DNA from: Acidobacteriota bacterium
GTDB lineage: Bacteria > Acidobacteriota > B3-B38 > Guanabaribacteriales > JAGGZT01
Assembly (NCBI GenBank): GCA_021161905.1
Contig: JAGGZT010000064.1
Span: 1-64,000 of the forward strand
Direction of reading: 5' to 3'
DNA: 64,000 bases
The notes beneath the pieces were generated by a model. It made no database searches. It worked only from the letters and a program-made list of their open reading frames with translations, and was not told the origin of the DNA. This document shows positions 1 through 64,000 of this stretch, piece by piece (positions within the stretch are counted from its first letter, which is position 1; each line of letters opens with the position of its first letter). The position numbers and the translations under genes were made by a program.

Positions 1-309
1 CGTGGAAATTAAAATATCATCATTTTTAACTATCCACTGAGCTCTATCAGGTGTTTCTTTGCCAATAATTTTTGAAGTACTATATTCTCCTGTACTCAAG
101 TCAACTTTAGCAATCTCGATATAATTAAAAAATTTGTTCTCAATCGGCTTAAATTTTCTTTTGGTAGGAACTGCTATTTTCTTTATAGGAATTGCGTTTA
201 CAAACTGTAATTTCTTAATTAAAGCGAAATACTCTAGCTGATAATACTCCGCGTCAATCCTCTTTGCCCCTTCCAATTCTGACAATTTTACAACACTTAC
301 CACAGCCAT
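1..309 (-). CDS. hsdS: Type I restriction specificity subunit HsdS, N-terminal part (runs off left edge)
   Basis: Translating the minus strand from an ATG at 307-309 gives 103 uninterrupted codons to the window edge. The start follows the upstream gene's stop by 4 bases and has a GGTGAG ribosome site. The protein opens MAVVSVVKLSELEG and RIDAEYYQ, and ends near DDILIST. An N-terminal 'RIDAEYY' segment followed later by 'DDILIST' is typical of the first target-recognition domain of HsdS proteins, which choose the DNA sequence that the methylase and nuclease act on. Its place downstream of the methylase gene agrees. The second recognition domain and the C-terminus lie outside the window, so completeness cannot be judged. 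Confidence 0.8.
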   Translation of the reverse strand, partial: MAVVSVVKLSELEGAKRIDAEYYQLEYFALIKKLQFVNAIPIKKIAVPTKRKFKPIENKFFNYIEIAKVDLSTGEYSTSKIIGKETPDRAQWIVKNDDILIST

Positions 310-313
310 ATTC

Positions 314-988
314 TCACCCAGTGAATATTCTTATCAAAGAAGCCACTTTCAAAATTTTATCAGCTGTTTCAGATATTTTCTCAATTTTCTCTTTAACGCT
401 GTTCCATGCAATATTTATAACATTCTCGTTAGGGGTAGCTTTGCTCAATTGACTTTTTATCGTCTCTAAGTCACTTTGTATCTCTGTTTTTTCTTCATCT
501 GTTAATTGATTATTACCTCTTATGAGTTCCCCTAATTCTTCTAAAGAATTGAATAAGTCCAAATATTCGTTTCTGACTATGTTGTTATTTCCAACTACAG
601 TTACGCCCTGAATATTAGTTATGTTAATGCCACGGAATTTGGTTTGGGAAGTAAACCTTGAAGGACCTTCAAAATGTACTATTCCAATGTCACTAATTCT
701 GTATTTTACTTTCTCTCCTTCAGCCAGCTTTCCCTTTATAAAAAATTTTGTCTTTTCCTTTATTTCCTTCACCCAATCCCTGTCTACTAAAAAACTAATT
801 GCTCCCACTATGTTCTGCTCTTTGTGCCCTTTAGGTTTTAAAGCTTTTTTTATTTCACTTATGCTTGCAGCTTGTTTCTTTACGCTACGAGATTTTTTAT
901 ATCTATCGTATAAGTAGGTCAAAACATCTTCTCGGATTTTATCAGGTGAAGCCGAGTTTTCTCCTTGAGTTTTGATATTTTTGGTCAT
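314..988 (-). CDS. Unrecognised winged-helix accessory protein inside the R-M operon
   Basis: 224 residues, start ATG directly abutting the restored stop (TAA, 989-991) of the methylase gene, and 4 bases before hsdS, so it is clearly co-transcribed with both. Residues about 18-105 look like a winged-helix fold: a helical stretch, then SISEIKKALK, then a KVKYRISDIGIVHFEG wing-like end. A short strand-rich piece follows with the motif NITNIQGVTVVGNNN. Residues about 140-224 are charged helices (LTDEEKTEIQSDLETIKSQL). I do not recognise a named family. Similar wing plus GNNN plus helical-tail layouts occur in uncharacterised bacterial and archaeal proteins, but that is from memory. A role as regulator or accessory subunit of the R-M system is inferred from position only. 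Confidence 0.7.
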   Translation of the reverse strand: MTKNIKTQGENSASPDKIREDVLTYLYDRYKKSRSVKKQAASISEIKKALKPKGHKEQNIVGAISFLVDRDWVKEIKEKTKFFIKGKLAEGEKVKYRISDIGIVHFEGPSRFTSQTKFRGINITNIQGVTVVGNNNIVRNEYLDLFNSLEELGELIRGNNQLTDEEKTEIQSDLETIKSQLSKATPNENVINIAWNSVKEKIEKISETADKILKVASLIRIFTG

Positions 989-1159
989 TTAATCCCTCCA
1001 AAAATCAAATGCAGTATCACCTTTTGTTAATTGTTCTTTGGCAAATTTGGTAAATTCTTCTGCTATCTCATCCAGATCATGGTCAATTTTTGGATGTCCA
1101 TATTCATCTAGAACGAATTCACCATTTGGTCCTTTAATATATCTGTATTCTCCTTTATT
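989..1159 (-). other. Out-of-frame C-terminal tail of the R-M methylase gene
   Basis: In the frame next to the methylase reading frame, codons from about 1159 to the TAA at 989-991 encode 56 residues starting NKGEYRYIKGPNGEF and containing KIDHDLDEIAEEFTKFAKEQ, ending DFWRD. This is the usual ending of HsdM-type methylases. The annotated reading frame instead runs into a TAG at 1108 after about 16 unrelated residues. Reading ACAATAAAGG as ACAAATAAAGG (one extra A near 1158) joins the two frames seamlessly and makes the stop abut the next gene's ATG. The change is therefore a one-base loss in the genome or in this sequence record. Confidence 0.75.
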
Positions 1160-3399
1160 GTCTTAAGTGGTTTTTGATTTACAGCAAAGAAAATGGGATA
1201 GTCTATCCCTTTCATAACCTTTCCATCAAGCCAGAATTTCTTAAATTGTTCGGTTATCCTTTCTTCGTTCAAGACCAGGTAAATCTGTCCACCTAAAGTT
1301 CTTTGTGAGATCTCTTTTGTTAATTTTCTCATCTTGTTTTTCACTGTTCTTATTTCTTTTTGTATAGTTCTCTTTTCTTCATTGGTTTCTTTTACTCGTA
1401 AAATTTCTTCCCATTCTTGAAGTTCGTTCATTAAGTCTCTTAAATTCTTTCCTTTTTCTCCTTCTTCGCTTTTTATTTCCTCTAATTCATTTTCTGAACT
1501 TTCAATCTCTTCAATCTCCTCTGTCGTTTCAAAATAAGTTTCAATAAAGGATTTCAATTCTTCTGGTAAGCCTTCTTCATCTACTGGAGTATTCCAGCTT
1601 ACACTTTGGTATTTCTCCCTTAATCTCTTTATAAATACACCCCACTCTCCTTCATACCTTGCTTTAATCTCCTGAATTCTTTGTTTTTCTTTATCTGTAT
1701 ATTTCCGCAAGAATAGAACACTCGTTTTTGTTCCAGTATGAGGCTTAAATGTATTTCCATGCAAGCCGACAACTGCTAAAATTCTTGCTTCATCTATAAT
1801 AAACCTGCGGATGTATTCAGCATTGGTATTATTTAGCAAGCCCTGAGGTAAAACAATTGCCATTCTTCCACCAGGTCTTATGAACTGAAGAGAACGTTCT
1901 AAGAAAAGAATATGCCTGCCTATTTTCCTTACCAATCTCCCGTTTTTCTCAGCCAAATTATAAAGTTTTAGAATATCTCTTTCTTTAACTGTCCCAGCAA
2001 ATGGCGGATTGGTCATTAGGACATCAAAGTCAAAGTAAATGAATTTATTTTGATTCTCCCTATCTTTCTCTGGGTCGTCAGGGAATCTTAAAAGCCTTGG
2101 CCTCAATCCTGCCTTAGTTTCGTCGCTCCAGCTTTGAGGAACCAAGGAATTATCTTTATAGACATGGGATTTACCATCCCCAACTATTAGGTTAATGGCT
2201 TTTGCTATTTTTACTGGCTTTTTGGCAAAATCGATACCATAGATGTTATTTTGGGCAAAATTCTGGGCAGCAGGTGGGAGAGGTTTGCCGCTGATAACCC
2301 CTCCAGCAATCCACATAACAGAATGAAGGAGAAAGCCAGCAGAGCCACAAGCAGGATCAATTACAAATTCATCAGATTTGGGATTGAGCATTTTTACAAC
2401 CATATCTTCAATAGGCCTGGGAGTAAAGAATTGTCCCTCTTTCTTTTTTGAGACCTGTGGTATTAAATACTCAACAGCTTCATCAATTATCCTAAGATTG
2501 GAATTGAATAATTTTATTTTTTCAAGGAAGGAGACACACTCTTTTAAGTGATCATCTCTTAGCTCGATTCTTTCAGTGGGTTCAAATACGCCCGACCATG
2601 TTCTTTTAGCACCTTCAAGTAAATTGCTTATCGCTATTTTCGCCTGCTGAGGACTTCTATCGCCAACAAAGAATTCTAATTGGTAGCTGGGATTATTAAT
2701 TCCTTTCCATTCATCGTAGAGTTTGGCATAGATTAATTTAAAAATCTCTTCAAAAGGATCGACACCAGCATTGCCTAAAACAAGCTCTTCAAGGTCTAAT
2801 AATATTTTCTTGAGAGTTGTTTTTCCCTGTTTTAACTCGTCGTGTTCCTCCAACCATTTTAGAGTCCATCTTTCAGTTAATATGTCCCGTAAAGTTTCTG
2901 AAACTTTTGGGATCCTTGGAATCTCTCTAAATATATTTGGTTCTTCTCTATGAAGCCTTATTATTTCGTTTCCATTGGACCAAACACCAATGGGAGCTCC
3001 CTCAGCATTACAATAGCTTTTAAGCTGTTCTAATCCTGCGGTTCTGCTCGGCCTCTTGACTTCAAATATGATATAAGGGTAGGTTTTATCCTCATGTAAA
3101 ACCCCAATATCGGCTAAACCAGAATCGCGAGAACCAAAATAGATGACTTTTTCAACATCTATTCGCTCTTTTGGATAACCATATTCGGTAAGTAGCCTAT
3201 AAATCCAAAGTTGCCTAACTATTTCTTCTGGTTTAGCTATTTTGTATCTATCTTTAATCTGGCATTTTATAAAATACTTGCCATTCTGATCGATTATTAA
3301 TTTCTCAATAGCGTCTATTTCATCTCTTGTAAAAAGAGATAATCCGTGTTTTACATCTGGCGCAGAAAATATTTTTTGAATTTTTGACTCATTTGGCAT
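1108..3399 (-). CDS. Nuclease-methylase fusion: HsdR_N-like domain plus N6-adenine DNA methylase (HsdM type), 3' end frameshifted
   Basis: Residues about 50-160 carry a PD-(D/E)xK-type nuclease domain like the HsdR N-terminus: ADIGVL (D97), then FEVKR (E113, K115), then EQLKSYCNAEGAPIGVWSNG. Residues about 320-560 are an N6-adenine methylase with GQFFTPRPI, motif I DPACGSAGFL (about 348) and motif IV NPPF (about 464). A charged coiled coil follows. Fusion of nuclease and methylase beside a separate specificity gene resembles type IIB BcgI-like enzymes more than classic type I; no helicase-bearing hsdR is in view. The start is set at 3399 because GGGGGAGG lies 8 bases before that ATG; the longer start at 3429 has no such site. 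The last 56 residues are in another frame (989-1159). Confidence 0.85.
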   Translation of the reverse strand: MPNESKIQKIFSAPDVKHGLSLFTRDEIDAIEKLIIDQNGKYFIKCQIKDRYKIAKPEEIVRQLWIYRLLTEYGYPKERIDVEKVIYFGSRDSGLADIGVLHEDKTYPYIIFEVKRPSRTAGLEQLKSYCNAEGAPIGVWSNGNEIIRLHREEPNIFREIPRIPKVSETLRDILTERWTLKWLEEHDELKQGKTTLKKILLDLEELVLGNAGVDPFEEIFKLIYAKLYDEWKGINNPSYQLEFFVGDRSPQQAKIAISNLLEGAKRTWSGVFEPTERIELRDDHLKECVSFLEKIKLFNSNLRIIDEAVEYLIPQVSKKKEGQFFTPRPIEDMVVKMLNPKSDEFVIDPACGSAGFLLHSVMWIAGGVISGKPLPPAAQNFAQNNIYGIDFAKKPVKIAKAINLIVGDGKSHVYKDNSLVPQSWSDETKAGLRPRLLRFPDDPEKDRENQNKFIYFDFDVLMTNPPFAGTVKERDILKLYNLAEKNGRLVRKIGRHILFLERSLQFIRPGGRMAIVLPQGLLNNTNAEYIRRFIIDEARILAVVGLHGNTFKPHTGTKTSVLFLRKYTDKEKQRIQEIKARYEGEWGVFIKRLREKYQSVSWNTPVDEEGLPEELKSFIETYFETTEEIEEIESSENELEEIKSEEGEKGKNLRDLMNELQEWEEILRVKETNEEKRTIQKEIRTVKNKMRKLTKEISQRTLGGQIYLVLNEERITEQFKKFWLDGKVMKGIDYPIFFAVNQKPLKTIKENTDILKDQMVNSF

Positions 3400-3501
3400 T
3401 TCATTTGCCTCCCCCTTTGTATTTACCATTTTTTACATTTTTCATGTTAATCTACCCTTTTATTTTAGTCTTAACATTGCCTTCGGAATTACGCCTAACT
3501 T

Positions 3502-3507
3502 ATTATA
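3502..3507 (-). promoter_or_regulatory. Candidate -10 box for the R-M operon
   Basis: Minus-strand TATAAT, about 103 bases upstream of the chosen start, in the AT-rich gap between the R-M genes and the hydrolase gene. No convincing -35 box sits 16-18 bases upstream, so this is a weak call resting on the perfect -10 and its position. Confidence 0.35.
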
Positions 3508-3515
3508 CCTTACTT

Positions 3516-4301
3516 TTAAGGGAGAGAGAAGCTCATCCCATCCCGGGCGGAGATCACCTCTTGCCCGAGCTCGCGGGATAGCTTCTCCGCGAGCTCCCAC
3601 GGCTTTGCCCTTATCATCGTCATCCCGAAGTGGGTAAGCACCGCTTTTTTCGGCTTCACCTCCGCGATTATCCTCTTCGCATCCTCGAGGTTTAGATGCA
3701 TTATCTCCGGTCCTTCAGGCGAGTTTGGCTTGAGCCTTACCGTGTTGATGATGAGGATATCCCCCCGGTAGTGCTCGGTGAGCTCGGGGAAGAAGAGGGT
3801 GTCGGCGATGTAGGAGATCGTCCCTCCGGAGTAGTGGATGTTCAGACCATAGGTCATCACCTGATGCCGGTGGCGGATGGGGGTCTCGAAGGTGATGGGA
3901 GGAAGTTCGTATCTTCCTCCCTCCTTCATCACCTCTATTCGCGAAAGAAAGGGACGGAGGTAGCGGAGTACCACCGGTTCTTCCCCCTCTAAGGCGTCCT
4001 CTGGGGCGAGAAGAAGTCCTTTAGGTTTGAACCCGCCGTTGGTCATCGCCTCGATCATAATGTTCACATCGTTTGAATGGTCCAGATGACGATGGGAGAG
4101 GATTATGGCGGAGAGATCGGCGGGTTCAAGCCGGGGTCTCGCTGATGCTGCTCTTACCAAGGTGCCAGGACCAGGATCGATCAGGAATTGAACCCCATCC
4201 AGATGGAACCACATCCCTCCGGAAGCCCGGAGTTGACGCATCACCACGAACCTGGCGCCAGCGGTGCCGAGGAATTTTACGAAGTTCCCTTCCTTAACCA
4301 C
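3516..4301 (-). CDS. Metallo-beta-lactamase-fold hydrolase
   Basis: 261 residues with the metal-binding signature SHRHLDH (HxHxDH) in the N-terminal half, a further RHRHQ, IADTLFF (the bridging aspartate region) and LTHFG near the C-terminus, matching an RNase Z/phosphodiesterase-like branch of the superfamily. It is probably a cytoplasmic zinc hydrolase; the substrate cannot be told. The start is a GTG with AGGAGG six bases upstream, overlapping the DUF72 stop by 8 bases. It is the last gene of a three-gene unit led by a sigma54 activator. Confidence 0.85.
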   Translation of the reverse strand: MVKEGNFVKFLGTAGARFVVMRQLRASGGMWFHLDGVQFLIDPGPGTLVRAASARPRLEPADLSAIILSHRHLDHSNDVNIMIEAMTNGGFKPKGLLLAPEDALEGEEPVVLRYLRPFLSRIEVMKEGGRYELPPITFETPIRHRHQVMTYGLNIHYSGGTISYIADTLFFPELTEHYRGDILIINTVRLKPNSPEGPEIMHLNLEDAKRIIAEVKPKKAVLTHFGMTMIRAKPWELAEKLSRELGQEVISARDGMSFSLP

Positions 4302-5040
4302 CTTCTTCCTCCTTCAGGATGGTGATGAGAAAAGAGGCGTTCTTCGGGGCGTATGCCTCTGGGTCGTTGTTGAAATAACAGTAGATCCGCTTCACCTTTC
4401 CCGAGATCCCCTTTATTACCTTCGCCCACTCCCTGAGCTCCTTCTCCGAGTAGTTGTAATGATACATCCGCGTCGCTCCGTGAAAGCGGAAGTATTTATG
4501 GCGGGCGATGGGGATGGTGAAGGGTTTTATCCCTGGTCCACTTATTGCAGCGAAATCGGCGTTTTTCGCCTTGAGCAGGGAGATCACCTCCTCATTCTCC
4601 CAGCTTGGGTGGCGAAACTCGAAGGTGATGTCGAACTCATCATCGGGGAGAATGGCGAGGAAATCGGAGAGAAGCGAGGGGTTAGCGGGGAAGCTTTCCG
4701 GAAGCTGGAAGAGGATGGCGCCGAGCTTTCCCGTCTCCTTTAAGGGAGAAAGCAGGGAGTAAAACCTTGCGAAGGAACCGGCGACATTTGACAGCTTCTT
4801 CAGGTGGGTGAAGAGCCGGTTTGCCTTGATGGAGAAGAGGAATGAGGCTTTGGTCCGCTCTATTAAGGAGCGGATCATCTTCTCGCTCGGGAACCGATAG
4901 AAGGTGGCGTTTATCTCCACCGTGTTGAACTTCTCTCCATAGTAGGGGAGCATCATCTTCGGGGAGGTCCCTTTGGGGTAGAACCTCCCCACCCAATCCC
5001 GATAATAAAAGCCGGAACAACCTATGTAATAGTCGGTCAT
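4294..5040 (-). CDS. DUF72 (YecE-like) protein
   Basis: 248 residues matching DUF72: the start YYIGCSGFYYRDWVGRFYP, then KFNTVEINATFYRFP, SFLFSIKANRLFTH, LGAILFQLPESF, FEFRHPSW and YFRFHG near the end. The family forms a TIM-barrel and is widespread, but its biochemical role is unknown. Its ATG overlaps the stop of the sigma54 activator (ATGA, 4 bases) and its own stop overlaps the hydrolase start, so the three genes are translated as one unit. Length is usual for the family. Confidence 0.9.
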   Translation of the reverse strand: MTDYYIGCSGFYYRDWVGRFYPKGTSPKMMLPYYGEKFNTVEINATFYRFPSEKMIRSLIERTKASFLFSIKANRLFTHLKKLSNVAGSFARFYSLLSPLKETGKLGAILFQLPESFPANPSLLSDFLAILPDDEFDITFEFRHPSWENEEVISLLKAKNADFAAISGPGIKPFTIPIARHKYFRFHGATRMYHYNYSEKELREWAKVIKGISGKVKRIYCYFNNDPEAYAPKNASFLITILKEEEGG

Positions 5041-7169
5041 CTTTCGTTATTGGTGGGGATGCCGTATCGGGTGAGCTTGCGGTAGAGCGTTTTCCTCCCG
5101 ATGCCGAGTATCTCTGCGGTTCGGGTTTTGTCGTTTCCGGTAGCGGCTAAGGTCTCGAGGATGAGCCTCCGCTCCGCCTCCTCGAGGGAGACCCCAAGGG
5201 GAAGCTCGAGGGTGCGCTCCCCTTCTCCTGCTCTTCTTATTCGCTCAGGCAGTTCCTCTACCGTGATCATCCTCCTTCCCGCCATTATCACCGCCCGCTC
5301 GAGGGCATTTTCCAGCTCGCGCACATTCCCGGGCCAGGAATAAGCCCGAAGGAGCCGCATCGCCTCCTCCGATACTCCTGCTATGTACTTATTCGCCTTC
5401 TTCTGATAGACCTTGAGAAAATGGTCGACGAGGAGAGGGATATCCTCCTTCCGTTCCCGCAACGGGGGTAGGGTTATGGGATAGACATTAAGCCTGAAGA
5501 AAAGGTCCTTGCGAAACCTTCCTTGGGCAACCGCCTCCTCGAGATCGACATTGGTCAGGGCGATGACCCGAACATCCACCCTTATCTTCTCGCTTCCTCC
5601 AAGGCGAGTGAATTCCCCTGTCTCCAGTACCCGAAGGAGCTTGACCTGGGCAGAGGCACTCATCTCGCCGATCTCGTCGAGGAGGAGCGTTCCCCTATGG
5701 GCGAGCTCGAATACCCCCTTTCTCCGCGTTTTCGCATCGGTGAACGCCCCCTTCTCATGTCCGAACAGCTCCGATTCGAGCAGGGTCTCCGGGATCGCTC
5801 CGCAGTTTATCTTTATGTAGGGTTTGTCCTTTCTTCCCGAATTCCTCTGGATGAGATCGGCGAGGAGCTCTTTGCCCGTTCCGCTCTCCCCCTGGATGAG
5901 CACGGTGGTATCGCTTTCGGCGACATTGAGCGCCATTTCCAAGCACTTCCTTATCTCTGGGCTCCGCCCAATGATGATCTCGCTTGCCCGCATCCCTTTA
6001 AGCTCTCGGCGAAGAGCGGTGAGCTCGGTGGAAAGCCTCTCCCGCTCGAGGATGACCGATGCCTGGCTCGCTATTCCCTCGATTAGGGAAAGCTCATAAG
6101 GGCTGAGCTCCTTTTCCTTCCGCCAGATGAGGATAAGAGCACCTAAAGGGTTCCCTCCGCTCGTTATCGGAGCGATTAGCCCTGTTTCGCTGGAGAAGGT
6201 TCGCTTGAGGAGAAGATTGGCGAGCTCTCCTCCCTCTCCCTCCTTGATGGGGATCGCCCTTCCCGACGATAGGTAGTCGTTAAGCAGTGGAGCTTCCTCA
6301 ATCGAGATTATGGGTTTTTGAAGTAGTTTCTCCTCTCCCCCCCTTCCCCTTACCGGGCTGAAGGCGAGCCTCTTTCCTCCGTCCTCAAAGATGCCGATAG
6401 CGCCGTAGTCAGCCTTTAAAAGCTCGAGGCATTTATCAATGAGAAAGGAGGCCATCTCGGCGAGGTCGAGCTTGCTGTTTATCTCCGAGGCGATCTCGAG
6501 AAGCACCTTGGCCACCCTCACCTCTCGTTCTTTCTCCATATAGAGCTCGGTATACTTGAAGCCGATGGCGATCTGGGAGGCGAGGGAGCGAAGGAGGTTT
6601 ACTTCCTCTTGGGGAATTTCCCGGCTATGGCAGAAGTGGAGCCCTATTATCCCGAGTAGCTCCCCTCGGAAGACAATAGGGGTGAGGAGGAGAGAACGGG
6701 TTTTAAGCTTTTCGCAAACGATTTCCCTGAGCGATGAGGGAAGAGGAGAGGAAAGGGTATCCGTTATCACTATAGGGTTTCTTCCCTTAAGGCTTTCTTT
6801 CTTCAGAAGCTGGTCTATTCCTGTTAGGGGAAGATTAAGTGAACTCGGAACCTCGGCTGAAGCGCGGTACTGATAGCGGATGACGAGCTTTCCTCCCTCG
6901 GAGAGGGCGAGATCACAACGGTCTGCCCCCATCATTGCTCCCACCTTATCCACCGTTGCCTGAAGGAACTTATCGAGGTCGATCACCGAGCAGACCTCAG
7001 GGCTTATCCCGGCTATTATCGCCTCCCACTCCTCGTACATCCGGAGTTTTCGGAGGAGTTCAGCTAACTGTTTGTTCATCCCTTTATCCTGTTCCTTGAT
7101 GGGGGTATGATATATCGTCTTCTCCTTATCTGTCAAGGAAGGAGAGGAATTTTTGTTTCTTTTTGGCAC
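5037..7169 (-). CDS. Sigma54-dependent transcriptional activator with two GAF domains (NtrC/NifA-like)
   Basis: Two GAF sensor domains (about residues 50-210 and 220-370) precede an AAA+ domain with Walker A GESGTGKE, sigma54-contact loop GAFTDA (usual GAFTGA), Walker B GTLLLDEIGE and the FRKDLFFRLNVYP block. A Fis-type helix-turn-helix (TRTAEILGIGRKTLYRKL) closes the protein. There is no receiver domain, so activity is probably set by a ligand or redox signal at the GAF domains. The first possible start is GTG at 7169 without a clear ribosome site; ATG at 7079 with AGGA upstream gives a 680-residue protein and may be the true start. A sigma54 promoter lies in the divergent gap next door, making the activase genes the obvious target. 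Confidence 0.92.
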   Translation of the reverse strand: MPKRNKNSSPSLTDKEKTIYHTPIKEQDKGMNKQLAELLRKLRMYEEWEAIIAGISPEVCSVIDLDKFLQATVDKVGAMMGADRCDLALSEGGKLVIRYQYRASAEVPSSLNLPLTGIDQLLKKESLKGRNPIVITDTLSSPLPSSLREIVCEKLKTRSLLLTPIVFRGELLGIIGLHFCHSREIPQEEVNLLRSLASQIAIGFKYTELYMEKEREVRVAKVLLEIASEINSKLDLAEMASFLIDKCLELLKADYGAIGIFEDGGKRLAFSPVRGRGGEEKLLQKPIISIEEAPLLNDYLSSGRAIPIKEGEGGELANLLLKRTFSSETGLIAPITSGGNPLGALILIWRKEKELSPYELSLIEGIASQASVILERERLSTELTALRRELKGMRASEIIIGRSPEIRKCLEMALNVAESDTTVLIQGESGTGKELLADLIQRNSGRKDKPYIKINCGAIPETLLESELFGHEKGAFTDAKTRRKGVFELAHRGTLLLDEIGEMSASAQVKLLRVLETGEFTRLGGSEKIRVDVRVIALTNVDLEEAVAQGRFRKDLFFRLNVYPITLPPLRERKEDIPLLVDHFLKVYQKKANKYIAGVSEEAMRLLRAYSWPGNVRELENALERAVIMAGRRMITVEELPERIRRAGEGERTLELPLGVSLEEAERRLILETLAATGNDKTRTAEILGIGRKTLYRKLTRYGIPTNNER

Positions 7170-7209
7170 ATTATTTTAGTTCATCCCAGATTTATGTATC
7201 ATTTTAACA

Positions 7210-7227
7210 CAAAACAATCGAGTTTTG
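7210..7227. repeat. Inverted repeat CAAAAC-N6-GTTTTG (candidate upstream activator site)
   Basis: A perfect 6+6 dyad with a 6-base spacer in the gap between the sigma54 activator gene and the activase genes, about 155-170 bases upstream of the predicted transcription start. Activators of this family bind dyads 80-200 bases upstream of -24/-12 promoters. Binding is inferred. Confidence 0.4.
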
Positions 7228-7236
7228 CGAGGGTGC

Positions 7237-7253
7237 TGTGTCAAAAAGACACA
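7237..7253. repeat. Inverted repeat TGTGTC-N5-GACACA (candidate upstream activator site)
   Basis: A perfect 6+6 dyad around AAAAA, about 128-144 bases upstream of the predicted start of the activase transcript. This is the distance and symmetry expected for an enhancer-binding activator site. It is the best operator candidate for the activator encoded at 5037-7169; whether that protein binds it is inference. Confidence 0.5.
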
Positions 7254-7272
7254 AAAGCGCTCCGCTGACGAT

Positions 7273-7290
7273 GGGGAGGATTTTCTCCCC
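7273..7290. repeat. Hairpin GGGGAG-N6-CTCCCC in the divergent gap
   Basis: A short perfect dyad lying between the upstream sites and the -24/-12 promoter. It has no T-run after it, so a terminator is unlikely. It could be a further protein site or a structural element; no function can be assigned. Confidence 0.3.
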
Positions 7291-7354
7291 GAGGGACCTT
7301 TGGGGAACCGGTTCTATTTAAAGCGGTTTTTCGCTCTTCGGGTTTTCCACTTAA

Positions 7355-7370
7355 TGGCATATTTTTTGCT
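7355..7370 (+). promoter_or_regulatory. Sigma54 (-24/-12) promoter of the activase operon
   Basis: TGGCAT-ATTTT-TTGCT: the GG (7356-7357) and GC (7368-7369) are separated by exactly 10 bases, as sigma54 holoenzyme requires, and both flanks fit the consensus TGGCAC-N5-TTGCA closely. The predicted start is near 7381, giving a leader of about 58 bases ahead of the ATG at 7439. A sigma54 activator gene is divergent next to it. Confidence 0.75.
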
Positions 7371-7438
7371 TAATAAAACGAAGTGGATAGGTTAGGCAAT
7401 AATTTTCTGAGAAAATAGATATTTAGGAGCGAGGTGAA

Positions 7439-10400
7439 ATGGGAGTAAAGATTGGGATTGATGTTGGCTCAATAAGCGTTAAGTTGGCGGTCGTCGGCGA
7501 TAAGGAGGACCGCAGCTGGTTCTCTGATCTCGCAGCCCGTCCCCTTTTCTATCTCCCGAACGGTTCCCCCGAGGTGGGCAAGGAGGAGAGACCCTTCCTC
7601 GTCACCTCCTATCAACGGATAAAGGGAAGTCCGGTAGCGATAGTTGAAGACCTGCTGAAGGAGCTCTTTCAGGTCATCCCGCGGGAGAAGATAGAAGGGG
7701 TAAGGCTCACCGGCTCTGGGGGTAAGTTGATAAGCGAGCTTCTTGGTGTCGCTTATGAGAACGAGTTCAAAGCGATAGCCAAAGGGATGGAGTTCCTCTA
7801 TCCCGATGTGCGTACCGTCTTTGAGATGGGGGGCGAGGTCTCGAAGTACCTCCGTCTGGAGCCAGATGAATCATCGGGTAGCTTGGGGATCGTTGATTAC
7901 GAGAAGAGCGGAGACTGTGCTGCTGGCACCGGCTCTTTTATGGATGTGCAGGCGATAAGGCTCAAGTACAAGGTCGAAGATATTGGAGAGATCGTCCTTT
8001 CCACCGAAAAGGCAGCGAAGATAGCGGGAAGATGTTCCGTCTTCGCCAAATCGGATATGATCCACGCCCAGCAGAAAGGATACACTCCACCCGAGATACT
8101 TAAAGGGCTCTGCGAGGCGGTGGCGCGGAACTTCAAGGGGAGCATAACCAAGGGGAAGAAGGTAGTGCCTAAGGTGGCGATGATCGGCGGTATGGCGGCG
8201 AATAAAGGGGTGGTGGCAGCGATTGAGGATGTCTTCGATATCCCTCGGGGAGAGCTTTTCATCCCGCCTTATTACGCCTGGATAGAAGCGATAGGTGCTG
8301 CCTATATGGAGGCGATAGCCACATCCCGGGCTAATGTGCTTGAGGATTTCGGCAGGCTGAGGGAATACATCGAGCAGGTGGAATTCAACTTCCCCACCCA
8401 AGAACCGCTCGACAGGAAGAACCTTATCCTCTTAAGGGAGCGGGTTAAGCCTTACTCCTTTGAGGGGAAGAAGGGGAAAGTTCCCGCTTATCTGGGGATA
8501 GATATCGGTTCAGTCTCCACCAATTTGGCGGTGATCGATGAGGAGGGTGAGGTTATAAAGACGATATATACCAGGACGAAGGCGCGCCCCATCGAGGTGG
8601 TGGCTGAGGGGCTGAAGGAGATCGAACGGGATATAGGAGATAAGATAGAGATAAAGGGTGTCGGCACCACTGGTTCTGGCAGGGAGCTTATCGGAAAGCT
8701 CATTGGTGCCGACACCATAAGAGACGAGATAACCGCACATAAGACCGGTTCCTTCTTCATCGGGAGGAAGCTACTCGACCTTGAGCCGGATACCATCTTT
8801 GACATCGGGGGGCAGGATTCAAAGTACATCTCCCTTGATAAGGGGATCGTAGTCGATTTCACGATGAACGAAGCCTGTGCCGCTGGTACCGGTTCCTTCC
8901 TTGAGGAGCGGGCAGAGGAGCTTGGCATAAACATCGTTGGAGAGTTTGCTGAGCTCGCTTTCCGCTCCAAAGCCCCCATCCGTTTGGGTGAGCGGTGCAC
9001 CGTGTTTATGGAGCGGGATGTGAACGCCTATCTCCAGAAGGGGGCGAAGGTAGTCGATCTCGTCGCCGGGCTCGCCTATTCGGTGGTCTATAACTACATC
9101 AACCGGGTAGTCCGGGGAAGGAAGATCGGAAAGGTCATCTTCTTCCAGGGAGGAACCGCTTACAACGATGCGGTTGCCGCCGCTTTCTCCAAGGTGCTGG
9201 GACAGAAGATCATCGTCCCTCCTCACAACGGGGTTATGGGGGCAATTGGAGCAGCACTCCTCGCTAAGGAGAAGGTGGAAGCTACTGGAGAGAAGACCAA
9301 ATTCCGCGGTTATGACCTTTCCAAGGTGAAATATGAGCTCAAGGAGTTTACCTGCCATGGTTGCACCAACTATTGCGATATCCAGATGTTTGTGGTGGAG
9401 GGAGAGAAGACTTTTTGGGGCGATAAATGCTCCGAGCGGTATCGGAAGGAGGTGAAGCTGGAGCGGGAGCCGGTCATCCCCAACTTGATCAAGATGCGAG
9501 AGGAATGGCTCCTTGAGGATTACGATCCGAATCGCGGGGGAGAAACGGTAGTCGGCATTCCCCGGGCGATGTACACCTACGATTGGTTCCCCTTCTGGAA
9601 CGCCTTTTTCTCCGAGCTCGGTTTCCGGGTCCTTCTTTCCGATCCTACCAATAAGAAGATAGTGAACGAAGGGGTGGAGGCGGTGGTCGCCGAGCCCTGC
9701 TTCCCGATAAAGGTGGCTCATGGACATGTGAAAGTGCTTCTTGATGCAGGGGTTGATTTCGTCTTCGTCCCCAACTTAATCAATGTAGAGACCAAGTTCA
9801 CCCACACCCAATCCTATGTCTGTAATTGGGGGATGACCCTGCCCTTTGTCCTTTCCGCTTCCCCGAGGATTGAGCCCTATAAGGACAGGATCTTCCATCC
9901 CACCCTCCGCTTCCGGTTGGGTAGGGAGCATATCGAGGAGGTGCTCGCGAGGGAGATGAAGCGGTTCGGTATCAGACGGAAGAAGGTTAAGCAGGCGCTC
10001 GATGCCGCCTATCGCGCCCGTGAGCGGTTTAACGAGAAGCTCATCGAAGCAGGGCGGGAAGCGCTCCGCATTCTTGAGGAGAAGGGAGAGCAGGGAATCA
10101 TTCTCGTGGGGCGTCCCTACAACATCTACGACAAGGAGCAGAATTTAGACATTCCGGGCAAGCTTCGCGACTATAACGGGGTCAATGTTATCCCTTATGA
10201 TTTCCTCGATTTAGAGGATATAGACATTCGGGATGTGAACCCCAATATGTTCTGGAACTACGGGCGGAGGATCTTAGCCACCGCTAAGTTTATCAAGGAC
10301 AAACCACATCTTCATATAATCTATATCACCAACTTCAAATGCGGTCCCGATTCCTATGTGAAGCAGTTTGTGGATAAGGCATCGGGACGACCTTTCCTTG

Positions 10401-10513
10401 CCCTTCAGTTTGATGGGCATTCGAACGATGCCGGGTTCATCACCCGGTGTGAGGCATATTTAGACAGCAAGGGAGTGCTCAGATGGTGGAAGAAAGAAGA
10501 GAGAGCTTCTTAG
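7439..10513 (+). CDS. 2-hydroxyacyl-CoA dehydratase activase (BadF/BadG/HgdC duplicated) with DUF2229-like C-terminal region
   Basis: 1024 residues. Two ASKHA-type ATPase modules of the activase family lie in tandem: the first starts IGIDVGSISVKLAVV and has CAAGTGSFMD and GRCSVFAKSD; the second starts LGIDIGSVSTNLAVI and has CAAGTGSFLEE and GERCTVFMERD. The cysteines are the likely iron-sulfur ligands. The C-terminal third (VVGIPRAMYTYDWFPFWNAF, EPCFPIK) is DUF2229-like. Such proteins use ATP to drive a low-potential electron into a partner iron-sulfur enzyme and are oxygen sensitive. The start ATG has GGAGCGAGG upstream. No dehydratase subunit genes are next to it, so the partner is unknown. 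In many genomes this protein is fused to the product of the next gene. Confidence 0.9.
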   Translation: MGVKIGIDVGSISVKLAVVGDKEDRSWFSDLAARPLFYLPNGSPEVGKEERPFLVTSYQRIKGSPVAIVEDLLKELFQVIPREKIEGVRLTGSGGKLISELLGVAYENEFKAIAKGMEFLYPDVRTVFEMGGEVSKYLRLEPDESSGSLGIVDYEKSGDCAAGTGSFMDVQAIRLKYKVEDIGEIVLSTEKAAKIAGRCSVFAKSDMIHAQQKGYTPPEILKGLCEAVARNFKGSITKGKKVVPKVAMIGGMAANKGVVAAIEDVFDIPRGELFIPPYYAWIEAIGAAYMEAIATSRANVLEDFGRLREYIEQVEFNFPTQEPLDRKNLILLRERVKPYSFEGKKGKVPAYLGIDIGSVSTNLAVIDEEGEVIKTIYTRTKARPIEVVAEGLKEIERDIGDKIEIKGVGTTGSGRELIGKLIGADTIRDEITAHKTGSFFIGRKLLDLEPDTIFDIGGQDSKYISLDKGIVVDFTMNEACAAGTGSFLEERAEELGINIVGEFAELAFRSKAPIRLGERCTVFMERDVNAYLQKGAKVVDLVAGLAYSVVYNYINRVVRGRKIGKVIFFQGGTAYNDAVAAAFSKVLGQKIIVPPHNGVMGAIGAALLAKEKVEATGEKTKFRGYDLSKVKYELKEFTCHGCTNYCDIQMFVVEGEKTFWGDKCSERYRKEVKLEREPVIPNLIKMREEWLLEDYDPNRGGETVVGIPRAMYTYDWFPFWNAFFSELGFRVLLSDPTNKKIVNEGVEAVVAEPCFPIKVAHGHVKVLLDAGVDFVFVPNLINVETKFTHTQSYVCNWGMTLPFVLSASPRIEPYKDRIFHPTLRFRLGREHIEEVLAREMKRFGIRRKKVKQALDAAYRARERFNEKLIEAGREALRILEEKGEQGIILVGRPYNIYDKEQNLDIPGKLRDYNGVNVIPYDFLDLEDIDIRDVNPNMFWNYGRRILATAKFIKDKPHLHIIYITNFKCGPDSYVKQFVDKASGRPFLALQFDGHSNDAGFITRCEAYLDSKGVLRWWKKEERAS

Positions 10514-11787
10514 TGGGAAAGAAGGTCTATATCCCCAGGATGACCTGGGGGGGGGCGATGGCGTTTGCTGCCGCCGCCCGGGCGATAGGGGTGGATGCGG
10601 AGATATCTCCGGAGTCGGATAAGAGGGCGATGGAGCTTGGGGCAAAGTTCACCTCAGGCGATGAGTGCTATCCAGCAAAGGTGACTATGGGGGAGTTGAT
10701 GAAGGTGACCGAGCTTCCTGGCTTTGTTCCGGAGAAAACCGTTTTCTTTATGCCCACCTCTACTGGTCCCTGCCGTTTTGGACAGTATGCCCCGTATCTT
10801 CGGAGGATTCTCAGGGAGCTTGGATACGAAAAGGTGATCGTCTTTGACCCGAGCTCAGAGAACGGCTACGATGAGGTGGGAGCTCAGGCAGGGGAATTGA
10901 TGCGCACCGGTTGGTGGGCGCTCGTTGCCTCAGATTTTCTCAGGAAGATGCTCTTAAAAACTCGTCCTTATGAGATCCACAAAGGGGATACCGATGCGGT
11001 CTATCAAGAGGCGATCCACGATCTCTGCCGGGTGTTGGAGCAACCCGGGGTGAAGCTCAAGGTGAAGTTCAACAATATATTGGAATCCCTTACCCGCTCT
11101 CGTGATAAATTCCGGATGATTCCGGCGAAATACGACCCTACCCGGCCTCTTATCGGGGTGGTGGGAGAGATATTCTGCCGTCTAAACCGGTTTAGCAACG
11201 AGGAGCTGGTACGCAAGATCGAGGAGCATGGAGGGGAGGCGTGGCTCTCCGATGTGTCGGAATGGATCTGGTATACCAATTGGGAGCAGCAGAAGAACCT
11301 GCGGATGATGGGGAAGCGGTTCTCGAAGGATATGCTTTTTGCCAAGATAAAAGCGTTCGTTCAGAAGCACGACGAGCACAGGCTGAGGAAGCCGTTTGAA
11401 GAGGAGTTCGTAGGCTACGAGGAGCCGGAGGCGGATGAGCTAATGCGCTATTCCGAGCCCTATCTTCCACCGCAGGGATGCCTTGGGGAGATGGTTCTCT
11501 CTATAGGAAAGACGATCTACCTCTATCATAAAGGGGCGGATGGGATCATAGACATCAGTCCCTTCACCTGTATGAACGGCATCACTTGTGAAGCGATTTA
11601 TCCCTCGGTGAGCCGGGATTATGATGGGCTCCCCATCCGCAACTTTTACTTCGATGGAACCCAGTACGACATCGACCGCGATTTAGGGATCTTTATGGAG
11701 CTCGCCCGAACCTATCAGAAACGGAAGAAGAAGAGGAGGACCTATCCTTTCTACTTCAAACTGGATACGGGTGCTACCGTTCACTGA
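10483..11787 (+). CDS. Activase-associated protein (C-terminal portion of large activase proteins, HgdB-like)
   Basis: 434 residues starting MVEERRESFLVGKKVYIPRM and continuing SGDECYPAKVTMGEL, FMPTSTGPCRFGQY, GEIFCRLNRFSNEE, WLSDVSEWIWYTN and DISPFTCMNGITCEA. This matches the C-terminal region normally fused to tandem activase proteins, with conserved cysteines suited to an iron-sulfur site. It overlaps the previous gene by 31 bases, with a GGGAG ribosome site before the ATG, so it may be a true separate gene. The downstream frame is, however, the one expected after loss of one base, so a broken fusion is also possible. Confidence 0.85.
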   Translation: MVEERRESFLVGKKVYIPRMTWGGAMAFAAAARAIGVDAEISPESDKRAMELGAKFTSGDECYPAKVTMGELMKVTELPGFVPEKTVFFMPTSTGPCRFGQYAPYLRRILRELGYEKVIVFDPSSENGYDEVGAQAGELMRTGWWALVASDFLRKMLLKTRPYEIHKGDTDAVYQEAIHDLCRVLEQPGVKLKVKFNNILESLTRSRDKFRMIPAKYDPTRPLIGVVGEIFCRLNRFSNEELVRKIEEHGGEAWLSDVSEWIWYTNWEQQKNLRMMGKRFSKDMLFAKIKAFVQKHDEHRLRKPFEEEFVGYEEPEADELMRYSEPYLPPQGCLGEMVLSIGKTIYLYHKGADGIIDISPFTCMNGITCEAIYPSVSRDYDGLPIRNFYFDGTQYDIDRDLGIFMELARTYQKRKKKRRTYPFYFKLDTGATVH

Positions 11788-12326
11788 GGGTTATTCTCTA
11801 TTGAGACCAGTTTGATCACTGGCCGGAGGAGATAGCGAGGGTTATCTCCTCCGGTTTTTGTTATCTTAACCGATTTTTCTGCATCGAAATCGAGAAGAAT
11901 GCTAATCGTCCCTCCTTCTTTTACCTCGAAGGGGGTAGGGATCATCACTTTATCGCTTGGCACTTCCAGAGGGTAACTTTCACCTCCGTCCACTACTGTT
12001 CCGGAGGAGATTTCAAGCTTGATGTGAGTATAGTGCCCTGCCGGCACCTCTCCCGAGGAGAGAAGCACCTCCCTCCCTGAGAGGGAAAGCAGGTCGATGG
12101 GTCCTTCCGGCGGGGGAAGGATGACCGTTCCCGCCTCAGCACCTGTTTTGGCTGAGCGGTGCAGTTCGATCGTGGATATGTTCACCTTTACACTGGTTAC
12201 CCCGTTTAGGGGGGAATCGGTGAGGAAAAGAAAGACGCTCCCCTCCCCCATAGGACCAGTAACTGACCCCTCACAGGCAAAAGGGATTAACCCCATTGCC
12301 AAAATGATGAGGAGAAATCTCTTCAC
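11781..12326 (-). CDS. DUF4382 lipoprotein
   Basis: About 181 residues with a signal peptide ending in a lipobox (GLIPFAC), so it is probably a lipid-anchored envelope protein. The mature part matches DUF4382: LFLTDSPLNGVTSVKVNIS, a middle LLSLSGREVLLSSGEVPAGHYTHIKL region and a C-terminal DFDAEKSV strand. The family's function is unknown. The start is put at GTG 12326 because AGGAGG lies six bases upstream; the GTG at 12332 sits on top of that site. It ends in a 7-base convergent overlap with the activase-associated gene. Confidence 0.8.
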   Translation of the reverse strand: MKRFLLIILAMGLIPFACEGSVTGPMGEGSVFLFLTDSPLNGVTSVKVNISTIELHRSAKTGAEAGTVILPPPEGPIDLLSLSGREVLLSSGEVPAGHYTHIKLEISSGTVVDGGESYPLEVPSDKVMIPTPFEVKEGGTISILLDFDAEKSVKITKTGGDNPRYLLRPVIKLVSIENNPQ

Positions 12327-12381
12327 CTCCACCCTCCTTAATGCTCTCGGAGGAGGGGAGCACTTGATGGAGAAGATCGCC

Positions 12382-12630
12382 TCATTTCTTGGCGAATATG
12401 TTGTAGAACAGAGCGATCAAGAACCCTCCGATGAACCCATCGATGAACCCGTAGATGAGCCCAATCACCGCTCCCAGGTAGCTAACGGTGTAACCGATGT
12501 AGAACCGGTTGAGTAACCTGAGATGTTCCCCTCCCTTCCCTGAAGCAGCGATCCAGATAGTAGCAACAAATACCGCTAAACCCCCGACGATACCCAAAGA
12601 GATGCCCAAGCCTACCTTACTTAGCTTCAT
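12382..12630 (-). CDS. Small two-helix membrane protein, holin-like
   Basis: 82 residues with two hydrophobic segments: about 8-28 (LGISLGIVGGLAVFVATIWI) and about 48-78 (SYLGAVIGLIYGFIDGFIGG). The central RFYIGYTVSYLGAVIG and GFIDGFIGGF motifs match a small family often labelled bacteriophage holin in non-phage chromosomes. The label is from similarity of pattern; no other phage gene is near, and the true role is probably housekeeping or unknown. GGAGGGAG lies before the ATG. Confidence 0.7.
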   Translation of the reverse strand: MKLSKVGLGISLGIVGGLAVFVATIWIAASGKGGEHLRLLNRFYIGYTVSYLGAVIGLIYGFIDGFIGGFLIALFYNIFAKK

Positions 12631-12693
12631 CGCTCCCTCCTATAATTTTAAGGTTGGTTAAATATTAAGTCCTCTCCCCTCGGGTTTGGGATT

Positions 12694-14622
12694 TTAACCC
12701 CCAATGATCTTTTCTAAAAGGTCGCTATTTATACTTATCTTTGTCTCCTCTCTTAATCTGTTTACCAAGGAGGTAAGAAGAGCAAGCTGTCGTCTGTTGG
12801 TGAGCTCCCGGGCAAGTTGCTCCCTTACCGCTAAGAACTCTTCAGAGGAAGGTTTTTCCTTCTCCTCTATCTTGATCACTACATATCCCTTATCGACAGG
12901 AATAGGTCCCCCTATCTCCCCTACATTGAGGGAGAAGGTATTCTTGATAAGGATCGGGGCGTCTCCCAATTCTCCAAATCCCTGATCCCTGGTGGCAGGA
13001 CCTACTTCCTTCACCTCTTTACCTAAGGGGGTTAAGTCCCCAAATCTCTTCGCTTGTTTCGCGAGCTTCCTCGCCTCGGTCTCGGCGAGTCTCCTCGCCA
13101 AGGAGAACCTGAAGTCCTTCTCAACCCTTTCTCTTACCTCACTGAGCCTCGGAATGTAGGAGGGCTTTATATCGAGCACCTTTACAATGGCATATCCATT
13201 TCTCAAAGGGATGGGTTCAGAGAGAGCCCCCTTTTTTAGGGAGAAGGCGACCTCTGCTGCGGGGAAGGCTATTCCCATCTGTTCGATGCTTCTATCCTTG
13301 CTGAAGAGATCGGTCGTCTCTACCTTTACCCCCGTTAGGTTAAGAGACTTAACCGCCTTGGCAAGATCTCCTTTTTTCTCCTTTGCTACGGTGCATATCT
13401 CCTTCGCCAAGTTAGCGAGACGAGCCCTCCTCTTCTCCGCCCTTATTGCCTCCCTAATAGCGCTTCTCACCGCTGGATCATCCACCGATTTATGGGAAGG
13501 GCGCTTTATCTCGTTTAACTTGAGGATATGATAACCCGCCTTGGTCTTGATGAGATCGCTCACCTCACCAAGCCTCATGGTGAAAAGTGCCTGGTCGAGC
13601 TCAGGAAGGAGCCTTCCTTTTTCGACGAGACCGAGGTCACCGCCTAAGTTCTTCGTCCCCTCATCCTCAGAATACCTCTTGGCAAGCTCAGCAAAATCGC
13701 CCCCGGCACGGAGCTTGGCAAGTACCTCCTCAGCTCGTTTTTTCACCTTTTCTTCCTCTGTTGGTGAAGCGCCCTTGGGAAGGCGGAAGAGGATCTGGCT
13801 GGCTCTTCTTCTCTCCGGGGTGCGGAAGTTTTCGATGTTCCTTTCATAATAACGCTCTATTTCATCGTCGTTTACTTTGGGTTGGTAGGATAGACTCGCA
13901 AGGGTAAGGGTAAGGAAGGAAAGCTTCCTCCTTTCCGGGATACGATACCGCTCTTTATTCTCCTCGAAATAAAGGGCAAGTTGTTTATCCGACACCTTGA
14001 CTTGGGAGAGGAATTCCTCAGGAGAAACCAGGATGTAGCTGAACTTCACCCTTTCGTTTCTCCTCATAAACTCCCGCCTAACCTCCTCCGGGGTAACCAC
14101 CACTCCATCAAGGAGGAGGTTCTGAAGCTTGTTCACTAAAATCTCCTTCTTGACCGCTTCCTCAAATTCGGCCACGGTGTAGCCGTAGTGCCGAAGTATC
14201 TCCGCATACTGTTTTTCCCCGATAAACCTCCCGTTTACCTTGAAGCCATAATCGTTCAATATCCGGTCGGTAAGTTCCTCTTGGGTGACGAATAGACCGA
14301 GTCTTTTCGCCTCGGCAACGAGTAGCTCTTGATTGACCAATCCGTTCAATATCTGGGAGGCGACGATCCTCTTGATCAACTTCCCCTGTTCCCCGGAAAG
14401 GGAGCCTCGAATGCGGGAGAGTTGATTCCGATAGAGCCGGATGAATGTTTGATTGTTGATCAGGGTATCCCCTACCTTGGCTACCACATTGGGATTCCCT
14501 GAAATGCCCGCTCGCCCCTTTCCCCAGACAAGGAAGATGGTAAGGATGAACGAGGCAACTACACCCCAGAGGATCAACTTCATCAAGAACGACCGACTGT
14601 GCTTCCTTACCGTTTTAAGCAT
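12694..14622 (-). CDS. PpiD/SurA-like periplasmic folding factor with parvulin domain
   Basis: 642 residues. An N-terminal membrane anchor (about residues 12-33) is followed by a SurA_N-like helical region and a parvulin-type prolyl isomerase domain at about 260-370 (ASQILFRLPKG, DFAELAKRYSEDEGTKNLGG, AGYHILKL), with a second weaker PPIase-like region near the C-terminus (GDAPILIKNTFSLNVGEIGG). The layout is that of PpiD: an inner-membrane-anchored chaperone facing the periplasm that helps exported and outer-membrane proteins fold. It reads as a single gene, divergent from the FecR/mre operon; AAGGAG lies 8 bases before the ATG. Confidence 0.9.
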   Translation of the reverse strand: MLKTVRKHSRSFLMKLILWGVVASFILTIFLVWGKGRAGISGNPNVVAKVGDTLINNQTFIRLYRNQLSRIRGSLSGEQGKLIKRIVASQILNGLVNQELLVAEAKRLGLFVTQEELTDRILNDYGFKVNGRFIGEKQYAEILRHYGYTVAEFEEAVKKEILVNKLQNLLLDGVVVTPEEVRREFMRRNERVKFSYILVSPEEFLSQVKVSDKQLALYFEENKERYRIPERRKLSFLTLTLASLSYQPKVNDDEIERYYERNIENFRTPERRRASQILFRLPKGASPTEEEKVKKRAEEVLAKLRAGGDFAELAKRYSEDEGTKNLGGDLGLVEKGRLLPELDQALFTMRLGEVSDLIKTKAGYHILKLNEIKRPSHKSVDDPAVRSAIREAIRAEKRRARLANLAKEICTVAKEKKGDLAKAVKSLNLTGVKVETTDLFSKDRSIEQMGIAFPAAEVAFSLKKGALSEPIPLRNGYAIVKVLDIKPSYIPRLSEVRERVEKDFRFSLARRLAETEARKLAKQAKRFGDLTPLGKEVKEVGPATRDQGFGELGDAPILIKNTFSLNVGEIGGPIPVDKGYVVIKIEEKEKPSSEEFLAVREQLARELTNRRQLALLTSLVNRLREETKISINSDLLEKIIGG

Positions 14623-14661
14623 TATCCTCGCTCCTTCAAAATTGAATTTCTCTTACAGTTA

Positions 14662-14691
14662 ATTTTAATTAAAATAAGGTGAGGAAAGCAA
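14662..14691 (-). promoter_or_regulatory. Candidate promoter of the ppiD-like gene
   Basis: Minus-strand TTGCTT (-35, 14686-14691), 18-base spacer, TAAAAT (-10, 14662-14667), about 40 bases before the ATG, in the divergent gap with the fecR-mre operon. Confidence 0.35.
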
Positions 14692-14731
14692 GTAATTTGT
14701 TTTGATGATATGCTTTCTCCAGAAAATGATA

Positions 14732-14760
14732 TTGAAATCGTTTCCCCTTTTTGTTACATT
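14732..14760 (+). promoter_or_regulatory. Candidate sigma70-type promoter of the fecR-mre operon
   Basis: TTGAAA (14732-14737), 17-base spacer, TACATT (14755-14760). The predicted start near 14767 leaves a short leader of about 14 bases before the ATG at 14781, which contains AAGGA. Confidence 0.45.
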
Positions 14761-14780
14761 ACAAACCAAGGATAGCCGAG

Positions 14781-16250
14781 ATGGAGGAGAAGAAGAGAAA
14801 GGTTTATAAAACAGGGGGTGTCTCTATTGACTGGTTCACCGTCTCTTACCGTACCATTATCATCTGGGTGGTGGTGCTCTCGGTGATTCTGGGGGGAGTG
14901 GGGTATGTCTTTTATCGTTCCCATATGAGAAACTCTCCCAAGATGCGTGCCCGCAGGGAGATAAGAGCGGCAGCAGAGGCGCTCGGTCAATTGAAGAGGA
15001 TCAAGGAAGCGGAGAGCTATTTGGGTAAGCCCCAAGAGCTTCTACTCCGAGCCCAGACTGCTTATAAGATTGAGGACTACAAGAATGCTTTTGAGTACGC
15101 CAAAAATAGTCGGGAAGAAGCAACAAGCCTCCTCGCCAGATATGGAAGAGAAGGTGGGGGAGGCTTCGCCTATCTCACCTCATTTGAGGGTAGGGTTCAG
15201 GTTAAAAGGAAAGGGGAGGTGGCTTGGGAGGAGATTCGAGCTAAGAGGGCGCTTCCCTTGGCTCCCGGGGATATGGTGAAGACAGCAGCCGGTTCCCTGG
15301 CTCAGGTGCTCTTTTTCGACGGTACAAGTTATACCATTCAACCGGATTCCTTAGTTGTTATCCAGAAGAGCTACGAGGACCCGGTATCCAAGAGCCGGGA
15401 GGTATCAGTTAAGTTGAGCTCGGGTACGGTGGATCTTGCTACTGTTAAAGGAAGTGGCGCTGGTTATTCGAGCATTGTTTCCGATGCAGCGAAGACGGTG
15501 GTTACCGGAGAGGCGAAGGCGCGGATGCGGTTCAATCCGGCAAGGAAGGAGGCAGAGGTGGCTGTGTTGAAGGGGGAGGCTGAGGTAGAACACAAGGGGA
15601 AGAGACTACTTCTTTCTTCGCTCGAGCGGGTTAAGGTGCTGGTAACCAAGGGGTTTAGCGGGAAGAAGAAGATGCTTCCTCCTCCGATCCTCCTTTCTCC
15701 AGTTCATGAGCGCCAATTTTTAGGGAAGGGGGGTGAGATAGGGAAGATAAAGGTCAACTTTAGCTGGCAGGAGGTTCTTGGGGCTAAAGGGTATATCCTC
15801 GAGGTATCGCGGACCCCCCTGTTCTCCAAGCCGGTGATAAGGAAGCAGGTGCAGAACAATTGGATAGCCCTCTCAGGTTTTTCCCCGGGACTTTACTATT
15901 GGCGGGTGGCAGTGATAGGGGCGAATGGAGAGAGGAGCCCGTTCAGTGATGAGTTGAAGTTCAGGATGAGGAAGGCAGAGGGGAGCTTCTCCAACGAGGA
16001 TAAGACCCCACCCGTCCTTTCAATTGATGAGCTTATTCCTTTCGGGAATATCTTCCTCGTTACCGGCAAGACGGAGCCAGGGGTACTGCTTACGGTGAAC
16101 AGTCAGCGAATAGATGTGGATGAGGATGGCGGTTTTAAGGATTTTGTCACCCTGTACAAGGTGGGGAAGAACAAGCTCGTCTTCGTGGCTCAGGACCCAA
16201 GCGGGAACAAGACGGTGGTGACCAAAGAGGTATATGTAGAGGTATATTGA
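14781..16250 (+). CDS. FecR-domain membrane-anchored protein heading the mre operon
   Basis: 489 residues from the ATG at 14781, preferred over an upstream TTG because AAGGA lies before it. An N-terminal membrane segment (TIIIWVVVLSVILGGVGYVF) anchors a largely extracytoplasmic protein. A helical stretch (about 45-110) precedes a FecR-like domain (GRVQVKRKGEVAWEE, LAPGDMVKTAAGSLAQVLF, FDGTSYTIQPDSLVVI). The C-terminal half has fibronectin-like strands (SWQEVLGAKGYILEVSR, GLYYWRVAVIG) and ends in a bacterial Ig-like segment (VTKEVYVEVY). FecR domains bind or sense at the envelope; no TonB receptor or sigma factor is near. mreB begins 66 bases after its stop, so a role in envelope growth is possible but inferred. 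Confidence 0.8.
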   Translation: MEEKKRKVYKTGGVSIDWFTVSYRTIIIWVVVLSVILGGVGYVFYRSHMRNSPKMRARREIRAAAEALGQLKRIKEAESYLGKPQELLLRAQTAYKIEDYKNAFEYAKNSREEATSLLARYGREGGGGFAYLTSFEGRVQVKRKGEVAWEEIRAKRALPLAPGDMVKTAAGSLAQVLFFDGTSYTIQPDSLVVIQKSYEDPVSKSREVSVKLSSGTVDLATVKGSGAGYSSIVSDAAKTVVTGEAKARMRFNPARKEAEVAVLKGEAEVEHKGKRLLLSSLERVKVLVTKGFSGKKKMLPPPILLSPVHERQFLGKGGEIGKIKVNFSWQEVLGAKGYILEVSRTPLFSKPVIRKQVQNNWIALSGFSPGLYYWRVAVIGANGERSPFSDELKFRMRKAEGSFSNEDKTPPVLSIDELIPFGNIFLVTGKTEPGVLLTVNSQRIDVDEDGGFKDFVTLYKVGKNKLVFVAQDPSGNKTVVTKEVYVEVY

Positions 16251-16316
16251 GGCTTAAGCTCCCTATTGGTAAATAGAGTAAAGGGGGCTTTTATATCCTT
16301 AGAAGGGAGGAAGTCC

Positions 16317-17327
16317 TTGTTCTCTTTTCTTGCTTCAGAGATAGCGATAGATTTGGGAACTGCTAACACCCTGATCTATGTCAAGGGGGAAGGGGTAGTT
16401 CTCTCTGAGCCCTCAGTGGTGGTGGTGAATAAGGAGACAGGCAAACTGGAAGCGGTTGGTGCCGAGGCAAAGGAGATGTTGGGTAGAACCCCGGGACGGA
16501 TCATTGCCGTTCGTCCTTTAAAGGATGGGGTTATCGCCGATTTTGACCTCACCGAGGAGATGCTTACCTACTTCATCAAGCGGGCATACCGGCGGGGACT
16601 TTGGGTTCGCCCTCGGGTGGTTATTGCTATCCCCTCGGGGATAACCCAGGTAGAGAAGAGGGCGGTGCGGGATGCGGCGCTTAAGGCGAAGGCGTCTGAG
16701 GTCTATCTGGTGGAGGAACCGATGGCGGCAGCTATTGGCGCCGGACTTCCTGTTGATGAGCCGACCGGTAGTTTGATCGTCGATATCGGAGGCGGTACCA
16801 CCGAGGTGGCGTCCATCTCCCTCGGTGGTATTGTAAGTTCTACCTCGATCCGAGTAGCCGGCAACGAGATGGATGAGGCGATAATCAACTATATTAAGAA
16901 GAAGTACAACCTGCTCATCGGCGAGGTAACTGCCGAGCGGGTAAAGATAGAGTTAGGTTCCGCTTACCCCTTTGAGGAGGAAAGTCGCCTTGAGATAAAG
17001 GGGCGAGACCTTCTCGAGGGGATACCGAAGACGGTGACCGTATCGGATGGAGAGATAAGGGCAGCCCTTTCCGAGACGGTCAACGCCATTATTCAAGCGG
17101 TGAAACACACCTTAGAGCAGACCCCACCCGAACTCGCTGCCGATTTCGTTGATCGGGGAATAATCCTCTCTGGAGGAGGCTCCTTGCTCAAGAACTTTGA
17201 CAAGAGGCTAAGGGAGGAGACTGGGCTCCCGGTCTTTTATGCTGAAAAGCCCTTGGAGGCGGTCGTTTTGGGAACGGGGAGGCTTCTTGAAGATCAGGCG
17301 CTTCTTAAGAGGATCGCCGTCAACTGA
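16317..17327 (+). CDS. mreB: Rod-shape protein MreB (actin-like)
   Basis: 336 residues from a TTG at 16317 with GGGAGG six bases upstream. This start gives the usual MreB opening FSFLASEIAIDLGTANTLIY. Phosphate-1 DLGTANT, VEEPMAAAIGAGL and DIGGGTTEVASISLGG (phosphate-2) and LSGGGSLL (adenosine site) are intact. MreB forms membrane-bound filaments that guide lateral wall synthesis with MreC, MreD, PBP2 and RodA, all encoded directly downstream. A longer ORF from 16266 exists but begins at a poor TTG and adds residues foreign to the family. Confidence 0.97.
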   Translation: MFSFLASEIAIDLGTANTLIYVKGEGVVLSEPSVVVVNKETGKLEAVGAEAKEMLGRTPGRIIAVRPLKDGVIADFDLTEEMLTYFIKRAYRRGLWVRPRVVIAIPSGITQVEKRAVRDAALKAKASEVYLVEEPMAAAIGAGLPVDEPTGSLIVDIGGGTTEVASISLGGIVSSTSIRVAGNEMDEAIINYIKKKYNLLIGEVTAERVKIELGSAYPFEEESRLEIKGRDLLEGIPKTVTVSDGEIRAALSETVNAIIQAVKHTLEQTPPELAADFVDRGIILSGGGSLLKNFDKRLREETGLPVFYAEKPLEAVVLGTGRLLEDQALLKRIAVN

Positions 17328-17347
17328 ACATCCGGAAGAACTGTTAG

Positions 17348-18169
17348 ATGAAGCTTGAATCGTTGAAAGAAAGGCGGTTTTTTTTGTTCGCTCTTACCCT
17401 TCTTTTTCTTCTCTTTGTCATCTCGATATCCAAGGAGGTGGCTGATGGGGGGTGGCTTTTCTCCCGACTACTCCTTCCTCCGATAGGTAGATTAGGAGAA
17501 ATAACTCATTCCGCTTTAGCCCGATTGGTTGAGGTAAAGGAGAGGTATTTAGAGGGAAGGAGGGTTTACGAGGAGAACCTCCTTCTTAAAGCGAGGGTAA
17601 AGGAGCTCGAGGAGAAACTTCTCCTTTTCGACGAGATAAAGGCAGAGAACAGAAGACTAACCTCGTTGTTGGGTCTTAAACAGAAGATTTTAGGAAAGAC
17701 GGTTACTGCCAGAGTCATCGGAAGGGGAGGAGGTGTGGGGAAGACCTTCATCATCGATCGTGGTATAAGGGACGGGGTCCGGGTTGATATGCCGGTAATC
17801 GCCCCTCGTGGGGTGGTAGGGAAGGTGATCAGGGCGAGTTTCAGCGAGGCGGTGGTCCAACTGATCACCGATCCAAATAGTGGGGTAGCTGCCCGGATTA
17901 GCGAGGGAAGAGGTATGGGGGTGGTTTTGGGAAGGGGACGAAGGTTGCTCACCTTCGCCTATTTTTCGGGAAGGGAGGAGGAGTTGAAACCGGGAAGGCT
18001 GATCCTCACCTCAGGACTTGATGGGATATTCCCTAAGGGACTTCCCCTCGCTCGAGTGGTAAAGGTGAGGAGAAGAAGGGGAAAACTCCTTCCTGAGATC
18101 TTTCTTCTTCCGCTCGTTGACCTCGATAGGCTGGAGGAGGTATTGATTATAGTGGAAAGGGAGGGATGA
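17348..18169 (+). CDS. mreC: Rod-shape-determining protein MreC
   Basis: 273 residues: one N-terminal membrane helix (FFLFALTLLFLLFVISI), a coiled coil (about 65-108, YEENLLLKARVKELEEKLLL) and the double beta-barrel MreC core (ARVIGRGGG, IIDRGIRDGVRVDMPVIAPRGVVGKV, LILTSGLDGIFPKGLPLARV). It links the cytoplasmic MreB filament to the periplasmic synthesis machinery. It lies 20 bases after mreB and overlaps mreD by 4 bases. Confidence 0.95.
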   Translation: MKLESLKERRFFLFALTLLFLLFVISISKEVADGGWLFSRLLLPPIGRLGEITHSALARLVEVKERYLEGRRVYEENLLLKARVKELEEKLLLFDEIKAENRRLTSLLGLKQKILGKTVTARVIGRGGGVGKTFIIDRGIRDGVRVDMPVIAPRGVVGKVIRASFSEAVVQLITDPNSGVAARISEGRGMGVVLGRGRRLLTFAYFSGREEELKPGRLILTSGLDGIFPKGLPLARVVKVRRRRGKLLPEIFLLPLVDLDRLEEVLIIVEREG

Positions 18170-18648
18170 TCCGTTCAGTTTTATACCTGGTGGCGATTTT
18201 CTTCGTCGCCTTTACAGCTCAAATTGAGCTTCCTATATTTCTCCATCCCGGTTTTGAGCTCCTTAATATCCCTTTAATCGCTCTTTGCCATCTTTCCTTG
18301 AGGAAGGGAGCCCTTTCTGGTCTCTTCATTGGACTTTTTGTAGGCTTGACGGCTGATATCTTAGGGAGCGGTTTGGTCGGGGTTTACGCCTTTTCTTACG
18401 CCACCGTTGGCTTTTTGGTGGGGGAGCTCGGGTATCGCTTTTTCCTCACCAAGCCTTATTTGGAAGGGCTGGTTGTCGGTGGAGCGGTGATGCTCAACCT
18501 CCTTTTGGTGAAATTCCTTTCGCTCATCTTCTCCTTTGATACTCCTCACTTCTTCTCTTATTTCCTCCTCTTCCGGTTCCTTCTCAATGGGCTTTTCGCC
18601 CTTTTCCTCCTCTTTGTCCTTGAACTCTATCGGAGGGGAAAGGGATGA
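18166..18648 (+). CDS. mreD: Rod-shape-determining protein MreD
   Basis: 160 residues, almost entirely hydrophobic with about five membrane segments, including LSLRKGALSGLFIGLFVGL and LGSGLVGVYAFSYATVGF, typical of MreD. It is a membrane partner of MreC in the elongasome. It is placed by context and pattern; sequence conservation in this family is low. It overlaps mreC and mrdA by 4 bases each. Confidence 0.9.
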   Translation: MIRSVLYLVAIFFVAFTAQIELPIFLHPGFELLNIPLIALCHLSLRKGALSGLFIGLFVGLTADILGSGLVGVYAFSYATVGFLVGELGYRFFLTKPYLEGLVVGGAVMLNLLLVKFLSLIFSFDTPHFFSYFLLFRFLLNGLFALFLLFVLELYRRGKG

Positions 18649-20477
18649 GAAGAGATTACGAGCTCCGTTTCCGGCTTATCTTTATCTTGATTCTTCTCCT
18701 TTTTGGCTTCTATTTAGCCAATTTTTGGTACCTTCAGTTGATAAAGGGGGGATACTTCCGGGAACTCTCCAAGTACAACTATCTTCATCGGGTGCCGATA
18801 AGGGCTCCCCGGGGAGAGATACTCGATAGGGAAGGGAGGGTGCTTGCCGGTAATCGTCCTTCCTATAACATAGCCCTCTTTCGTCATAGCTACCGTCTTC
18901 CTCGAGGAAGGGTGCTGAGGCTTGCCCGGGAGCTAAATATCCCCCCATCTTCCCTTTCCAGTCGTCTTGCCCGTTACCGCAAGGTCCCCCTCTTCCTTCC
19001 GGTGATCGTCGCGGAGGATGTTTCCTTAAGGAAGCTCGCCTACCTCGAGGCGAGGAGGCATCTTCTTCCTGAGCTCATCGTGGATGTTGAGCCGAAGCGC
19101 GATTATCCTTACGGCGAAGCCCTCTCCGCGGTCCTCGGCTATGTAGGTGAGGTATCCGCTTCCCAACTTAAGAGGAAGCTCTTTCCCAAAGCGAAATTTG
19201 GGGATTTGGTGGGGCAGGCGGGGGTGGAGCGGTATTATAACCGTTATCTGATGGGGGAGGATGGGGTGTTGGGGCAAAAGGTCGATTCCCGGGGAGCCCT
19301 GGTTGAAACCCTGTTTCGGGAAGAACCAAAGCCTGGCTCCACCCTCGTCCTCACCGTGGATGCCGAACTCACCCGTTACATCTACCAGCTATACAACGGG
19401 AGAAAGGGGGCAGCGGTGGTTCTTTCCCCAAAGACGGGGGAGATCTTGGCGCTGGTTACCAGTCCCAGTTATGACCCTTCCATTTTCTCCTCTCGTTTCT
19501 CTTCCGCCCAGTGGCGGAAGTTGGCGAACGATTCTGCTCACCCATTGCACAACCGTGCGGTTCAGGGGATCTACCCCCCGGGCTCGGTCTTCAAGCTGGT
19601 TATCGCCCTTGCCGCCCTTGATGCCGGGGTAGTTACCGAGGGGACAAAGTTTCTCTGCTCCGGGGTGCTATATGTGAATAAACATCCCTTTTACTGTCAT
19701 AAGCAGGGAGGACACGGCTTTATCGATCTTCATCAAGCTATCGTCCACTCCTGTAATATCTATTTCTATGAACTGGGACTTAAGCTGGGCATAGAGAAGA
19801 TCGCTCATTATGCCCGGCAGTTCGGCTTCGGGCATAGGGTTGGGATCGACCTTCCCTTTGAATCTACGGGGCTTATCCCCGATCCGGAGTATAAGAGGCG
19901 CCTCTTCCACGAACCCTGGTTTCTGGGGGAGACCGTATCGGTCGCCATTGGTCAGGGAGGGGTAACGGTTACCCCTCTTCAACTCGCTGTTTTCACCGCA
20001 GCATTGGCTAATGGGGGGAGGATCCTTCGTCCCCATCTCCTTCGCGAAGTCATCTCCTTTGATGGCAGGAGGCGTTCAAGGATTGCCCCAGAGGTGGTAG
20101 GGAACCTTGGTGTATCACAAGAGGCGATCGCTGTTGTCTCCCGCGGGATGAGGGGGGTGGTTGAGGAGGCGGGCACCGGTTGGCGGGCGAAGATGCCCGG
20201 AGTGGAGATAGCGGGGAAAACGGGTACTGCTCAGGTGGTTGCCTATAAGTCCTGGATGGATAGGAAGAATCTGCCGGAGCCTATGAGGGAACATTCCTGG
20301 TTTACCTGCTTTGCTCCCTATGATGACCCTGAAGTGGTAGTTACCGTATTCGTGGAGCATGGAGGGCTTGGTGGGGTAACTGCAGCGCCGATTGCCCGAA
20401 AGATCCTCGAGTTCTACTTTAAGGAGATAGCGAAGAAGGAACCCCTCAAGCTTGCCCTTTCGAAGGAGGAGAGATGA
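18645..20477 (+). CDS. mrdA: Penicillin-binding protein 2 (elongasome transpeptidase)
   Basis: 610 residues: N-terminal membrane helix (about 11-31), PBP dimer domain starting RAPRGEILDREGRVLAGN, and a transpeptidase domain with the catalytic SxxK at S314-K317 (PPGSVFK), SCN at 369-371 and KTGT at 525-528. It crosslinks peptidoglycan during side-wall growth, partnered by the glycosyltransferase RodA encoded next. It overlaps both neighbours by 4 bases. All active-site motifs are intact and length is usual. Confidence 0.96.
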   Translation: MRRDYELRFRLIFILILLLFGFYLANFWYLQLIKGGYFRELSKYNYLHRVPIRAPRGEILDREGRVLAGNRPSYNIALFRHSYRLPRGRVLRLARELNIPPSSLSSRLARYRKVPLFLPVIVAEDVSLRKLAYLEARRHLLPELIVDVEPKRDYPYGEALSAVLGYVGEVSASQLKRKLFPKAKFGDLVGQAGVERYYNRYLMGEDGVLGQKVDSRGALVETLFREEPKPGSTLVLTVDAELTRYIYQLYNGRKGAAVVLSPKTGEILALVTSPSYDPSIFSSRFSSAQWRKLANDSAHPLHNRAVQGIYPPGSVFKLVIALAALDAGVVTEGTKFLCSGVLYVNKHPFYCHKQGGHGFIDLHQAIVHSCNIYFYELGLKLGIEKIAHYARQFGFGHRVGIDLPFESTGLIPDPEYKRRLFHEPWFLGETVSVAIGQGGVTVTPLQLAVFTAALANGGRILRPHLLREVISFDGRRRSRIAPEVVGNLGVSQEAIAVVSRGMRGVVEEAGTGWRAKMPGVEIAGKTGTAQVVAYKSWMDRKNLPEPMREHSWFTCFAPYDDPEVVVTVFVEHGGLGGVTAAPIARKILEFYFKEIAKKEPLKLALSKEER

Positions 20478-21562
20478 GCCGCTTCCAAGTTGTAAAGGGG
20501 ATTGATCTTCCTTTGATACTTTCCATTATGGCGACGCTCGCGATCGGAGTGGTCCTTATCTATAGCGCTACTGCAGAGAGAGGGATCCCCTACTATCGAG
20601 ATCAGCTCGTATGGATTGGAATTGGCCTTTCCCTTATGATAATCCTCCTCTTTTTCGATTATCACCTTCTCCTTCTTCTTTCCCCCTATTTTTATCTTTT
20701 AGGGGTGATCGCCCTCGCCATACTTCTCCCTTTTGGACGGCGGATATCAGGCGCAAGGAGCTGGATTGCTTTCGGTCCCTTAAGGTTTCAGCCATCTGAG
20801 TTTATGAAGATGGTGTTCATCCTCCTTCTTGCCTATATCTACTCCCAGGACGAAGGACGTTATCTCTCTCTTTCCCGCCTTATCAGGGGAGGAGTAGTCC
20901 TTCTTGTCCCCTTTGTCCTTATCGCTCTTGAGCCCGATTTGGGTACCGCTCTCACCTATCTCCCCATATTCCTCGGGATGAGTTTTATTGCTGGGCTTAA
21001 GCCGAAGGTAGTAGCGGTAATAGCCGGTGTCATCATCATCTCCCTTATATTGGGTTGGTTCTTTGTCCTCAAGGATTATCAGAAGGAGAGGATCATCACC
21101 TTCCTTCATCCCGAAGCCTATCCTCGCTCTTCCGGATATCAGATACTCCAGGCGCGGATCGCCGTTGGCTCGGGTGGCCTTCTCGGGAAGGGGCTTCGTG
21201 CCGGCTCACAGTCTCAACTCAAATTCGTCCCCTCTCAGCATACCGATTTCATCTTCTCCCTCCTGGGGGAGGAGTTCGGCTTCTTAGGGGTGCTCGGGGT
21301 GATGGGGCTTTATCTCGTCATCCTCCTTCGGCTCCTTTCCATTGCCCGCCTTGCCTACGATCCGGCAGGTTCTTTGATCGTATCGGGTGTTTTGTTCCTT
21401 TTCTTATTCCATTTTCTGGTCAATGTAGGGATGGTTATTGGTCTGATGCCGGTTACCGGAATCCCCCTACCCTTTCTGAGCTACGGTGGCTCTTCGGTGG
21501 TGAGTTCTCTGGCTGGCATTGGCCTCGCTCTAAATGTTAAAATAAGAAGGTTTGCTTATTAG
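20474..21562 (+). CDS. rodA: RodA peptidoglycan glycosyltransferase (SEDS family)
   Basis: 362 residues with about ten membrane segments and SEDS landmarks: GVVLIYSAT near the start, RFQPSEFMKM, LEPDLGTALTYLPIF, GGLLGKGLRAGSQSQLKFVP, HTDFIFSLLGEEFGFLG and the ending LPFLSYGGSSVV. It polymerises lipid II during rod elongation with PBP2. It is the last gene of the mre block. Confidence 0.96.
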   Translation: MSRFQVVKGIDLPLILSIMATLAIGVVLIYSATAERGIPYYRDQLVWIGIGLSLMIILLFFDYHLLLLLSPYFYLLGVIALAILLPFGRRISGARSWIAFGPLRFQPSEFMKMVFILLLAYIYSQDEGRYLSLSRLIRGGVVLLVPFVLIALEPDLGTALTYLPIFLGMSFIAGLKPKVVAVIAGVIIISLILGWFFVLKDYQKERIITFLHPEAYPRSSGYQILQARIAVGSGGLLGKGLRAGSQSQLKFVPSQHTDFIFSLLGEEFGFLGVLGVMGLYLVILLRLLSIARLAYDPAGSLIVSGVLFLFLFHFLVNVGMVIGLMPVTGIPLPFLSYGGSSVVSSLAGIGLALNVKIRRFAY

Positions 21563-21576
21563 TGGAATTTAGCTTA

Positions 21577-21604
21577 TTGATAACGAATGAAAAGGGGGTA
21601 TAAT
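21577..21604 (+). promoter_or_regulatory. Sigma70-type promoter immediately in front of the radical SAM gene
   Basis: TTGATA (21577-21582), 16-base spacer, perfect TATAAT (21599-21604). Transcription would begin about 21610-21613, at or 1-4 bases before the ATG at 21614, so the transcript would have practically no leader. Confidence 0.6.
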
Positions 21605-21613
21605 TTCCCCTCG

Positions 21614-24190
21614 ATGGAAGAAAGGGTTTTGTTCGAGCTTCTTTCAGAGGTAAGAAAACCCCTTCGCTACGCTGGTGGGGAGTGGAACCAGGCAGCGAAG
21701 AAGAGGGCGGAGGTGCGTTTCCTCTTAGCATTCCCTGATGCCTATGAGATCGGTATGTCCCATCTGGGGCTCCGCATCCTCTACCACCTTATAAACGCTC
21801 TTCCCTATGCCTGTTGTGAACGGGTTTTTGCCCCTCTTCCCGATATGGAGGAGGCACTTAGAAAGAGAGAGCTCCCCCTTTTTTCTTTAGAGAGCAGGTC
21901 TCCTCTTTCCTCCTTCGATATTATCGGTTTTTCCTTGGAATACGAGCTTAATTACACCAATCTACTCCTTATGCTTGATCTTGCCCGCATCCCGCTCTTC
22001 TCCTCAGAGCGCTCCCAGGGCGATCCCCTCATCATCGCTGGTGGTCCTTCCCTCTTTAACCCGGAGCCGATCGCCCCTTTCATCGACCTTATGGTGATTG
22101 GAGACGGGGAGGAGGTGGTTCTCGAGCTCATCGAGAAGTACCGAGAGCTCAAGAGGGAAGGGGCGAAGAGAAAGGAGATGATCGAAGCGCTGGGGAAGAT
22201 CGAGGGCATATATGTCCCTTCCTTCTATGAGGTTGTGGAGGATGAAAAAACCGGTTTCCTTATTCCAAAGCCAGCGCGGGCTGGGGTGCCTGAGCGGGTA
22301 AGGAAAAGGACGGTATATGAACTTGATCGCTTCCCTTTCCCAACCAGGCTGATCGTTCCCTATGCGGAGATCGTCCATGACCGGGTGGCGATAGAGATCG
22401 CTCGGGGCTGCTCCCGGGGGTGTCGTTTTTGTCAGGCGAGCTATATCTACCATCCAGAGAGGGAAAGAAGCTGGCAGAAGGTGAAGGAGGAAGCCATCTC
22501 CGCTCTCGTTGAGACCGGGTACGATGAGCTTTCCTTATCCTCCTTGAGTCCCGGGGATTATTCCCAGCTTCATCGTCTTCTTCCCTCACTTATGGCTGAG
22601 CTCGAGAAGAAGAGGATATCCCTCTCCCTTTCTTCGATCCGGGCAAGCGCCTTAACCGGCGATGTCGCCTCCTTGATAGAACGGGTTAGGCGAACCGGCT
22701 TTACCATCGCTCCGGAGGCGGGTAGTGAACGGCTCCGTCGGGTGATAAACAAGGGGCTTTCCGAAGAGGAGATCCTCGAAGCGGTGCGGGTTGCCTTCTC
22801 CCGGGGCTGGCGGATGATAAAAACCTACTTTATGATCGGGCTTCCCACCGAGAGGGATGAGGATGTCGCCGGGATAGTTGAACTCACCCGGAAGATGCTT
22901 AAGGCAGGAGGAAGGGGAGAGATCAATGTAAGCGTCTCCTCCTTTATCCCCAAACCACATACCCCGTTTCAGTGGTTGCCGATGGAGGAGGTGAAAAGGC
23001 TTAAGGAGAAGCAAGCATTTTTAAGAAAGGAGCTTTCCCCACTTCGTGTTCGTTTCAAATGGCACAATGTACGGATGAGCTTCCTCGAGGGGGTTCTCTC
23101 CCGGGGAGATAGGAGATTGGCTGAGGTGATCTTTCGGGCGTATCAACGGGGCGCCCGGTTCGATGGGTGGACGGATAAATTGAATTACGATGCCTGGCTT
23201 TCTTCTTTTTCTGAGGTTGGGGTAGATCCTGAGTTTTTCCTTTATCGGAAGATAGGAAGGGAAGGGATGCTCCCCTGGGAGGTGATAGATACCGGCGTCT
23301 CTCGCTCTTTCCTCGAGGAGGAGCTCGAGTTCGCCCTTAAAGGGAAGGAGAGCATCCGCTGTCATCCTTCCCGCTGTAAGCGTTGTTCCGTTTGCCCTCC
23401 GGAGTTTAGGGATAGACCCTTTTTGAAGGGAAAGAAGCAGGAGAAAGTGATATTGAAGAAGGATGAAACGGGGAAGAATGAAGGAGAAGAGAGCCCTCGC
23501 TACTATTATCGGGCGAGCTTTGAGAAGAGGGATCTTCTTCGGTTTCTCTCCCATTTAGAGCTTATGCGGACAATCCTCCGCACCTTTAGGCGAGCGGATA
23601 TCCCCCTCGCTTTTAGCCAGGGATTTCATCCTCTCCCCTTAATCTCCTTTGGACCCGCCCTCCCGGTGGGGTTTGAGGGATGGGAGGAGTTCCTCGACTT
23701 TGTTGCTACCAGCGAGCTTTCCCCGGAGGAGGTCAAGAAGAGGTTGAATGGCTCTTCTCCCCCTGGTATCCGCTTTCTTAAGATAATTCGGCTGTCAAGA
23801 AAGCCCGCTTCCCTTTCCTCGATAATCAATTTAGCCCGTTATCTCCTCTATCTCAACGATCCCTTGGTAAGGAGGTTTCTCCCGGAGCTCTCCCTGTCCG
23901 ATCATCGAGAGCATATCGCTCGTTTTCTGGAAAGGAAGGAGGTTATCCTTTCCCGGGAGAGAAAGGGTAAAAAGCGAGAGATAGACGCTCGTCCCTTGGT
24001 GAGACGGGTTGAGGTCGATGAGGAGGGGAGGCTTCTCTTTGAACTCAGGCTCACGGAGAAAGGGAGCCTTCGTCCGGAGGAGCTTCTTTCCCTTATTTAC
24101 GGAGGTTCTTATCCCTCCCTTCTCGGGGTAAGGGAGCGGTTGTCGATATTGGTTAAAGAGAGAGAACTTTCACCATTCGAGGTAATGTGA
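21614..24190 (+). CDS. Radical SAM protein fused to DUF2344 (TIGR03960/TIGR03936 type)
   Basis: 858 residues from the ATG at 21614. An N-terminal B12-binding-like region (VRKPLRYAGGEWN, FPDAYEIGMSHLGLRILYHL) precedes a radical SAM domain with the CxxxCxxC cluster in ARGCSRGCRFCQAS and APEAGSERLRRVINKG. A second cysteine group (CHPSRCKRCSVCP) lies near residue 590, and the last ~240 residues (RASFEKRDLLRFLSHLELMR, FSQGFHPLPLISFG) form DUF2344. The precise reaction is unknown; the family often sits beside RNase G, as here. The longer start at 21587 would lie inside the promoter spacer and lacks a ribosome site. Confidence 0.88.
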   Translation: MEERVLFELLSEVRKPLRYAGGEWNQAAKKRAEVRFLLAFPDAYEIGMSHLGLRILYHLINALPYACCERVFAPLPDMEEALRKRELPLFSLESRSPLSSFDIIGFSLEYELNYTNLLLMLDLARIPLFSSERSQGDPLIIAGGPSLFNPEPIAPFIDLMVIGDGEEVVLELIEKYRELKREGAKRKEMIEALGKIEGIYVPSFYEVVEDEKTGFLIPKPARAGVPERVRKRTVYELDRFPFPTRLIVPYAEIVHDRVAIEIARGCSRGCRFCQASYIYHPERERSWQKVKEEAISALVETGYDELSLSSLSPGDYSQLHRLLPSLMAELEKKRISLSLSSIRASALTGDVASLIERVRRTGFTIAPEAGSERLRRVINKGLSEEEILEAVRVAFSRGWRMIKTYFMIGLPTERDEDVAGIVELTRKMLKAGGRGEINVSVSSFIPKPHTPFQWLPMEEVKRLKEKQAFLRKELSPLRVRFKWHNVRMSFLEGVLSRGDRRLAEVIFRAYQRGARFDGWTDKLNYDAWLSSFSEVGVDPEFFLYRKIGREGMLPWEVIDTGVSRSFLEEELEFALKGKESIRCHPSRCKRCSVCPPEFRDRPFLKGKKQEKVILKKDETGKNEGEESPRYYYRASFEKRDLLRFLSHLELMRTILRTFRRADIPLAFSQGFHPLPLISFGPALPVGFEGWEEFLDFVATSELSPEEVKKRLNGSSPPGIRFLKIIRLSRKPASLSSIINLARYLLYLNDPLVRRFLPELSLSDHREHIARFLERKEVILSRERKGKKREIDARPLVRRVEVDEEGRLLFELRLTEKGSLRPEELLSLIYGGSYPSLLGVRERLSILVKERELSPFEVM

Positions 24191-25716
24191 GAATGACTAA
24201 GGAGATCATAGTCAATTCCTCCCCCTTTATGACCCGGGTGGCTATCCTCGAGGATGGGGAGCTATCCGAGATCCTGGTGGAGGACAAGGAGAAAAAGAGT
24301 ATTGTGGGTAATATCTACAAAGGGAGGGTAAACCGGGTTCTTCCCGGGATGAGGTCTGCCTTTGTGGATATAGGTCTTGCTAAGGATGCCTTCCTCTATG
24401 TCACCGATGTAACCGAAAGCCTCGCCGACTACGATTTCGAAGAGGCAATAGAGGGAGGAAATAAGAGGAAGAGGCGCTCTTCACGCTATCGTTCCCCATC
24501 GATAGATGAGCTTTTGAAACCGGGGCAGGAGATCCTGGTACAGGTAGCCAAGGAACCGCTTGGCACCAAGGGGGCGCGAATAACCGCTTATCTCACCCTT
24601 GCCGGGAAGTATTTGGTGCTTATGCCAGCGATAGACCATTTAGGGGTCTCGAGGAAGGTAAAGTCGGCTGAGGAGCGGAGCAGATTGCGGAAGCTCCTTT
24701 CCCGGATAAAGAAGCGAGGGGTAGGTCTCATTGTGAGGACTGCTGGAGAGGGGAAGGAGCTCTCCGATTTCAAGCCCGATTTCAAATACCTTCTCCACAC
24801 TTGGGAGGAAATAAAAAAGAGGGCGGATAAGGCAAAACCTCCTGCCCTCCTCTATGAGGAACCGGATGTCTTCCTTAAGGTATTACGGGATATCTTTTCT
24901 CCTGAGTTTTCCGCCCTTATCGTGGATACTGAGGAGGATTACCAGCGAGCGGTTGAGTTCCTCGAGCAGTTCCAACCACAGCTTTTACCTAAGGTTAAGC
25001 TGTATATCCGGGAGAAGCCGATATTCGAGGAGCTTGGGGTGGAACCACAGATTGAAAAGGCGCTTGAGAACCGGGTGTGGCTTAAATCCGGTGGCTACAT
25101 CGTGATAAATGAAACCGAGGCATTGGTGGCGATCGATGTAAATACGGGGAAGTATGTAGGGCGAACTGATCTTGAAGATACCGTGTTCCGCACCAACCTC
25201 GAGGCGGCACGGGAGGTGGCGCGTCAGCTACGCCTCCGCGACCTTGGGGGGATAATAGTGGTTGATTTCATCGATATGGAGAAGCGAGCGCATCAGCAGG
25301 AGCTCCTCCGTCTGCTGGAAGCTGAGCTTTCTCGGGACCGCTCTCAAAGCAGGCTTCTTCCCCTAAAGGAATTTGGATTGGTGGCGATCACCAGAAAAAG
25401 GGTTAAGGAGAGTTTGGGGCAGCTTCTTTGCCAACCCTGCCCTCATTGTAAGGGGCTAGGAAGGATCAAGGCGATCAACCTCATCTGTCATCAGATACTG
25501 ACTGACCTTGCCAAGCTCAAGGGGCGCCTTTCCGGCGATACCATTATCATCCGAGCGCATCCAAGCGTTATCTCCTATTTGAAGGAAAGGAAGGAGAAGG
25601 TCCTTTCCCCTATGGAGAAAGAGCTTGAAGCGGTCCTCCTCTTAAAGGAGGATCCCCTCCTTCACGAGGAGCAGTTTGACATTCTTCCCACGAGGAGTGG
25701 GGCGAGGTTCATTTGA
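24187..25716 (+). CDS. rng: Ribonuclease G/E family endoribonuclease
   Basis: About 509 residues. The S1 domain opens KSIVGNIYKGRVNRVLPGMRS and continues AFVDIGLAKDAFLYV. The catalytic DNase I-like region has AIDVNTGKYVG and DLGGIIVVDFIDM, supplying the metal-binding aspartates, and the zinc-link CPHCKG lies at about residue 422. The length fits RNase G without the degradosome scaffold of RNase E. It processes rRNA and mRNA ends. Start GTG at 24187 (overlapping the upstream stop) or ATG at 24193; both are served by the same GAGG. Confidence 0.93.
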   Translation: MRMTKEIIVNSSPFMTRVAILEDGELSEILVEDKEKKSIVGNIYKGRVNRVLPGMRSAFVDIGLAKDAFLYVTDVTESLADYDFEEAIEGGNKRKRRSSRYRSPSIDELLKPGQEILVQVAKEPLGTKGARITAYLTLAGKYLVLMPAIDHLGVSRKVKSAEERSRLRKLLSRIKKRGVGLIVRTAGEGKELSDFKPDFKYLLHTWEEIKKRADKAKPPALLYEEPDVFLKVLRDIFSPEFSALIVDTEEDYQRAVEFLEQFQPQLLPKVKLYIREKPIFEELGVEPQIEKALENRVWLKSGGYIVINETEALVAIDVNTGKYVGRTDLEDTVFRTNLEAAREVARQLRLRDLGGIIVVDFIDMEKRAHQQELLRLLEAELSRDRSQSRLLPLKEFGLVAITRKRVKESLGQLLCQPCPHCKGLGRIKAINLICHQILTDLAKLKGRLSGDTIIIRAHPSVISYLKERKEKVLSPMEKELEAVLLLKEDPLLHEEQFDILPTRSGARFI

Positions 25717-25739
25717 AGAAAGTCTTAAGGAGAGAGAAA

Positions 25740-26798
25740 ATGGGCAATGATACTACCTGTTTCCCATTGGTTTCTGTTTTTCGGGGTAATCTTGTGGAAT
25801 CACGCCATTTCGGCATCATAAGTGTCGTTGATTCGAAAGGGAAAGAGCTTTACCGAATGGGCGATTCCTCGCGGGTTGTTTACCTCCGCTCGTCGGCGAA
25901 GCCATTTCAGCTCCTCCCCTTAGTTGAGGCGGGGCTTGATAGGAGATTCTCCTTTACCGATAAGGAGCTTGCGATTATGGCTGCCTCTCACAGTGGGCAG
26001 GAGTTTCACGTGAAAACAGTGATGGGAATCCTCAAAAAGATTGGGCTCGAGGCGGATTCTCTTCTTTGCGGTACCCATTATCCTTACGATCCGGAGACGA
26101 GCGCTCGGATAAAGCGAGGGGAGTTTCCCCTTACTTCATTACATAACTGTTGTTCTGGAAAGCACGCAGGGATGCTCGCTCGAGCGGTGGCAAATGGTTA
26201 TTCCCTCTCCAACTACATAAAGCCAGAGCATCCGATACAGGTGGAGAACCGACGCACTTTAGCCGAGATCATCGGAGTATCCCCGGATGATATAGAGATA
26301 GGGATAGATGGTTGTGGTGTTCCCACCTTTGCTCTTCCCCTTAAGCTCGCTGCCCTCGCCTATGCTCGTCTTGCTGATCCCTCCTTCCTTCCTCAGCCAC
26401 GGGCTGAGGCGCTTTCCCGGATCGCCCGGGCAATGCAGGAACATCCGGAGATGGTCGGAGGGACCCACGGAAGGCTGGATACCGAGCTTATGAAGGTAGC
26501 TTTCCCCAAGGTGGTGGCAAAGGTAGGGGCAGAGGCGTTTTACGGGATCGGGCTTCTTCCCGGTGTTCTTCCCGGTGAGGAGAAAGGGGTCGGTATTGCC
26601 TTCAAGATAGAGGACGGAGCCTGGAAGAGAGCAGTCCCACCAGTGGCGGTGGAATTGCTTCATCAACTGGGGGTTCTCTCAGAGGGCGAATTTAAGAAGC
26701 TCTCCTCCTTCCATCACCCACCGGTCAAGAACAACCGGGGTGAAGTGGTGGGAGAGGTCCGTCCCTCCTTCGATATCTCCAAGTTTAAGCTTTCTTAG
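25740..26798 (+). CDS. LAsnII-family asparaginase
   Basis: 352 residues from the ATG at 25740, chosen for AAGGAG seven bases upstream. Landmarks of the family: SVFRGNLVESRHFG, YLRSSAKPFQLLPLVEAG, IMAASHSGQEFHV, NCCSGKHAGMLA, IGIDGCGVPTFALPL and GGTHGRLDTELM. The family hydrolyses L-asparagine to aspartate and ammonia and is unrelated to the AnsA type. It ends with a 14-base convergent overlap with the heptosyltransferase gene. Confidence 0.88.
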   Translation: MGNDTTCFPLVSVFRGNLVESRHFGIISVVDSKGKELYRMGDSSRVVYLRSSAKPFQLLPLVEAGLDRRFSFTDKELAIMAASHSGQEFHVKTVMGILKKIGLEADSLLCGTHYPYDPETSARIKRGEFPLTSLHNCCSGKHAGMLARAVANGYSLSNYIKPEHPIQVENRRTLAEIIGVSPDDIEIGIDGCGVPTFALPLKLAALAYARLADPSFLPQPRAEALSRIARAMQEHPEMVGGTHGRLDTELMKVAFPKVVAKVGAEAFYGIGLLPGVLPGEEKGVGIAFKIEDGAWKRAVPPVAVELLHQLGVLSEGEFKKLSSFHHPPVKNNRGEVVGEVRPSFDISKFKLS

Positions 26799-27828
26799 TC
26801 CTGTTTAAGAGGGTTAACCCCGCCTCTGCCACCTCGTAAGGAGAGATGGCGGAGATACAGGGGGGTGGTAGAGGGTGGCATTTTCTTTTATAGCAAGGGC
26901 TACAGGCTATTTTCTTGTAGAGGGTAATCCCATCACAATAAGGTCCATTCCGTAAGGGATCGGTAGGACCGTAGATCCCCACCGTGGGAACGGAGAGGGC
27001 GGCTGCCAAGTGGAGGGGTCCGGTATCGGCGGAAACAACGAGGTTTGCCCGTTTGATGATAGCGGTAAGCTCCCTTATGCCAGTTTCGGGAAGAAGTTCT
27101 GCCTCCTCCTTCATCCTTTCCTTCACCTCAAGAGCGAGGGACCGTTCCCCGGGTCCGTAGGAGATGAAAATGGGTATTCCCGTCTCTTTTGCTATAATAT
27201 CCCCAGCTTTAGCCAGCCCCTCCGGGGGATAACGTTTATTCTCCCAGCCACCAGCCGGGTTTAGGACGATGAACCTTCCCCCAGCCTTTTTCAGGAAGCG
27301 CTCCCCCTTTTCTTCCTCTTTTTGGGAAAGAAGGATGGGAAAGGTTACCTCATCTATCTCCTCTATCCCGAGGAGGGAAAGGAGCCCCAAGTGTTTATCC
27401 ACAATGTGCCGCTCAGTGGTGAGGGAGTTTCTCCTTTTGTGATAGAAAAAACGGGCAAAGGGCTCCCTCAAGTCCCCCTTTTCATAGCCCAAGCGAAGCC
27501 TTGCCCCAGAGAGGAGGGCGAACATCGCCGATTTTACCAAGCCCTGGAAGTCGATGGCGATATCGAAGGCAAGCGAAGATAGCCTTTTCTTCAAGGCGAA
27601 GAGTTCCTTTATTCCAAAGAGGGGGGAACGGCGCGCCTTCTTGGTATCAACGGCGATTATTCCGGAAAGATATGGATTCCCTTGAAGGATGGGAGAGAAC
27701 CTTTCCTCTACCAGCCAGAACAGCTCTGCTTCAGGAAACCTTTTTCTGAGTGGAGGAAGGACGGGCAGGGTATGGATGATGTCGCCCAGGGCACTAAGCC
27801 TCACGATGAGGATCCTTTTGGGGTTCAT
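26785..27828 (-). CDS. waaC: LPS heptosyltransferase I (WaaC-like, GT9)
   Basis: 347 residues of glycosyltransferase family 9: ILIVRLSALGDIIHTLPVLP at the start, FQGLVKSAMFALLSGARLRLGY, HIVDKHLGLLSLLG, and the nucleotide-sugar end VVSADTGPLHLAAALSVPTVGIYGPTDP. The 'RLSALGDIIHTLP' opening and the 'VDKHL' segment favour heptosyltransferase I, which adds the first heptose to Kdo-lipid A. It is the last gene of the inner-core operon, overlapping rfaE2 by 4 bases. Confidence 0.88.
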   Translation of the reverse strand: MNPKRILIVRLSALGDIIHTLPVLPPLRKRFPEAELFWLVEERFSPILQGNPYLSGIIAVDTKKARRSPLFGIKELFALKKRLSSLAFDIAIDFQGLVKSAMFALLSGARLRLGYEKGDLREPFARFFYHKRRNSLTTERHIVDKHLGLLSLLGIEEIDEVTFPILLSQKEEEKGERFLKKAGGRFIVLNPAGGWENKRYPPEGLAKAGDIIAKETGIPIFISYGPGERSLALEVKERMKEEAELLPETGIRELTAIIKRANLVVSADTGPLHLAAALSVPTVGIYGPTDPLRNGPYCDGITLYKKIACSPCYKRKCHPLPPPCISAISPYEVAEAGLTLLNRTKKA

Positions 27829-28325
27829 TTTCTTACCCGGTCTCTTATTCGGGCGATGAGCTCAGATGTGGAGTGAAGCTTGGGATCGCCAACAATAGCA
27901 GTCTTTCCCCCGTAGCTTTTCACTATCTCCCGTTCCGGGACGGTTTCTACCGTATAGTCGGTCCCCTTGGCGTGGACATCGGGCTTGAGCTCGAGAAGAA
28001 GGGAGGAGACGGTCAGTTCGTCGAAGATCACGATGTAGTCGATGAAAGGGAAGGCACTGAGTATCTCCGCCCGTTCAGAGGCGGTAAGTATTGGTCGAGG
28101 GGGTCCCTTTAGCTTCCTAACGGAATCGTCTGAGTTTAAGGCGACGATGAGGATATCCCCCTCCGCCTTCGCCCCCTTGAGGTAGCGGATGTGTCCGATG
28201 TGGATGAGGTCGAAGCAACCATTTGCAAGGACGATCCTCTTCCCTTTCTTCTTGAGCTCGGCTACGATCTCCTTGAGCCTATCCCTTTCCACCAGCTTAT
28301 CACCGGAGATCCCTCTTGACCGCAT
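27825..28325 (-). CDS. rfaE2: D-glycero-beta-D-manno-heptose 1-phosphate adenylyltransferase (HldE C-terminal activity)
   Basis: 166 residues of the nucleotidyltransferase fold: VLANGCFDLIHIGHIRYLKGAK contains the HxGH motif, then VALNSDDSVRKLKGPPRPI, SAFPFIDYIVIFDE and the substrate pocket KGTDYTVETVPE. It makes ADP-heptose from heptose 1-phosphate. In Escherichia coli it is fused with the kinase as HldE; here the two are separate genes overlapping by 26 bases. The ATG at 28325 has GAGGAG eight bases upstream inside the kinase gene. Confidence 0.93.
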   Translation of the reverse strand: MRSRGISGDKLVERDRLKEIVAELKKKGKRIVLANGCFDLIHIGHIRYLKGAKAEGDILIVALNSDDSVRKLKGPPRPILTASERAEILSAFPFIDYIVIFDELTVSSLLLELKPDVHAKGTDYTVETVPEREIVKSYGGKTAIVGDPKLHSTSELIARIRDRVRK

Positions 28326-29325
28326 CGATCAACTCCTCACGGCTGACGGTGGCTGTTCCTCGCTTCATCACCACGATACCCCCGGCGTAATTGGCGAGTC
28401 TTGCTGCCTCGTAGAAGCTCGCCCGGGAAGCCAAGGCTAAGGTAAAGGTGGCGATGACGGTATCACCGGCACCGGTGACATCAGCTATCTCCTCGGTCCC
28501 GTAGATCTCTATCTTCGCCGGTTTCTTCCCCCGTTCGAAGAGGATCATCCCCTTGCTTCCCCGAGTGAGCAGCACCGCCTCGGTTCCCGGAAGAAGGTCA
28601 AGGAGCTTCTCTCCCGCCTCGAGTGCTCGGTCATCGTCGTTTTCCAGCCTCATCCCAAGCGCCCCCTCTGCCTCGGGCTCGTTCGGGGTGACCGCAGTGG
28701 CTCCAGGGTATTGCAAAAGGTTGTAGCGGGAGTCAAGGGTGAGAGGTATCTTTTTCTTTCGAGTTTCCTCTCTTATCAGGGGAAAGAACGATGGGTTGAG
28801 GATACCCAAGCCATAGTCGGATATAAGGACCGCATCCGCCTCCTCTATTTTGGTGAGGAGTCGTTCCGCTATCCGATCCCTCAACCCGGAGGAATCGGGA
28901 AGTGGTCTCCACTTATCTATCCTCAGTACCTGTTGCTTTGCGGTATGGATGCCACCCGCTAAGATGCGGGTTTTAAGCGGTGTTTGATAGCGAGGCTCAG
29001 TTATGATGCCGGTCGTCTCCATCCCCCGTTCCCAAAAAGAAGAGATGATCTTTTCCCCCGCTTCATCCTCTCCCACCACCCCTATGGGTATGGCCTTTCC
29101 CTCCAAAGAGGCGATATTCGATGCCGCATTCCCTCCACCCCCGGGGGCGATGCGCGATGCGAGATGGCGGAGGATGAGTACCGGTGCCTCCCGGGAGATA
29201 CGCTCGGTCATCGTTTCCACGAACTCATCAGCGATCAAGTCTCCTACCACGATCACCCTTTTTTCCGGAAATCGGTTTATTATCCGAAGAAGGCGTTCTC
29301 TTAACTTCCTTTTTTCCATTATCAT
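28300..29325 (-). CDS. rfaE1: D-glycero-beta-D-manno-heptose 7-phosphate kinase (PfkB family, HldE N-terminal activity)
   Basis: 341 residues of a ribokinase-like kinase: VIVVGDLIADEFVETMTERI, PGGGGNAASNIASL (sugar site), SDYGLGIL, TPNEPEAEGALG and the anion hole/catalytic base DVTGAGDTVIATFTLAL. It phosphorylates heptose 7-phosphate to the 1,7-bisphosphate, the substrate of GmhB encoded just upstream. Its ATG overlaps the gmhB stop by 4 bases. Confidence 0.94.
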   Translation of the reverse strand: MIMEKRKLRERLLRIINRFPEKRVIVVGDLIADEFVETMTERISREAPVLILRHLASRIAPGGGGNAASNIASLEGKAIPIGVVGEDEAGEKIISSFWERGMETTGIITEPRYQTPLKTRILAGGIHTAKQQVLRIDKWRPLPDSSGLRDRIAERLLTKIEEADAVLISDYGLGILNPSFFPLIREETRKKKIPLTLDSRYNLLQYPGATAVTPNEPEAEGALGMRLENDDDRALEAGEKLLDLLPGTEAVLLTRGSKGMILFERGKKPAKIEIYGTEEIADVTGAGDTVIATFTLALASRASFYEAARLANYAGGIVVMKRGTATVSREELIDAVKRDLR

Positions 29326-29894
29326 TCCCTTCTCCCCAGAATAAATTCCACCGCTTCTCCTACATCCTCTGCCACGAAGTCAGGGAGGATCCCTTTATCC
29401 TCGAGTTTCTTCCTCGATCCCTTTCCGAAGCCGGTGAGGACGAGGACCGTTTTCATCCCCAGCTTCTTTCCCAATTCGATATCCTCCGGTTTGTCTCCCA
29501 CCACAAACGACGAGCTGATATTGATCCCAAGCTCCTCTTTCGCCTTCAGAATCATCCCCGGCGCTGGTTTTCTACAGGGGCAATTCTCCCGGTAAGGGGG
29601 TAGTCCTTCCGGGTGATGGGGGCAGTAATAGATACCATCGAGCACTACCCCGTAGGAAGAAAGGAGTTTTCTCAATCTTTTATGGACCTCCTTCAGTTTC
29701 TCCTCGGTGATGTAGCCTCGGGCGATTCCTGATTGGTTGGTTACCACCACGAGGAGAAAACCGGCGTCCTTAAGCTTCTTGAGCGCTTCCCCTGCTTTGG
29801 GGATGAGCTTTAGTTTTTCCGGATCGTCGATGAAGCCAACCTCTTCGTTTATCGTTCCGTCTCGATCCAAGAATACCGCTTTATTTTCGCCCAT
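29322..29894 (-). CDS. gmhB: D-glycero-beta-D-manno-heptose 1,7-bisphosphate 7-phosphatase
   Basis: 190-residue HAD phosphatase with FLDRDGTINEEVGF (nucleophile aspartate), VVVTNQSGIARGY, the zinc loop CPHHPEGLPPYRENCPCRKP and VVGDKPEDIELG. It removes the 7-phosphate in ADP-heptose synthesis, between the kinase and the adenylyltransferase. gmhA, the first enzyme of the path, is not in the window. Confidence 0.94.
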   Translation of the reverse strand: MGENKAVFLDRDGTINEEVGFIDDPEKLKLIPKAGEALKKLKDAGFLLVVVTNQSGIARGYITEEKLKEVHKRLRKLLSSYGVVLDGIYYCPHHPEGLPPYRENCPCRKPAPGMILKAKEELGINISSSFVVGDKPEDIELGKKLGMKTVLVLTGFGKGSRKKLEDKGILPDFVAEDVGEAVEFILGRRE

Positions 29895-30951
29895 AACTCT
29901 CCTTCATCTCAAGTTTTTTCGCCGCTTCGGCAAACACCATCTCCGCAGTAATGAGCTTCATACATCTATGATCTTTAGGGCAATGCCTGAGGAGACAGGG
30001 ACTGCAGGGGACTGGAACCCGCACTACCTTGTGGATGTCGCCGAAGGGAGAGGTAGTGGCAGGGTCGGTGGGTCCGAATATGGCGACCACGGGTATGGAG
30101 AGAGCGGAGGCGAGGTGCATCGGACCGCTGTCATTGGTTATTAGAAGATCGAGAAGTGATAGAGCGCCGATGAGCGTGGAAAGATCGGTCATACCGGAGA
30201 TATCGGTCGCTTTCCCTTTGATGTTTTTCACTACCTTATGAGCGATCTCCCGCTCCCCTTCTCCGCCGAAGATGATGATCTCCGCCTGGAACTCCCTTAT
30301 CAGTCTTTCAGCAACAGCAGAAAACCGTTCCGGATACCATCTCTTGGCGGAACCATAGGTAGCACCAGGACTTATCCCCACCAGGGGATGGGAAAAATCG
30401 ACCCCAGAAGAGGAGAGGAGGGCTTCAGCCTTCTTCCTCCCTTCGTCCGATGGGGCGAGGTGGAACTCTGGAGGTCCTGTCTCCAACCCAAGCGAAGACA
30501 AAAGCTCGAGATAATAATAGACTTGATGCTTCCTCTTTATCCCCTCACTTAGGGGGACAGCCCGGGTAAGGAGCCAACTTCTTCCGTCAGTTGCGTAGCC
30601 CCAGCGTTCGGGAATGCCAGCGAGGAAGGTGATGAGCGCCGCCTCGAAGGCGTTCTGGAGGAGAATGGCAAGGTCGAACTCCTTTCTCCTCACCCGCTTT
30701 ATCACTGAGAAGAGCCCCGATATTCCTTTATCCTCTCCCCTTTTATCGAAGATTATTACCTCGTCGACCAATGGGGAGCCCCGGAAGATATCGGCGACCC
30801 AGGGGCGAACCAGGATCGATATATGGGCAGAAGGGAAGTTCCTTCTGATGGCGGCGATAGCGGGAAGGGTGATGACGGCGTCCCCTATCCAGTTGGTCCC
30901 CCGAATGAGGAGTCTCTTCACCCGCTCTCTATCTATAGGGTTATGAGGCAT
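29881..30951 (-). CDS. waaF: LPS heptosyltransferase II (WaaF-like, GT9)
   Basis: 356 residues, family 9: RLLIRGTNWIGDAVITLPAI at the start is the hallmark of heptosyltransferase II, followed by LLQNAFEAALITFLAGIPERWGY, SPGATYGSAKRWYPERF and TNDSGPMHLASALSIPVVAIFGPTDP. It adds the second heptose of the inner core. It overlaps gmhB by 14 bases and the acyltransferase gene by 11. Confidence 0.93.
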   Translation of the reverse strand: MPHNPIDRERVKRLLIRGTNWIGDAVITLPAIAAIRRNFPSAHISILVRPWVADIFRGSPLVDEVIIFDKRGEDKGISGLFSVIKRVRRKEFDLAILLQNAFEAALITFLAGIPERWGYATDGRSWLLTRAVPLSEGIKRKHQVYYYLELLSSLGLETGPPEFHLAPSDEGRKKAEALLSSSGVDFSHPLVGISPGATYGSAKRWYPERFSAVAERLIREFQAEIIIFGGEGEREIAHKVVKNIKGKATDISGMTDLSTLIGALSLLDLLITNDSGPMHLASALSIPVVAIFGPTDPATTSPFGDIHKVVRVPVPCSPCLLRHCPKDHRCMKLITAEMVFAEAAKKLEMKESYGRK

Positions 30952-31843
30952 CCTCTTCCTCCTCCGGTGGTCTCGTCTTCCATCGCCGGTGCATCCAGAG
31001 CCAACAATCGGGGTATAGGCGGATATACCTCTCGATTATCTTGGTTGCTCGATGAGTTATATCCAGGATGTCTTTCTGATAATCCCTGCTTTTCTTGTAG
31101 GAGAGCTCCTTTTCATAGATGAAGAGGTATTTATCGCCATCGGTGGGGATGGCGAAGGCAGGGATTATCGCTGCTCCGGTTCTCAAGGCGATGGCAGCAA
31201 GTGCTGGAGTGGTGCAGGCTTTCTTTCCGAAGAAGTCAACGAACACCCCTTCCTTTCGCTGGACATTCTGATCGATGAGGAGCGCCACACCTTCTCCCCT
31301 CTTGAGTGCCCGGACGATCTCTCCCAAGGCGTTTTTCTTGGTTATCACCCGATTGCCAGTGAGCTTTCTCCTCTCGATAAGCATTTGGTCGAGGAGGGGG
31401 TTGTCCAGAGGGCGAGCAACCACATTCAAGGGAAGCCCAAGTGCTCCGTGGTGGATGCCCATTAGCTCCCAGTTTCCTAAATGGGCGGTAAAAAGGAGAA
31501 CCCCCTTTTTCTTGGCGTAAGCCCTCTTTAAGTGGGAGATTCCCTTCACCTCGGCTATCTTGAGGAGATCATCCTTGCTCATCCGGGGGAGGCGGAGTAG
31601 TTCAAAGAGGAAGGCGCCGAAGTTGCGAAAGGTGTTTTTTACTATCTCCTCCTTCCTCTTTTTGGGAAGGGAGTCACCGAAAGCGATGGAGAGATTTTTA
31701 AGGCAGACCTCCCGGTGTTTCTTATCGAGGAGGTAGACGAGCCAGCCTACCATCCGTCCCAAGGAAAGCGCCCATCTCCGCGGAAGAAGGTAGGCTATCG
31801 CGGTGAATAGCTTGGCTAAGATGTTTTCCCGAATCTCCTTCAC
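30941..31843 (-). CDS. Lipid A biosynthesis acyltransferase (LpxL/HtrB-like)
   Basis: 300 residues with an N-terminal membrane-associated segment, the acyltransferase motif HLGNWE (HX4E), FRNFGAFLFELLRL, GVALLIDQNVQRKEGVFVDFFG and TTPALAAIALRTGAAIIP. It transfers a secondary fatty acyl chain onto Kdo-lipid A, or a related precursor, at the inner membrane. LpxL and LpxM types cannot be told apart from the sequence alone. The start is GTG, overlapping the lpxK stop by 4 bases. Confidence 0.9.
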   Translation of the reverse strand: MKEIRENILAKLFTAIAYLLPRRWALSLGRMVGWLVYLLDKKHREVCLKNLSIAFGDSLPKKRKEEIVKNTFRNFGAFLFELLRLPRMSKDDLLKIAEVKGISHLKRAYAKKKGVLLFTAHLGNWELMGIHHGALGLPLNVVARPLDNPLLDQMLIERRKLTGNRVITKKNALGEIVRALKRGEGVALLIDQNVQRKEGVFVDFFGKKACTTPALAAIALRTGAAIIPAFAIPTDGDKYLFIYEKELSYKKSRDYQKDILDITHRATKIIERYIRLYPDCWLWMHRRWKTRPPEEEEDAS

Positions 31844-32925
31844 CTTCTTAACCCCAAACGAGAAAGGAGGAAAAAGAGGAATTCCTCCTCATCGATTATT
31901 TCCATCCCTATTTTAAGATAAAAGATGGGGAAATTGGAGGGGGCAGTCTCCGTAAGCTTCACGGCGTCTTTCTCCGTGGTGAGGAGTGCTTTTACCCCTC
32001 GTTTCTCCGCTTCGGCGATGAGGGAGGAGATATCGCTTCTTCGATACCAGTGGTGGTCGCGAAAGCGACGATGGGAGATAAGCCTGAGACCGAGCGAGGA
32101 AGCGGTTTCCTCGAAAGAGGCGGGGTTCCCGATCCCGGAGAAGGCGATGACGGGAAGTCCTTTTATATCTTGGAGAGGTATCCCCCTTTTCTCCCCGAGG
32201 GGGAAAACCCCCTCCACCTTGATCCTTCCCCGGAAGATGGGGGTCTCCTTTCTTTTAAATGGTGCGATCCTCTCTTTCACTGAAGGAAGTTCTCTTTCTT
32301 CCCCCCGGGTTATTATGATGCCATCCGCCTTTCTTATCGCCGATACCGGTTCCCTCAAGGCACCTGCCGGGGTAAGCCAGCTGTTTCCAAACGGGTTCCT
32401 CCCGTCTATGAGAAGGAGGTCGAGGTCTTTTCTCAGTTTTTTTTGTTGGAAGCCGTCGTCGAGGATTATCACCTCGGGATTGAAGAGCTTCTCGATGAGT
32501 TTCCCCCCCTCTCCCCTATCTTGAGAGAGGACTATGGGGATTTTTGGTAGCCTTTGGGCGAGGAGGAACGGTTCATCCCCTGCCATATCTACCGTCAGTC
32601 TCAGGTTATCGCCGTCTGTGAGGACGAGGGGCTCCGCCCCTCCCCCCCTTCTCCGGTAGCCTCGAGAGAGGATGGCGCATCTTATCCCATAATCAGAGAG
32701 GAGACGGGCGAGATAGATGGTGAAGGGGGTTTTCCCGGTTCCTCCCATAGTGATATTCCCTATGCTTACCACCTTAAGGGGGAGCCTCACCTCTTTAATA
32801 AGCCCCTTTTGGTAGATTGTCTCCCTTAGTTTAAGTAAGCCACGGTAGATAAAGGAGAGAGGGATGAGGGGAAGTACCAGAGGATGAAATCTATTTTCTT
32901 CCTCAAAGAGAAGTTCCCGAATCAG
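31840..32925 (-). CDS. lpxK: Tetraacyldisaccharide 4'-kinase LpxK, apparently with a CTG start
   Basis: The core has VVSIGNITMGGTGKTPFTIY (Walker A), CAILSRGYRRR, LDDGFQQKKLRKDLDLLLID and LTTEKDAVKL. The first ATG/GTG/TTG in frame (GTG 32790) would remove the membrane-binding N-terminus. Codons from 32925 to 32790 encode 45 in-frame residues with the normal LpxK lead-in (HPLVLPLIPLSFIYRGLLKL), and the kdtA stop lies 18 bases upstream. The only plausible initiators are CTG at 32925, with GGGAGG five bases before it, or the next codon ATT. LpxK phosphorylates lipid A disaccharide at the 4' position. I place the start at CTG 32925 by inference. Confidence 0.85.
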   Translation of the reverse strand: MIRELLFEEENRFHPLVLPLIPLSFIYRGLLKLRETIYQKGLIKEVRLPLKVVSIGNITMGGTGKTPFTIYLARLLSDYGIRCAILSRGYRRRGGGAEPLVLTDGDNLRLTVDMAGDEPFLLAQRLPKIPIVLSQDRGEGGKLIEKLFNPEVIILDDGFQQKKLRKDLDLLLIDGRNPFGNSWLTPAGALREPVSAIRKADGIIITRGEERELPSVKERIAPFKRKETPIFRGRIKVEGVFPLGEKRGIPLQDIKGLPVIAFSGIGNPASFEETASSLGLRLISHRRFRDHHWYRRSDISSLIAEAEKRGVKALLTTEKDAVKLTETAPSNFPIFYLKIGMEIIDEEEFLFFLLSRLGLRR

Positions 32926-32943
32926 TGCTTCCTCCCACTTAGA

Positions 32944-34224
32944 TTATGATGAGAGGAGAGGGGCAATGCTCTTGATTGTCCGCTCGATGGTACCCCTATT
33001 CTTCCTTACCACCTCCCGGGACGCCTCACCCATCCTGTGGAACCGGTTTTCATCCTCGATGAGAAGGAGAAAAGCCCGGGTCAGCTCCTCTTCATTCCTT
33101 ACCTCTATCGCCCCACCTTCAGCGAGTACCATCGAGGCGATGGCGCGGAAGTTCTCCATATGATGGCCAAATATCACCGGTCTGCCCTGGGATGCTGGTT
33201 CCAGGATGTTGTGTCCCCCCCTGGGTATCAAGCTTCCGCCGACGAACACCGCCCGTCCATAGCGGTAAAGGGGAGCGAGTTCACCGATGGTATCGAGGAT
33301 GACGACCGGTTTTCCCCTTTCTTTCTTCTTGATTCGGCTCCTTCGGATGTAGGGAAGGGAGAATCTCTTCACCAGTTCCTCTACCTCGTCGAACCTCTCA
33401 GGATGTCTTGGGGCGATGAGGAGTCTCACCTTAGGGTGTTTTTCCTTCACCCGGGCAAAGGCACGGAGGATGATCTCCTCCTCACCGGAGCCGGTGCTTC
33501 CCGCGATCAGAAGGGGGATGCCGTCGGAAAAGCCGAGAAGTTCAGCCAGCTTTTCCACATCCTTCCCCGAGCTTAGAAGCTCGTCCGAATCGAATTTTAG
33601 GTTTCCTGTTACCACTACCCGTTCTTCTGGAGCGCCGATGGCGATTATCCTTTTTTTGTCCTCCTCAGTTTGCATACAGAAGAGATCGATGTTTTTGAGC
33701 ACCTTTCGAAAGAGGGGCGAAATGAGGAGATAGCGTTTAAAGGAACGATCGGAAATCCTTCCATTCGCCAGAACCACCCTCGCCCCATACCTCTTGGCGG
33801 TGGCTAAGAAGTTGGGCCAAAGCTCCCCCTCCATCAGGATGCAAAGCTTCGGCTTCACCTGGGAGAAGGTTCGTTCCAGGGCAAAGGGGATGTCCAGGGG
33901 AAAGAAGAAACAACCGCTTTTCTCCTTGAAGTTCTTCTCCGCCATATCCATCCCGGTGATGGTGGTCGCCGAGATGAACAGCGGGGTCTCGGGATATTTC
34001 TCCTTTAGTTTTTTAGCAAGCCCCCTGGCAGCGAGCACCTCTCCTACTGATACCCCGTGGATCCAGATGGATGGCTTCCCTTCTTTATTGAGCGTTTGGG
34101 GAAGTTTTCCCAGTCGCTCCCTCAGCCCTTGAAGGTATTTGGGATAAAAGAGCTCCTTTAATAGGAAATAAGGGGAAAGAAGAATAAGAGCCGTCGTATA
34201 GATGATGGTATAAAGAAGGAGCAT
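32944..34224 (-). CDS. waaA: 3-deoxy-D-manno-octulosonic acid (Kdo) transferase
   Basis: 426 residues (also called kdtA). An N-terminal membrane anchor (LLLYTIIYTTALILLSPYF), then IWIHGVSVGEVLAARGLAK, LMEGELWPNFL, ARVVLANGRISDRSF, IAGSTGSGEEEII, IAPRHPERFDEVEEL, and the ending VFVGGSLIPRGGHNILEPAS. It attaches Kdo to lipid IVA at the inner membrane. It is the first gene of the inner-core operon. Confidence 0.95.
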   Translation of the reverse strand: MLLLYTIIYTTALILLSPYFLLKELFYPKYLQGLRERLGKLPQTLNKEGKPSIWIHGVSVGEVLAARGLAKKLKEKYPETPLFISATTITGMDMAEKNFKEKSGCFFFPLDIPFALERTFSQVKPKLCILMEGELWPNFLATAKRYGARVVLANGRISDRSFKRYLLISPLFRKVLKNIDLFCMQTEEDKKRIIAIGAPEERVVVTGNLKFDSDELLSSGKDVEKLAELLGFSDGIPLLIAGSTGSGEEEIILRAFARVKEKHPKVRLLIAPRHPERFDEVEELVKRFSLPYIRRSRIKKKERGKPVVILDTIGELAPLYRYGRAVFVGGSLIPRGGHNILEPASQGRPVIFGHHMENFRAIASMVLAEGGAIEVRNEEELTRAFLLLIEDENRFHRMGEASREVVRKNRGTIERTIKSIAPLLSS

Positions 34225-34264
34225 CGCCCTTTTCCCTTATCTCCCCCCGTTGTCACTCAGGATT

Positions 34265-34293
34265 ATAATAGTGGATTGGAGGAGGGAAGTCAA
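34265..34293 (-). promoter_or_regulatory. Sigma70-type promoter of the inner-core LPS operon
   Basis: Minus-strand TTGACT (34288-34293), 17-base spacer, TATTAT (34265-34270), squeezed into the 70-base gap between the endonuclease V stop and the Kdo transferase start. All downstream genes overlap or abut, so one transcript for eight genes is likely. Confidence 0.6.
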
Positions 34294-34294
34294 A

Positions 34295-34978
34295 CTACCC
34301 CTCGTTCCTTTCCCGTTTTACCCGGTTTACGAAAAGGTGAGCCTGGCGCGTCGGCTCAGGAAGGCGATACCCCTTTGAGCAGGCAAGCACGAAAGAGATC
34401 GCCCCCTCGATATCGATAAGATGCCCTGGGGAGACGAATAGTGGTTTTACCCTGTCCTTCGTCCTCACCACTGCGCCTATTGTTTTCCCTCGATAGTAAA
34501 GGAGGGAGTATGACCCCCGCCTTTCAGGAACCTTGGCAAAGGTCCCCACCAATCTGCTCTTGGCACAGCCGATGCTTGGGCGATCTATGATTACCCCCAG
34601 GTGGGCAGCGATTCCCATCCTTCGGGGATGAGCGATCCCCTGACCATCGAAAATAAAGAGATCGGGAGAGTTTTCAAGGCGGGATAGCGCTTTTAAGATC
34701 GCTTCCGCTTCCCTGAAGGTGAGAAGTCCCGGGACATAGGGGAAACGGACCTCCTCCTCCGCCCAGACCTCCTCTATCAGGGAGAGCGAGGGAAAGGAGA
34801 GGACCACCACGCCAGCGAACATCCTTTTCTCCTCCTTCTCATAAGCCACATCGACCCCGGCGATTAATTCGACCTTTTTCTCGAGAGGCTTGATGATCAG
34901 CTTTGAGGAGAGTTCCCTCTGTATCGCGATCGCCTGTTCCGGGCTCACCTCAAAGGGGTGGAGGGGGTTGATATTCAT
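34295..34978 (-). CDS. nfi: Endonuclease V (deoxyinosine repair)
   Basis: 227 residues with the family's catalytic blocks: AGVDVAYEKEE (first aspartate), VRFPYVPGLLTFREAEAI (glutamate) and FDGQGIAHPRRMGIAAHLG (second aspartate). It nicks DNA (or inosine RNA) near deaminated adenines. The ATG overlaps the upstream protease stop by 4 bases. Length and motifs are complete. Confidence 0.95.
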   Translation of the reverse strand: MNINPLHPFEVSPEQAIAIQRELSSKLIIKPLEKKVELIAGVDVAYEKEEKRMFAGVVVLSFPSLSLIEEVWAEEEVRFPYVPGLLTFREAEAILKALSRLENSPDLFIFDGQGIAHPRRMGIAAHLGVIIDRPSIGCAKSRLVGTFAKVPERRGSYSLLYYRGKTIGAVVRTKDRVKPLFVSPGHLIDIEGAISFVLACSKGYRLPEPTRQAHLFVNRVKRERNEG

Positions 34979-36501
34979 TTCGGTGGCTTTTCCTTCTCAA
35001 GCTCAAGACGGCGAGTGAGGAGTTTTTCCGCCTCAGGAAATAGGGAGATCGCTTTTTCAAGCTGGATATCGAAGGAAAGGGCAACCCTTACCGCCTCCTC
35101 AAAGCCAAATAGATGGCGGAATATCTCCTCTTTTATGAGGAGCAAGAGTTCAGGCTTCGCCTTTTTGAATTCCTCGGGAGAATACTCGATCTTGGCGGAG
35201 GAGAGGAACTGTTTGAATTCAGCAAGTACCCTCTCGTCCGGCGAGAAGCCTTTATCTATCTCTTCCCGATGTCTCCCGATATAATCATTGGCAAACTCGA
35301 AGAAGAAATTCCGGCTCAAAAGACGCTGGGTGAAGGGGGAGAAGGGGATTGGTTTTATTTCGTAATCGGGGATGATTCCCCCGCCTCCATAGACGGTGCG
35401 ACCGAGGTCTGTTTTGAAAGCGGGTCCCTTTTTCTCCTCTTCCCTTTCGGTGAAGTATTTTTCTCGGTTGGAGTAGTCCCGTTGGATACATCTTCCGCTG
35501 GGGGTGAAGTATTTGGCAGTGGTTAGGGCTAAGGCAGTACCGCCACTTAAGGGGTAGATACTTTGGACCAGTCCTTTTCCAAAGCTTCTTTCGCCCACGA
35601 TGAGACCCCGGTCGTGGTCCTGGATCGCACCAGCTACCACCTCAGCCCCAGAGGCACTGCCTCTATCAATGAGCACGATGAGGGGGATGTCCTTTTTTGT
35701 GTTGGCTAAAGAGGCGTTGTAGGTCTGGGCGCTTCCCGGGATCCGTCCTTTCGTGGATACGATTACCCCATCTTTGATGAAGAAGTCAGCCACCCTTACC
35801 GCCTGGTCGAGCAATCCCCCCGGATTTCCTCTGAGATCAAGGATGAGGCGCTTCATCCCCTTTTTCTCCAGTTTATCCCAAGCCTTCTCGAACTCGGAAG
35901 CGGTGGTATCGGTGAATTGGACGATCCTTATGTATCCTGTGTTCTTATCGAGCATAAGGGAGAGGGGAATAGAACGGAGCGAGATCTCTGCTCTTACAAT
36001 GGTGAAGGTGAGGGGCTCGGGGACGCCGTTTCTCCTGATGGTTATCTCTACCTTGGTCCCTTTGGGACCCCTTAGCTTGACCGCTGCTTGGTTTAAATCC
36101 ATCCCCTTGGTGCTCTCCCCGTTTATCGCTACGATCACATCTCCCGCCTGAATGCCGAGGGATGCTGCTGGTCCTCCCTCGATGGGGGAAATGACGGTGA
36201 GCTCTCCGTTGTTGTTCATTCCTATGGTAAGTCCTACGCCGTAGTAGGCTCCCCCTTGGCTTTCTTTCAGTCTATCGAAGGTCTTTTTATCGAGGAAGTT
36301 GCTATGTGGGTCGAGACTGCGAAGCATCTTCCGTATAGCCCCATATACTACCTTATCCGGGGGAACTGGGCTCATATAGTTATCCTCGACTACCGCCAAC
36401 GCCTCGGCGAAGATGCGGGCGAATCGGACGATCTCCTTCTCCAAAGCAAAGGCTAAGAAGAAGCTTCCAGTTATGATGATGGCGATGAGGGTTTTTCTCA
36501 A
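34975..36501 (-). CDS. C-terminal processing protease (S41 family, CtpA-like)
   Basis: 508 residues. A hydrophobic export signal (LIAIIITGSFFLAFAL) precedes a tail-specific protease region, a PDZ domain (about 85-175, GGPAASLGIQAGDVIVAING) and the catalytic core: S284 in GSASGAE and K309 in RSFGKG, 25 residues apart as in Tsp. ILDLRGNPGGLLDQAV is the usual core strand. The start is TTG at 36501, overlapping the ligase stop, with GGAG eight bases upstream. It probably trims or degrades envelope proteins. Confidence 0.93.
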   Translation of the reverse strand: MRKTLIAIIITGSFFLAFALEKEIVRFARIFAEALAVVEDNYMSPVPPDKVVYGAIRKMLRSLDPHSNFLDKKTFDRLKESQGGAYYGVGLTIGMNNNGELTVISPIEGGPAASLGIQAGDVIVAINGESTKGMDLNQAAVKLRGPKGTKVEITIRRNGVPEPLTFTIVRAEISLRSIPLSLMLDKNTGYIRIVQFTDTTASEFEKAWDKLEKKGMKRLILDLRGNPGGLLDQAVRVADFFIKDGVIVSTKGRIPGSAQTYNASLANTKKDIPLIVLIDRGSASGAEVVAGAIQDHDRGLIVGERSFGKGLVQSIYPLSGGTALALTTAKYFTPSGRCIQRDYSNREKYFTEREEEKKGPAFKTDLGRTVYGGGGIIPDYEIKPIPFSPFTQRLLSRNFFFEFANDYIGRHREEIDKGFSPDERVLAEFKQFLSSAKIEYSPEEFKKAKPELLLLIKEEIFRHLFGFEEAVRVALSFDIQLEKAISLFPEAEKLLTRRLELEKEKPPK

Positions 36502-37736
36502 CTTCGCTTCTCCTTTTTCATTAGTTTCGCGGTGGCTAAGCTTAAGCCGAGGATGGCGTAAAGGGTCATCAGGACTTCGGTATCCCCCCAGCTGTATTCG
36601 GTCAGCCCACCAAGGAAGAAACCAACGGTACCAGCGATCCCACCAGCGATGATTCCCTTAGCTATCCCCCCTTCCGCAAGGCGAAAACCAGCAAGCGCTG
36701 ATTTGAAATAGAGGATGAATATAAGAAGAAAAGCGGTGAGCCCCAACATTCCCCGGGTGACCAGCATCTGCATTATATTGCTATGAAGGTGCCATAGGTT
36801 CTTATGAGTTGTCCCTTCGGCGCGGAATTCGGGGTAGATTGAGGGAAGGGCGTGCATACCGATGCCGGTGAGAAGAAGATGGGGCTTTGCTCCAAGGATG
36901 GCAAATCCGCTCTGCCACATCAAAAGACGTTCCCGATTCGATTGTAGATAAGCCCCCATAAATCCGGTTTCTTCTCCCTTTTTCAATCTCACCAATGAAC
37001 GGAGGATGAGGCTCGCCCTGCCCAAGGGGAGAAAGAAGAGAGCAAGGTTTGCCCCGATGATGATGAGAAGGATGACCCCAAGCACCCGCCGGCTTTTGAG
37101 CCATCCTAAGGTGAGGAAGCTTCCTGTCAGGCTGATCCACCCTCCTCGAGAGTAGGTAAAAGTGAAACCCAAAAGCATTACCACGAGTGCAACAAAAAGG
37201 ATAACCCGTTTCCTTATCCCCTCGGTATAGAGGAGTAAGCCGAGGGTGAGGGAAAGGATGATCACCAGATACTCGGCTAAGGTTAGATGGAGGCTGAAGA
37301 AACCAGTTGCCCGGTTCTGGTAGTGTCCGAGGAAATCGAAGCCGGTTAATCGTTGTACGATGCCGTAGCCTCCAGCGATGGTTCCCGCGAGAATGAGAGT
37401 TATGGTGAGCCATTCCGCCAAGCTTTCTTTATCTACCAGGAGATAGAAGAGATAGAAGATGAGGATGAGAAATAGCCCTCTTGCCTCAACCAGGCTCTCT
37501 TTTGGGGACAAGGAGCTCCCAATGGAGAGGAGAGAGAAGAGGGCAAAAAGGAGAAAAGCTGCATCCAACGGAGAGGGATAGAGTTTTATCCTTCTGGTTA
37601 AGAGGAGAATAGAGAGAAATAAAAAGGAGAGGAAAAAGCTTCCATAAGCAGCACTTATTGAGATTCCGGTAGCGAAGGTAAAGAGAAAGAGGAAACCAAC
37701 CGCTACTCTACTAAGTATACCCCCTTTTCTTAACAT
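36498..37736 (-). CDS. O-antigen ligase-like polytopic membrane protein (Wzy_C family)
   Basis: 412 residues with about 10-12 membrane segments. The Wzy_C signature is seen in FTYSRGGWISLTGSFLTLG and in the loop LTGIGMHALPSIYPEFRAEG, followed by HLHSNIMQMLVTRGMLGL. Such proteins ligate or polymerise surface glycans on the periplasmic face; WaaL-type ligase or another O-polymer enzyme cannot be told apart. It is the first gene of a three-gene unit with the protease and endonuclease V. Confidence 0.83.
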   Translation of the reverse strand: MLRKGGILSRVAVGFLFLFTFATGISISAAYGSFFLSFLFLSILLLTRRIKLYPSPLDAAFLLFALFSLLSIGSSLSPKESLVEARGLFLILIFYLFYLLVDKESLAEWLTITLILAGTIAGGYGIVQRLTGFDFLGHYQNRATGFFSLHLTLAEYLVIILSLTLGLLLYTEGIRKRVILFVALVVMLLGFTFTYSRGGWISLTGSFLTLGWLKSRRVLGVILLIIIGANLALFFLPLGRASLILRSLVRLKKGEETGFMGAYLQSNRERLLMWQSGFAILGAKPHLLLTGIGMHALPSIYPEFRAEGTTHKNLWHLHSNIMQMLVTRGMLGLTAFLLIFILYFKSALAGFRLAEGGIAKGIIAGGIAGTVGFFLGGLTEYSWGDTEVLMTLYAILGLSLATAKLMKKEKRS

Positions 37737-37756
37737 CTGCCCCCCTCGGTGAAAGG

Positions 37757-37785
37757 ATTATAACAAGTTGATTTTATTTAGTAAA
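37757..37785 (-). promoter_or_regulatory. Sigma70-type promoter of the ligase-protease-nfi unit
   Basis: Minus-strand TTTACT (37780-37785), 17-base spacer, perfect TATAAT (37757-37762), about 20 bases before the ATG. It is divergent from the tat promoter 28 bases away. Confidence 0.55.
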
Positions 37786-37812
37786 ATGGTTTTTTCCTCC
37801 GGATAAAACCGC

Positions 37813-37841
37813 TTGACATAAGATAGACCTTCTCCTATCAT
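37813..37841 (+). promoter_or_regulatory. Sigma70-type promoter of tatAC
   Basis: Perfect TTGACA (37813-37818), 17-base spacer, TATCAT (37836-37841). The predicted start near 37848 gives a leader of about 34 bases that ends in AGGAGGAG before the ATG. Confidence 0.7.
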
Positions 37842-37881
37842 TTGGGAGGAGGGGCTTTTTGATAGCCTGAGGAGGAGTGGG

Positions 37882-38121
37882 ATGTTTGGCTCCATTGGTA
37901 TGCCGGAGCTGATTTTAATCTTTGTTATCGCCTTGATCATCTTTGGTCCGCGAAAGCTTCCCAAGATAGGGAAGGCAATGGGGAGGAGTTTGGCGGAGTT
38001 CAAGCGTGCTTCCAACGACCTAAAACGAAGCATCGAAGAGGAGATCGAAGCGGAGGAGCTCAAGGAAAGACTTAAGAAAAAGAAGGACAAGCCAGAAGGT
38101 TTTCCCAATACGGATGATTGA
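37882..38121 (+). CDS. tatA: Sec-independent translocase subunit TatA/TatB
   Basis: 79 residues with one N-terminal membrane helix and the hinge [17 protein letters not shown], then an amphipathic helix and a charged tail. It forms the pore-like part of the twin-arginine export system. No second TatA/B gene is in the window, so it may serve both roles or a partner lies elsewhere. Confidence 0.93.
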
Positions 38122-38951
38122 TGCGATACGAGAAGAAGATGTCCTTCCTGGAGCACTTGGACGAGCTCCGGAGAAGGTTGGTTATTTCCTTAATAGCGAT
38201 TGCCATCGCTTTTTTGATCGCCTGGTTCTTCCATAAGGAGATATATAAATTTCTCGCCCGCCCGGCTCTCCAGTTCCTCCCCCCAGGAGAGGATAGACTT
38301 GCTTATACCTCCCTTGCCGAGCCTTTTTTCTTCTATTTGAAGATATCCTTCCTTGCCGCCCTTTTTCTCGCTTCTCCGGTTGTTATTACTGAATTGTGGT
38401 TGTTTATCTCCCCCGCTCTTTACCCCAAGGAGCGGAAATACGCCCTTCCTTTCATCATTTTTGGCTCCCTTTTCTTCATTGCTGGGGGTGCTTTTGGTTA
38501 TTACATCGCCTTTCCTATGGTTTGTCGTTTCTTCCTCACTCAGGGAATGGAGTTCCGCCAAGTGATCACGGCCAAGAGCTATCTCTCCCTTCTCAGCACC
38601 ATCCTTTTGGGTTTGGGTTTAGTCTTTGAGACGCCGGTACTGATCTTCTTCCTCTCCCGGTTGGGGTTGGTAAGCCCGGGGTTTCTGATCCGCAATTTCA
38701 AATATGCCATCCTCATCGTCTTTATCATCGCTGCGGTAATCACCCCCACCCCAGATGTGGTTACCCAGACCACCTTTGCCCTGCCGATGCTCGGACTATA
38801 CGCCCTGGGCATCCTGATCGCTAAGCTCTTCGGTAAGGACGAGGAAGAAGAAAGCGGAGAGGAAGAAGAGATCTATCCCAAGAAGAAAGAGGAGGATTTG
38901 GAGAATGAAGAGGGTGAGGACGATAAGGACGACTCTTCCCCCCTCGGCTGA
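38121..38951 (+). CDS. tatC: Sec-independent translocase subunit TatC with an acidic C-terminal tail
   Basis: 276 residues with six membrane segments. SFLEHLDELRRRLVIS is the conserved start of TatC that recognises twin-arginine signal peptides; TSLAEPFFFYLKIS, PVVITELWLFISPALYPKERK and FETPVLIFFLSRLGLV follow. The last ~45 residues are rich in E, D and K (EEEESGEEEEIYPKKKEED), longer and more acidic than usual. The start is ATG at 38121, sharing one base with the tatA stop; ATG 38139 is also possible. Confidence 0.95.
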   Translation: MRYEKKMSFLEHLDELRRRLVISLIAIAIAFLIAWFFHKEIYKFLARPALQFLPPGEDRLAYTSLAEPFFFYLKISFLAALFLASPVVITELWLFISPALYPKERKYALPFIIFGSLFFIAGGAFGYYIAFPMVCRFFLTQGMEFRQVITAKSYLSLLSTILLGLGLVFETPVLIFFLSRLGLVSPGFLIRNFKYAILIVFIIAAVITPTPDVVTQTTFALPMLGLYALGILIAKLFGKDEEEESGEEEEIYPKKKEEDLENEEGEDDKDDSSPLG

Positions 38952-38953
38952 TA

Positions 38954-38971
38954 CTTCTTGAAAGAAGATTT
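38954..38971 (+). terminator. Weak hairpin plus T-rich run after tatC
   Basis: CTTCT-TGAA-AGAAG, 5 base pairs, followed by ATTTTATTT just after the tatC stop and before the convergent gene. The stem is short and AT-rich, so termination is only possible. Confidence 0.3.
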
Positions 38972-38999
38972 TATTTAAGGATTCTTTAAGCTTCGCCTT

Positions 39000-39926
39000 C
39001 TACCTTGGGGGGCGGTTGATCTCCTCTTCTGCTTGTTTAATGAGCTTAAGCATCATCGGATCATCCTTTATCTTTGGATCAAGGAGAACCAATTTATGGC
39101 GTAATAAGCGGATCTTCCGCTTTTCATTTAGGTAGAGAAAGATCAGGCCCAGATTCTTGCCCCCGCTTCCCCCGTAGAGGATGTAGGTGTTATTTACCGT
39201 CTTTGGCTCTTTGGTGAGGTTGAAAGAGTAGCTACCGACGATGATGTCTATACCGGGAACCTCTCTTGCCAGCCGTTCGCTATCTGTCATCTTCATTGCC
39301 GAAAGAAGGATCACTATATCGCAGGATTTCCTCAGTTCTGGGATGAGCTCTTCCAATGCTTTTTCTGGGTTTGTGGTTCTTGAGGTTTCGTCCCCTGGGT
39401 AGAGGCGTCTTACTGGAGGAAGAATGCCAGTAATGCCCACACTGATCCCTTCCTTAGGGAATCGCTTTATCAGGAAACGGCGGAAAGGGTATTTCCCCTT
39501 CTCCTCGATGTTGGCTGAAATGAGGGGGAAGCGAGCCTCCTTCCTCAGTTTCTTCCAGAGGGGGTTACCGAGGTGAAACTCCCTTTGCCCGATATTTGCT
39601 GCGGTATAACCCATCAGGGACATCGCCCGGGTGAGATAGAGGCTCTTTATCTCCCCTTCTCGGGTGTAGGCGGTGGTGAAGTTTCCTCCATCAAGGATGA
39701 GAATGGGGGTGCCCTGGTATTCCCTTTGCACCTTTTTGATGTAGGTAGATCTCCTTGCTATCCCTCCTGCTGGTATTTTGCAGCCACAGGGACGGAGGCT
39801 TCCCCTAACTGAGGAGGAATAGACGATGATGAGATGGGGTTTTTCCTTCTTCGCCTCAGAAGAGGGAGGAAGGAACAAGCTCAAACCGAAGAGCAGGGGG
39901 ACAATAATCCATATTTTCCTCGTCAT
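39000..39926 (-). CDS. Exported 5'-nucleotidase/metallophosphoesterase-like protein with altered metal site
   Basis: 308 residues with a signal peptide (IWIIVPLLFGLSLFLPPSSEA). It follows the 5'-nucleotidase fold layout: PHLIIVYSSSVRGSLRPCGCK, ILDGGNFTT, YTAANIGQREFHLG (place of GNHEFD), VILLSAMKMTDSERLA and IDIIVGSY (place of GGHxH). Most metal-binding histidines and aspartates of active enzymes are replaced, while a PCGC cysteine pair is present near residue 47. Catalysis is therefore doubtful. It is a single gene, divergent from maf. Confidence 0.7.
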   Translation of the reverse strand: MTRKIWIIVPLLFGLSLFLPPSSEAKKEKPHLIIVYSSSVRGSLRPCGCKIPAGGIARRSTYIKKVQREYQGTPILILDGGNFTTAYTREGEIKSLYLTRAMSLMGYTAANIGQREFHLGNPLWKKLRKEARFPLISANIEEKGKYPFRRFLIKRFPKEGISVGITGILPPVRRLYPGDETSRTTNPEKALEELIPELRKSCDIVILLSAMKMTDSERLAREVPGIDIIVGSYSFNLTKEPKTVNNTYILYGGSGGKNLGLIFLYLNEKRKIRLLRHKLVLLDPKIKDDPMMLKLIKQAEEEINRPPR

Positions 39927-39952
39927 TTTCTTCCCCTCCGTTTAGTTCTTTT

Positions 39953-39964
39953 TATGATATCATA
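39953..39964. repeat. Perfect 12-base palindrome TATGATATCATA in a divergent gap
   Basis: Lies midway in the 69-base gap between the divergent phosphoesterase-like gene and maf. Read on either strand it offers TATGAT, a good -10 box, so a shared symmetric promoter is possible; no good -35 boxes flank it. A regulator site is the alternative. Confidence 0.35.
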
Positions 39965-39995
39965 TTCCCGCTTTTAAACTAAGAGAGGGAGGAGT

Positions 39996-40580
39996 ATGAG
40001 CCGGATAGTTCTTGCTTCATCGTCTCCTCGGAGGATATCGCTCCTTAAGATGCTTGGGGTGACCTTTGAACCTGTTCCCGCTTCTATTGTTGAAGAGAAA
40101 AGAGAGGGAGAGGAACCAGCAGATTTCGCTCGGAGGATAGCGAAGGAGAAGGCTTTTCAAGTAGCAGAGAGGGTGAAGGCGGAGTTCGTCATCGCTGCCG
40201 ATACGGTGGTGGTGATAGATGGGGAGGTGTTGGGGAAGCCGGAAGATGAGAATGAGGCAAGGAGGATGCTCGAAAAACTCTCAGGGAGAACACACAAGGT
40301 GATAACCGCCGTCGCCCTTTATAAGAAAGAAAGCGGAGAGCTTCTCCTCGACCATAAGGAGACGCTCGTCCGCTTTACCGTTCTCTCAAAAGCCGAAATA
40401 GATTGGTATATAAGGACCGGCGAACCTATGGATAAAGCGGGTGCCTATGGCATTCAGGGATTAGGGTCCCTCTTCATAGAGCGTATCGATGGCTGTTATA
40501 CTAATGTAGTTGGGCTACCCCTTCCCCTTCTTTACCAGTTGGCGAAAAGAGCCGGTCTTTCCCTTATTTCTCCTTCTTAA
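39996..40580 (+). CDS. maf: Maf-family nucleotide pyrophosphatase
   Basis: 194 residues: IVLASSSPRRISLLKMLGV at the start, FVIAADTVVVIDGEVLGKPED, LSGRTHKVITAVAL, and DKAGAYGIQGLGSLFIERIDG near the end, all diagnostic for Maf. It hydrolyses (probably non-canonical) nucleoside triphosphates to monophosphates and is linked to division arrest in some bacteria. It overlaps the convergent DUF4340 gene by 17 bases. Confidence 0.95.
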   Translation: MSRIVLASSSPRRISLLKMLGVTFEPVPASIVEEKREGEEPADFARRIAKEKAFQVAERVKAEFVIAADTVVVIDGEVLGKPEDENEARRMLEKLSGRTHKVITAVALYKKESGELLLDHKETLVRFTVLSKAEIDWYIRTGEPMDKAGAYGIQGLGSLFIERIDGCYTNVVGLPLPLLYQLAKRAGLSLISPS

Positions 40581-42321
40581 ATAACTTCTTTATCCCTTCG
40601 TATATCGAATAATCTATCTGATAGATCGCAGGGGAGTTAGCAAGCTTGGCATAAACCTTCTCCCCGGCTACTGCCTCAGCCCCGATCAGAAGTTCGGGAA
40701 GTTTCCCCTTTTTGAGCTGTGCCTTCACTCGAGCCTTTGGTTTTGAGAGGCCATAGCGGGAGAGATCTACTGGTTTCTCCTCCACTATCTTCCGCATCTT
40801 GACCGTATCGAGCTCCCAGACGAGGTCTTCCGCCTCGGTCCTCTTTCCCCGAAGCGATTTTGGTTCGGTGACGACGAAGCTCTCCCCTTTCTTCTTTATT
40901 ACTGCCCGTTCATTCCCAAAGGTTATCTCCAAGCGGGAGAGATTATCATGCTCGTAGGAGAAGATCACCTTATCCCTGAGGTCGAAGCTCGTCTTGATGA
41001 ACCGTTCACCATCCTCTGTTTCCAGGAGATATACTACATCTTTCCGGTTGGTTTTGGCGTAATAGCCCTCTGGCGTTTTGCTCTTTTTGCCGATGATGAG
41101 CTTAAGCGGTTTCTTCTTCCCTTTTAGGTAGATGGCGATCGAAGCCTTAGGCCTGTCGAAGCCGTAGGTTGCATCTTCTCCTGGGTTGTCGATGAGTTTT
41201 TTCGCCTTGCTGAACCGGGCATTGGAGAGAAGTCCCGATATCTCCCAGGTATCACCCTTTACCTTTATCGGTGAGGTGAGTTCCCATTCGTCCTCTCCCT
41301 TTTTCTGGACCACAGTACGCTCCCCTTTTGCTTCTACCTCGAAGCGCACTACCTTATCCTGATCAAAGGAGAGTAGATGCTTATCGCGCCATTCTATGGT
41401 AGCGAGGGGGATGTCCTCGATCAGCTCCTTGGGGACAACGAAAACGGTATCTCCCGTTCCTCGTTTTGCATAGTAGCCAGTATCATCATCGTTTTTCTTC
41501 CCGATCAGGAGCTTTTGCTCCGCCAGTCCTTCACCGATGAAGAGGGAAAGTTCTCCTTCAGGTTTCTCCAGTCCGTAAGGGATGAGGCTTTTTGGATGTT
41601 CGCTCACAAAGGCCTTGATCCGAGCCTTCTCCCATTCATTGAGGAAGGAGGTTACCCGTTCCTCGTCCGCAGGGAATTTGAGGGGAGAGGTAAGTTCCCA
41701 TTTCCCTTCCTTATCTTTTTCGGCAGCTATCTCCTTTTGCTTGAGGAAGAGGCGGAATCTACGGACATCTTCTGCCCTGAAGGGGAGGAGGGTTCTATCC
41801 CTGATGTCGAACAAGGTCTTATCGAGCTCGTTCTTCATAGAACGGCTCACCATAATTACTTCCGGCTTCCCCTTGATCTTAGCGTAAGCGGAATAACCCA
41901 CCGGGCTGTCGTCTCCTATGAGAATGGTGAACCTTTTCGTCTTTGTCTTCACGGTGAAGGTGATGTAGGGTTTGTCCAGTCCGAATTGAGCAAGATCTTT
42001 GGGCTTTTTGGCAACTACCTTCTCCCAGTCGCGGTCGATAACCGCCCTTGCCAGCCGGTAGACCGCCTCTGTATCCGCCTTCGTCTCTATCGGCTGAACG
42101 ATGTTAAAGCCGACCCGTTTCGTCTTATCCTTTTCTACCACTATCTTTTCCCTCGGGGTGATCAGGGTCACCCCGATGATGTCCTTCTCTTTGATATCAG
42201 TAAGTTCCTTTGCCTTTAGCTCCCTCTTCTCCTTTTTTTCCGCCCTTTCTTTTTCAAAGTAATAGACCCCTATTACCAGGGCGAGGATGAATGCCCAGAT
42301 GATCGTCTTCTTGAAGCTCAT
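40564..42321 (-). CDS. DUF4340 protein with four tandem repeats, Gld-type ABC partner
   Basis: 585 residues with one N-terminal membrane helix (TIIWAFILALVIGVYYF) and a large periplasmic part. Four repeats of about 110-150 residues each open with a YGL/FGL-x-K/R-P motif (FGLDKPYITF, YGLEKPEGEL, YGFDRPKASI, YGLSKPKARV), followed by an LLIG or LIIG strand and a YAK strand. DUF4340 proteins regularly accompany GldF/GldG-like ABC exporters, as here; the function is unknown, probably an envelope-side component. The ATG overlaps the gldG-like stop by 4 bases. Confidence 0.88.
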   Translation of the reverse strand: MSFKKTIIWAFILALVIGVYYFEKERAEKKEKRELKAKELTDIKEKDIIGVTLITPREKIVVEKDKTKRVGFNIVQPIETKADTEAVYRLARAVIDRDWEKVVAKKPKDLAQFGLDKPYITFTVKTKTKRFTILIGDDSPVGYSAYAKIKGKPEVIMVSRSMKNELDKTLFDIRDRTLLPFRAEDVRRFRLFLKQKEIAAEKDKEGKWELTSPLKFPADEERVTSFLNEWEKARIKAFVSEHPKSLIPYGLEKPEGELSLFIGEGLAEQKLLIGKKNDDDTGYYAKRGTGDTVFVVPKELIEDIPLATIEWRDKHLLSFDQDKVVRFEVEAKGERTVVQKKGEDEWELTSPIKVKGDTWEISGLLSNARFSKAKKLIDNPGEDATYGFDRPKASIAIYLKGKKKPLKLIIGKKSKTPEGYYAKTNRKDVVYLLETEDGERFIKTSFDLRDKVIFSYEHDNLSRLEITFGNERAVIKKKGESFVVTEPKSLRGKRTEAEDLVWELDTVKMRKIVEEKPVDLSRYGLSKPKARVKAQLKKGKLPELLIGAEAVAGEKVYAKLANSPAIYQIDYSIYEGIKKLFKKEK

Positions 42322-43892
42322 CTTTTCCTCCTCCTTCGCATTATCGCTATCAGCCCGATGATGGCGACCGCTCCGGGCATTATCACCACCGGGATGAAGA
42401 AGATGAGCCTACCCTGGGTCAAGGTGAGGGTAACCGGGGTACTCTTGGGGTTCTTCGGTCGGATGGAAATGAGCTCCTCCTGTTGGGCTGCCCAATTTAT
42501 TGCGTTAAGGATGAAGTCCTCGTTTCCCTGCTGGGCGATATAGGTATTGGTGGCAAAATCGGAGTCGCCAAAGACGACCACCCGTGCCTTTCTTTCCGGT
42601 TTTGTTCCCTCTTCCTTTTCTTTATTCCCCCCCTCTCCTGCTTCCTTTTTGGGCTCGATTATAGCAGCAGCAGCGAGGGGAACGGGACCCTTCAGGTCCC
42701 TTCCTGGATCGAATGAGGCATGGCCCGCCCGAAGCGCCGCCTCATCGACCTCTCCCCAGCTCTGGGGGCTGGTTTGGGCAAGGGCTTGAATAGTAACCCC
42801 CTCAGGAGGTTCTTTTACTTTTCCTACCGATCTCGCATAGGGGAAGAAGGACATAATGTTGAAACCCTTAGTGATGTCGTGGGAGAGATAGCTTGAGACT
42901 ACCGGGATGAGGTAGTCTCCGCCGAGTACCCGGCTGAACCTGTCGACGATGACATTGTTCCCAATGTCAAAACCGTACTTCTTAAGGGCAGCGACCAGCT
43001 TCGGGGTAGCAAACGGTTCCAAGAGGAAGATGGCACTTCCCCCTTGGTCGATGTAATTCGTGATCTCCTTTATCTCCCAGTCGAAGGGATCGACTTTAGG
43101 ACCAGCGACGATGAGAAGGTCGCAATCGCTGGGGATCTCCTTTTTCTCGGGAAGGATTAGTTTCTTTGGCACATAGTTCTGCTTGATGAGCGCCTCCCTC
43201 AAGGTGGAGAGCCCGCCAGCCTCGTAATTCTCCATCGAATGTTCCCCATGGCCCTCAAGGAGGTAGATCACCTTCTCCTTCTTTCTGGTTACCTTGATCA
43301 GGGCGTTGGTTACCTCTTCTTCGCTTGCTCCAACGATCTTCTCCACATTTTTCCCGTAACGGAGGACAGTGGTGCCGTCGAACTTTATGTCATAGGCTTT
43401 TGCCTTTGCTGGGTTACGATCGGGGTCGAGAAACTGGTAGTGGAATTTCTTGTTGATGTAGTGGTACTGGGAGAGGAGGTCTTCCATCCGGGTTCGAGCA
43501 CGGTTTCCCTGGGTGTAGAAGCAGATTACCTCGATCTCACCCGGGATGCTTTTAAGAAGCTTCACCGTTTGGGGGGAGAGAGAGTACCTTTTCTCCTCGG
43601 TTAGGTCGAACCTCTTGTTGTGGGTTGAGGCGAGCACATTGACCAGCACAATGATGGCGAGCACAATGAGGATGAGGAGCGCCACATTCGCTCCATACTT
43701 GGTGGATCGTCTAAGGAGATATTTTCTTATCTCCTCGAAGTTGAACACGAGATAGCCAAGGACGAGAGCTGCCCCAGCAAGGAGAAGCCCGAGGGGAAGT
43801 CGGGTAAGTTCCCCTCTTATGGTATAGATGAAGAAACCGGCAGCAATGAGTATCAAACCGGCTAAAAGTCCTATCTGAAAGAAGCGATTCAT
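42318..43892 (-). CDS. GldG-like ABC transporter substrate/auxiliary protein
   Basis: 524 residues from the second ATG, chosen because GGAGGGG lies six bases before it. Three membrane segments occur in the first ~110 residues (IGLLAGLILIAAGFFIYTI, LLLAGAALVLGYLVF, NVALLILIVLAIIVLVNV), then a periplasmic domain with YSLSPQTVKLLKSI, YLLEGHGEHSMENYEAGGL and GGSAIFLLEPF, and a C-terminal membrane helix. GldG forms an ABC complex with GldA and GldF, needed for gliding in Bacteroidetes; in other phyla the role is unknown. Confidence 0.85.
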   Translation of the reverse strand: MNRFFQIGLLAGLILIAAGFFIYTIRGELTRLPLGLLLAGAALVLGYLVFNFEEIRKYLLRRSTKYGANVALLILIVLAIIVLVNVLASTHNKRFDLTEEKRYSLSPQTVKLLKSIPGEIEVICFYTQGNRARTRMEDLLSQYHYINKKFHYQFLDPDRNPAKAKAYDIKFDGTTVLRYGKNVEKIVGASEEEVTNALIKVTRKKEKVIYLLEGHGEHSMENYEAGGLSTLREALIKQNYVPKKLILPEKKEIPSDCDLLIVAGPKVDPFDWEIKEITNYIDQGGSAIFLLEPFATPKLVAALKKYGFDIGNNVIVDRFSRVLGGDYLIPVVSSYLSHDITKGFNIMSFFPYARSVGKVKEPPEGVTIQALAQTSPQSWGEVDEAALRAGHASFDPGRDLKGPVPLAAAAIIEPKKEAGEGGNKEKEEGTKPERKARVVVFGDSDFATNTYIAQQGNEDFILNAINWAAQQEELISIRPKNPKSTPVTLTLTQGRLIFFIPVVIMPGAVAIIGLIAIMRRRRKR

Positions 43893-43894
43893 CT

Positions 43895-44665
43895 TTAGCC
43901 CCTCCATTTCTTAGATTCAAGTGAACGAAGGGTGAGAAATAGGAAGAAGAGGATCAGGGTGAGGTAGTAGACGATATCTTTAGTGTCGATTATCCCTTTG
44001 GCGAAGTTGTCGAAGTGCTGGAGGAGGGATATCTGAGTGAGCACATTTCCCACCTTTGGGGGGACGAAGTTCGCCGCCCAGCCGATGACCCAGAAGAAAA
44101 GGAGTACCCCGAAAGCAAGCACCGCTGCCACGATCTGGTTCTCGGTGAGAGAGGAGGCAAATATCCCTAAGGCGATGGATGAGGCGCCTAAGAGAATGAG
44201 CCCCAAGTACCCTGATAGGACTGGTCCCCAAGGGAGGGTGCCGAAGGTAGCCATCATCAAAGGGTAAACGAGGGTCGCTCCCAACATTACGAGGAAGACG
44301 GTGAGACAGGCGATGTACTTCCCGAGGAGAAGCTCCGAATCGCGAATAGGATAGGTGAAAAGAAGCTCGATGGTACCGGTTTTCTTCTCTTCGGAGAAGA
44401 GGCGCATAGTGAGAAGCGGCATAATCAACATCAGGAATACACTTATGTTGCCAAATAATGGCCTTACTACCCAATCGATCACATTCACCCCCGCCATCGC
44501 ATAGGCACTCCTCATCGCCTGAAAGCTTATCAGATTGAAATAGGCATATCCCGAATAAAAGAAAAACCCGGCGAGAAGGAGGAAGATAAACATTACCACA
44601 TAGGCGATGGGGGAGGTGAAGTAGGTCCTCAGCTCCTTTTTAAATATTGCAGCGAAGTTTCTCAT
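43895..44665 (-). CDS. ABC-2 type permease, GldF-like
   Basis: 256 residues with six membrane segments. MRNFAAIFKKELRTYFTSPIA at the start, RLFSEEKKTGTIELLFTYPI and LLGKYIACLTVFLVML are typical of GldF/NosY-type permeases. It makes the membrane part of the ABC exporter with the ATPase encoded just upstream (ATGA overlap). Confidence 0.9.
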   Translation of the reverse strand: MRNFAAIFKKELRTYFTSPIAYVVMFIFLLLAGFFFYSGYAYFNLISFQAMRSAYAMAGVNVIDWVVRPLFGNISVFLMLIMPLLTMRLFSEEKKTGTIELLFTYPIRDSELLLGKYIACLTVFLVMLGATLVYPLMMATFGTLPWGPVLSGYLGLILLGASSIALGIFASSLTENQIVAAVLAFGVLLFFWVIGWAANFVPPKVGNVLTQISLLQHFDNFAKGIIDTKDIVYYLTLILFFLFLTLRSLESKKWRG

Positions 44666-45612
44666 TGGACCACCTCCCCTTCCTCGGTTACCAGCTTGAT
44701 GAAGATATCCTCCAAAGAGAGTCCTACCGGGGTGAGCTCAAGGAGGGAGAACCCAGAGGAGACGATCTTAGAGGCAAGCTCCCCTCTTATATCCCGTTCC
44801 TTTTCCGCCTCGATGAGGTAGAGGTAGGAGTTTTCCCCCCGTTTTTCCTTTTCCTCCACATTTACCACCCCAGGGATGGAGCGGATGCTTTTCACCACCT
44901 TCTCCTTATCGCCAGCGACCTCTACCCTGAGCTCGCTTTTCCCGGAGAGCTTTTTGTTCAGGTTCTCCGGGGTGTCAACCGCTACCAGCTCCCCCTCGTT
45001 TATGATGATCACCCGACTGCAGACCATACTGACCTCAGGAAGGATGTGGGTGGAGAGGATAATCGTCCTCTCTCCGGCTAACCCCTTGATTAGCTCCCTG
45101 ATCTCGATTATCTGTTTGGGATCCAAACCGATAGTGGGTTCATCCAGAATGAGCACCTCGGGATCGTTCACCAATGCCTGGGCTATCCCTACCCGTTGCC
45201 GGTATCCTTTGGACAGGGTGCCGATCAGTTTGTTCCTCACATCTTTTATGCCGCATTCCCCCATTACCTTGTCCACTTTCTTTTCGATTTCATCCGAGGG
45301 AACCCCCTTTACCGTAGCAGCGAAATTGAGGTATTCGTTCACCGTCATATCCTTATAAAGGGGAACCGTCTCTGGCATATAGCCCACCCTCTTTCGCACC
45401 TCGAGCGATTTTTCGAACACATCGTATCCCGCTACTGCTGCCCTTCCAGAGGTTGGGGGGAAGAAGCCGGCGAGTATCCGCATCGTGGTTGTCTTTCCCG
45501 CTCCGTTTGGACCGAGGAAGCCGAGGATCTCTCCCCGTTTTACCTTGAAGGTTATATTCTTTATCGCGGGGAAACTCCCGTAGTATTTGGTGAGATTTTC
45601 CACTTCTATCAT
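44662..45612 (-). CDS. ABC transporter ATP-binding protein, GldA-like
   Basis: 316 residues: Walker A GPNGAGKTTTMRIL, Q-loop region GYMPETVPLYKDMTV, signature LSKGYRQRVGIAQAL, Walker B VLILDEPTIGLDP and the switch histidine STHIL. It powers the GldF-like permease. AAGGAGG lies before the ATG. First gene of the four-gene ABC/DUF4340 unit. Confidence 0.94.
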   Translation of the reverse strand: MIEVENLTKYYGSFPAIKNITFKVKRGEILGFLGPNGAGKTTTMRILAGFFPPTSGRAAVAGYDVFEKSLEVRKRVGYMPETVPLYKDMTVNEYLNFAATVKGVPSDEIEKKVDKVMGECGIKDVRNKLIGTLSKGYRQRVGIAQALVNDPEVLILDEPTIGLDPKQIIEIRELIKGLAGERTIILSTHILPEVSMVCSRVIIINEGELVAVDTPENLNKKLSGKSELRVEVAGDKEKVVKSIRSIPGVVNVEEKEKRGENSYLYLIEAEKERDIRGELASKIVSSGFSLLELTPVGLSLEDIFIKLVTEEGEVVQ

Positions 45613-45653
45613 TGCCGCCTCCTTGAGAAGGTAAGCATATCCTTCTTCTTTAG

Positions 45654-45682
45654 ATAATAAGGCTTATAAGCAGGAAATTGAA
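45654..45682 (-). promoter_or_regulatory. Candidate promoter of the ABC/DUF4340 operon
   Basis: Minus-strand TTCAAT (45677-45682), 17-base spacer that contains the palindrome GCTTATAAGC, and TATTAT (45654-45659), about 40 bases before the ATPase start. The -35 is poor. Confidence 0.35.
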
Positions 45683-45720
45683 GGAAAAATTGTAAGGGGT
45701 GAGGGTTTTAAGGATAAGTA

Positions 45721-46683
45721 TTAAGGAGGAACCTCTTCAAATACGCCGAGTTTGCGGAATCGTTGATACCGTTGTTCCCTGAGCTCTTCAGGGGATAGCT
45801 TGGAGAGCTCTTTGAGATGCCGTTCTATATATCCATCGAGGATCTCTGCCATTTCCCGGGGATTGGCTTGAGCACCACCAGGTGGCTCGGGGATTATCTC
45901 ATCTATTACCCCAAAATTGTAAAGATCCTGGGCGGTAAGCCGTAGGTTCTCCGCCGCCTCTTCTTTCTTCTCCTGGGTTCGCCAAAGGATGGCAGCACAT
46001 CCTTCAGGGGAGATTACCGAGTAAATGGCGTACTCAAGCATCAATACCCGGTTTCCCACCCCGATCCCCAGGGCACCACCAGAGCCTCCTTCCCCGGTTA
46101 CAATGATGAGGAAGGGAACCTTGAGCTTTGCCATCTCCCTTAGATTATAGGCAATAGCCTCAGCCTGACCTCGTTCCTCTGCCCCGATCCCTGGGAAAGC
46201 TCCCGGCGTATCCACGAAGGAGATGATTGGTCGCCCGAATTTCTCGGCGAGCTTCATAATGCGAAGTGCTTTGCGGTATCCCTCAGGATGAGCCTGTCCA
46301 AAATTCCTGTGAAGCCGTTGCTTGATGTCTCGCCCCTTCTGGTGGCCGATTACCGCTACCGGCATCCCCTTATAAAAGGCGATCCCCCCTACTATTGCCG
46401 GATCGTCGGCAAACCTTCTGTCTCCATGGATCTCGAGGAAATCGTCGAATAGAAGCTCAATGTAATCCAGGGTGTAAGGGCGTTCCGGATGGCGCGCCAT
46501 AAGGACCTTCTGCCATCGGGTGAGATTCCCATAGATCTCCTTCCGCTTCTTCTCAAGTTCTGCCTCCAATTCTTCCTTTTTCTTTATTATCTCTGGGGTG
46601 GGATCAGTATAGGAAGACAGCTCCTCGAGCTTTGCTTCAAGCTCTATAAGAGGGACCTCAAAATCTCCAGCTGCTTTTCTCAT
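45721..46683 (-). CDS. accA: Acetyl-CoA carboxylase carboxyltransferase subunit alpha
   Basis: 320 residues starting with a coiled-coil helix (FEVPLIELEAKLEELSSYTD) and then the crotonase-fold carboxyltransferase: LMARHPERPYTLDYIELLF, HGDRRFADDPAIVGGIAFYK, FVDTPGAFPGIGAEERGQAE, GEGGSGGALGIGVGNRVLML and SPEGCAAILWR. It transfers CO2 from carboxybiotin to acetyl-CoA with AccD (not in the window). AAAGAGGTGAG lies before the ATG. It follows dnaE by 67 bases, with a candidate promoter between. Confidence 0.95.
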   Translation of the reverse strand: MRKAAGDFEVPLIELEAKLEELSSYTDPTPEIIKKKEELEAELEKKRKEIYGNLTRWQKVLMARHPERPYTLDYIELLFDDFLEIHGDRRFADDPAIVGGIAFYKGMPVAVIGHQKGRDIKQRLHRNFGQAHPEGYRKALRIMKLAEKFGRPIISFVDTPGAFPGIGAEERGQAEAIAYNLREMAKLKVPFLIIVTGEGGSGGALGIGVGNRVLMLEYAIYSVISPEGCAAILWRTQEKKEEAAENLRLTAQDLYNFGVIDEIIPEPPGGAQANPREMAEILDGYIERHLKELSKLSPEELREQRYQRFRKLGVFEEVPP

Positions 46684-46708
46684 CTCACCTCTTTTACATC
46701 AGACTTAC

Positions 46709-46739
46709 ATTACTTACCAGAAGGGGGGATGATTGTCAA
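46709..46739 (-). promoter_or_regulatory. Candidate promoter of accA
   Basis: Minus-strand perfect TTGACA (46734-46739) followed after 19 bases by a weak AGTAAT (46709-46714), in the gap between dnaE and accA. Confidence 0.3.
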
Positions 46740-46750
46740 GGATAGAAAAC

Positions 46751-47977
46751 CTATTCGAAGAGGAGGGTAGTTTTACCTCTCCCGATAAGTTCTTCTATTT
46801 TGTCAATTACCTCCGGTTTTGGAGATATGCGGAGTGATCTATCTGCTTTTACAAAAGCTTCAAATTTCCCTGGGGCAATGAGTTTGAGCAGTAGCTCACA
46901 TTCACCAGGTCTTTCGCCTATCAGTTTTTTCAAGCTGAGGAGTCCTTCCTCACTAATTTTGGTTAGGTCGATCTCCACCACCAATCTTCGCGCGAGACGC
47001 TCCTTTGCCTCGGTGAGTGGTATTACTTCAGAGGCAAGGAGTTCCACCTTATCCTCTTTGTTGGTATCCACCCGCCCTTTTATCAGCACCCCCTTTTCTG
47101 GTTGAATGAGATGGCGTGCCTCTTCGTAAACCTTAGGGAAGATGAGAACCTCAGCCTTCCCTTCAAGGTCTTCGACCACGATCACCGCCATCGGTTCTCC
47201 TTTCTTGGTGGTGAGCCGTCTCACCTCAGAGATAACCCCGGCTAAAATGAGTTCCCTTCCCTTGTTCTCTGGAATCACCTCCTGGGTTGAATGATGTTTC
47301 AAGCTTTGAAGCTCTTTCTGGTATTTAGTCAAGGGATGCCCTGAGAAGTAGAAGCCGAGTACCTCCTTCTCATAAGCGAGCCTTTTCGCCTCGTTCCACT
47401 CTGGGACATTGGGGAGTTCTTCAACCTCTCTCTCCTCGGCGAATACATCGAACATACTTGTTTGCCCCCGTTCCCGCTCCTCCTGCCTCCGCTGTGCCCG
47501 TTCTATTGCTTTGTCTAAACCGGCGAGAAGCCTTGACCGTGAGACCCCGAGGGAATCGAACGCTCCCGCTTTGATCAGGCTCTCTATCACCCTTTTGTTG
47601 ACCAAACGAAGGTCGACATAGCTACAGAACTGCTCCAGAGTTTTGAAAGCGCCGAGCTCTTTTCTCGCTTCGACGATTGAGGATACAGCGGACACCCCTA
47701 CATTCTTTATGGCGGCAAGGCCAAAGCGGATGGCTTTTCCCTCCACGGTGAAGGTGGCGTAGCTCGCATTTATATCCGGAGGGAGGACTTCTATGCCCAT
47801 CTCTCGACATTCATTTATGTGTTTTACCAGCTTATCCGTGTTATCGCATTCCGAGGTGAGAAGCGCTGCCATAAACTCCACCGGATAATGGGCTTTAAGA
47901 TAGGCAGTTTGGTAAGCTATTAGGGCGTAGGCGGTGGAGTGGGATTTGTTGAAGCCGTAGCTGGCGAACTGTTCCAT
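46751..47977 (-). CDS. dnaE: DNA polymerase III alpha subunit, C-terminal part (frameshifted from the N-terminal part)
   Basis: 408 residues opening MEQFASYGFNKSHSTAYALI, which in intact DnaE lies within the finger region, then the tandem helix-hairpin-helix (LRLVNKRVIESLIKAGAFDSL), the OB-fold domain (LILAGVISEVRRLTTKKGEP) and the C-terminal clamp/tau-binding end. The same frame continues upstream to about 48019 and encodes RGIREKKAKKIFDW, the missing link. The dnaE product is essential, so the break at 48017-48020 should not be taken as loss of function without checking. Confidence 0.9.
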   Translation of the reverse strand: MEQFASYGFNKSHSTAYALIAYQTAYLKAHYPVEFMAALLTSECDNTDKLVKHINECREMGIEVLPPDINASYATFTVEGKAIRFGLAAIKNVGVSAVSSIVEARKELGAFKTLEQFCSYVDLRLVNKRVIESLIKAGAFDSLGVSRSRLLAGLDKAIERAQRRQEERERGQTSMFDVFAEEREVEELPNVPEWNEAKRLAYEKEVLGFYFSGHPLTKYQKELQSLKHHSTQEVIPENKGRELILAGVISEVRRLTTKKGEPMAVIVVEDLEGKAEVLIFPKVYEEARHLIQPEKGVLIKGRVDTNKEDKVELLASEVIPLTEAKERLARRLVVEIDLTKISEEGLLSLKKLIGERPGECELLLKLIAPGKFEAFVKADRSLRISPKPEVIDKIEELIGRGKTTLLFE

Positions 47978-50232
47978 CCAATCGAAGATCTTTTTTGCCT
48001 TCTTTTCCCGTATTCCTCTTGCCTCGCCCCTTTAATGAACTTCTCCCGTTGTGCCTTCATTACCTTGTGCTTTTTCTTTCCCATCGCCCGGCGGAGGAGA
48101 TCAGCTTCACCGAGGGAGAAGCCAGCGAGCTTGGAGGCAATGCGCATCACCTGTTCCTGATAGACGATGGTTCCGTAGGTCTCAGCGAGTATCTCCTCAA
48201 GGTCAGGGTGCTCATAGGTGATCTTTATCTTTCCATTTTTCCTCCCGATGAACTCCTCCACCATCCCGCTCTTTATTGGTCCTGGTCTGTAGAGGGCGTT
48301 CAGGGCGATCAGATCCTCGAACCGCTCGGGTCGGAAACGGCGGAGGAGGTCTTTCATCCCCATACTCTCAAACTGGAATACCCCTGAGGTATCTCCTCGG
48401 GAGAAAAGTTCGAAGGTCTTTTTATCATTAAGCGGGATTTTCTTGATATCGAGCTCCTCGCCCCTCGTTTCCCTGATGTTGTCTATTGTCTCTTTAATCA
48501 CGGTGAGGGTGCGGAGTCCGAGGAAGTCCATTTTGAGGAGCCCCAACCGCTCGAGGTCTCCCATAGCGTACTGGGTGGTGATTTCACCCTTGCTTCCTTT
48601 ATAGAGGGGGACCAATTCGGTGAGTGGTTCCGGGGTGATGACTACCCCAGCGGCGTGGGTTGAGGCGTGGCGGGTGAGCCCCTCGAGCTTCAGGGCGATC
48701 TCGATAAGCTGTTTCACCTGGGGGTTCTTCTCGACCAGCTCCTTTAGTTCGGGAACCGCTCCTACCGCCCGCTCAAGCGAGGAATCGAGCTCGAAGGGTA
48801 TGAGCTTAGCTATTCGGTCCACCTCGGCGTAGGGGAGATCGAGCACTCTCCCCACATCTCGCACCACTGCCCGCGCTGCCATAGTACCGAAGGTGATTAT
48901 CTGGGCGACATTCTCCTTACCGTACTTCCTGGTTACATAGTCGATGACCTCCCCCCGACGGCGCATACAGAAGTCGATGTCGAAATCGGGAAGACTCACC
49001 CGTTCCGGGTTCAGGAAGCGCTCGAAGAGAAGCCCGTATTCTATCGGGTCTATCTCGGTGATCCCCAAGGCGTAAGCGACCAAGCTCCCTGCCCCGGAGC
49101 CCCTTCCCGGTCCTACCGGTATCCCTTTTTTCTTCGCAAATTGGATGAAGTCCCAGACGATTAGAAAGTAGCCAGAAAGCCCGGTCTCCCTTATGGTTGC
49201 GAGCTCCTGCTCCAATCTTTTTTCATATTCCCTTATGGAGGCTTTTAACTCTCCCTTTTTCTCCCGCTCCTGAAGTTGATGAAGGAGATTGGAAAATCCC
49301 TCTCGCGCCACCTTCTCCAGGTAGCTATCCAGGGTGTAGCCCGAAGGAACCTCGTAGCGAGGTAGATGATAGGAGCGCTCAGCGGAGTTTAGGGCGAAGT
49401 GGGTCCTTTCCGCTATCTCCACCGTAGCTTCAAGCGCCTCGGGGATCTCAGCAAAGAGCTTCGCCATCTCCTCCGGCGATTTGAGGTAGAACTGATCGCC
49501 GGTAAAGCGAAGCCTTTCCTTATCGCTTATGCTTCTTCCCGTTTGGATGGCGAGAAGTACATCATGAGCCACCGCATCCTCACGCTTGAGATAATGGCAG
49601 TCGTTGGTAGCCACTAAGGGAAGGTCGAGCTTCCTTGCCATCCCGATGAGCTTTTTCGCCACCTCCCGCTCTTCAGGAATACTGTGATCCTGTATCTCAA
49701 GGAAGAAATTTCCCCTCCCCATTATTTCGGAAAGCTCACCGGCACATTCTTCCGCCTTCTTCTCATCTCCTCGGAGAAGATAGTAAGGTATCTCTCCCTG
49801 AAGGCAGGCGGAAAGGGCAATGAGCCCTTCCGAATGATTTGCGAGTAGCTCCTTGTCTATCCGCGGTTTATAATAGAATCCCTCGAGGTAGCCGGCGGTT
49901 ACCAGCTTCACCAAGTTCTTGTATCCCTTGTGGTTCACCACCAAAAGGAGGAGGTGAAAGCAGGGCTCCCCTTTTTTATCGGGAATCTGGGTTTTCTCAA
50001 ACCTGCTTCCCGGAGCGATATAGACCTCACTTCCTATTATCGGTTTTACCCCCGCTTCAAGCGCCAGATGAGAGAAGGTGACGGCACCGAACAGGTTTCC
50101 GTGGTCGGTAAGTGCCACCGCCTTCATCCCGAGTTTTTTCGTCGTCTCAATGAGCTCAGGAAGGCGGATCGCTCCATCGAGTAGGCTGTATTCACTGTGG
50201 TTATGTAGATGGACAAACCTTACCTCATCCAT
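47920..50232 (-). CDS. dnaE: DNA polymerase III alpha subunit, N-terminal part (frameshift near its end)
   Basis: 770 residues: the PHP domain opens FVHLHNHSEYSLLDGAIRLP with its metal ligands kept, and the polymerase core has PVGPGRGSGAGSLVAYALG and the catalytic aspartates in LPDFDIDFCMRRRGEVIDYV, plus LGLRTLTVIKETIDNI. After KFIKGARQ (about residue 727) the frame is lost: the last ~40 residues (EEYGKRRQKRSS onwards) are foreign to the family. One extra A in CAAGAGG at 48017-48020 restores continuity into the downstream ORF. The start ATG follows GGGAG and lies 3 bases after the guaA stop. Confidence 0.93.
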   Translation of the reverse strand: MDEVRFVHLHNHSEYSLLDGAIRLPELIETTKKLGMKAVALTDHGNLFGAVTFSHLALEAGVKPIIGSEVYIAPGSRFEKTQIPDKKGEPCFHLLLLVVNHKGYKNLVKLVTAGYLEGFYYKPRIDKELLANHSEGLIALSACLQGEIPYYLLRGDEKKAEECAGELSEIMGRGNFFLEIQDHSIPEEREVAKKLIGMARKLDLPLVATNDCHYLKREDAVAHDVLLAIQTGRSISDKERLRFTGDQFYLKSPEEMAKLFAEIPEALEATVEIAERTHFALNSAERSYHLPRYEVPSGYTLDSYLEKVAREGFSNLLHQLQEREKKGELKASIREYEKRLEQELATIRETGLSGYFLIVWDFIQFAKKKGIPVGPGRGSGAGSLVAYALGITEIDPIEYGLLFERFLNPERVSLPDFDIDFCMRRRGEVIDYVTRKYGKENVAQIITFGTMAARAVVRDVGRVLDLPYAEVDRIAKLIPFELDSSLERAVGAVPELKELVEKNPQVKQLIEIALKLEGLTRHASTHAAGVVITPEPLTELVPLYKGSKGEITTQYAMGDLERLGLLKMDFLGLRTLTVIKETIDNIRETRGEELDIKKIPLNDKKTFELFSRGDTSGVFQFESMGMKDLLRRFRPERFEDLIALNALYRPGPIKSGMVEEFIGRKNGKIKITYEHPDLEEILAETYGTIVYQEQVMRIASKLAGFSLGEADLLRRAMGKKKHKVMKAQREKFIKGARQEEYGKRRQKRSSIGWNSSPATASTNPTPPPTP

Positions 50233-50235
50233 CCT

Positions 50236-51780
50236 CTACTCCCATTCGATAGTGGCTGGGGGTTTCGAACTGATATCGTAAGCAACCCGAGTGATTCCCG
50301 GAATCTCGTTCACGATTCGATTAGCCACCCTTCCTAAAAAAGAGAGGGGAAGCTCCGCCCAGTCGGCGGTCATTCCATCTTCCGAGGTGACAGCGCGGAG
50401 CACTACCACCTCTCCATATGCCCGTTCATCACCCATAACCCCAACCGAGCTCACCGGAAGGAGCACAGCGAACGCCTGCCATACCTTGTCGTAAAAGCCG
50501 CCCTTCTTGAGCTCCTCGATGAAGATGGCGTCCGCCCTCCTCAGGCGGGAGAGCCTTTCCTCGGTTACCTCTCCCACGATGCGGACGGCAAGCCCTGGTC
50601 CGGGGAAGGGGTGGCGGTTGAGGATCTCTTCAGGAATACCAAGCTCCGCTCCTAATCTCCTTACCTCGTCCTTGAAGAGGAAGCGGAGCGGTTCTATCAG
50701 CTTGAATTTGAGGTCCTGAGGGAGACCTCCTACATTGTGGTGGGTCTTGATGGTAGCAGAGGGTCCGGCTACAGGACGGCTCTCGATGACATCGGGGTAA
50801 AGGGTCCCCTGAGCCAAGAAGGGTATTTCCCCAAGCTTTACCGCCTCTTCTTCGAAGGTACGGATGAAGGTGTAGCCTATTCTCCTCCGTTTTTCCTCCG
50901 GGTCGAGCACCCCCTTCAGGGAGGAGAGGAAACGCTTTGTCTCATCGCGATAGCGCACCTTAAGTCCCACCTTTTCTCTTAAGAACGAGAGCACCTCCTC
51001 CGCTTCTCCTTCCCGAAGGAGCCCGGTGTTGACGAAGATGGAAACGAGTTGATCCCCTATTGCCCGATGAATGAGGACGGAGGTAACGGTAGAATCAACT
51101 CCCCCGCTTAAGGCGGCAAGCACCCGTTTATCCTTTACCTGTTCCCTTATCTCGGCTATCGCCCTCTCGGCAAAGGCGCTCATCGTCCAGTTTGCAGGAG
51201 CCTTGGCGATCTTCTTGGCGAAGTTTGCCAGTATCTTCCTTCCATCCGGGGTATGGGTGACCTCGGGATGGAACTGAACCCCGTATATCCTTTTCTGTTC
51301 GTTGGCTATGGCGGAGATCGTTCCTTCCTTACTTTTAGCTATCACCGAAAATCCATTTGGGGGTTCGAGAACTACATCGCCGTGGCTCATCCAAACGGTG
51401 ATCTTATTGGATAGCCCGGAAAAAAGAGGGCTTTTGGAGAGTATTTCAACCCCCGTATTACCGTATTCCCTTTTCCCTTTTGCTGATCCTACCTTCCCCC
51501 CGAGAAGATGAGCAATGATTTGCATTCCATAGCAGATGCCCAGGATGGGCACTCCCAGGTCGAACAGCTTGAGATCGGCAAGGGGTGCCCCGGGCTCAAA
51601 TACATGGGCAGGACCGCCGGATAGAATTATCCCCGCCGGATTTGAGGAGGTGATTTCATTAAGCGAGGAGTAGTAGGGGAGGATTACCGCATATACCCCT
51701 TCCTCCCTTATCCTCCTGGCAATGAGTTGGCTGTATTGCGCCCCGTAATCTAAGATAACTATTCTTTCCTTCTCCTCCAT
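50236..51780 (-). CDS. guaA: GMP synthase (glutamine-hydrolysing)
   Basis: 514 residues from the ATG at 51780 (AGGGG four bases before it; a TTG at 51792 is the longer option). N-terminal class I amidotransferase: VILDYGAQYSQLIARRIREE, GICYGMQIIAHLLGG with the cysteine nucleophile, and the HPEVTHT histidine. PP-loop ATPase: LAALSGGVDSTVTSVL. C-terminal dimer domain ending RVAYDISSKPPATIEWE. It converts XMP to GMP. It lies between priA and dnaE in a tight run of genes. Confidence 0.97.
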   Translation of the reverse strand: MEEKERIVILDYGAQYSQLIARRIREEGVYAVILPYYSSLNEITSSNPAGIILSGGPAHVFEPGAPLADLKLFDLGVPILGICYGMQIIAHLLGGKVGSAKGKREYGNTGVEILSKSPLFSGLSNKITVWMSHGDVVLEPPNGFSVIAKSKEGTISAIANEQKRIYGVQFHPEVTHTPDGRKILANFAKKIAKAPANWTMSAFAERAIAEIREQVKDKRVLAALSGGVDSTVTSVLIHRAIGDQLVSIFVNTGLLREGEAEEVLSFLREKVGLKVRYRDETKRFLSSLKGVLDPEEKRRRIGYTFIRTFEEEAVKLGEIPFLAQGTLYPDVIESRPVAGPSATIKTHHNVGGLPQDLKFKLIEPLRFLFKDEVRRLGAELGIPEEILNRHPFPGPGLAVRIVGEVTEERLSRLRRADAIFIEELKKGGFYDKVWQAFAVLLPVSSVGVMGDERAYGEVVVLRAVTSEDGMTADWAELPLSFLGRVANRIVNEIPGITRVAYDISSKPPATIEWE

Positions 51781-51803
51781 CTCTCCCCTCAAGGGTAAGT
51801 TTA

Positions 51804-53927
51804 CTACAGGAGGCGTTCCGGGTCTACCTCGATTGAGAGGTCGGCTGGGGGGATTTTCGTCTCCCTGAGGGTGGAAAGAAGGAGACTACGGATCTCCTCT
51901 TCCTCTCCCTTTAAGATGATTTGATAGCGAAACCTCCCCCGAAGCCGGAAGAGACCTGCCCGGGCAGGACCGAGAATAACCACCTTCTTCCCTCTTTTTC
52001 CCCTCATCGTTGAAGCGAGGCGTTCCGCCTTCTTCAAGGTGTGGTCTTCTCCCTTTCCGCTTATCACAATGCTTATCAACCGGGAGAAGGGGGGGTAGCG
52101 CATAACCCTCCTCAGCGCTTTTTCCTCCTCGTAGAAGCTCTCCCAATCGAGGGAAGAGGCGGATTTCATCACATAGTGTTTCGGATGGTAGGTCTCGATG
52201 AAGACCTCCTTTGCCTGGCAAGCCCCTTTGCCTATGAGCTGAAGAGCCCTCTCCCCTGCTCGAAAATGGGGCTGATTAAGGGCGGGATCCGGGTTTAAGA
52301 AGGCGATGAGCTCCGCTCCTTCGGCAAACTCCTCTCTTAGAGCGAGCCTTGTGCCCACGGTTATCGGGGGGGGCGACAGATTCTTCATCTCCTCCCATAC
52401 TCGTTCGATATCCTCGGGTTTTTTCACCACATCGGTATCTACCCTTATTATATTCCTCCCGCTAAAGAGTTTTTCTACTTCTCCCATCAGCTTCTCCGTT
52501 CCTTCGCCGAGGTAGTGGATGAACCTTTCCCCGCATTCAGGGCAGACCTTCAAGGGGGCTTTTTCCTCTCCACAGTAATGACAGCGGAGGACGCCATCTT
52601 TTTTATGATAAGTTAGGCTCACACTGCAGTTAGGGCAACGGGGAATGAAACCGCAGGCACGGCACATAAGGAAAGAGGCATACCCTTTTCGATCGAGGAT
52701 GAGGATTATCTTTCCCGGGCACTCCTTCATCCTCGCGATAAGCGGTTCTGAAAGGATCTTTCTTCCCCTCTTTTTGAACTCGGAAGTCATATCGATGAGT
52801 TCGATCCGGGGAGGTGTTTCCCCCTCCAGTTTTAGAAGGGTGAACTCCCCCTTTTCTGCTCGGAAGTAGGATTCGAAAGAGGGAAAGAAGGAGCCGAGGA
52901 CGACCGGTACCCCCTCGAGCTCCCCCCGGATGAGGGCGAGTTCTCGCACATTGTAACGGGGCGTTTCCTCCCGGTAATGTGCTTGGTCCTCTTCATCATC
53001 GACGATGATCAGCCCTAAATCGGGGATGGGAGCAAATAGGGCAGTCCTTGCCCCGATTACGATCCTTCTCTTTCCGTCCTTTATTTTGAGCCATTCATCG
53101 AGATATTGTTTTGGGGTCAGTCTTACCGTGATCAAGGACACGAGCTTCCCGAACCGGGAGGAAAGAAGGGAGAAGAAAGGAAGACTTATTTCCGGAAGAA
53201 GGATGAGCACCCCCTTCCCCTGGGAGATTATATCTTCCACGAGCTCGAGGTATTTACCCCTCCGTTTCTTCTTCGTTCCTAAAAGGAGAAGAGGTTTTCT
53301 TTTCTTAAAGATGTTTTCAGCAAGAGGAGCTTTCTTCTCCTTTTTCTCTAAGGGTTTTTCTTCTTCTTGTTTTCCTGCCCTTCTTGCGGTGATGGGATAA
53401 CGACATTCAATAAGCCCTTCCCTTTTCAGTTTTGCCAGGTAGTGGTCGATAGTTTTTCCCCTGAACCTTTGCCTTAGAGTGCGGAGGGAGAGTTCCTTTT
53501 CGCCGATTATGGCGAGGATCTCTCCTTCTCGTTCCCGGATTTTTCCTGAGGAGAGCCTTCTTCTGCCCTCTTCGCTCAGCGAGTATCGAGGGGTGCTTCT
53601 TCGGGAGAGGAGCTCGGGAAGGGCAGACTTGAGATAGAGCCCCGGGGAGCCGAAGTATCTCTTTGCTCCTTCCAGGGCAAGTTCGATGAGGTGGGAGGGA
53701 AGGAGCGGCTCATCATCGAGGAGTTCCTCTATCTCCTTGAGCTCACTTTCCGGAATGCTCGATTCCTCCTTCACCCGAAGGACGAAGCCGAACTCGGGTT
53801 TTCCCGATAGGGGAGCAACCACCCGCATTCCCCGCTTTATTTTCCCCCTCAGAGCCTCGGGGATAAGGTAGTCGAAGGAACTTAGGAGAGGAAGGGGGAA
53901 GGCTACTTCAGCGATCTTATCCTTCAT
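51804..53927 (-). CDS. priA: PriA-like primosomal protein N' lacking recognisable helicase motifs
   Basis: 707 residues from the ATG at 53927 (GGGAAG eight bases upstream; 11-base overlap with udg). The N-terminal DNA-binding domain (AEVAFPLPLLSSFDYLIPE) and the winged helix are present. All eight zinc cysteines are kept (CRAC, CPNC, CHYC, CPEC), as is the C-terminal domain (GPARAGLFRLRGRFRYQIIL). The ATPase is eroded: the Walker A place GxTGSGKT reads GTKKKRRGK, DEEH reads DDEED, GSATPS reads GSFFPS, and the VAGRAGR arginine motif reads GKGACQAK. It probably recognises forks but does not unwind, like the actinobacterial PriA. Confidence 0.88.
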   Translation of the reverse strand: MKDKIAEVAFPLPLLSSFDYLIPEALRGKIKRGMRVVAPLSGKPEFGFVLRVKEESSIPESELKEIEELLDDEPLLPSHLIELALEGAKRYFGSPGLYLKSALPELLSRRSTPRYSLSEEGRRRLSSGKIREREGEILAIIGEKELSLRTLRQRFRGKTIDHYLAKLKREGLIECRYPITARRAGKQEEEKPLEKKEKKAPLAENIFKKRKPLLLLGTKKKRRGKYLELVEDIISQGKGVLILLPEISLPFFSLLSSRFGKLVSLITVRLTPKQYLDEWLKIKDGKRRIVIGARTALFAPIPDLGLIIVDDEEDQAHYREETPRYNVRELALIRGELEGVPVVLGSFFPSFESYFRAEKGEFTLLKLEGETPPRIELIDMTSEFKKRGRKILSEPLIARMKECPGKIILILDRKGYASFLMCRACGFIPRCPNCSVSLTYHKKDGVLRCHYCGEEKAPLKVCPECGERFIHYLGEGTEKLMGEVEKLFSGRNIIRVDTDVVKKPEDIERVWEEMKNLSPPPITVGTRLALREEFAEGAELIAFLNPDPALNQPHFRAGERALQLIGKGACQAKEVFIETYHPKHYVMKSASSLDWESFYEEEKALRRVMRYPPFSRLISIVISGKGEDHTLKKAERLASTMRGKRGKKVVILGPARAGLFRLRGRFRYQIILKGEEEEIRSLLLSTLRETKIPPADLSIEVDPERLL

Positions 53928-54573
53928 TGGGGAATCTTCCCTCATCGAGGAACGCTCGTACCTTTTTTACATCTTCCCAGACATCCCGCTTTCTTCCCGG
54001 GTTGCGGAGAAGAAAGCCTGGATGGAAGGTGGCGATCAAGGGGATGCCGGCGAAATACCACACCCTCCCCCTGAGTGCCGAGATGGGCGCTTCGGTCTCA
54101 AGAAGGGTGCGGGCGGCGTGAGCGCCGAGGGCAAGTATTATCTTTGGTTTGATGATCTCTATTTGCTTAAGAAGGAAGGGCTTACAAGCCTCTCTCTCCT
54201 CAGGCTTTGGGTCGCGGTTTCCCGGAGGATGGCATTTGAGCACATTGGCGATATAGACCTCCTTTCGGGATAAGTTTATGGCGGCGAGGATACGGTTTAA
54301 AAGTTTTCCCGCTTGCCCTACGAAGGGAAGTCCCTCCTTATCCTCGTTGTAGCCCGGAGCTTCGCCTATGAGCATCAGCTCTGCATCAGGGCTTCCTGCT
54401 CCGAATACGAGTTTGGTCCGCGTCTTCCACAAGGAGCAACGACGGCAGGATAAAGTCTCCTTCTCAAGCGCTAAAAGGCGCTCCTTCTTTCCCTCAACCT
54501 TCAGGAAAGAAACACCGATCTCGCGATAGAATTTTAGATGCTCCCTGAGCTGGATGATCGGATCGTCCTTCAT
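53917..54573 (-). CDS. Uracil-DNA glycosylase, family 4 (iron-sulfur type)
   Basis: 218 residues: an iron-sulfur group from CRRCSLWKTRTKLVFGAG and later cysteines near CHPPGNRDPKPEEREAC, the motif GEAPGYNEDKEGLPFVGQAG, VYIANVLKCHPP, LALGAHAARTLL and the ending FHPGFLLRNPG. It removes uracil from DNA. An ~30-residue N-terminal extension precedes the first cysteine. The ATG overlaps the coaB stop by 4 bases. Confidence 0.93.
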   Translation of the reverse strand: MKDDPIIQLREHLKFYREIGVSFLKVEGKKERLLALEKETLSCRRCSLWKTRTKLVFGAGSPDAELMLIGEAPGYNEDKEGLPFVGQAGKLLNRILAAINLSRKEVYIANVLKCHPPGNRDPKPEEREACKPFLLKQIEIIKPKIILALGAHAARTLLETEAPISALRGRVWYFAGIPLIATFHPGFLLRNPGRKRDVWEDVKKVRAFLDEGRFPNEG

Positions 54574-55130
54574 CGGTTTAACCTCTCCTCGATAATATTG
54601 ATGAGATGCCGGGCGAACTCCTCTTTTCTTATTCGGGGGAAGCGATGTATTTTCCCCTCGCGTTCAATTATCACCGGCAGGATGAAGGGAGAGGAAAAAC
54701 CGGCTTCAGAGGAAGAGACATCGTTTGCTATTATGAGGTCGAGGTTTTTCCGGGAGAGCTTTTTTCTCGCCTTCCCCACGATATCCTCTGTTTCAGCAGC
54801 GAAGCCCACGCGCAGTCTTCCTAAACCCTTTTCCCCAATCTCGGCAAGGATGTCCGGAGTGGGTATTAACTTCAGGGTTAGCTCGCCTTTCCCCTCTTTT
54901 TTGATCTTTTCCTTTGCCTTCTCCTTTGGGCGGAAATCGGCGACTGCAGCAGTCATAATGAGTACCGAATCTGGGGAAAGTGAGGATAACACCGCCTCTC
55001 TCATCTCGGTGGTGGTATTTACTGGGATAAATTTTACCCCATAAGGAGGGACGAGATGGGTGGTGCCGGCGATAAGGATGACCTTTGCTCCCCTCCTTTG
55101 TGCCTCTTCCGCCAGGGAAAAGCCCATCAA
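54570..55130 (-). CDS. coaB: CoaBC, CoaB (phosphopantothenoylcysteine synthetase) part, after a frameshift
   Basis: 186 residues beginning inside the synthetase domain (MGFSLAEEAQRRGAKVILIAG), with VLIMTAAVADFRPKEK, PTPDILAEIG, RVGFAAETED and LDLIIANDVS. The same frame runs further upstream to about 55228 and encodes TLKGIPFVITAGATKEWLD and NPSSG, the conserved opening of CoaB, so the gene is really continuous with the CoaC part. It joins cysteine to phosphopantothenate in coenzyme A synthesis. The stop overlaps the udg start. Confidence 0.92.
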   Translation of the reverse strand: MMGFSLAEEAQRRGAKVILIAGTTHLVPPYGVKFIPVNTTTEMREAVLSSLSPDSVLIMTAAVADFRPKEKAKEKIKKEGKGELTLKLIPTPDILAEIGEKGLGRLRVGFAAETEDIVGKARKKLSRKNLDLIIANDVSSSEAGFSSPFILPVIIEREGKIHRFPRIRKEEFARHLINIIEERLNR

Positions 55131-55192
55131 ACCAGAGGAGGGATTGCTGATGAAACGGACGGGATCAAGCCACTCCTTGGTGGCACCGGCGG

Positions 55193-55771
55193 TTATGACG
55201 AAGGGGATTCCCTTAAGTGTTTTTTTTTACCGAGGATGTCAAAACAAACCGAAGCGATACGCTCGGGCGAGGCGAGCCTGCCCTTCCCCTCAGCACCGCA
55301 GGCTAAATAGCCCTCTTCTGGCTCGACAAAGACTACCCCACGCTTTTTCAATCGCTCGATATTTTCCTGAACTACCGGGTGGGCGCACATCCGGTGGTTC
55401 ATCGCCGGGGCGATGATCACCGGAGCATCGGTTGAGAGAAAGAAGGTGGAGAGGAAGTCATCGGCTATTCCAGAGGCGAACTTGCCAATTATGTTTGCGG
55501 TTGCTGGAGCCACCACCAGGAGATCACAGGAATCAGCCAGCGAGGTGTGGGCGATCTCAGGTGAGGAGGGCTCGGGGAAAAGATCATCCATCACCTTGTT
55601 GCCCGAAAGCGCCTCGAATGTGAGAGGGGAAATAAATCTTTTGGCATTGGTGGTGAGTACCACCACTACCTCCTCCCCCCCCTTTACCAACTCCCTGAGG
55701 AGGTGAACCGCTTTATAGGCGGCGATGCTACCGGTTACTCCAAGGACTATCTTACCCAATAATCCCCCCAC
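55193..55771 (-). CDS. coaC: CoaBC, CoaC (phosphopantothenoylcysteine decarboxylase) part, frameshifted at an A9 tract
   Basis: 192 residues of the flavin-dependent decarboxylase: GKIVLGVTGSIAAYKAVHLL, VVVVLTTNAKRFISP, LLVVAPATANIIGKFASGIADD, PAMNHRMCAHPVVQENIERL and GYLACGAEGKGRLA. The frame leaves the family at a run of nine A (minus strand, 55220-55228) and stops 33 bases later; one more A (ten) would continue into the CoaB part. The start is GTG right after the rpoZ stop, or TTG at 55759. Confidence 0.92.
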   Translation of the reverse strand: MGGLLGKIVLGVTGSIAAYKAVHLLRELVKGGEEVVVVLTTNAKRFISPLTFEALSGNKVMDDLFPEPSSPEIAHTSLADSCDLLVVAPATANIIGKFASGIADDFLSTFFLSTDAPVIIAPAMNHRMCAHPVVQENIERLKKRGVVFVEPEEGYLACGAEGKGRLASPERIASVCFDILGKKKHLRESPSS

Positions 55772-55993
55772 CTATTCCGTTTCTTCTTCCTCTTCTTTTT
55801 TCTCCTCTTCTTTGGGGAGCACCGAGTAGGAGAATAACCCTCGGGCTACTTCCTCTTGGGCAATGGAGGTCAGCTTCTTCTTATCGGTTTCTATCTTGGG
55901 CTTTTTCCCCATTTCCAACTGTTTCAATCGCTCGTAAGCCAAGGTTACGAAAAGGTAACGATTGCTAAAGAGATCAACCTTCTTCTCGGTCAT
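55772..55993 (-). CDS. rpoZ: RNA polymerase omega subunit
   Basis: 73 residues: SNRYLFVTLAYERLKQL, then KLTSIAQEEVARGLFSYSVL, the conserved omega core, and a strongly acidic tail (KEEEKKEEEEETE). Omega helps assemble RNA polymerase and, with beta', can form a ppGpp site. Position between gmk and coaBC is a common order in many bacteria. The acidic tail is longer than in Escherichia coli. Confidence 0.9.
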   Translation of the reverse strand: MTEKKVDLFSNRYLFVTLAYERLKQLEMGKKPKIETDKKKLTSIAQEEVARGLFSYSVLPKEEEKKEEEEETE

Positions 55994-56005
55994 TTTTTCC
56001 TCACC

Positions 56006-56659
56006 TCAATTATCATCCCTTCCAGGAAAGGTAGCGGATATCTCCTTCGCCACCTGGTCCATTCTTTCTCTTCTTGCTCGCTCTGCCCTTACGATCGAGG
56101 CTAAGATCTCCCTCGCAGAAGCGAGCTCGTCATTTACTACAATATAATCATACTCCGGGTAGCAGTCAATCTCCTTCTCTGCTCGGCGGAGTCTTATCCT
56201 TATCTCCTCCTCCTTATCCCGCATTCTTGTTCTTATTCGTCTTTCGAGCTCGGAATAGGACGGGGGAAGGAGGAAGATGGTCACCGCGGAGGGGATCTTG
56301 TCCCTTACCTTCCGTGCTCCCTCAACATCTATCTCAAGAAGAACATCCTTCCCCGATGAGGTCGCCTTTTCCACTGGAGCTTTGGGGGTACCGTAGAGAT
56401 TTCCGTGAACCTCAGCCCATTCAAGGAGTTCATCCTTTTCTATCAGGGAGAGAAACTCATTCCGGGAGACGAAGTGATAGTCTACTCCTTCCTTTTCTCC
56501 TTGCTTTTTGGCTCTGGTGGTAGCTGATACGGAGAAGAAGATATCGGGGAAAAGGGCGAGAAGTTCCTTCCTTAAGGTAGTTTTACCCGTTCCTGAGGGG
56601 GCAGAAAGGACAAACACTATCCCCTCCCTCTTTCCCCCCCGGTTCCTCTTCTCAGCCAT
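56006..56659 (-). CDS. gmk: Guanylate kinase
   Basis: 217 residues: P-loop VLSAPSGTGKTTLRKELL, then FSVSATTRAKKQGEKEGVDYHFVS, LLEWAEVHGNLYGTPKAPVE, VLLEIDVEGARKVRDKIP and IFLLPPSYSELERRI. It phosphorylates GMP to GDP. It sits between remA and rpoZ and starts 2 bases after the remA stop. Confidence 0.96.
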   Translation of the reverse strand: MAEKRNRGGKREGIVFVLSAPSGTGKTTLRKELLALFPDIFFSVSATTRAKKQGEKEGVDYHFVSRNEFLSLIEKDELLEWAEVHGNLYGTPKAPVEKATSSGKDVLLEIDVEGARKVRDKIPSAVTIFLLPPSYSELERRIRTRMRDKEEEIRIRLRRAEKEIDCYPEYDYIVVNDELASAREILASIVRAERARRERMDQVAKEISATFPGRDDN

Positions 56660-56661
56660 AC

Positions 56662-56904
56662 TTATTTCTTCTCTTCCTGTAGCCGGGCTACCACTGTATT
56701 TATATGCACCGAGGAGAGAACTATGTGGTTGCTATCGGTTACGATCACCGAACGGGTCTTCTTTCCCCCGGTGGCATCAATGAGCCTACCTTCCCGGCGT
56801 GCTTCTTCCCGCATCCTTTTTATAGGGGCAGAGTGGGGTGCGACCACCGCTATCACCCTCTCTGCCGTTACTGCGTTCCCAAAGCCTATATTTACCAGCC
56901 TCAT
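56662..56904 (-). CDS. remA: RemA-like DNA-binding regulator (DUF370)
   Basis: 80 residues, LVNIGFGNAVTAERVIAVV at the start, APHSAPIKRMREEARREG, then LIDATGGKKTRSVIVTDSN and HIVLSSVHINTVVARL. This is the RemA/DUF370 family; in Bacillus subtilis RemA binds DNA and activates matrix genes. In other phyla it is usually found next to gmk, as here, with unknown targets. Confidence 0.92.
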   Translation of the reverse strand: MRLVNIGFGNAVTAERVIAVVAPHSAPIKRMREEARREGRLIDATGGKKTRSVIVTDSNHIVLSSVHINTVVARLQEEKK

Positions 56905-56933
56905 TTTTGCTTAACCCCTGTTTTATATTAGGG

Positions 56934-57815
56934 TTATTCTATATTTTGGGCTTGCTCCCTTATCTTTTCAATCTCCGATTTTATGGATAATACACCCTTG
57001 GTGAAGTCAAGCTTTTTTACTTTAGAACCCAAGGTATTGGTTTCCCGGTTCAGCTCTTGGATGAGGAAGTCAAGCTTTCTGCCCACCGGCTCAGTTGCCG
57101 AGAGGAGCCGCCTCATCTCAGCAAGGTGGGCTTTTAACCGGGTTAATTCCTCGGTTATATCGAAGCGATCGGTGTAATAAACCGCTTCCTCAAACAGCCG
57201 TTTCTCATCGAGGGAGACCTCTGGGGCAAGGGCGGAGAGCCTCTCTTTAAGCCTTTGATAGAGCTCCTCCTGTATTTTGGGCGCCCCTTCCTCTATTCCC
57301 CTTACCTCTTCCTCTATCTTGGTGATGGAGGTCGCAATGGCTTGAGAGAGCGCTTCTCCCTCGCGTACCCGCGCCTCTTCCAACAGGGAGAGAGCAGAGG
57401 AAAGGGTTTCCTCGACCGCTTTTTTCAATTCGTCGCTATCTTCAAGCTTTTTGGGCTTCAGCTCTATCAAGCCGGGCAGACGGAGGATGGTGTTTATATC
57501 CACCTTCCCGGAGAGCTTCGCTTCTTTCTTCAGCTTTTTGAGGGAATCCGCAACCTCGCGCACTGCCTCCTCGTTTACCTCCAGGGTGAGGACCTTGCCC
57601 GAGATAGGCTTTAAGGAAACGAAGATATCGATCCTCCCCCGGGATATCCGTTTCTTGACCTCTCCTCGAATGAGTTCTTCGTAGGAGGAGAGCTCCTGAG
57701 GAAGTTTGAGCGATATATCGAGGAACCGGTGATTTAAGGATCGTAGTTCCACCCGGAGGGAGAATCCCGCTACCTCCTTTTCCGCCTCACCGTATCCAGT
57801 CATACTCCTTATCAT
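56934..57815 (-). CDS. yicC: YicC-family endoribonuclease-like protein
   Basis: 293 residues: IRSMTGYGEAEKEVAGFSLR at the start, LRSLNHRFLDISLKLPQEL, a middle coiled coil and the ending GRKLDFLIQELNRETNTLGSK (DUF1732). The family has been tied to RNA turnover of small RNAs and to stress survival. It lies between msbA and remA, a common partner of gmk. Confidence 0.92.
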   Translation of the reverse strand: MIRSMTGYGEAEKEVAGFSLRVELRSLNHRFLDISLKLPQELSSYEELIRGEVKKRISRGRIDIFVSLKPISGKVLTLEVNEEAVREVADSLKKLKKEAKLSGKVDINTILRLPGLIELKPKKLEDSDELKKAVEETLSSALSLLEEARVREGEALSQAIATSITKIEEEVRGIEEGAPKIQEELYQRLKERLSALAPEVSLDEKRLFEEAVYYTDRFDITEELTRLKAHLAEMRRLLSATEPVGRKLDFLIQELNRETNTLGSKVKKLDFTKGVLSIKSEIEKIREQAQNIE

Positions 57816-57817
57816 CT

Positions 57818-59665
57818 TTATTCCTCACCCTTAAACGAAGGAATCTCCCCTTCCATTAGATGAAACTGAAGGTTATAAAGTTGGGTATAGATACCGTTTG
57901 CCCGGTAGAGCTCCTCATGGGTTCCTTCCTCAACGATCTTTCCCTTATCGAGCACCACGATCTTATCCGCCCGTCTCACCGTGGATAGACGATGGGCAAT
58001 AACTACCACCGTTCTCCCCTGCATCAGATTGGCAAGCGCCCGTTGGACTATCATCTCTGAGGTGGAGTCAAGAGCCGAGGTCGCTTCGTCGAGGATGAGT
58101 ATCGGTGGGTCTTTTAGTATCGCCCTGGCAATCGCTATCCTCTGTCTCTCGCCGCCGGAGAGCCGTTCCCCCTTTTCCCCGATTACGGTATCGTATCCCT
58201 TTGGAAGTCGGCTGATGAAGCTATGGGCATAGGCGGCTTTGGCAGCGGCAATGATCTCTTCGAGACTGGCGTCCTTCCTGCCGTAGGCGATGTTGTTTTT
58301 CACCGTATCGTTGAAGAGGATGTTCTCCTGGGTTACTATCCCGATCTGAGACCGGAGGGAGCGAAGGCTATACTCCCTGATGTCCTTTCCTCCAATGGTG
58401 ATGCTACCCGAGGTGACATCGTAGAACCGAGGGATGAGGTTTACCAAGGTGCTTTTCCCTGCTCCACTCACTCCAACGATGGCGGTGATCTCGCCTGGAT
58501 TTATCACCAAGCTTAGCTCATCAAGAACCTTTTCCGAATCGTAGGAGAAGGTGACCTTTTTGAACTCGATCTTCTTCCCCCAGGCGTCAAGCTCAAGTGG
58601 GTTTTCCCTTTCCACTATCTCGGAGGTAGTGTCGAGGATGGAGAAAACCCGATTAGCAGCTGCTGCTGCCTGTTGGAATGAGTTGCTCACCCGGGTAAGC
58701 TTCTTGATCGGGGTATAGAGCCCATAAAGAGCTGCCAGGAAGGTACAGAATATCCCAGTGGTCATTACACCCCGGGAGATCTCAAGCCCCCCGTACCACA
58801 CCATAAAGGCAATGGCGATGGAGCCGATGAACTCGATGAGTGGAGGCGAGTATGCGTTCACCTTTAGCATCTTCATATTGGTTTTAAGGAGTCGTTCATT
58901 CGCCTGAGAGAACCTCTCCCGCTCGTACTCCTCCATCCCGAACGCCTTTACGATCCTGTTGCCGGTTATCGTCTCATGGAGGAGGGTGGTTAGATCCCCC
59001 ATCTGCTCCTGGCTCTTGGCGCTCATTCGCCTTAGTCTTTCTCCCAGCTTGAAGATGGGATAAGCAATCAGGGGGACGGCGATTAGGGATATAACGGTGA
59101 GTCGCCAGCTGAGGTAGAAGAGATATAAGACCAAGCCAATTAGGGTGAGTCCTTCTCGGATCAAATCCCCCAGTTTCTCCGCCACCACCGATTGGATCCG
59201 CTCCACATCGCTTATTACCCGGGAGATGAGGACCCCGGTGGGGAAGCGGTCGAAGAAGCGAAGCGATTGATATTGGAAATGGGTATATAATTCGTTTCTT
59301 AATTCCTTGACTACACTTTGCCCCACATAGCCCATAAAATACTGAGAGAAGTAGGAGAATAATCCCTTAACCGCGAAGAGGAAGATGATGATTATCGGCA
59401 CCTCGATGAATATCGTCCTTCGGTCTATCCCCTTTATGCCGATGGCAGAGAGAGCTCGGTTTAAAAGAGAAAGGGCATTTTCCTTCACCACCGGCGGGGC
59501 AGCGGTGACCGCCTTTGGGGGAACGAGCACCTGGTCAAAGATGGGCATAACCAAGGAGGTAAAAGCAACCACCGTCTGGGCGACGAGAGCCATACTTAAA
59601 AGGGCAAAGAGAAACTGCCATTTATAGGGTAAAACATAGCGGAGTAGTCTTATTACCGGCTTCAT
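57818..59665 (-). CDS. msbA: Lipid A export ABC transporter MsbA-like, permease and ATPase
   Basis: 615 residues: six membrane segments in the first ~340 residues, then the ATPase with Walker A VGVSGAGKSTLVNLIPRFYD, signature LSGGERQRIAIARAIL, Walker B ILILDEATSALD and HRLSTVRRADKI. Next to lpxB it is most simply the lipid A flippase of the inner membrane; a generic multidrug-type exporter is the alternative. It overlaps lpxB by 4 bases. Confidence 0.88.
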   Translation of the reverse strand: MKPVIRLLRYVLPYKWQFLFALLSMALVAQTVVAFTSLVMPIFDQVLVPPKAVTAAPPVVKENALSLLNRALSAIGIKGIDRRTIFIEVPIIIIFLFAVKGLFSYFSQYFMGYVGQSVVKELRNELYTHFQYQSLRFFDRFPTGVLISRVISDVERIQSVVAEKLGDLIREGLTLIGLVLYLFYLSWRLTVISLIAVPLIAYPIFKLGERLRRMSAKSQEQMGDLTTLLHETITGNRIVKAFGMEEYERERFSQANERLLKTNMKMLKVNAYSPPLIEFIGSIAIAFMVWYGGLEISRGVMTTGIFCTFLAALYGLYTPIKKLTRVSNSFQQAAAAANRVFSILDTTSEIVERENPLELDAWGKKIEFKKVTFSYDSEKVLDELSLVINPGEITAIVGVSGAGKSTLVNLIPRFYDVTSGSITIGGKDIREYSLRSLRSQIGIVTQENILFNDTVKNNIAYGRKDASLEEIIAAAKAAYAHSFISRLPKGYDTVIGEKGERLSGGERQRIAIARAILKDPPILILDEATSALDSTSEMIVQRALANLMQGRTVVVIAHRLSTVRRADKIVVLDKGKIVEEGTHEELYRANGIYTQLYNLQFHLMEGEIPSFKGEE

Positions 59666-60804
59666 AGGAGCGATATTACCTCCTCTGCTGCCCGGGAGAA
59701 AGCCCCAGGGCGATGAAGTTCCCTTCTTATTTTGGCAAAGGTAGATTTCATCTCTTTTATCTGCTTTTCGTCTTCAAGGAGCTGGAGGGCAGAAAAAGCG
59801 ATCCTCTTCCCTTCTGCCTCCTTTTGGATCAACTCCGGCACCACCCTCCTTCCGGCGAGGATATTGGGTAAGGAGATGAAGGGGGTTCTAACCAATGCTC
59901 GGGCAAGGAGATAGTTCAACGGTGCCAGCCGGTAAACTACTATCATTGGGGTGCCCAGCAGAGCGGCTTCTAAGGTGGCGGTTCCCGAGGCGATGAGGAG
60001 TAGCTTGGAGTAGCTCATCAAGCTGTAGGTCTTGGTTGTTATCGCGATTTCCCTGTCCTTCGCTATTCTTTTTATCAACCCCTCACTTACTCCCGGTGCT
60101 TTAGATATAAGGAGGCGGATGTTCCTTCTACTTTTTTTTATGATCTCTGCCCCTTCGATAAGTGGGGGAAGGATCAGCTCCACCTCTTTCCTCCTGCTTC
60201 CGGGAAGGAGCCCGATTATTTCCTCATTCTCTTTTAGGTTGTGCTTCCTCAAAAATTCCTCCCGGGATAGCTCTGGTTTCACCATTTCCGCTAAGGGGTG
60301 ACCCACGAACCTCGCAGGCACCCCTTCCTTCCTGTAGAGCTCCTCCTCGAAAGGAAAGAGGACGAGCATCCGCGCAAGAGACCGCTTCAGTTTCCTTATC
60401 CGCGATCTCCTCCATGCCCACACCTGGGGACTTACAAAGTATACTACTTTTATCCCCTTTTTTTTCAACTTTTTTGCCAACCTGATGTTGAAGCCGGGAA
60501 GGTCGATGAGCACCGCAAGGCAGGGGGTTCGCTCGGTCGCGCTTGCTACCAGACTTTCGAAGATCCCTCTTATTTTGCCGAGGTGGCGGATGACATCGAT
60601 GAAGCCGATCTGAGAGAGGGGAGAGATATCCTCTACCACTGGCTCAAGTCCTGCCCTCTTCATCCCCTTCCCTCCAATGCCGAAGAAGGAGAGCCGAGGG
60701 TTCTTTTTTTTGAGCGCCTCTATCAAACCGGCGCCGTAGAAATCGCCGGAAGCCTCCCCCGCCGAGAGGAGGATGTCCTCTTCATCTCTTTTGTCGTTCT
60801 TCAT
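59662..60804 (-). CDS. lpxB: Lipid-A-disaccharide synthase
   Basis: 380 residues from the ATG at 60804. The GT19 hallmarks are LLSAGEASGDFYGAGLIEALK, FFGIGGKGMKRAGLEP, LIDLPGFNIRLAKKLK, VVYFVSPQVWAWRRSRIRKL, PARFVGHPLAEMVKPEL and LLPGSRRKEVELILPPL, then ASGTATLEAALLGTPMIVVY. It joins UDP-diacylglucosamine and lipid X. It is the first gene of a long string that runs to dnaE. Confidence 0.96.
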   Translation of the reverse strand: MKNDKRDEEDILLSAGEASGDFYGAGLIEALKKKNPRLSFFGIGGKGMKRAGLEPVVEDISPLSQIGFIDVIRHLGKIRGIFESLVASATERTPCLAVLIDLPGFNIRLAKKLKKKGIKVVYFVSPQVWAWRRSRIRKLKRSLARMLVLFPFEEELYRKEGVPARFVGHPLAEMVKPELSREEFLRKHNLKENEEIIGLLPGSRRKEVELILPPLIEGAEIIKKSRRNIRLLISKAPGVSEGLIKRIAKDREIAITTKTYSLMSYSKLLLIASGTATLEAALLGTPMIVVYRLAPLNYLLARALVRTPFISLPNILAGRRVVPELIQKEAEGKRIAFSALQLLEDEKQIKEMKSTFAKIRRELHRPGAFSRAAEEVISLL

Positions 60805-60843
60805 CACTTCCTAATGGGACGATTATCTTTCTACTAACTTATT

Positions 60844-60872
60844 ATTTTAACTTATTTTGCAGGGAAGGTCAA
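60844..60872 (-). promoter_or_regulatory. Sigma70-type promoter of the lpxB-to-dnaE gene string
   Basis: Minus-strand TTGACC (60867-60872), 17-base spacer, TAAAAT (60844-60849), in the 80-base gap between the TonB-family stop and lpxB. No gap above 62 bases between genes follows until dnaE ends. Confidence 0.6.
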
Positions 60873-60884
60873 CTAAAAGGACAG

Positions 60885-61598
60885 TTAGAGCAGGCGGAAG
60901 GTGACGATTACCGAGAGATAGACGGGGACAGGCTTGCCCTCCTTGGTCCCTGGCTTGAACAACCATTGCTTCACCGCCTTTATCGCTTCCTCCTCAAAGC
61001 CCATATTCTTTATCGGGGTGTAAAGAACACGAAAATACTTCGCCTTCCCGTCAGTATCGATCACTGCCTCCAATATCACTTCTATTTCCTGATCGAACCC
61101 GATCCTCGCCTTTCTCGCCTTATCCGGATAATGGGGCATCACCTTCCTGATTAGAACCGGTGGGGTAATATTTCCTCCTACGGGATAGGCACCATAAAAC
61201 CCGCTTTTACCCTGCCCTTCAGGCGCATTGGGTATGCCGAATTCATAATTGAGATCACTCTCAAGGGTGGGGTTGTAGTCCAGGGCGTTTAGGGGAACAT
61301 AAGGTTCTGGCTCGTCTGGGGTAGGATCGGGAATGGGTATCTTCTTCCCCTTCTTTTTCGCCCTTACCGGGATCCCCTTTTTTGGGGGATTTGGTGGCTT
61401 TAGAAACTTGAGGGGACGCACCCCCACGATCTTCGGAGTTCGAGGACGATAGATCTTTGTTTTCCCCTCGGGGAATACAATGAGAAAGAGGAGGATATGG
61501 ACAATGAGAGACAGAAGTACCGCTATCCGAAAGGGTTTTTTGTCCCGACGTTCAAATAGATAGGGAAAACTTCTTTCAAGCTCCTCTTTCTCGGTCAT
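60885..61598 (-). CDS. TonB-family protein (TonB C-terminal domain)
   Basis: 237 residues. A cytoplasmic N-terminus of about 22 residues, one membrane helix (FRIAVLLSLIVHILLFLIVF), a proline- and lysine-rich linker (LKPPNPPKKGIPVRAKKKGK) and a C-terminal TonB domain (KVMPHYPDKARKARI, VILEAVIDTDGKAKYF, EEAIKAVKQWLFKPGTKEGK). Such proteins pass energy from the inner membrane to outer-membrane transporters. No exbB or exbD is near, so the motor must be elsewhere. Confidence 0.85.
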   Translation of the reverse strand: MTEKEELERSFPYLFERRDKKPFRIAVLLSLIVHILLFLIVFPEGKTKIYRPRTPKIVGVRPLKFLKPPNPPKKGIPVRAKKKGKKIPIPDPTPDEPEPYVPLNALDYNPTLESDLNYEFGIPNAPEGQGKSGFYGAYPVGGNITPPVLIRKVMPHYPDKARKARIGFDQEIEVILEAVIDTDGKAKYFRVLYTPIKNMGFEEEAIKAVKQWLFKPGTKEGKPVPVYLSVIVTFRLL

Positions 61599-61661
61599 TT
61601 TTCCTTCTGCTTTCGATTAACCTCCTTTTTGGCATCGATTTATATAATCCCCATTACAAAT

Positions 61662-61688
61662 TTTAACCCTTTCTTTCCTCGGGTTAAA
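61662..61688. repeat. Inverted repeat TTTAACCC-N11-GGGTTAAA in a divergent gap
   Basis: A perfect 8+8 dyad between the divergent TonB-family and GGDEF genes, 21 bases upstream of the -35 of the GGDEF promoter. A T-run follows five bases later on the plus strand, but no plus-strand gene ends here, so an operator is more likely than a terminator. Confidence 0.4.
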
Positions 61689-61709
61689 GGAGATTTTTTC
61701 TCTTTCCGG

Positions 61710-61738
61710 TTGACAAGGGCAAGATAAAGGGATAGAAT
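61710..61738 (+). promoter_or_regulatory. Sigma70-type promoter of the GGDEF gene
   Basis: Perfect TTGACA (61710-61715), 17-base spacer, TAGAAT (61733-61738). The start near 61745 gives a leader of about 36 bases with GGGAG ahead of the ATG at 61781. Confidence 0.7.
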
Positions 61739-61780
61739 TAGAAAAACTTATCATTCCTCCAGCAGGGAGAGTAGGTTTTT

Positions 61781-63202
61781 ATGAAGCGGAAGTATAAGGT
61801 AGCAGTGTCCTTATCGGATGATAATTATTTCTTTTCTCTTCTCGATTCTCTGTCAAAAAGGAAAGATTTTAACTTCATTTTTTTAGAAAAAATAAAGAAT
61901 ATTTTCCCCTCTTTGGGAAGGCGGAGTTTCGATCTCTTGTTGGTGGATATGACACACCTCTCCTCCGTCACTCCCCTCATCTTAGAAAGGGGAATATATG
62001 CCCCTCCGCTGATGGTTATCGCCGATAATATTGTTTCTCTGGAATTGGATGACTGCCCCCCTTGCATTGTTGACTTCCTTTGTCCTCCGTTTACAGAGAA
62101 TGAGTTTTTCTTCAGGGCAAAACTCCTTATTCACAACCAGAGTGAACTCCTTGCTGTAGTGGAGGAGAAGCGGGAGCTTGAGTTACTTTTGGAGATGAGC
62201 CAGCTACTTTCCTCCACCCTCCATTCAAGGGAGCTACTGCGCAACTTCGTTTCCCACCTCTCGCGAATCTTCAGGCTCGAGCGCTGCTCGATAATAAGGG
62301 TGGAACCGGAGGAGGGAAGAGCTACTATCGTAGTCTCCCAGGATAACCCCGAAGTGGAGGGAATGAGCCTTTCTTTAGAGAAATACCCAGAGTTACGGAG
62401 GGCTATTGAGACGAAGAAGATAGCCTTCGTCAGGGATGTAAGGAAGGATCGATTGATGGAGTCGGTGCTTGATAAATTCCCCGATCGAAAACCGAGGTCA
62501 ATCTTGGTTGTTCCCCTGATGGTGGGGAAGACAGGTTTGGGGACCCTCCTTCTTAGAGGGAGGAAAGTGCGCCAGCTCTTTACTGAACGGGAAGCCCGGG
62601 TTTTCGCCGCTTTGGCTAATATCGCGGGTCAGGTGCTCCTCAACGCCTCTCTCTACGAAACGCTTGAGAAGACCCACGCTAAGCTGGAGAAGCTCGCCAT
62701 TACCGATAGCCTAACCGGTGCCTGTAATCGGATGTATCTCTACTCTCGGTTGGAGGAGGAGTTCTATCAGGCGGTTCGTTATCGCCATCCCCTCTCCTGT
62801 CTTATGCTCGATATAGATAACTTCAAGGAGGTAAATGATAGATTCGGTCATTTGGTGGGGGATGCTGTTCTCAGGGAGTTTGTAATGTTTATCAAGGGAA
62901 ATATCAGAAAGGCGGATCTCTTTGCCCGCTATGGAGGGGATGAGTTTGTTATCCTTATGCCCCATATTGACCTCAGGGGAGCGCTGAGGAACGCAGACCG
63001 CATTCGAAAGAAGACCGCAGAGCATATCTTTTTAGAAAAAGAAGAAAGGGTGAAGGTCACCCTTAGCATTGGAGCTTCTTCTATCGGAGGTGTTACCCTG
63101 TCCAACCCTGAAGACCTGCTAAATTCCGCCGACGCTGCCCTCCTCGAGGCAAAAAGAAGGGGAGGCGATCAGATCGTCCCCTATGATGCGAATATGTGTT
63201 AA
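61781..63202 (+). CDS. Diguanylate cyclase with receiver-like, GAF and GGDEF domains
   Basis: 473 residues. Residues about 1-115 look like a receiver fold (DLLLVDMTHLSSVTPLILERG) ending in CPPFTENEFFFRAKLLI. A GAF domain follows (about 130-290: LLEMSQLLSSTLHSRELL, VVPLMVGKTGLGTLLLRG, LANIAGQVLLNASLYE). The GGDEF domain has ITDSLTGACNRMYLYSRLEE, LMLDIDNFKEVNDRFGHLVG and an intact RYGGDEF; RKAD five residues before GGDEF is an RxxD inhibition site. It makes cyclic di-GMP and should be feedback inhibited. Confidence 0.93.
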   Translation: MKRKYKVAVSLSDDNYFFSLLDSLSKRKDFNFIFLEKIKNIFPSLGRRSFDLLLVDMTHLSSVTPLILERGIYAPPLMVIADNIVSLELDDCPPCIVDFLCPPFTENEFFFRAKLLIHNQSELLAVVEEKRELELLLEMSQLLSSTLHSRELLRNFVSHLSRIFRLERCSIIRVEPEEGRATIVVSQDNPEVEGMSLSLEKYPELRRAIETKKIAFVRDVRKDRLMESVLDKFPDRKPRSILVVPLMVGKTGLGTLLLRGRKVRQLFTEREARVFAALANIAGQVLLNASLYETLEKTHAKLEKLAITDSLTGACNRMYLYSRLEEEFYQAVRYRHPLSCLMLDIDNFKEVNDRFGHLVGDAVLREFVMFIKGNIRKADLFARYGGDEFVILMPHIDLRGALRNADRIRKKTAEHIFLEKEERVKVTLSIGASSIGGVTLSNPEDLLNSADAALLEAKRRGGDQIVPYDANMC

Positions 63203-64000
63203 ATTATCACCTCTCCTTTAAGATGGGGTGAGGATAAGGGGAGAAGAGTACTTTCTTTTATCTTCAACTCGAGTTCCTTCTGGAGCTCCTCGAGTTCTTT
63301 ATGCATCTTTGTGAGGTTTAATTTCTCTTTTTTTGCGAGCTCTTCCTTTAGTTCGTTTAGCTTCTTTATCATCTCTTTTTCCACATCGTAGCGGTATATG
63401 CCCGGAGAGAAGAGCCCCTTTTCCCTTGGGTGAAATTCGAGGTTCTTTTTTATCTTCACCTTAAGAGTTATTCTTTTTCCCCGGCGGATTACGAGGAAGC
63501 TCAGCATTTCCTTATCTTCTGCCCGCTCTATCTCTGAAAGGAGATCGTCTATATCGGTTACTTCCTTTCCCCCTGCTTTTACAATTACATCTCCGGGTTT
63601 GAAGCCCGCTTCTTTGGCTGGCGAATCCTCATCTACCGCGAGGACCAATGCTCCCTTTTTTGTCTTGAAATAGGTGGCGAGTTCCGGATTCAGGGTGTAA
63701 ACTCTTAAACCTATCTTTGGTCGGAGGAAGAAGAGAAATGATCTACTTCTCCCTTTCTCCCTTACCATAGGCAAAGTGAAACGGTAATAGTCCAACCTCG
63801 AGGTCAGTTTGGCTTTGACGGTGATCCTTTTGCCCTTCCTGAGAAGCTCTATCTTTACCACTTGTCCCGGCTTGGTTCTTCGAAGCAGATAGGATAAATC
63901 ATCCGGTTCAAACACCTTTTCTCCGTTAAACCGAAGGATGACATCGCCTTTCTTGATCCCTGCTTTGGCTGCTGGGCTTTCCTTCCATACATTGGTTACC
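63199..64000 (-). CDS. PDZ-domain protein, C-terminal part (5' end beyond right edge)
   Basis: The frame is open from the window edge to the TAA at 63199-63201, 266 codons. Residues at the edge (ESPAAKAGIKKGDVILRFNG) are a PDZ loop, and a second PDZ lies further on (ALVLAVDEDSPAKEAGFKPGDVIVKAGG). The C-terminal ~70 residues are charged helices (KLNELKEELAKKEKLNLTK). Tandem PDZ domains suit an envelope protease such as an HtrA, or a scaffold; no protease domain is in view, so the type is open. The stop overlaps the convergent GGDEF stop. Confidence 0.8.
   Translation of the reverse strand, partial: VTNVWKESPAAKAGIKKGDVILRFNGEKVFEPDDLSYLLRRTKPGQVVKIELLRKGKRITVKAKLTSRLDYYRFTLPMVREKGRSRSFLFFLRPKIGLRVYTLNPELATYFKTKKGALVLAVDEDSPAKEAGFKPGDVIVKAGGKEVTDIDDLLSEIERAEDKEMLSFLVIRRGKRITLKVKIKKNLEFHPREKGLFSPGIYRYDVEKEMIKKLNELKEELAKKEKLNLTKMHKELEELQKELELKIKESTLLPLSSPHLKGEVII

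Follow-up and report, generated by a model that had tools for sequence, protein, structure and literature searches.

A probable NorR-like sigma54 switch upstream of a candidate ether-lipid operon in an Acidobacteriota genome

The region between a sigma54 activator gene and a divergent two-gene operon in the window (the whole 64 kb stretch of DNA analysed here) probably constitutes a sigma54 switch of the NorR kind that controls ether-lipid synthesis, with a PlsA/Ger-type operon as its target. This reading draws on the promoter match, a three-site array and its conservation, the co-occurrence of this array with the regulator, and the protein domains encoded on either side, from which we infer binding, ring assembly, the transcript and the reaction catalysed. 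Bacterial branched tetraethers serve as palaeoclimate thermometers, and their producers and the timing of their synthesis are described as unsettled (PMC13274423). Having a candidate regulator, operator and promoter for an operon that probably forms ethers would help to establish when ether lipids are produced; the window genome also encodes two tetraether-synthase homologues, and the target matters for both ether-lipid and brGDGT biology. The features of the locus are:

5037–7079, minus strand: sigma54 activator (bEBP), 680 aa from ATG 7079; assigned from Pfam domains and motifs, start placed by conservation
7107–7136, minus strand: sigma70-type promoter of the activator, TTGACA-N18-TATCAT, matching at 11 of 12 positions, with counterparts in relatives
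7154–7170, no strand: putative enhancer site 1 (distal), TGTTTCTTTTTGGCACA, two mismatches, upstream of the activator's own -35
7195–7211, no strand: putative enhancer site 2, TGTATCATTTTAACACA, two mismatches, 41 bp from site 1
7210–7227, no strand: other perfect dyad, CAAAAC-N6-GTTTTG, 6-bp arms, judged to lie outside the system
7237–7253, no strand: putative enhancer site 3 (proximal), TGTGTCAAAAAGACACA, perfect dyad TGTGTC-N5-GACACA, 42 bp from site 2
7355–7370, plus strand: -24/-12 promoter, TGGCATATTTTTTGCT, assigned from the full consensus match, genome counts and comparison with relatives
7381, plus strand: predicted transcription start
7425–7429, plus strand: likely ribosome binding site (AGGAG), located 9 nt upstream of ATG 7439, read from the sequence
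7439–10513, plus strand: operon gene 1, 1024 aa, PlsA/Ger-like, two BcrAD_BadFG ATPase domains and DUF2229
10483–11787, plus strand: operon gene 2, 434 aa, second reductase-type subunit, PlsR-like, assigned from structure model matches

The strict sigma54 consensus is TGGCAYRNNNNTTGCW. The element TGGCATATTTTTTGCT at 7355–7370 matches it in full, with both halves (TGGCAYR..TTGCW) intact and a gap of exactly 10 bases between GG and GC, and it is the sole exact -24/-12 match in the 64 kb window. An earlier note on this DNA had proposed a promoter with precisely this spacing and a transcription start near 7381; both were recovered here, the start being predicted at the same position by setting C7369 to -12. 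Scanning the entire window genome (2,092,333 bases, 72 contigs) revealed 10 exact matches, compared to 0 for a reversed control pattern, and nine of the 10, including 7355–7370, are located just 5' of a correctly oriented gene. The genes behind these genomic sites, named by eye from their sequence, included LpxC-like, outer-membrane-like, TonB-receptor-like, pilin-like and FecR-like ones. The proposal had been made dependent on rpoN, which is present in the window genome as a single copy (459.8 bits in a profile search), alongside seven strong bEBP matches. Judged by its sequence, the sigma54 promoter at 7355–7370 is real. The tenth exact site (G000:C6:7155–7170; L177 2356–2371) follows shortly after a bEBP gene of the GAFTDA type; no non-overlapping ORF of at least 70 aa was found downstream of it on the same strand, and a small RNA could be its target.

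The divergent activator shows Pfam matches to Sigma54_activat (233.8 bits), AAA_lid_14, two GAF domains and HTH_8. All hallmarks of a bEBP are found in its sequence, i.e. the AAA+ Walker A (GESGTGKE) and Walker B (LLLDEIGE) motifs, a Fis-type HTH and a GAFTGA-type sigma54 loop, the latter as the variant GAFTDA. Together with rpoN and the dyad/regulator co-occurrence described below, this GAF-GAF-AAA+-Fis architecture supports the earlier proposal of a sigma54 control region between activator and operon. The start of the activator is most likely ATG 7079, because conservation begins there, which sets the intergenic gap at 7080–7438; GTG 7169, the start of the longest ORF, would place site 1 over the start codon and was rejected. 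Six of the relatives read carry counterparts of the sigma70-type promoter ahead of their orthologous regulator gene, matching at 9 to 11 of 12 positions. Since site 1 lies just upstream of the regulator's own -35 (17 nt in the window; 6–8 nt in G001, G002, G031 and G018), self-regulation is possible.

With regard to the loop, the NorR variant G266D corresponds to a GAFTDA change and forms open complexes independently of its GAF domain (PMC2941729), and DVU2106 carries a natural GAFTDA and has assigned targets (PMC4641369). By analogy to these two proteins, GAFTDA is compatible with sigma54 activation. Going by G266D, the activator may be signal-independent, so that the GAF-sensed signal proposed in the earlier note may or may not gate its activity. 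Oxygen is reported to affect such lipids in some Acidobacteria (PMC13274423), and oxygen or redox as the GAF signal would be a guess based on this effect.

At up to two mismatches, TGTGTC-N5-GACACA occurs in the window only at 7154, 7195 and 7237, all within the intergenic gap; the degenerate copies at 7154–7170 and 7195–7211 had been overlooked in the earlier note. The site centres are located 136, 178 and 219 bp upstream of 7381, and the spacings of 41 and 42 bp would place the sites on about one helix face, approximately four helical turns apart. The three-site array sums up to 4 mismatches, versus a minimum of 14 among 3000 dinucleotide shuffles (0/3000). Both perfect dyads on which the earlier note had focused exist, and the one at 7237–7253 is conserved; a role of 7210–7227 as an enhancer found no support. 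Perfect 6-bp dyads number 5 in the 359-bp gap (shuffle mean 1.2; 63% of 1000 shuffles contain one or more), and no counterpart of 7210–7227 was visible by eye in the gaps of the relatives. Based on this chance-level occurrence and the lack of a visible counterpart, it was rejected as an enhancer. The idea that the same dyads recur elsewhere in the genome did not hold either, as 7237–7253 is the only copy in the window genome at up to one mismatch. A wide dyad regulon was also rejected: across 12 genomes, other matches were scattered and mostly at control level, except for G061 (12 matches versus 0 in the control), where several represent one repeated sequence.

Related operons were surveyed at three scales, yielding 10 of 60 relatives at E ≤ 1e-100, 37 of 396 genomes of the phylum at 1e-150 (fused forms of ~1400 aa included) and, across many phyla, the best 80 of 312 relatives. 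Two genomes of the window's order harbouring the orthologous operon (G001 and G002) share with the window a divergent GAFTDA regulator, three sites 41–42 bp apart and a GG-N8-TTGC promoter, the middle site of G002 having 4 mismatches. None of 3000 shuffles reached the observed array score in the window, G001, G002, the tes region of G061 or the Nitrospinota sequence L040. For the 98 rows that offered 120 bp or more of upstream sequence, some of which repeat a genome, the best triple of sites had at most 11 mismatches in 11 rows and at least 14 in the other 87. The pattern GG-N8-TTGC, chosen after the sites had been seen, was present in 5/5 window-type arrays, in 0/6 with a degenerate regulator and in 4/83 control rows. 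Overall, window-type cases are few and comprise the two close genomes (f1, f2), L040, where the regulator is not visible, and G061, where it is found elsewhere in the genome.

L040 (Nitrospinota JAUXIQ010000100.1, 1–326) belongs to another phylum and shows a full array and a sigma54-like promoter before a PlsA/Ger-like operon. Its sites are spaced by 41 and 41 bp with 9 mismatches in total (0/3000 shuffles), AGGAACCATTTTTGCA is located at -75, and the contig ends 326 bp upstream, before any divergent regulator; a divergent GAF-bEBP with a GAFTGA-type loop is predicted for the missing flank.

In the acidobacterial genome G061, the array precedes a Tes homologue (L185 2638–4299 and 4497–4596), and the GAF-bEBP homologue is encoded on another contig. 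The sites at -297, -255 and -214 have 0, 4 and 1 mismatches and are 42 and 41 bp apart (0/3000 shuffles); they are accompanied by GGACCTTGATTTGC at -66, a GG-N10-GC element. The gene itself scored 567.5 bits, above the 450-bit cut-off for the tetraether lipid synthase Tes. A site-pair pattern gave single matches in 4 of 396 genomes and none in the control, the matches being three operons and the Tes gene of G061; since the pattern was written with its four matches known, the test consists only in the absence of further matches in the 396 genomes and the control.

A different picture emerged for the regulators of six other relatives (G018, G031, G043, G067, G078 and G055), which lack the AAA+ hallmarks of a bEBP: GAFTGA is missing and Walker B changed in 6/6, and the Walker A Lys is replaced by Arg in four. 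Sigma54_activat scores dropped to 67.7, 97.2 and 46.9 bits in the three degenerate copies scanned, versus 233.8 and 230.5 bits in two intact ones. A dyad with up to two mismatches is kept in each of these genomes, and GG-N8-TTGC is absent from the last 200 bp in all six. Sigma70-like hexamers were found as TTGACT-17-CATAAT in three genomes, TTGACA-17-GATAAT in G018 and TTGACA-17-AATACT in G078, and were read by eye in G055. In G031, G043 and G067, 7 nt separate the end of the second site from the -35, a position that would suit activation, and a weak third site overlaps the -10, which would suit repression. In these six relatives, transcription of the operon seems to have shifted to a sigma70 promoter next to a kept operator, and the locus offers a natural comparison of sigma54 and sigma70 promoters behind one operator. 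Loss of rpoN was rejected as the cause of this change, as rpoN is present in 8/8 relatives searched (G055 and G067 not among them). The degenerate regulators form one clade in the regulator tree (100/100); because of their long branches and odd composition, a single loss of the sigma54 engine is not claimed.

Since the sites are kept in six genomes whose bEBP has lost the sigma54 engine, they need no working bEBP ATPase, and their position beside sigma70-like promoters would suit a different regulator, e.g. a repressor, that binds the dyads while the neighbouring bEBP acts elsewhere. We regard this as very unlikely in view of how sites and regulator are distributed. At up to two mismatches, a site was found in 9/9 genomes in which the regulator adjoins the operon, compared to 2/17 upstream of regulator homologues located away from the operon within the phylum and 2/88 operon rows without a regulator nearby (L040 and L042; some rows repeat a genome). 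Sites and regulator occur together and are mostly absent where either stands alone, and the Fis-type HTH is retained in the degenerate copies. The dyad-like match of L042 lies inside the upstream gene and was taken as chance. Among the 17 homologues away from the operon, 16 carry GAFTDA and one GSFTDA; two GAF-bEBP homologues not adjoining the operon (L160 and L161) have TGTGTCAACTTGACATT at about -91 of the regulator start. It could also be argued that the degenerate regulators are decaying genes without consequence and the dyad a leftover, given the changed or missing Walker A, Walker B and GAFTGA motifs and the unusual branches in the tree. However, all six keep an open reading frame of 660 codons or more, GAF and HTH matches were obtained for the three scanned, the dyad survives, and two f17 genera show a common arrangement of sites and promoter, which makes mere decay very unlikely.

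The identity of the target was assessed from both operon genes. Gene 1 contains two PF01869 domains and DUF2229 (Pfam) and aligns near full-length, at 28–34% identity, with proteins of Listeria, Fusobacterium and Paraclostridium; these homologues came from a plasmid search and are all plainly annotated. For gene 2, NCBIfam gave no name and Pfam no more than a partial DUF2229 match, and searching its sequence against solved structures gave two weak histone matches only, taken as chance. Its structure model (pLDDT 88.7) matches subunits of DCCP, benzoyl-CoA reductase and 2-hydroxyisocaproyl-CoA dehydratase (10 matches at E ≤ 0.001, TM 0.40–0.45), and cysteines C62, C97 and C363, invariant in 45 sequences, would suit cluster ligands. 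PlsA/PlsR of Clostridium perfringens and Ger of Thermotoga and Desulfatibacillum, including the alkyl-ether-forming Ger, likewise comprise two activation domains and reductase parts, encoded by two genes or one gene of ~1400 aa (PMC13274423, PMC12838417), and such a make-up is also described for ester-to-(vinyl) ether enzymes (PMC8788747). As far as the cited account goes, Ger and PlsA, with their alkyl and vinyl products, are inseparable by sequence (PMC13274423). Judged by the published layout, the best interpretation of the window operon, with its two PF01869 domains and reductase parts divided between two genes, is that of a split PlsA/Ger-type reductase, which would convert glycerol ester lipids to ethers. 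DUF2229, which we assume to be part of the PlsA/PlsR-Ger definition, gave matches in 4/14 control genomes, including those of T. maritima and L. lactis. Ger or PlsA has been reported in the groups of these two species (PMC13274423, PMC8788747, PMC12838417). The earlier prediction of an activating ATPase as the target was correct with respect to the ATPase domains, and 'activase' alone turned out to be a misnomer for an operon with its own reductase-type subunits. The sigma54 switch might still be real and the operon a general low-potential activase/reductase serving another dehydratase instead of lipids. The sole NCBIfam name obtained, TIGR00241 'acyl-CoA dehydratase activase' (283 bits over a cut-off of 125), would agree with this, as would the closest solved structures of gene 1 by sequence, namely benzoyl-CoA reductase subunits, 2-hydroxyacyl-CoA dehydratase activators and a DCCP-type activase. 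We consider it unlikely, however, as gene 2 provides a reductase-type subunit, the domain layout is that reported for PlsA/PlsR and Ger, and the same array stands before a Tes gene in G061.

Under the preferred reading of a NorR-like switch for ether-lipid synthesis, the activator would be expressed from its own sigma70 promoter (7136–7107) and bind the three TGTGTC-N5-GACACA sites, on which a ring would form, as for NorR on its three enhancers. The GAFTDA loop would remodel sigma54 RNA polymerase at 7355–7370, and transcription would start near 7381. The product of the two-gene operon would be an ATP-driven PlsA/Ger-type reductase that turns glycerol ester lipids into vinyl or alkyl ethers. 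In the six relatives, the regulator would have lost its sigma54 engine, leaving the operon on a sigma70 promoter beside the kept operator.

There are precedents for a GAF-bEBP acting on three enhancers, for GAFTGA-less bEBPs at sigma70 promoters and for the PlsA/Ger enzymes. In E. coli, NorR/norR-norVW likewise combines a GAF-bEBP with three intergenic enhancer sites upstream of a sigma54 promoter (PMC2941729). The window activator differs from NorR by its two GAF domains, the even 41–42 bp site spacing and its target, and its score of 326 bits remains below the NCBIfam equivalog cut-off of 476 bits for NorR. The NorR site differs in sequence from TGTGTC-N5-GACACA. The NtrC proteins of Caulobacter and Rhodobacter capsulatus that lack GAFTGA have lost the sigma54 loop and act at sigma70 promoters (PMC10274813), thereby resembling the six relatives and not the window; in contrast to these NtrC proteins, the regulators of the six relatives show losses that reach into Walker A/B and are of the GAF type, and both promoter classes are found with one and the same operator at a single locus. 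Within the literature covered on regulators of such ether-lipid genes, the only regulatory hint found for the PlsA/PlsR-Ger group concerns E. faecalis, in the form of a TetR-type gene (PMC9702350), whereas the window operon is paired with a sigma54 activator. The novel elements are that such a switch is paired with a probable ether-lipid operon, that it recurs before a Tes gene, and that the promoter class changes while the operator is kept.

These observations could tentatively, and with considerable doubt, be combined into one regulon for ether and membrane-spanning lipids, which would be a bacterial first: a GAF sensor with a three-site enhancer would drive Ger in one lineage and, in a second, Tes, with redox or oxygen as a possible signal, and a third lineage would have kept the operator, lost the ATPase engine and changed from sigma54 to sigma70. 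Tes-like matches at E ≤ 1e-20 were obtained in 13/13 genomes searched. Among 18 rows inspected for dyads before Tes genes (4 of them without upstream sequence), sites were seen in G061 only, plus a 3-mismatch match before a fragment (L207). The PlsA/Ger-like gene 1 of G061 (L113/L135, G061:C309) contains one in-frame TGA and may be broken or misassembled; no dyad was found upstream of it. With respect to the Tes/Mss group of tetraether and membrane-spanning lipid enzymes, the window genome encodes two Tes homologues outside the window, scoring 619 and 579.7 bits and above the curated cut-off, neither of which has a dyad upstream. The second is located on contig C4. The first, on C60 (L192 838–3072), directly follows a CDP-alcohol phosphatidyltransferase gene, with which it likely forms a lipid operon.
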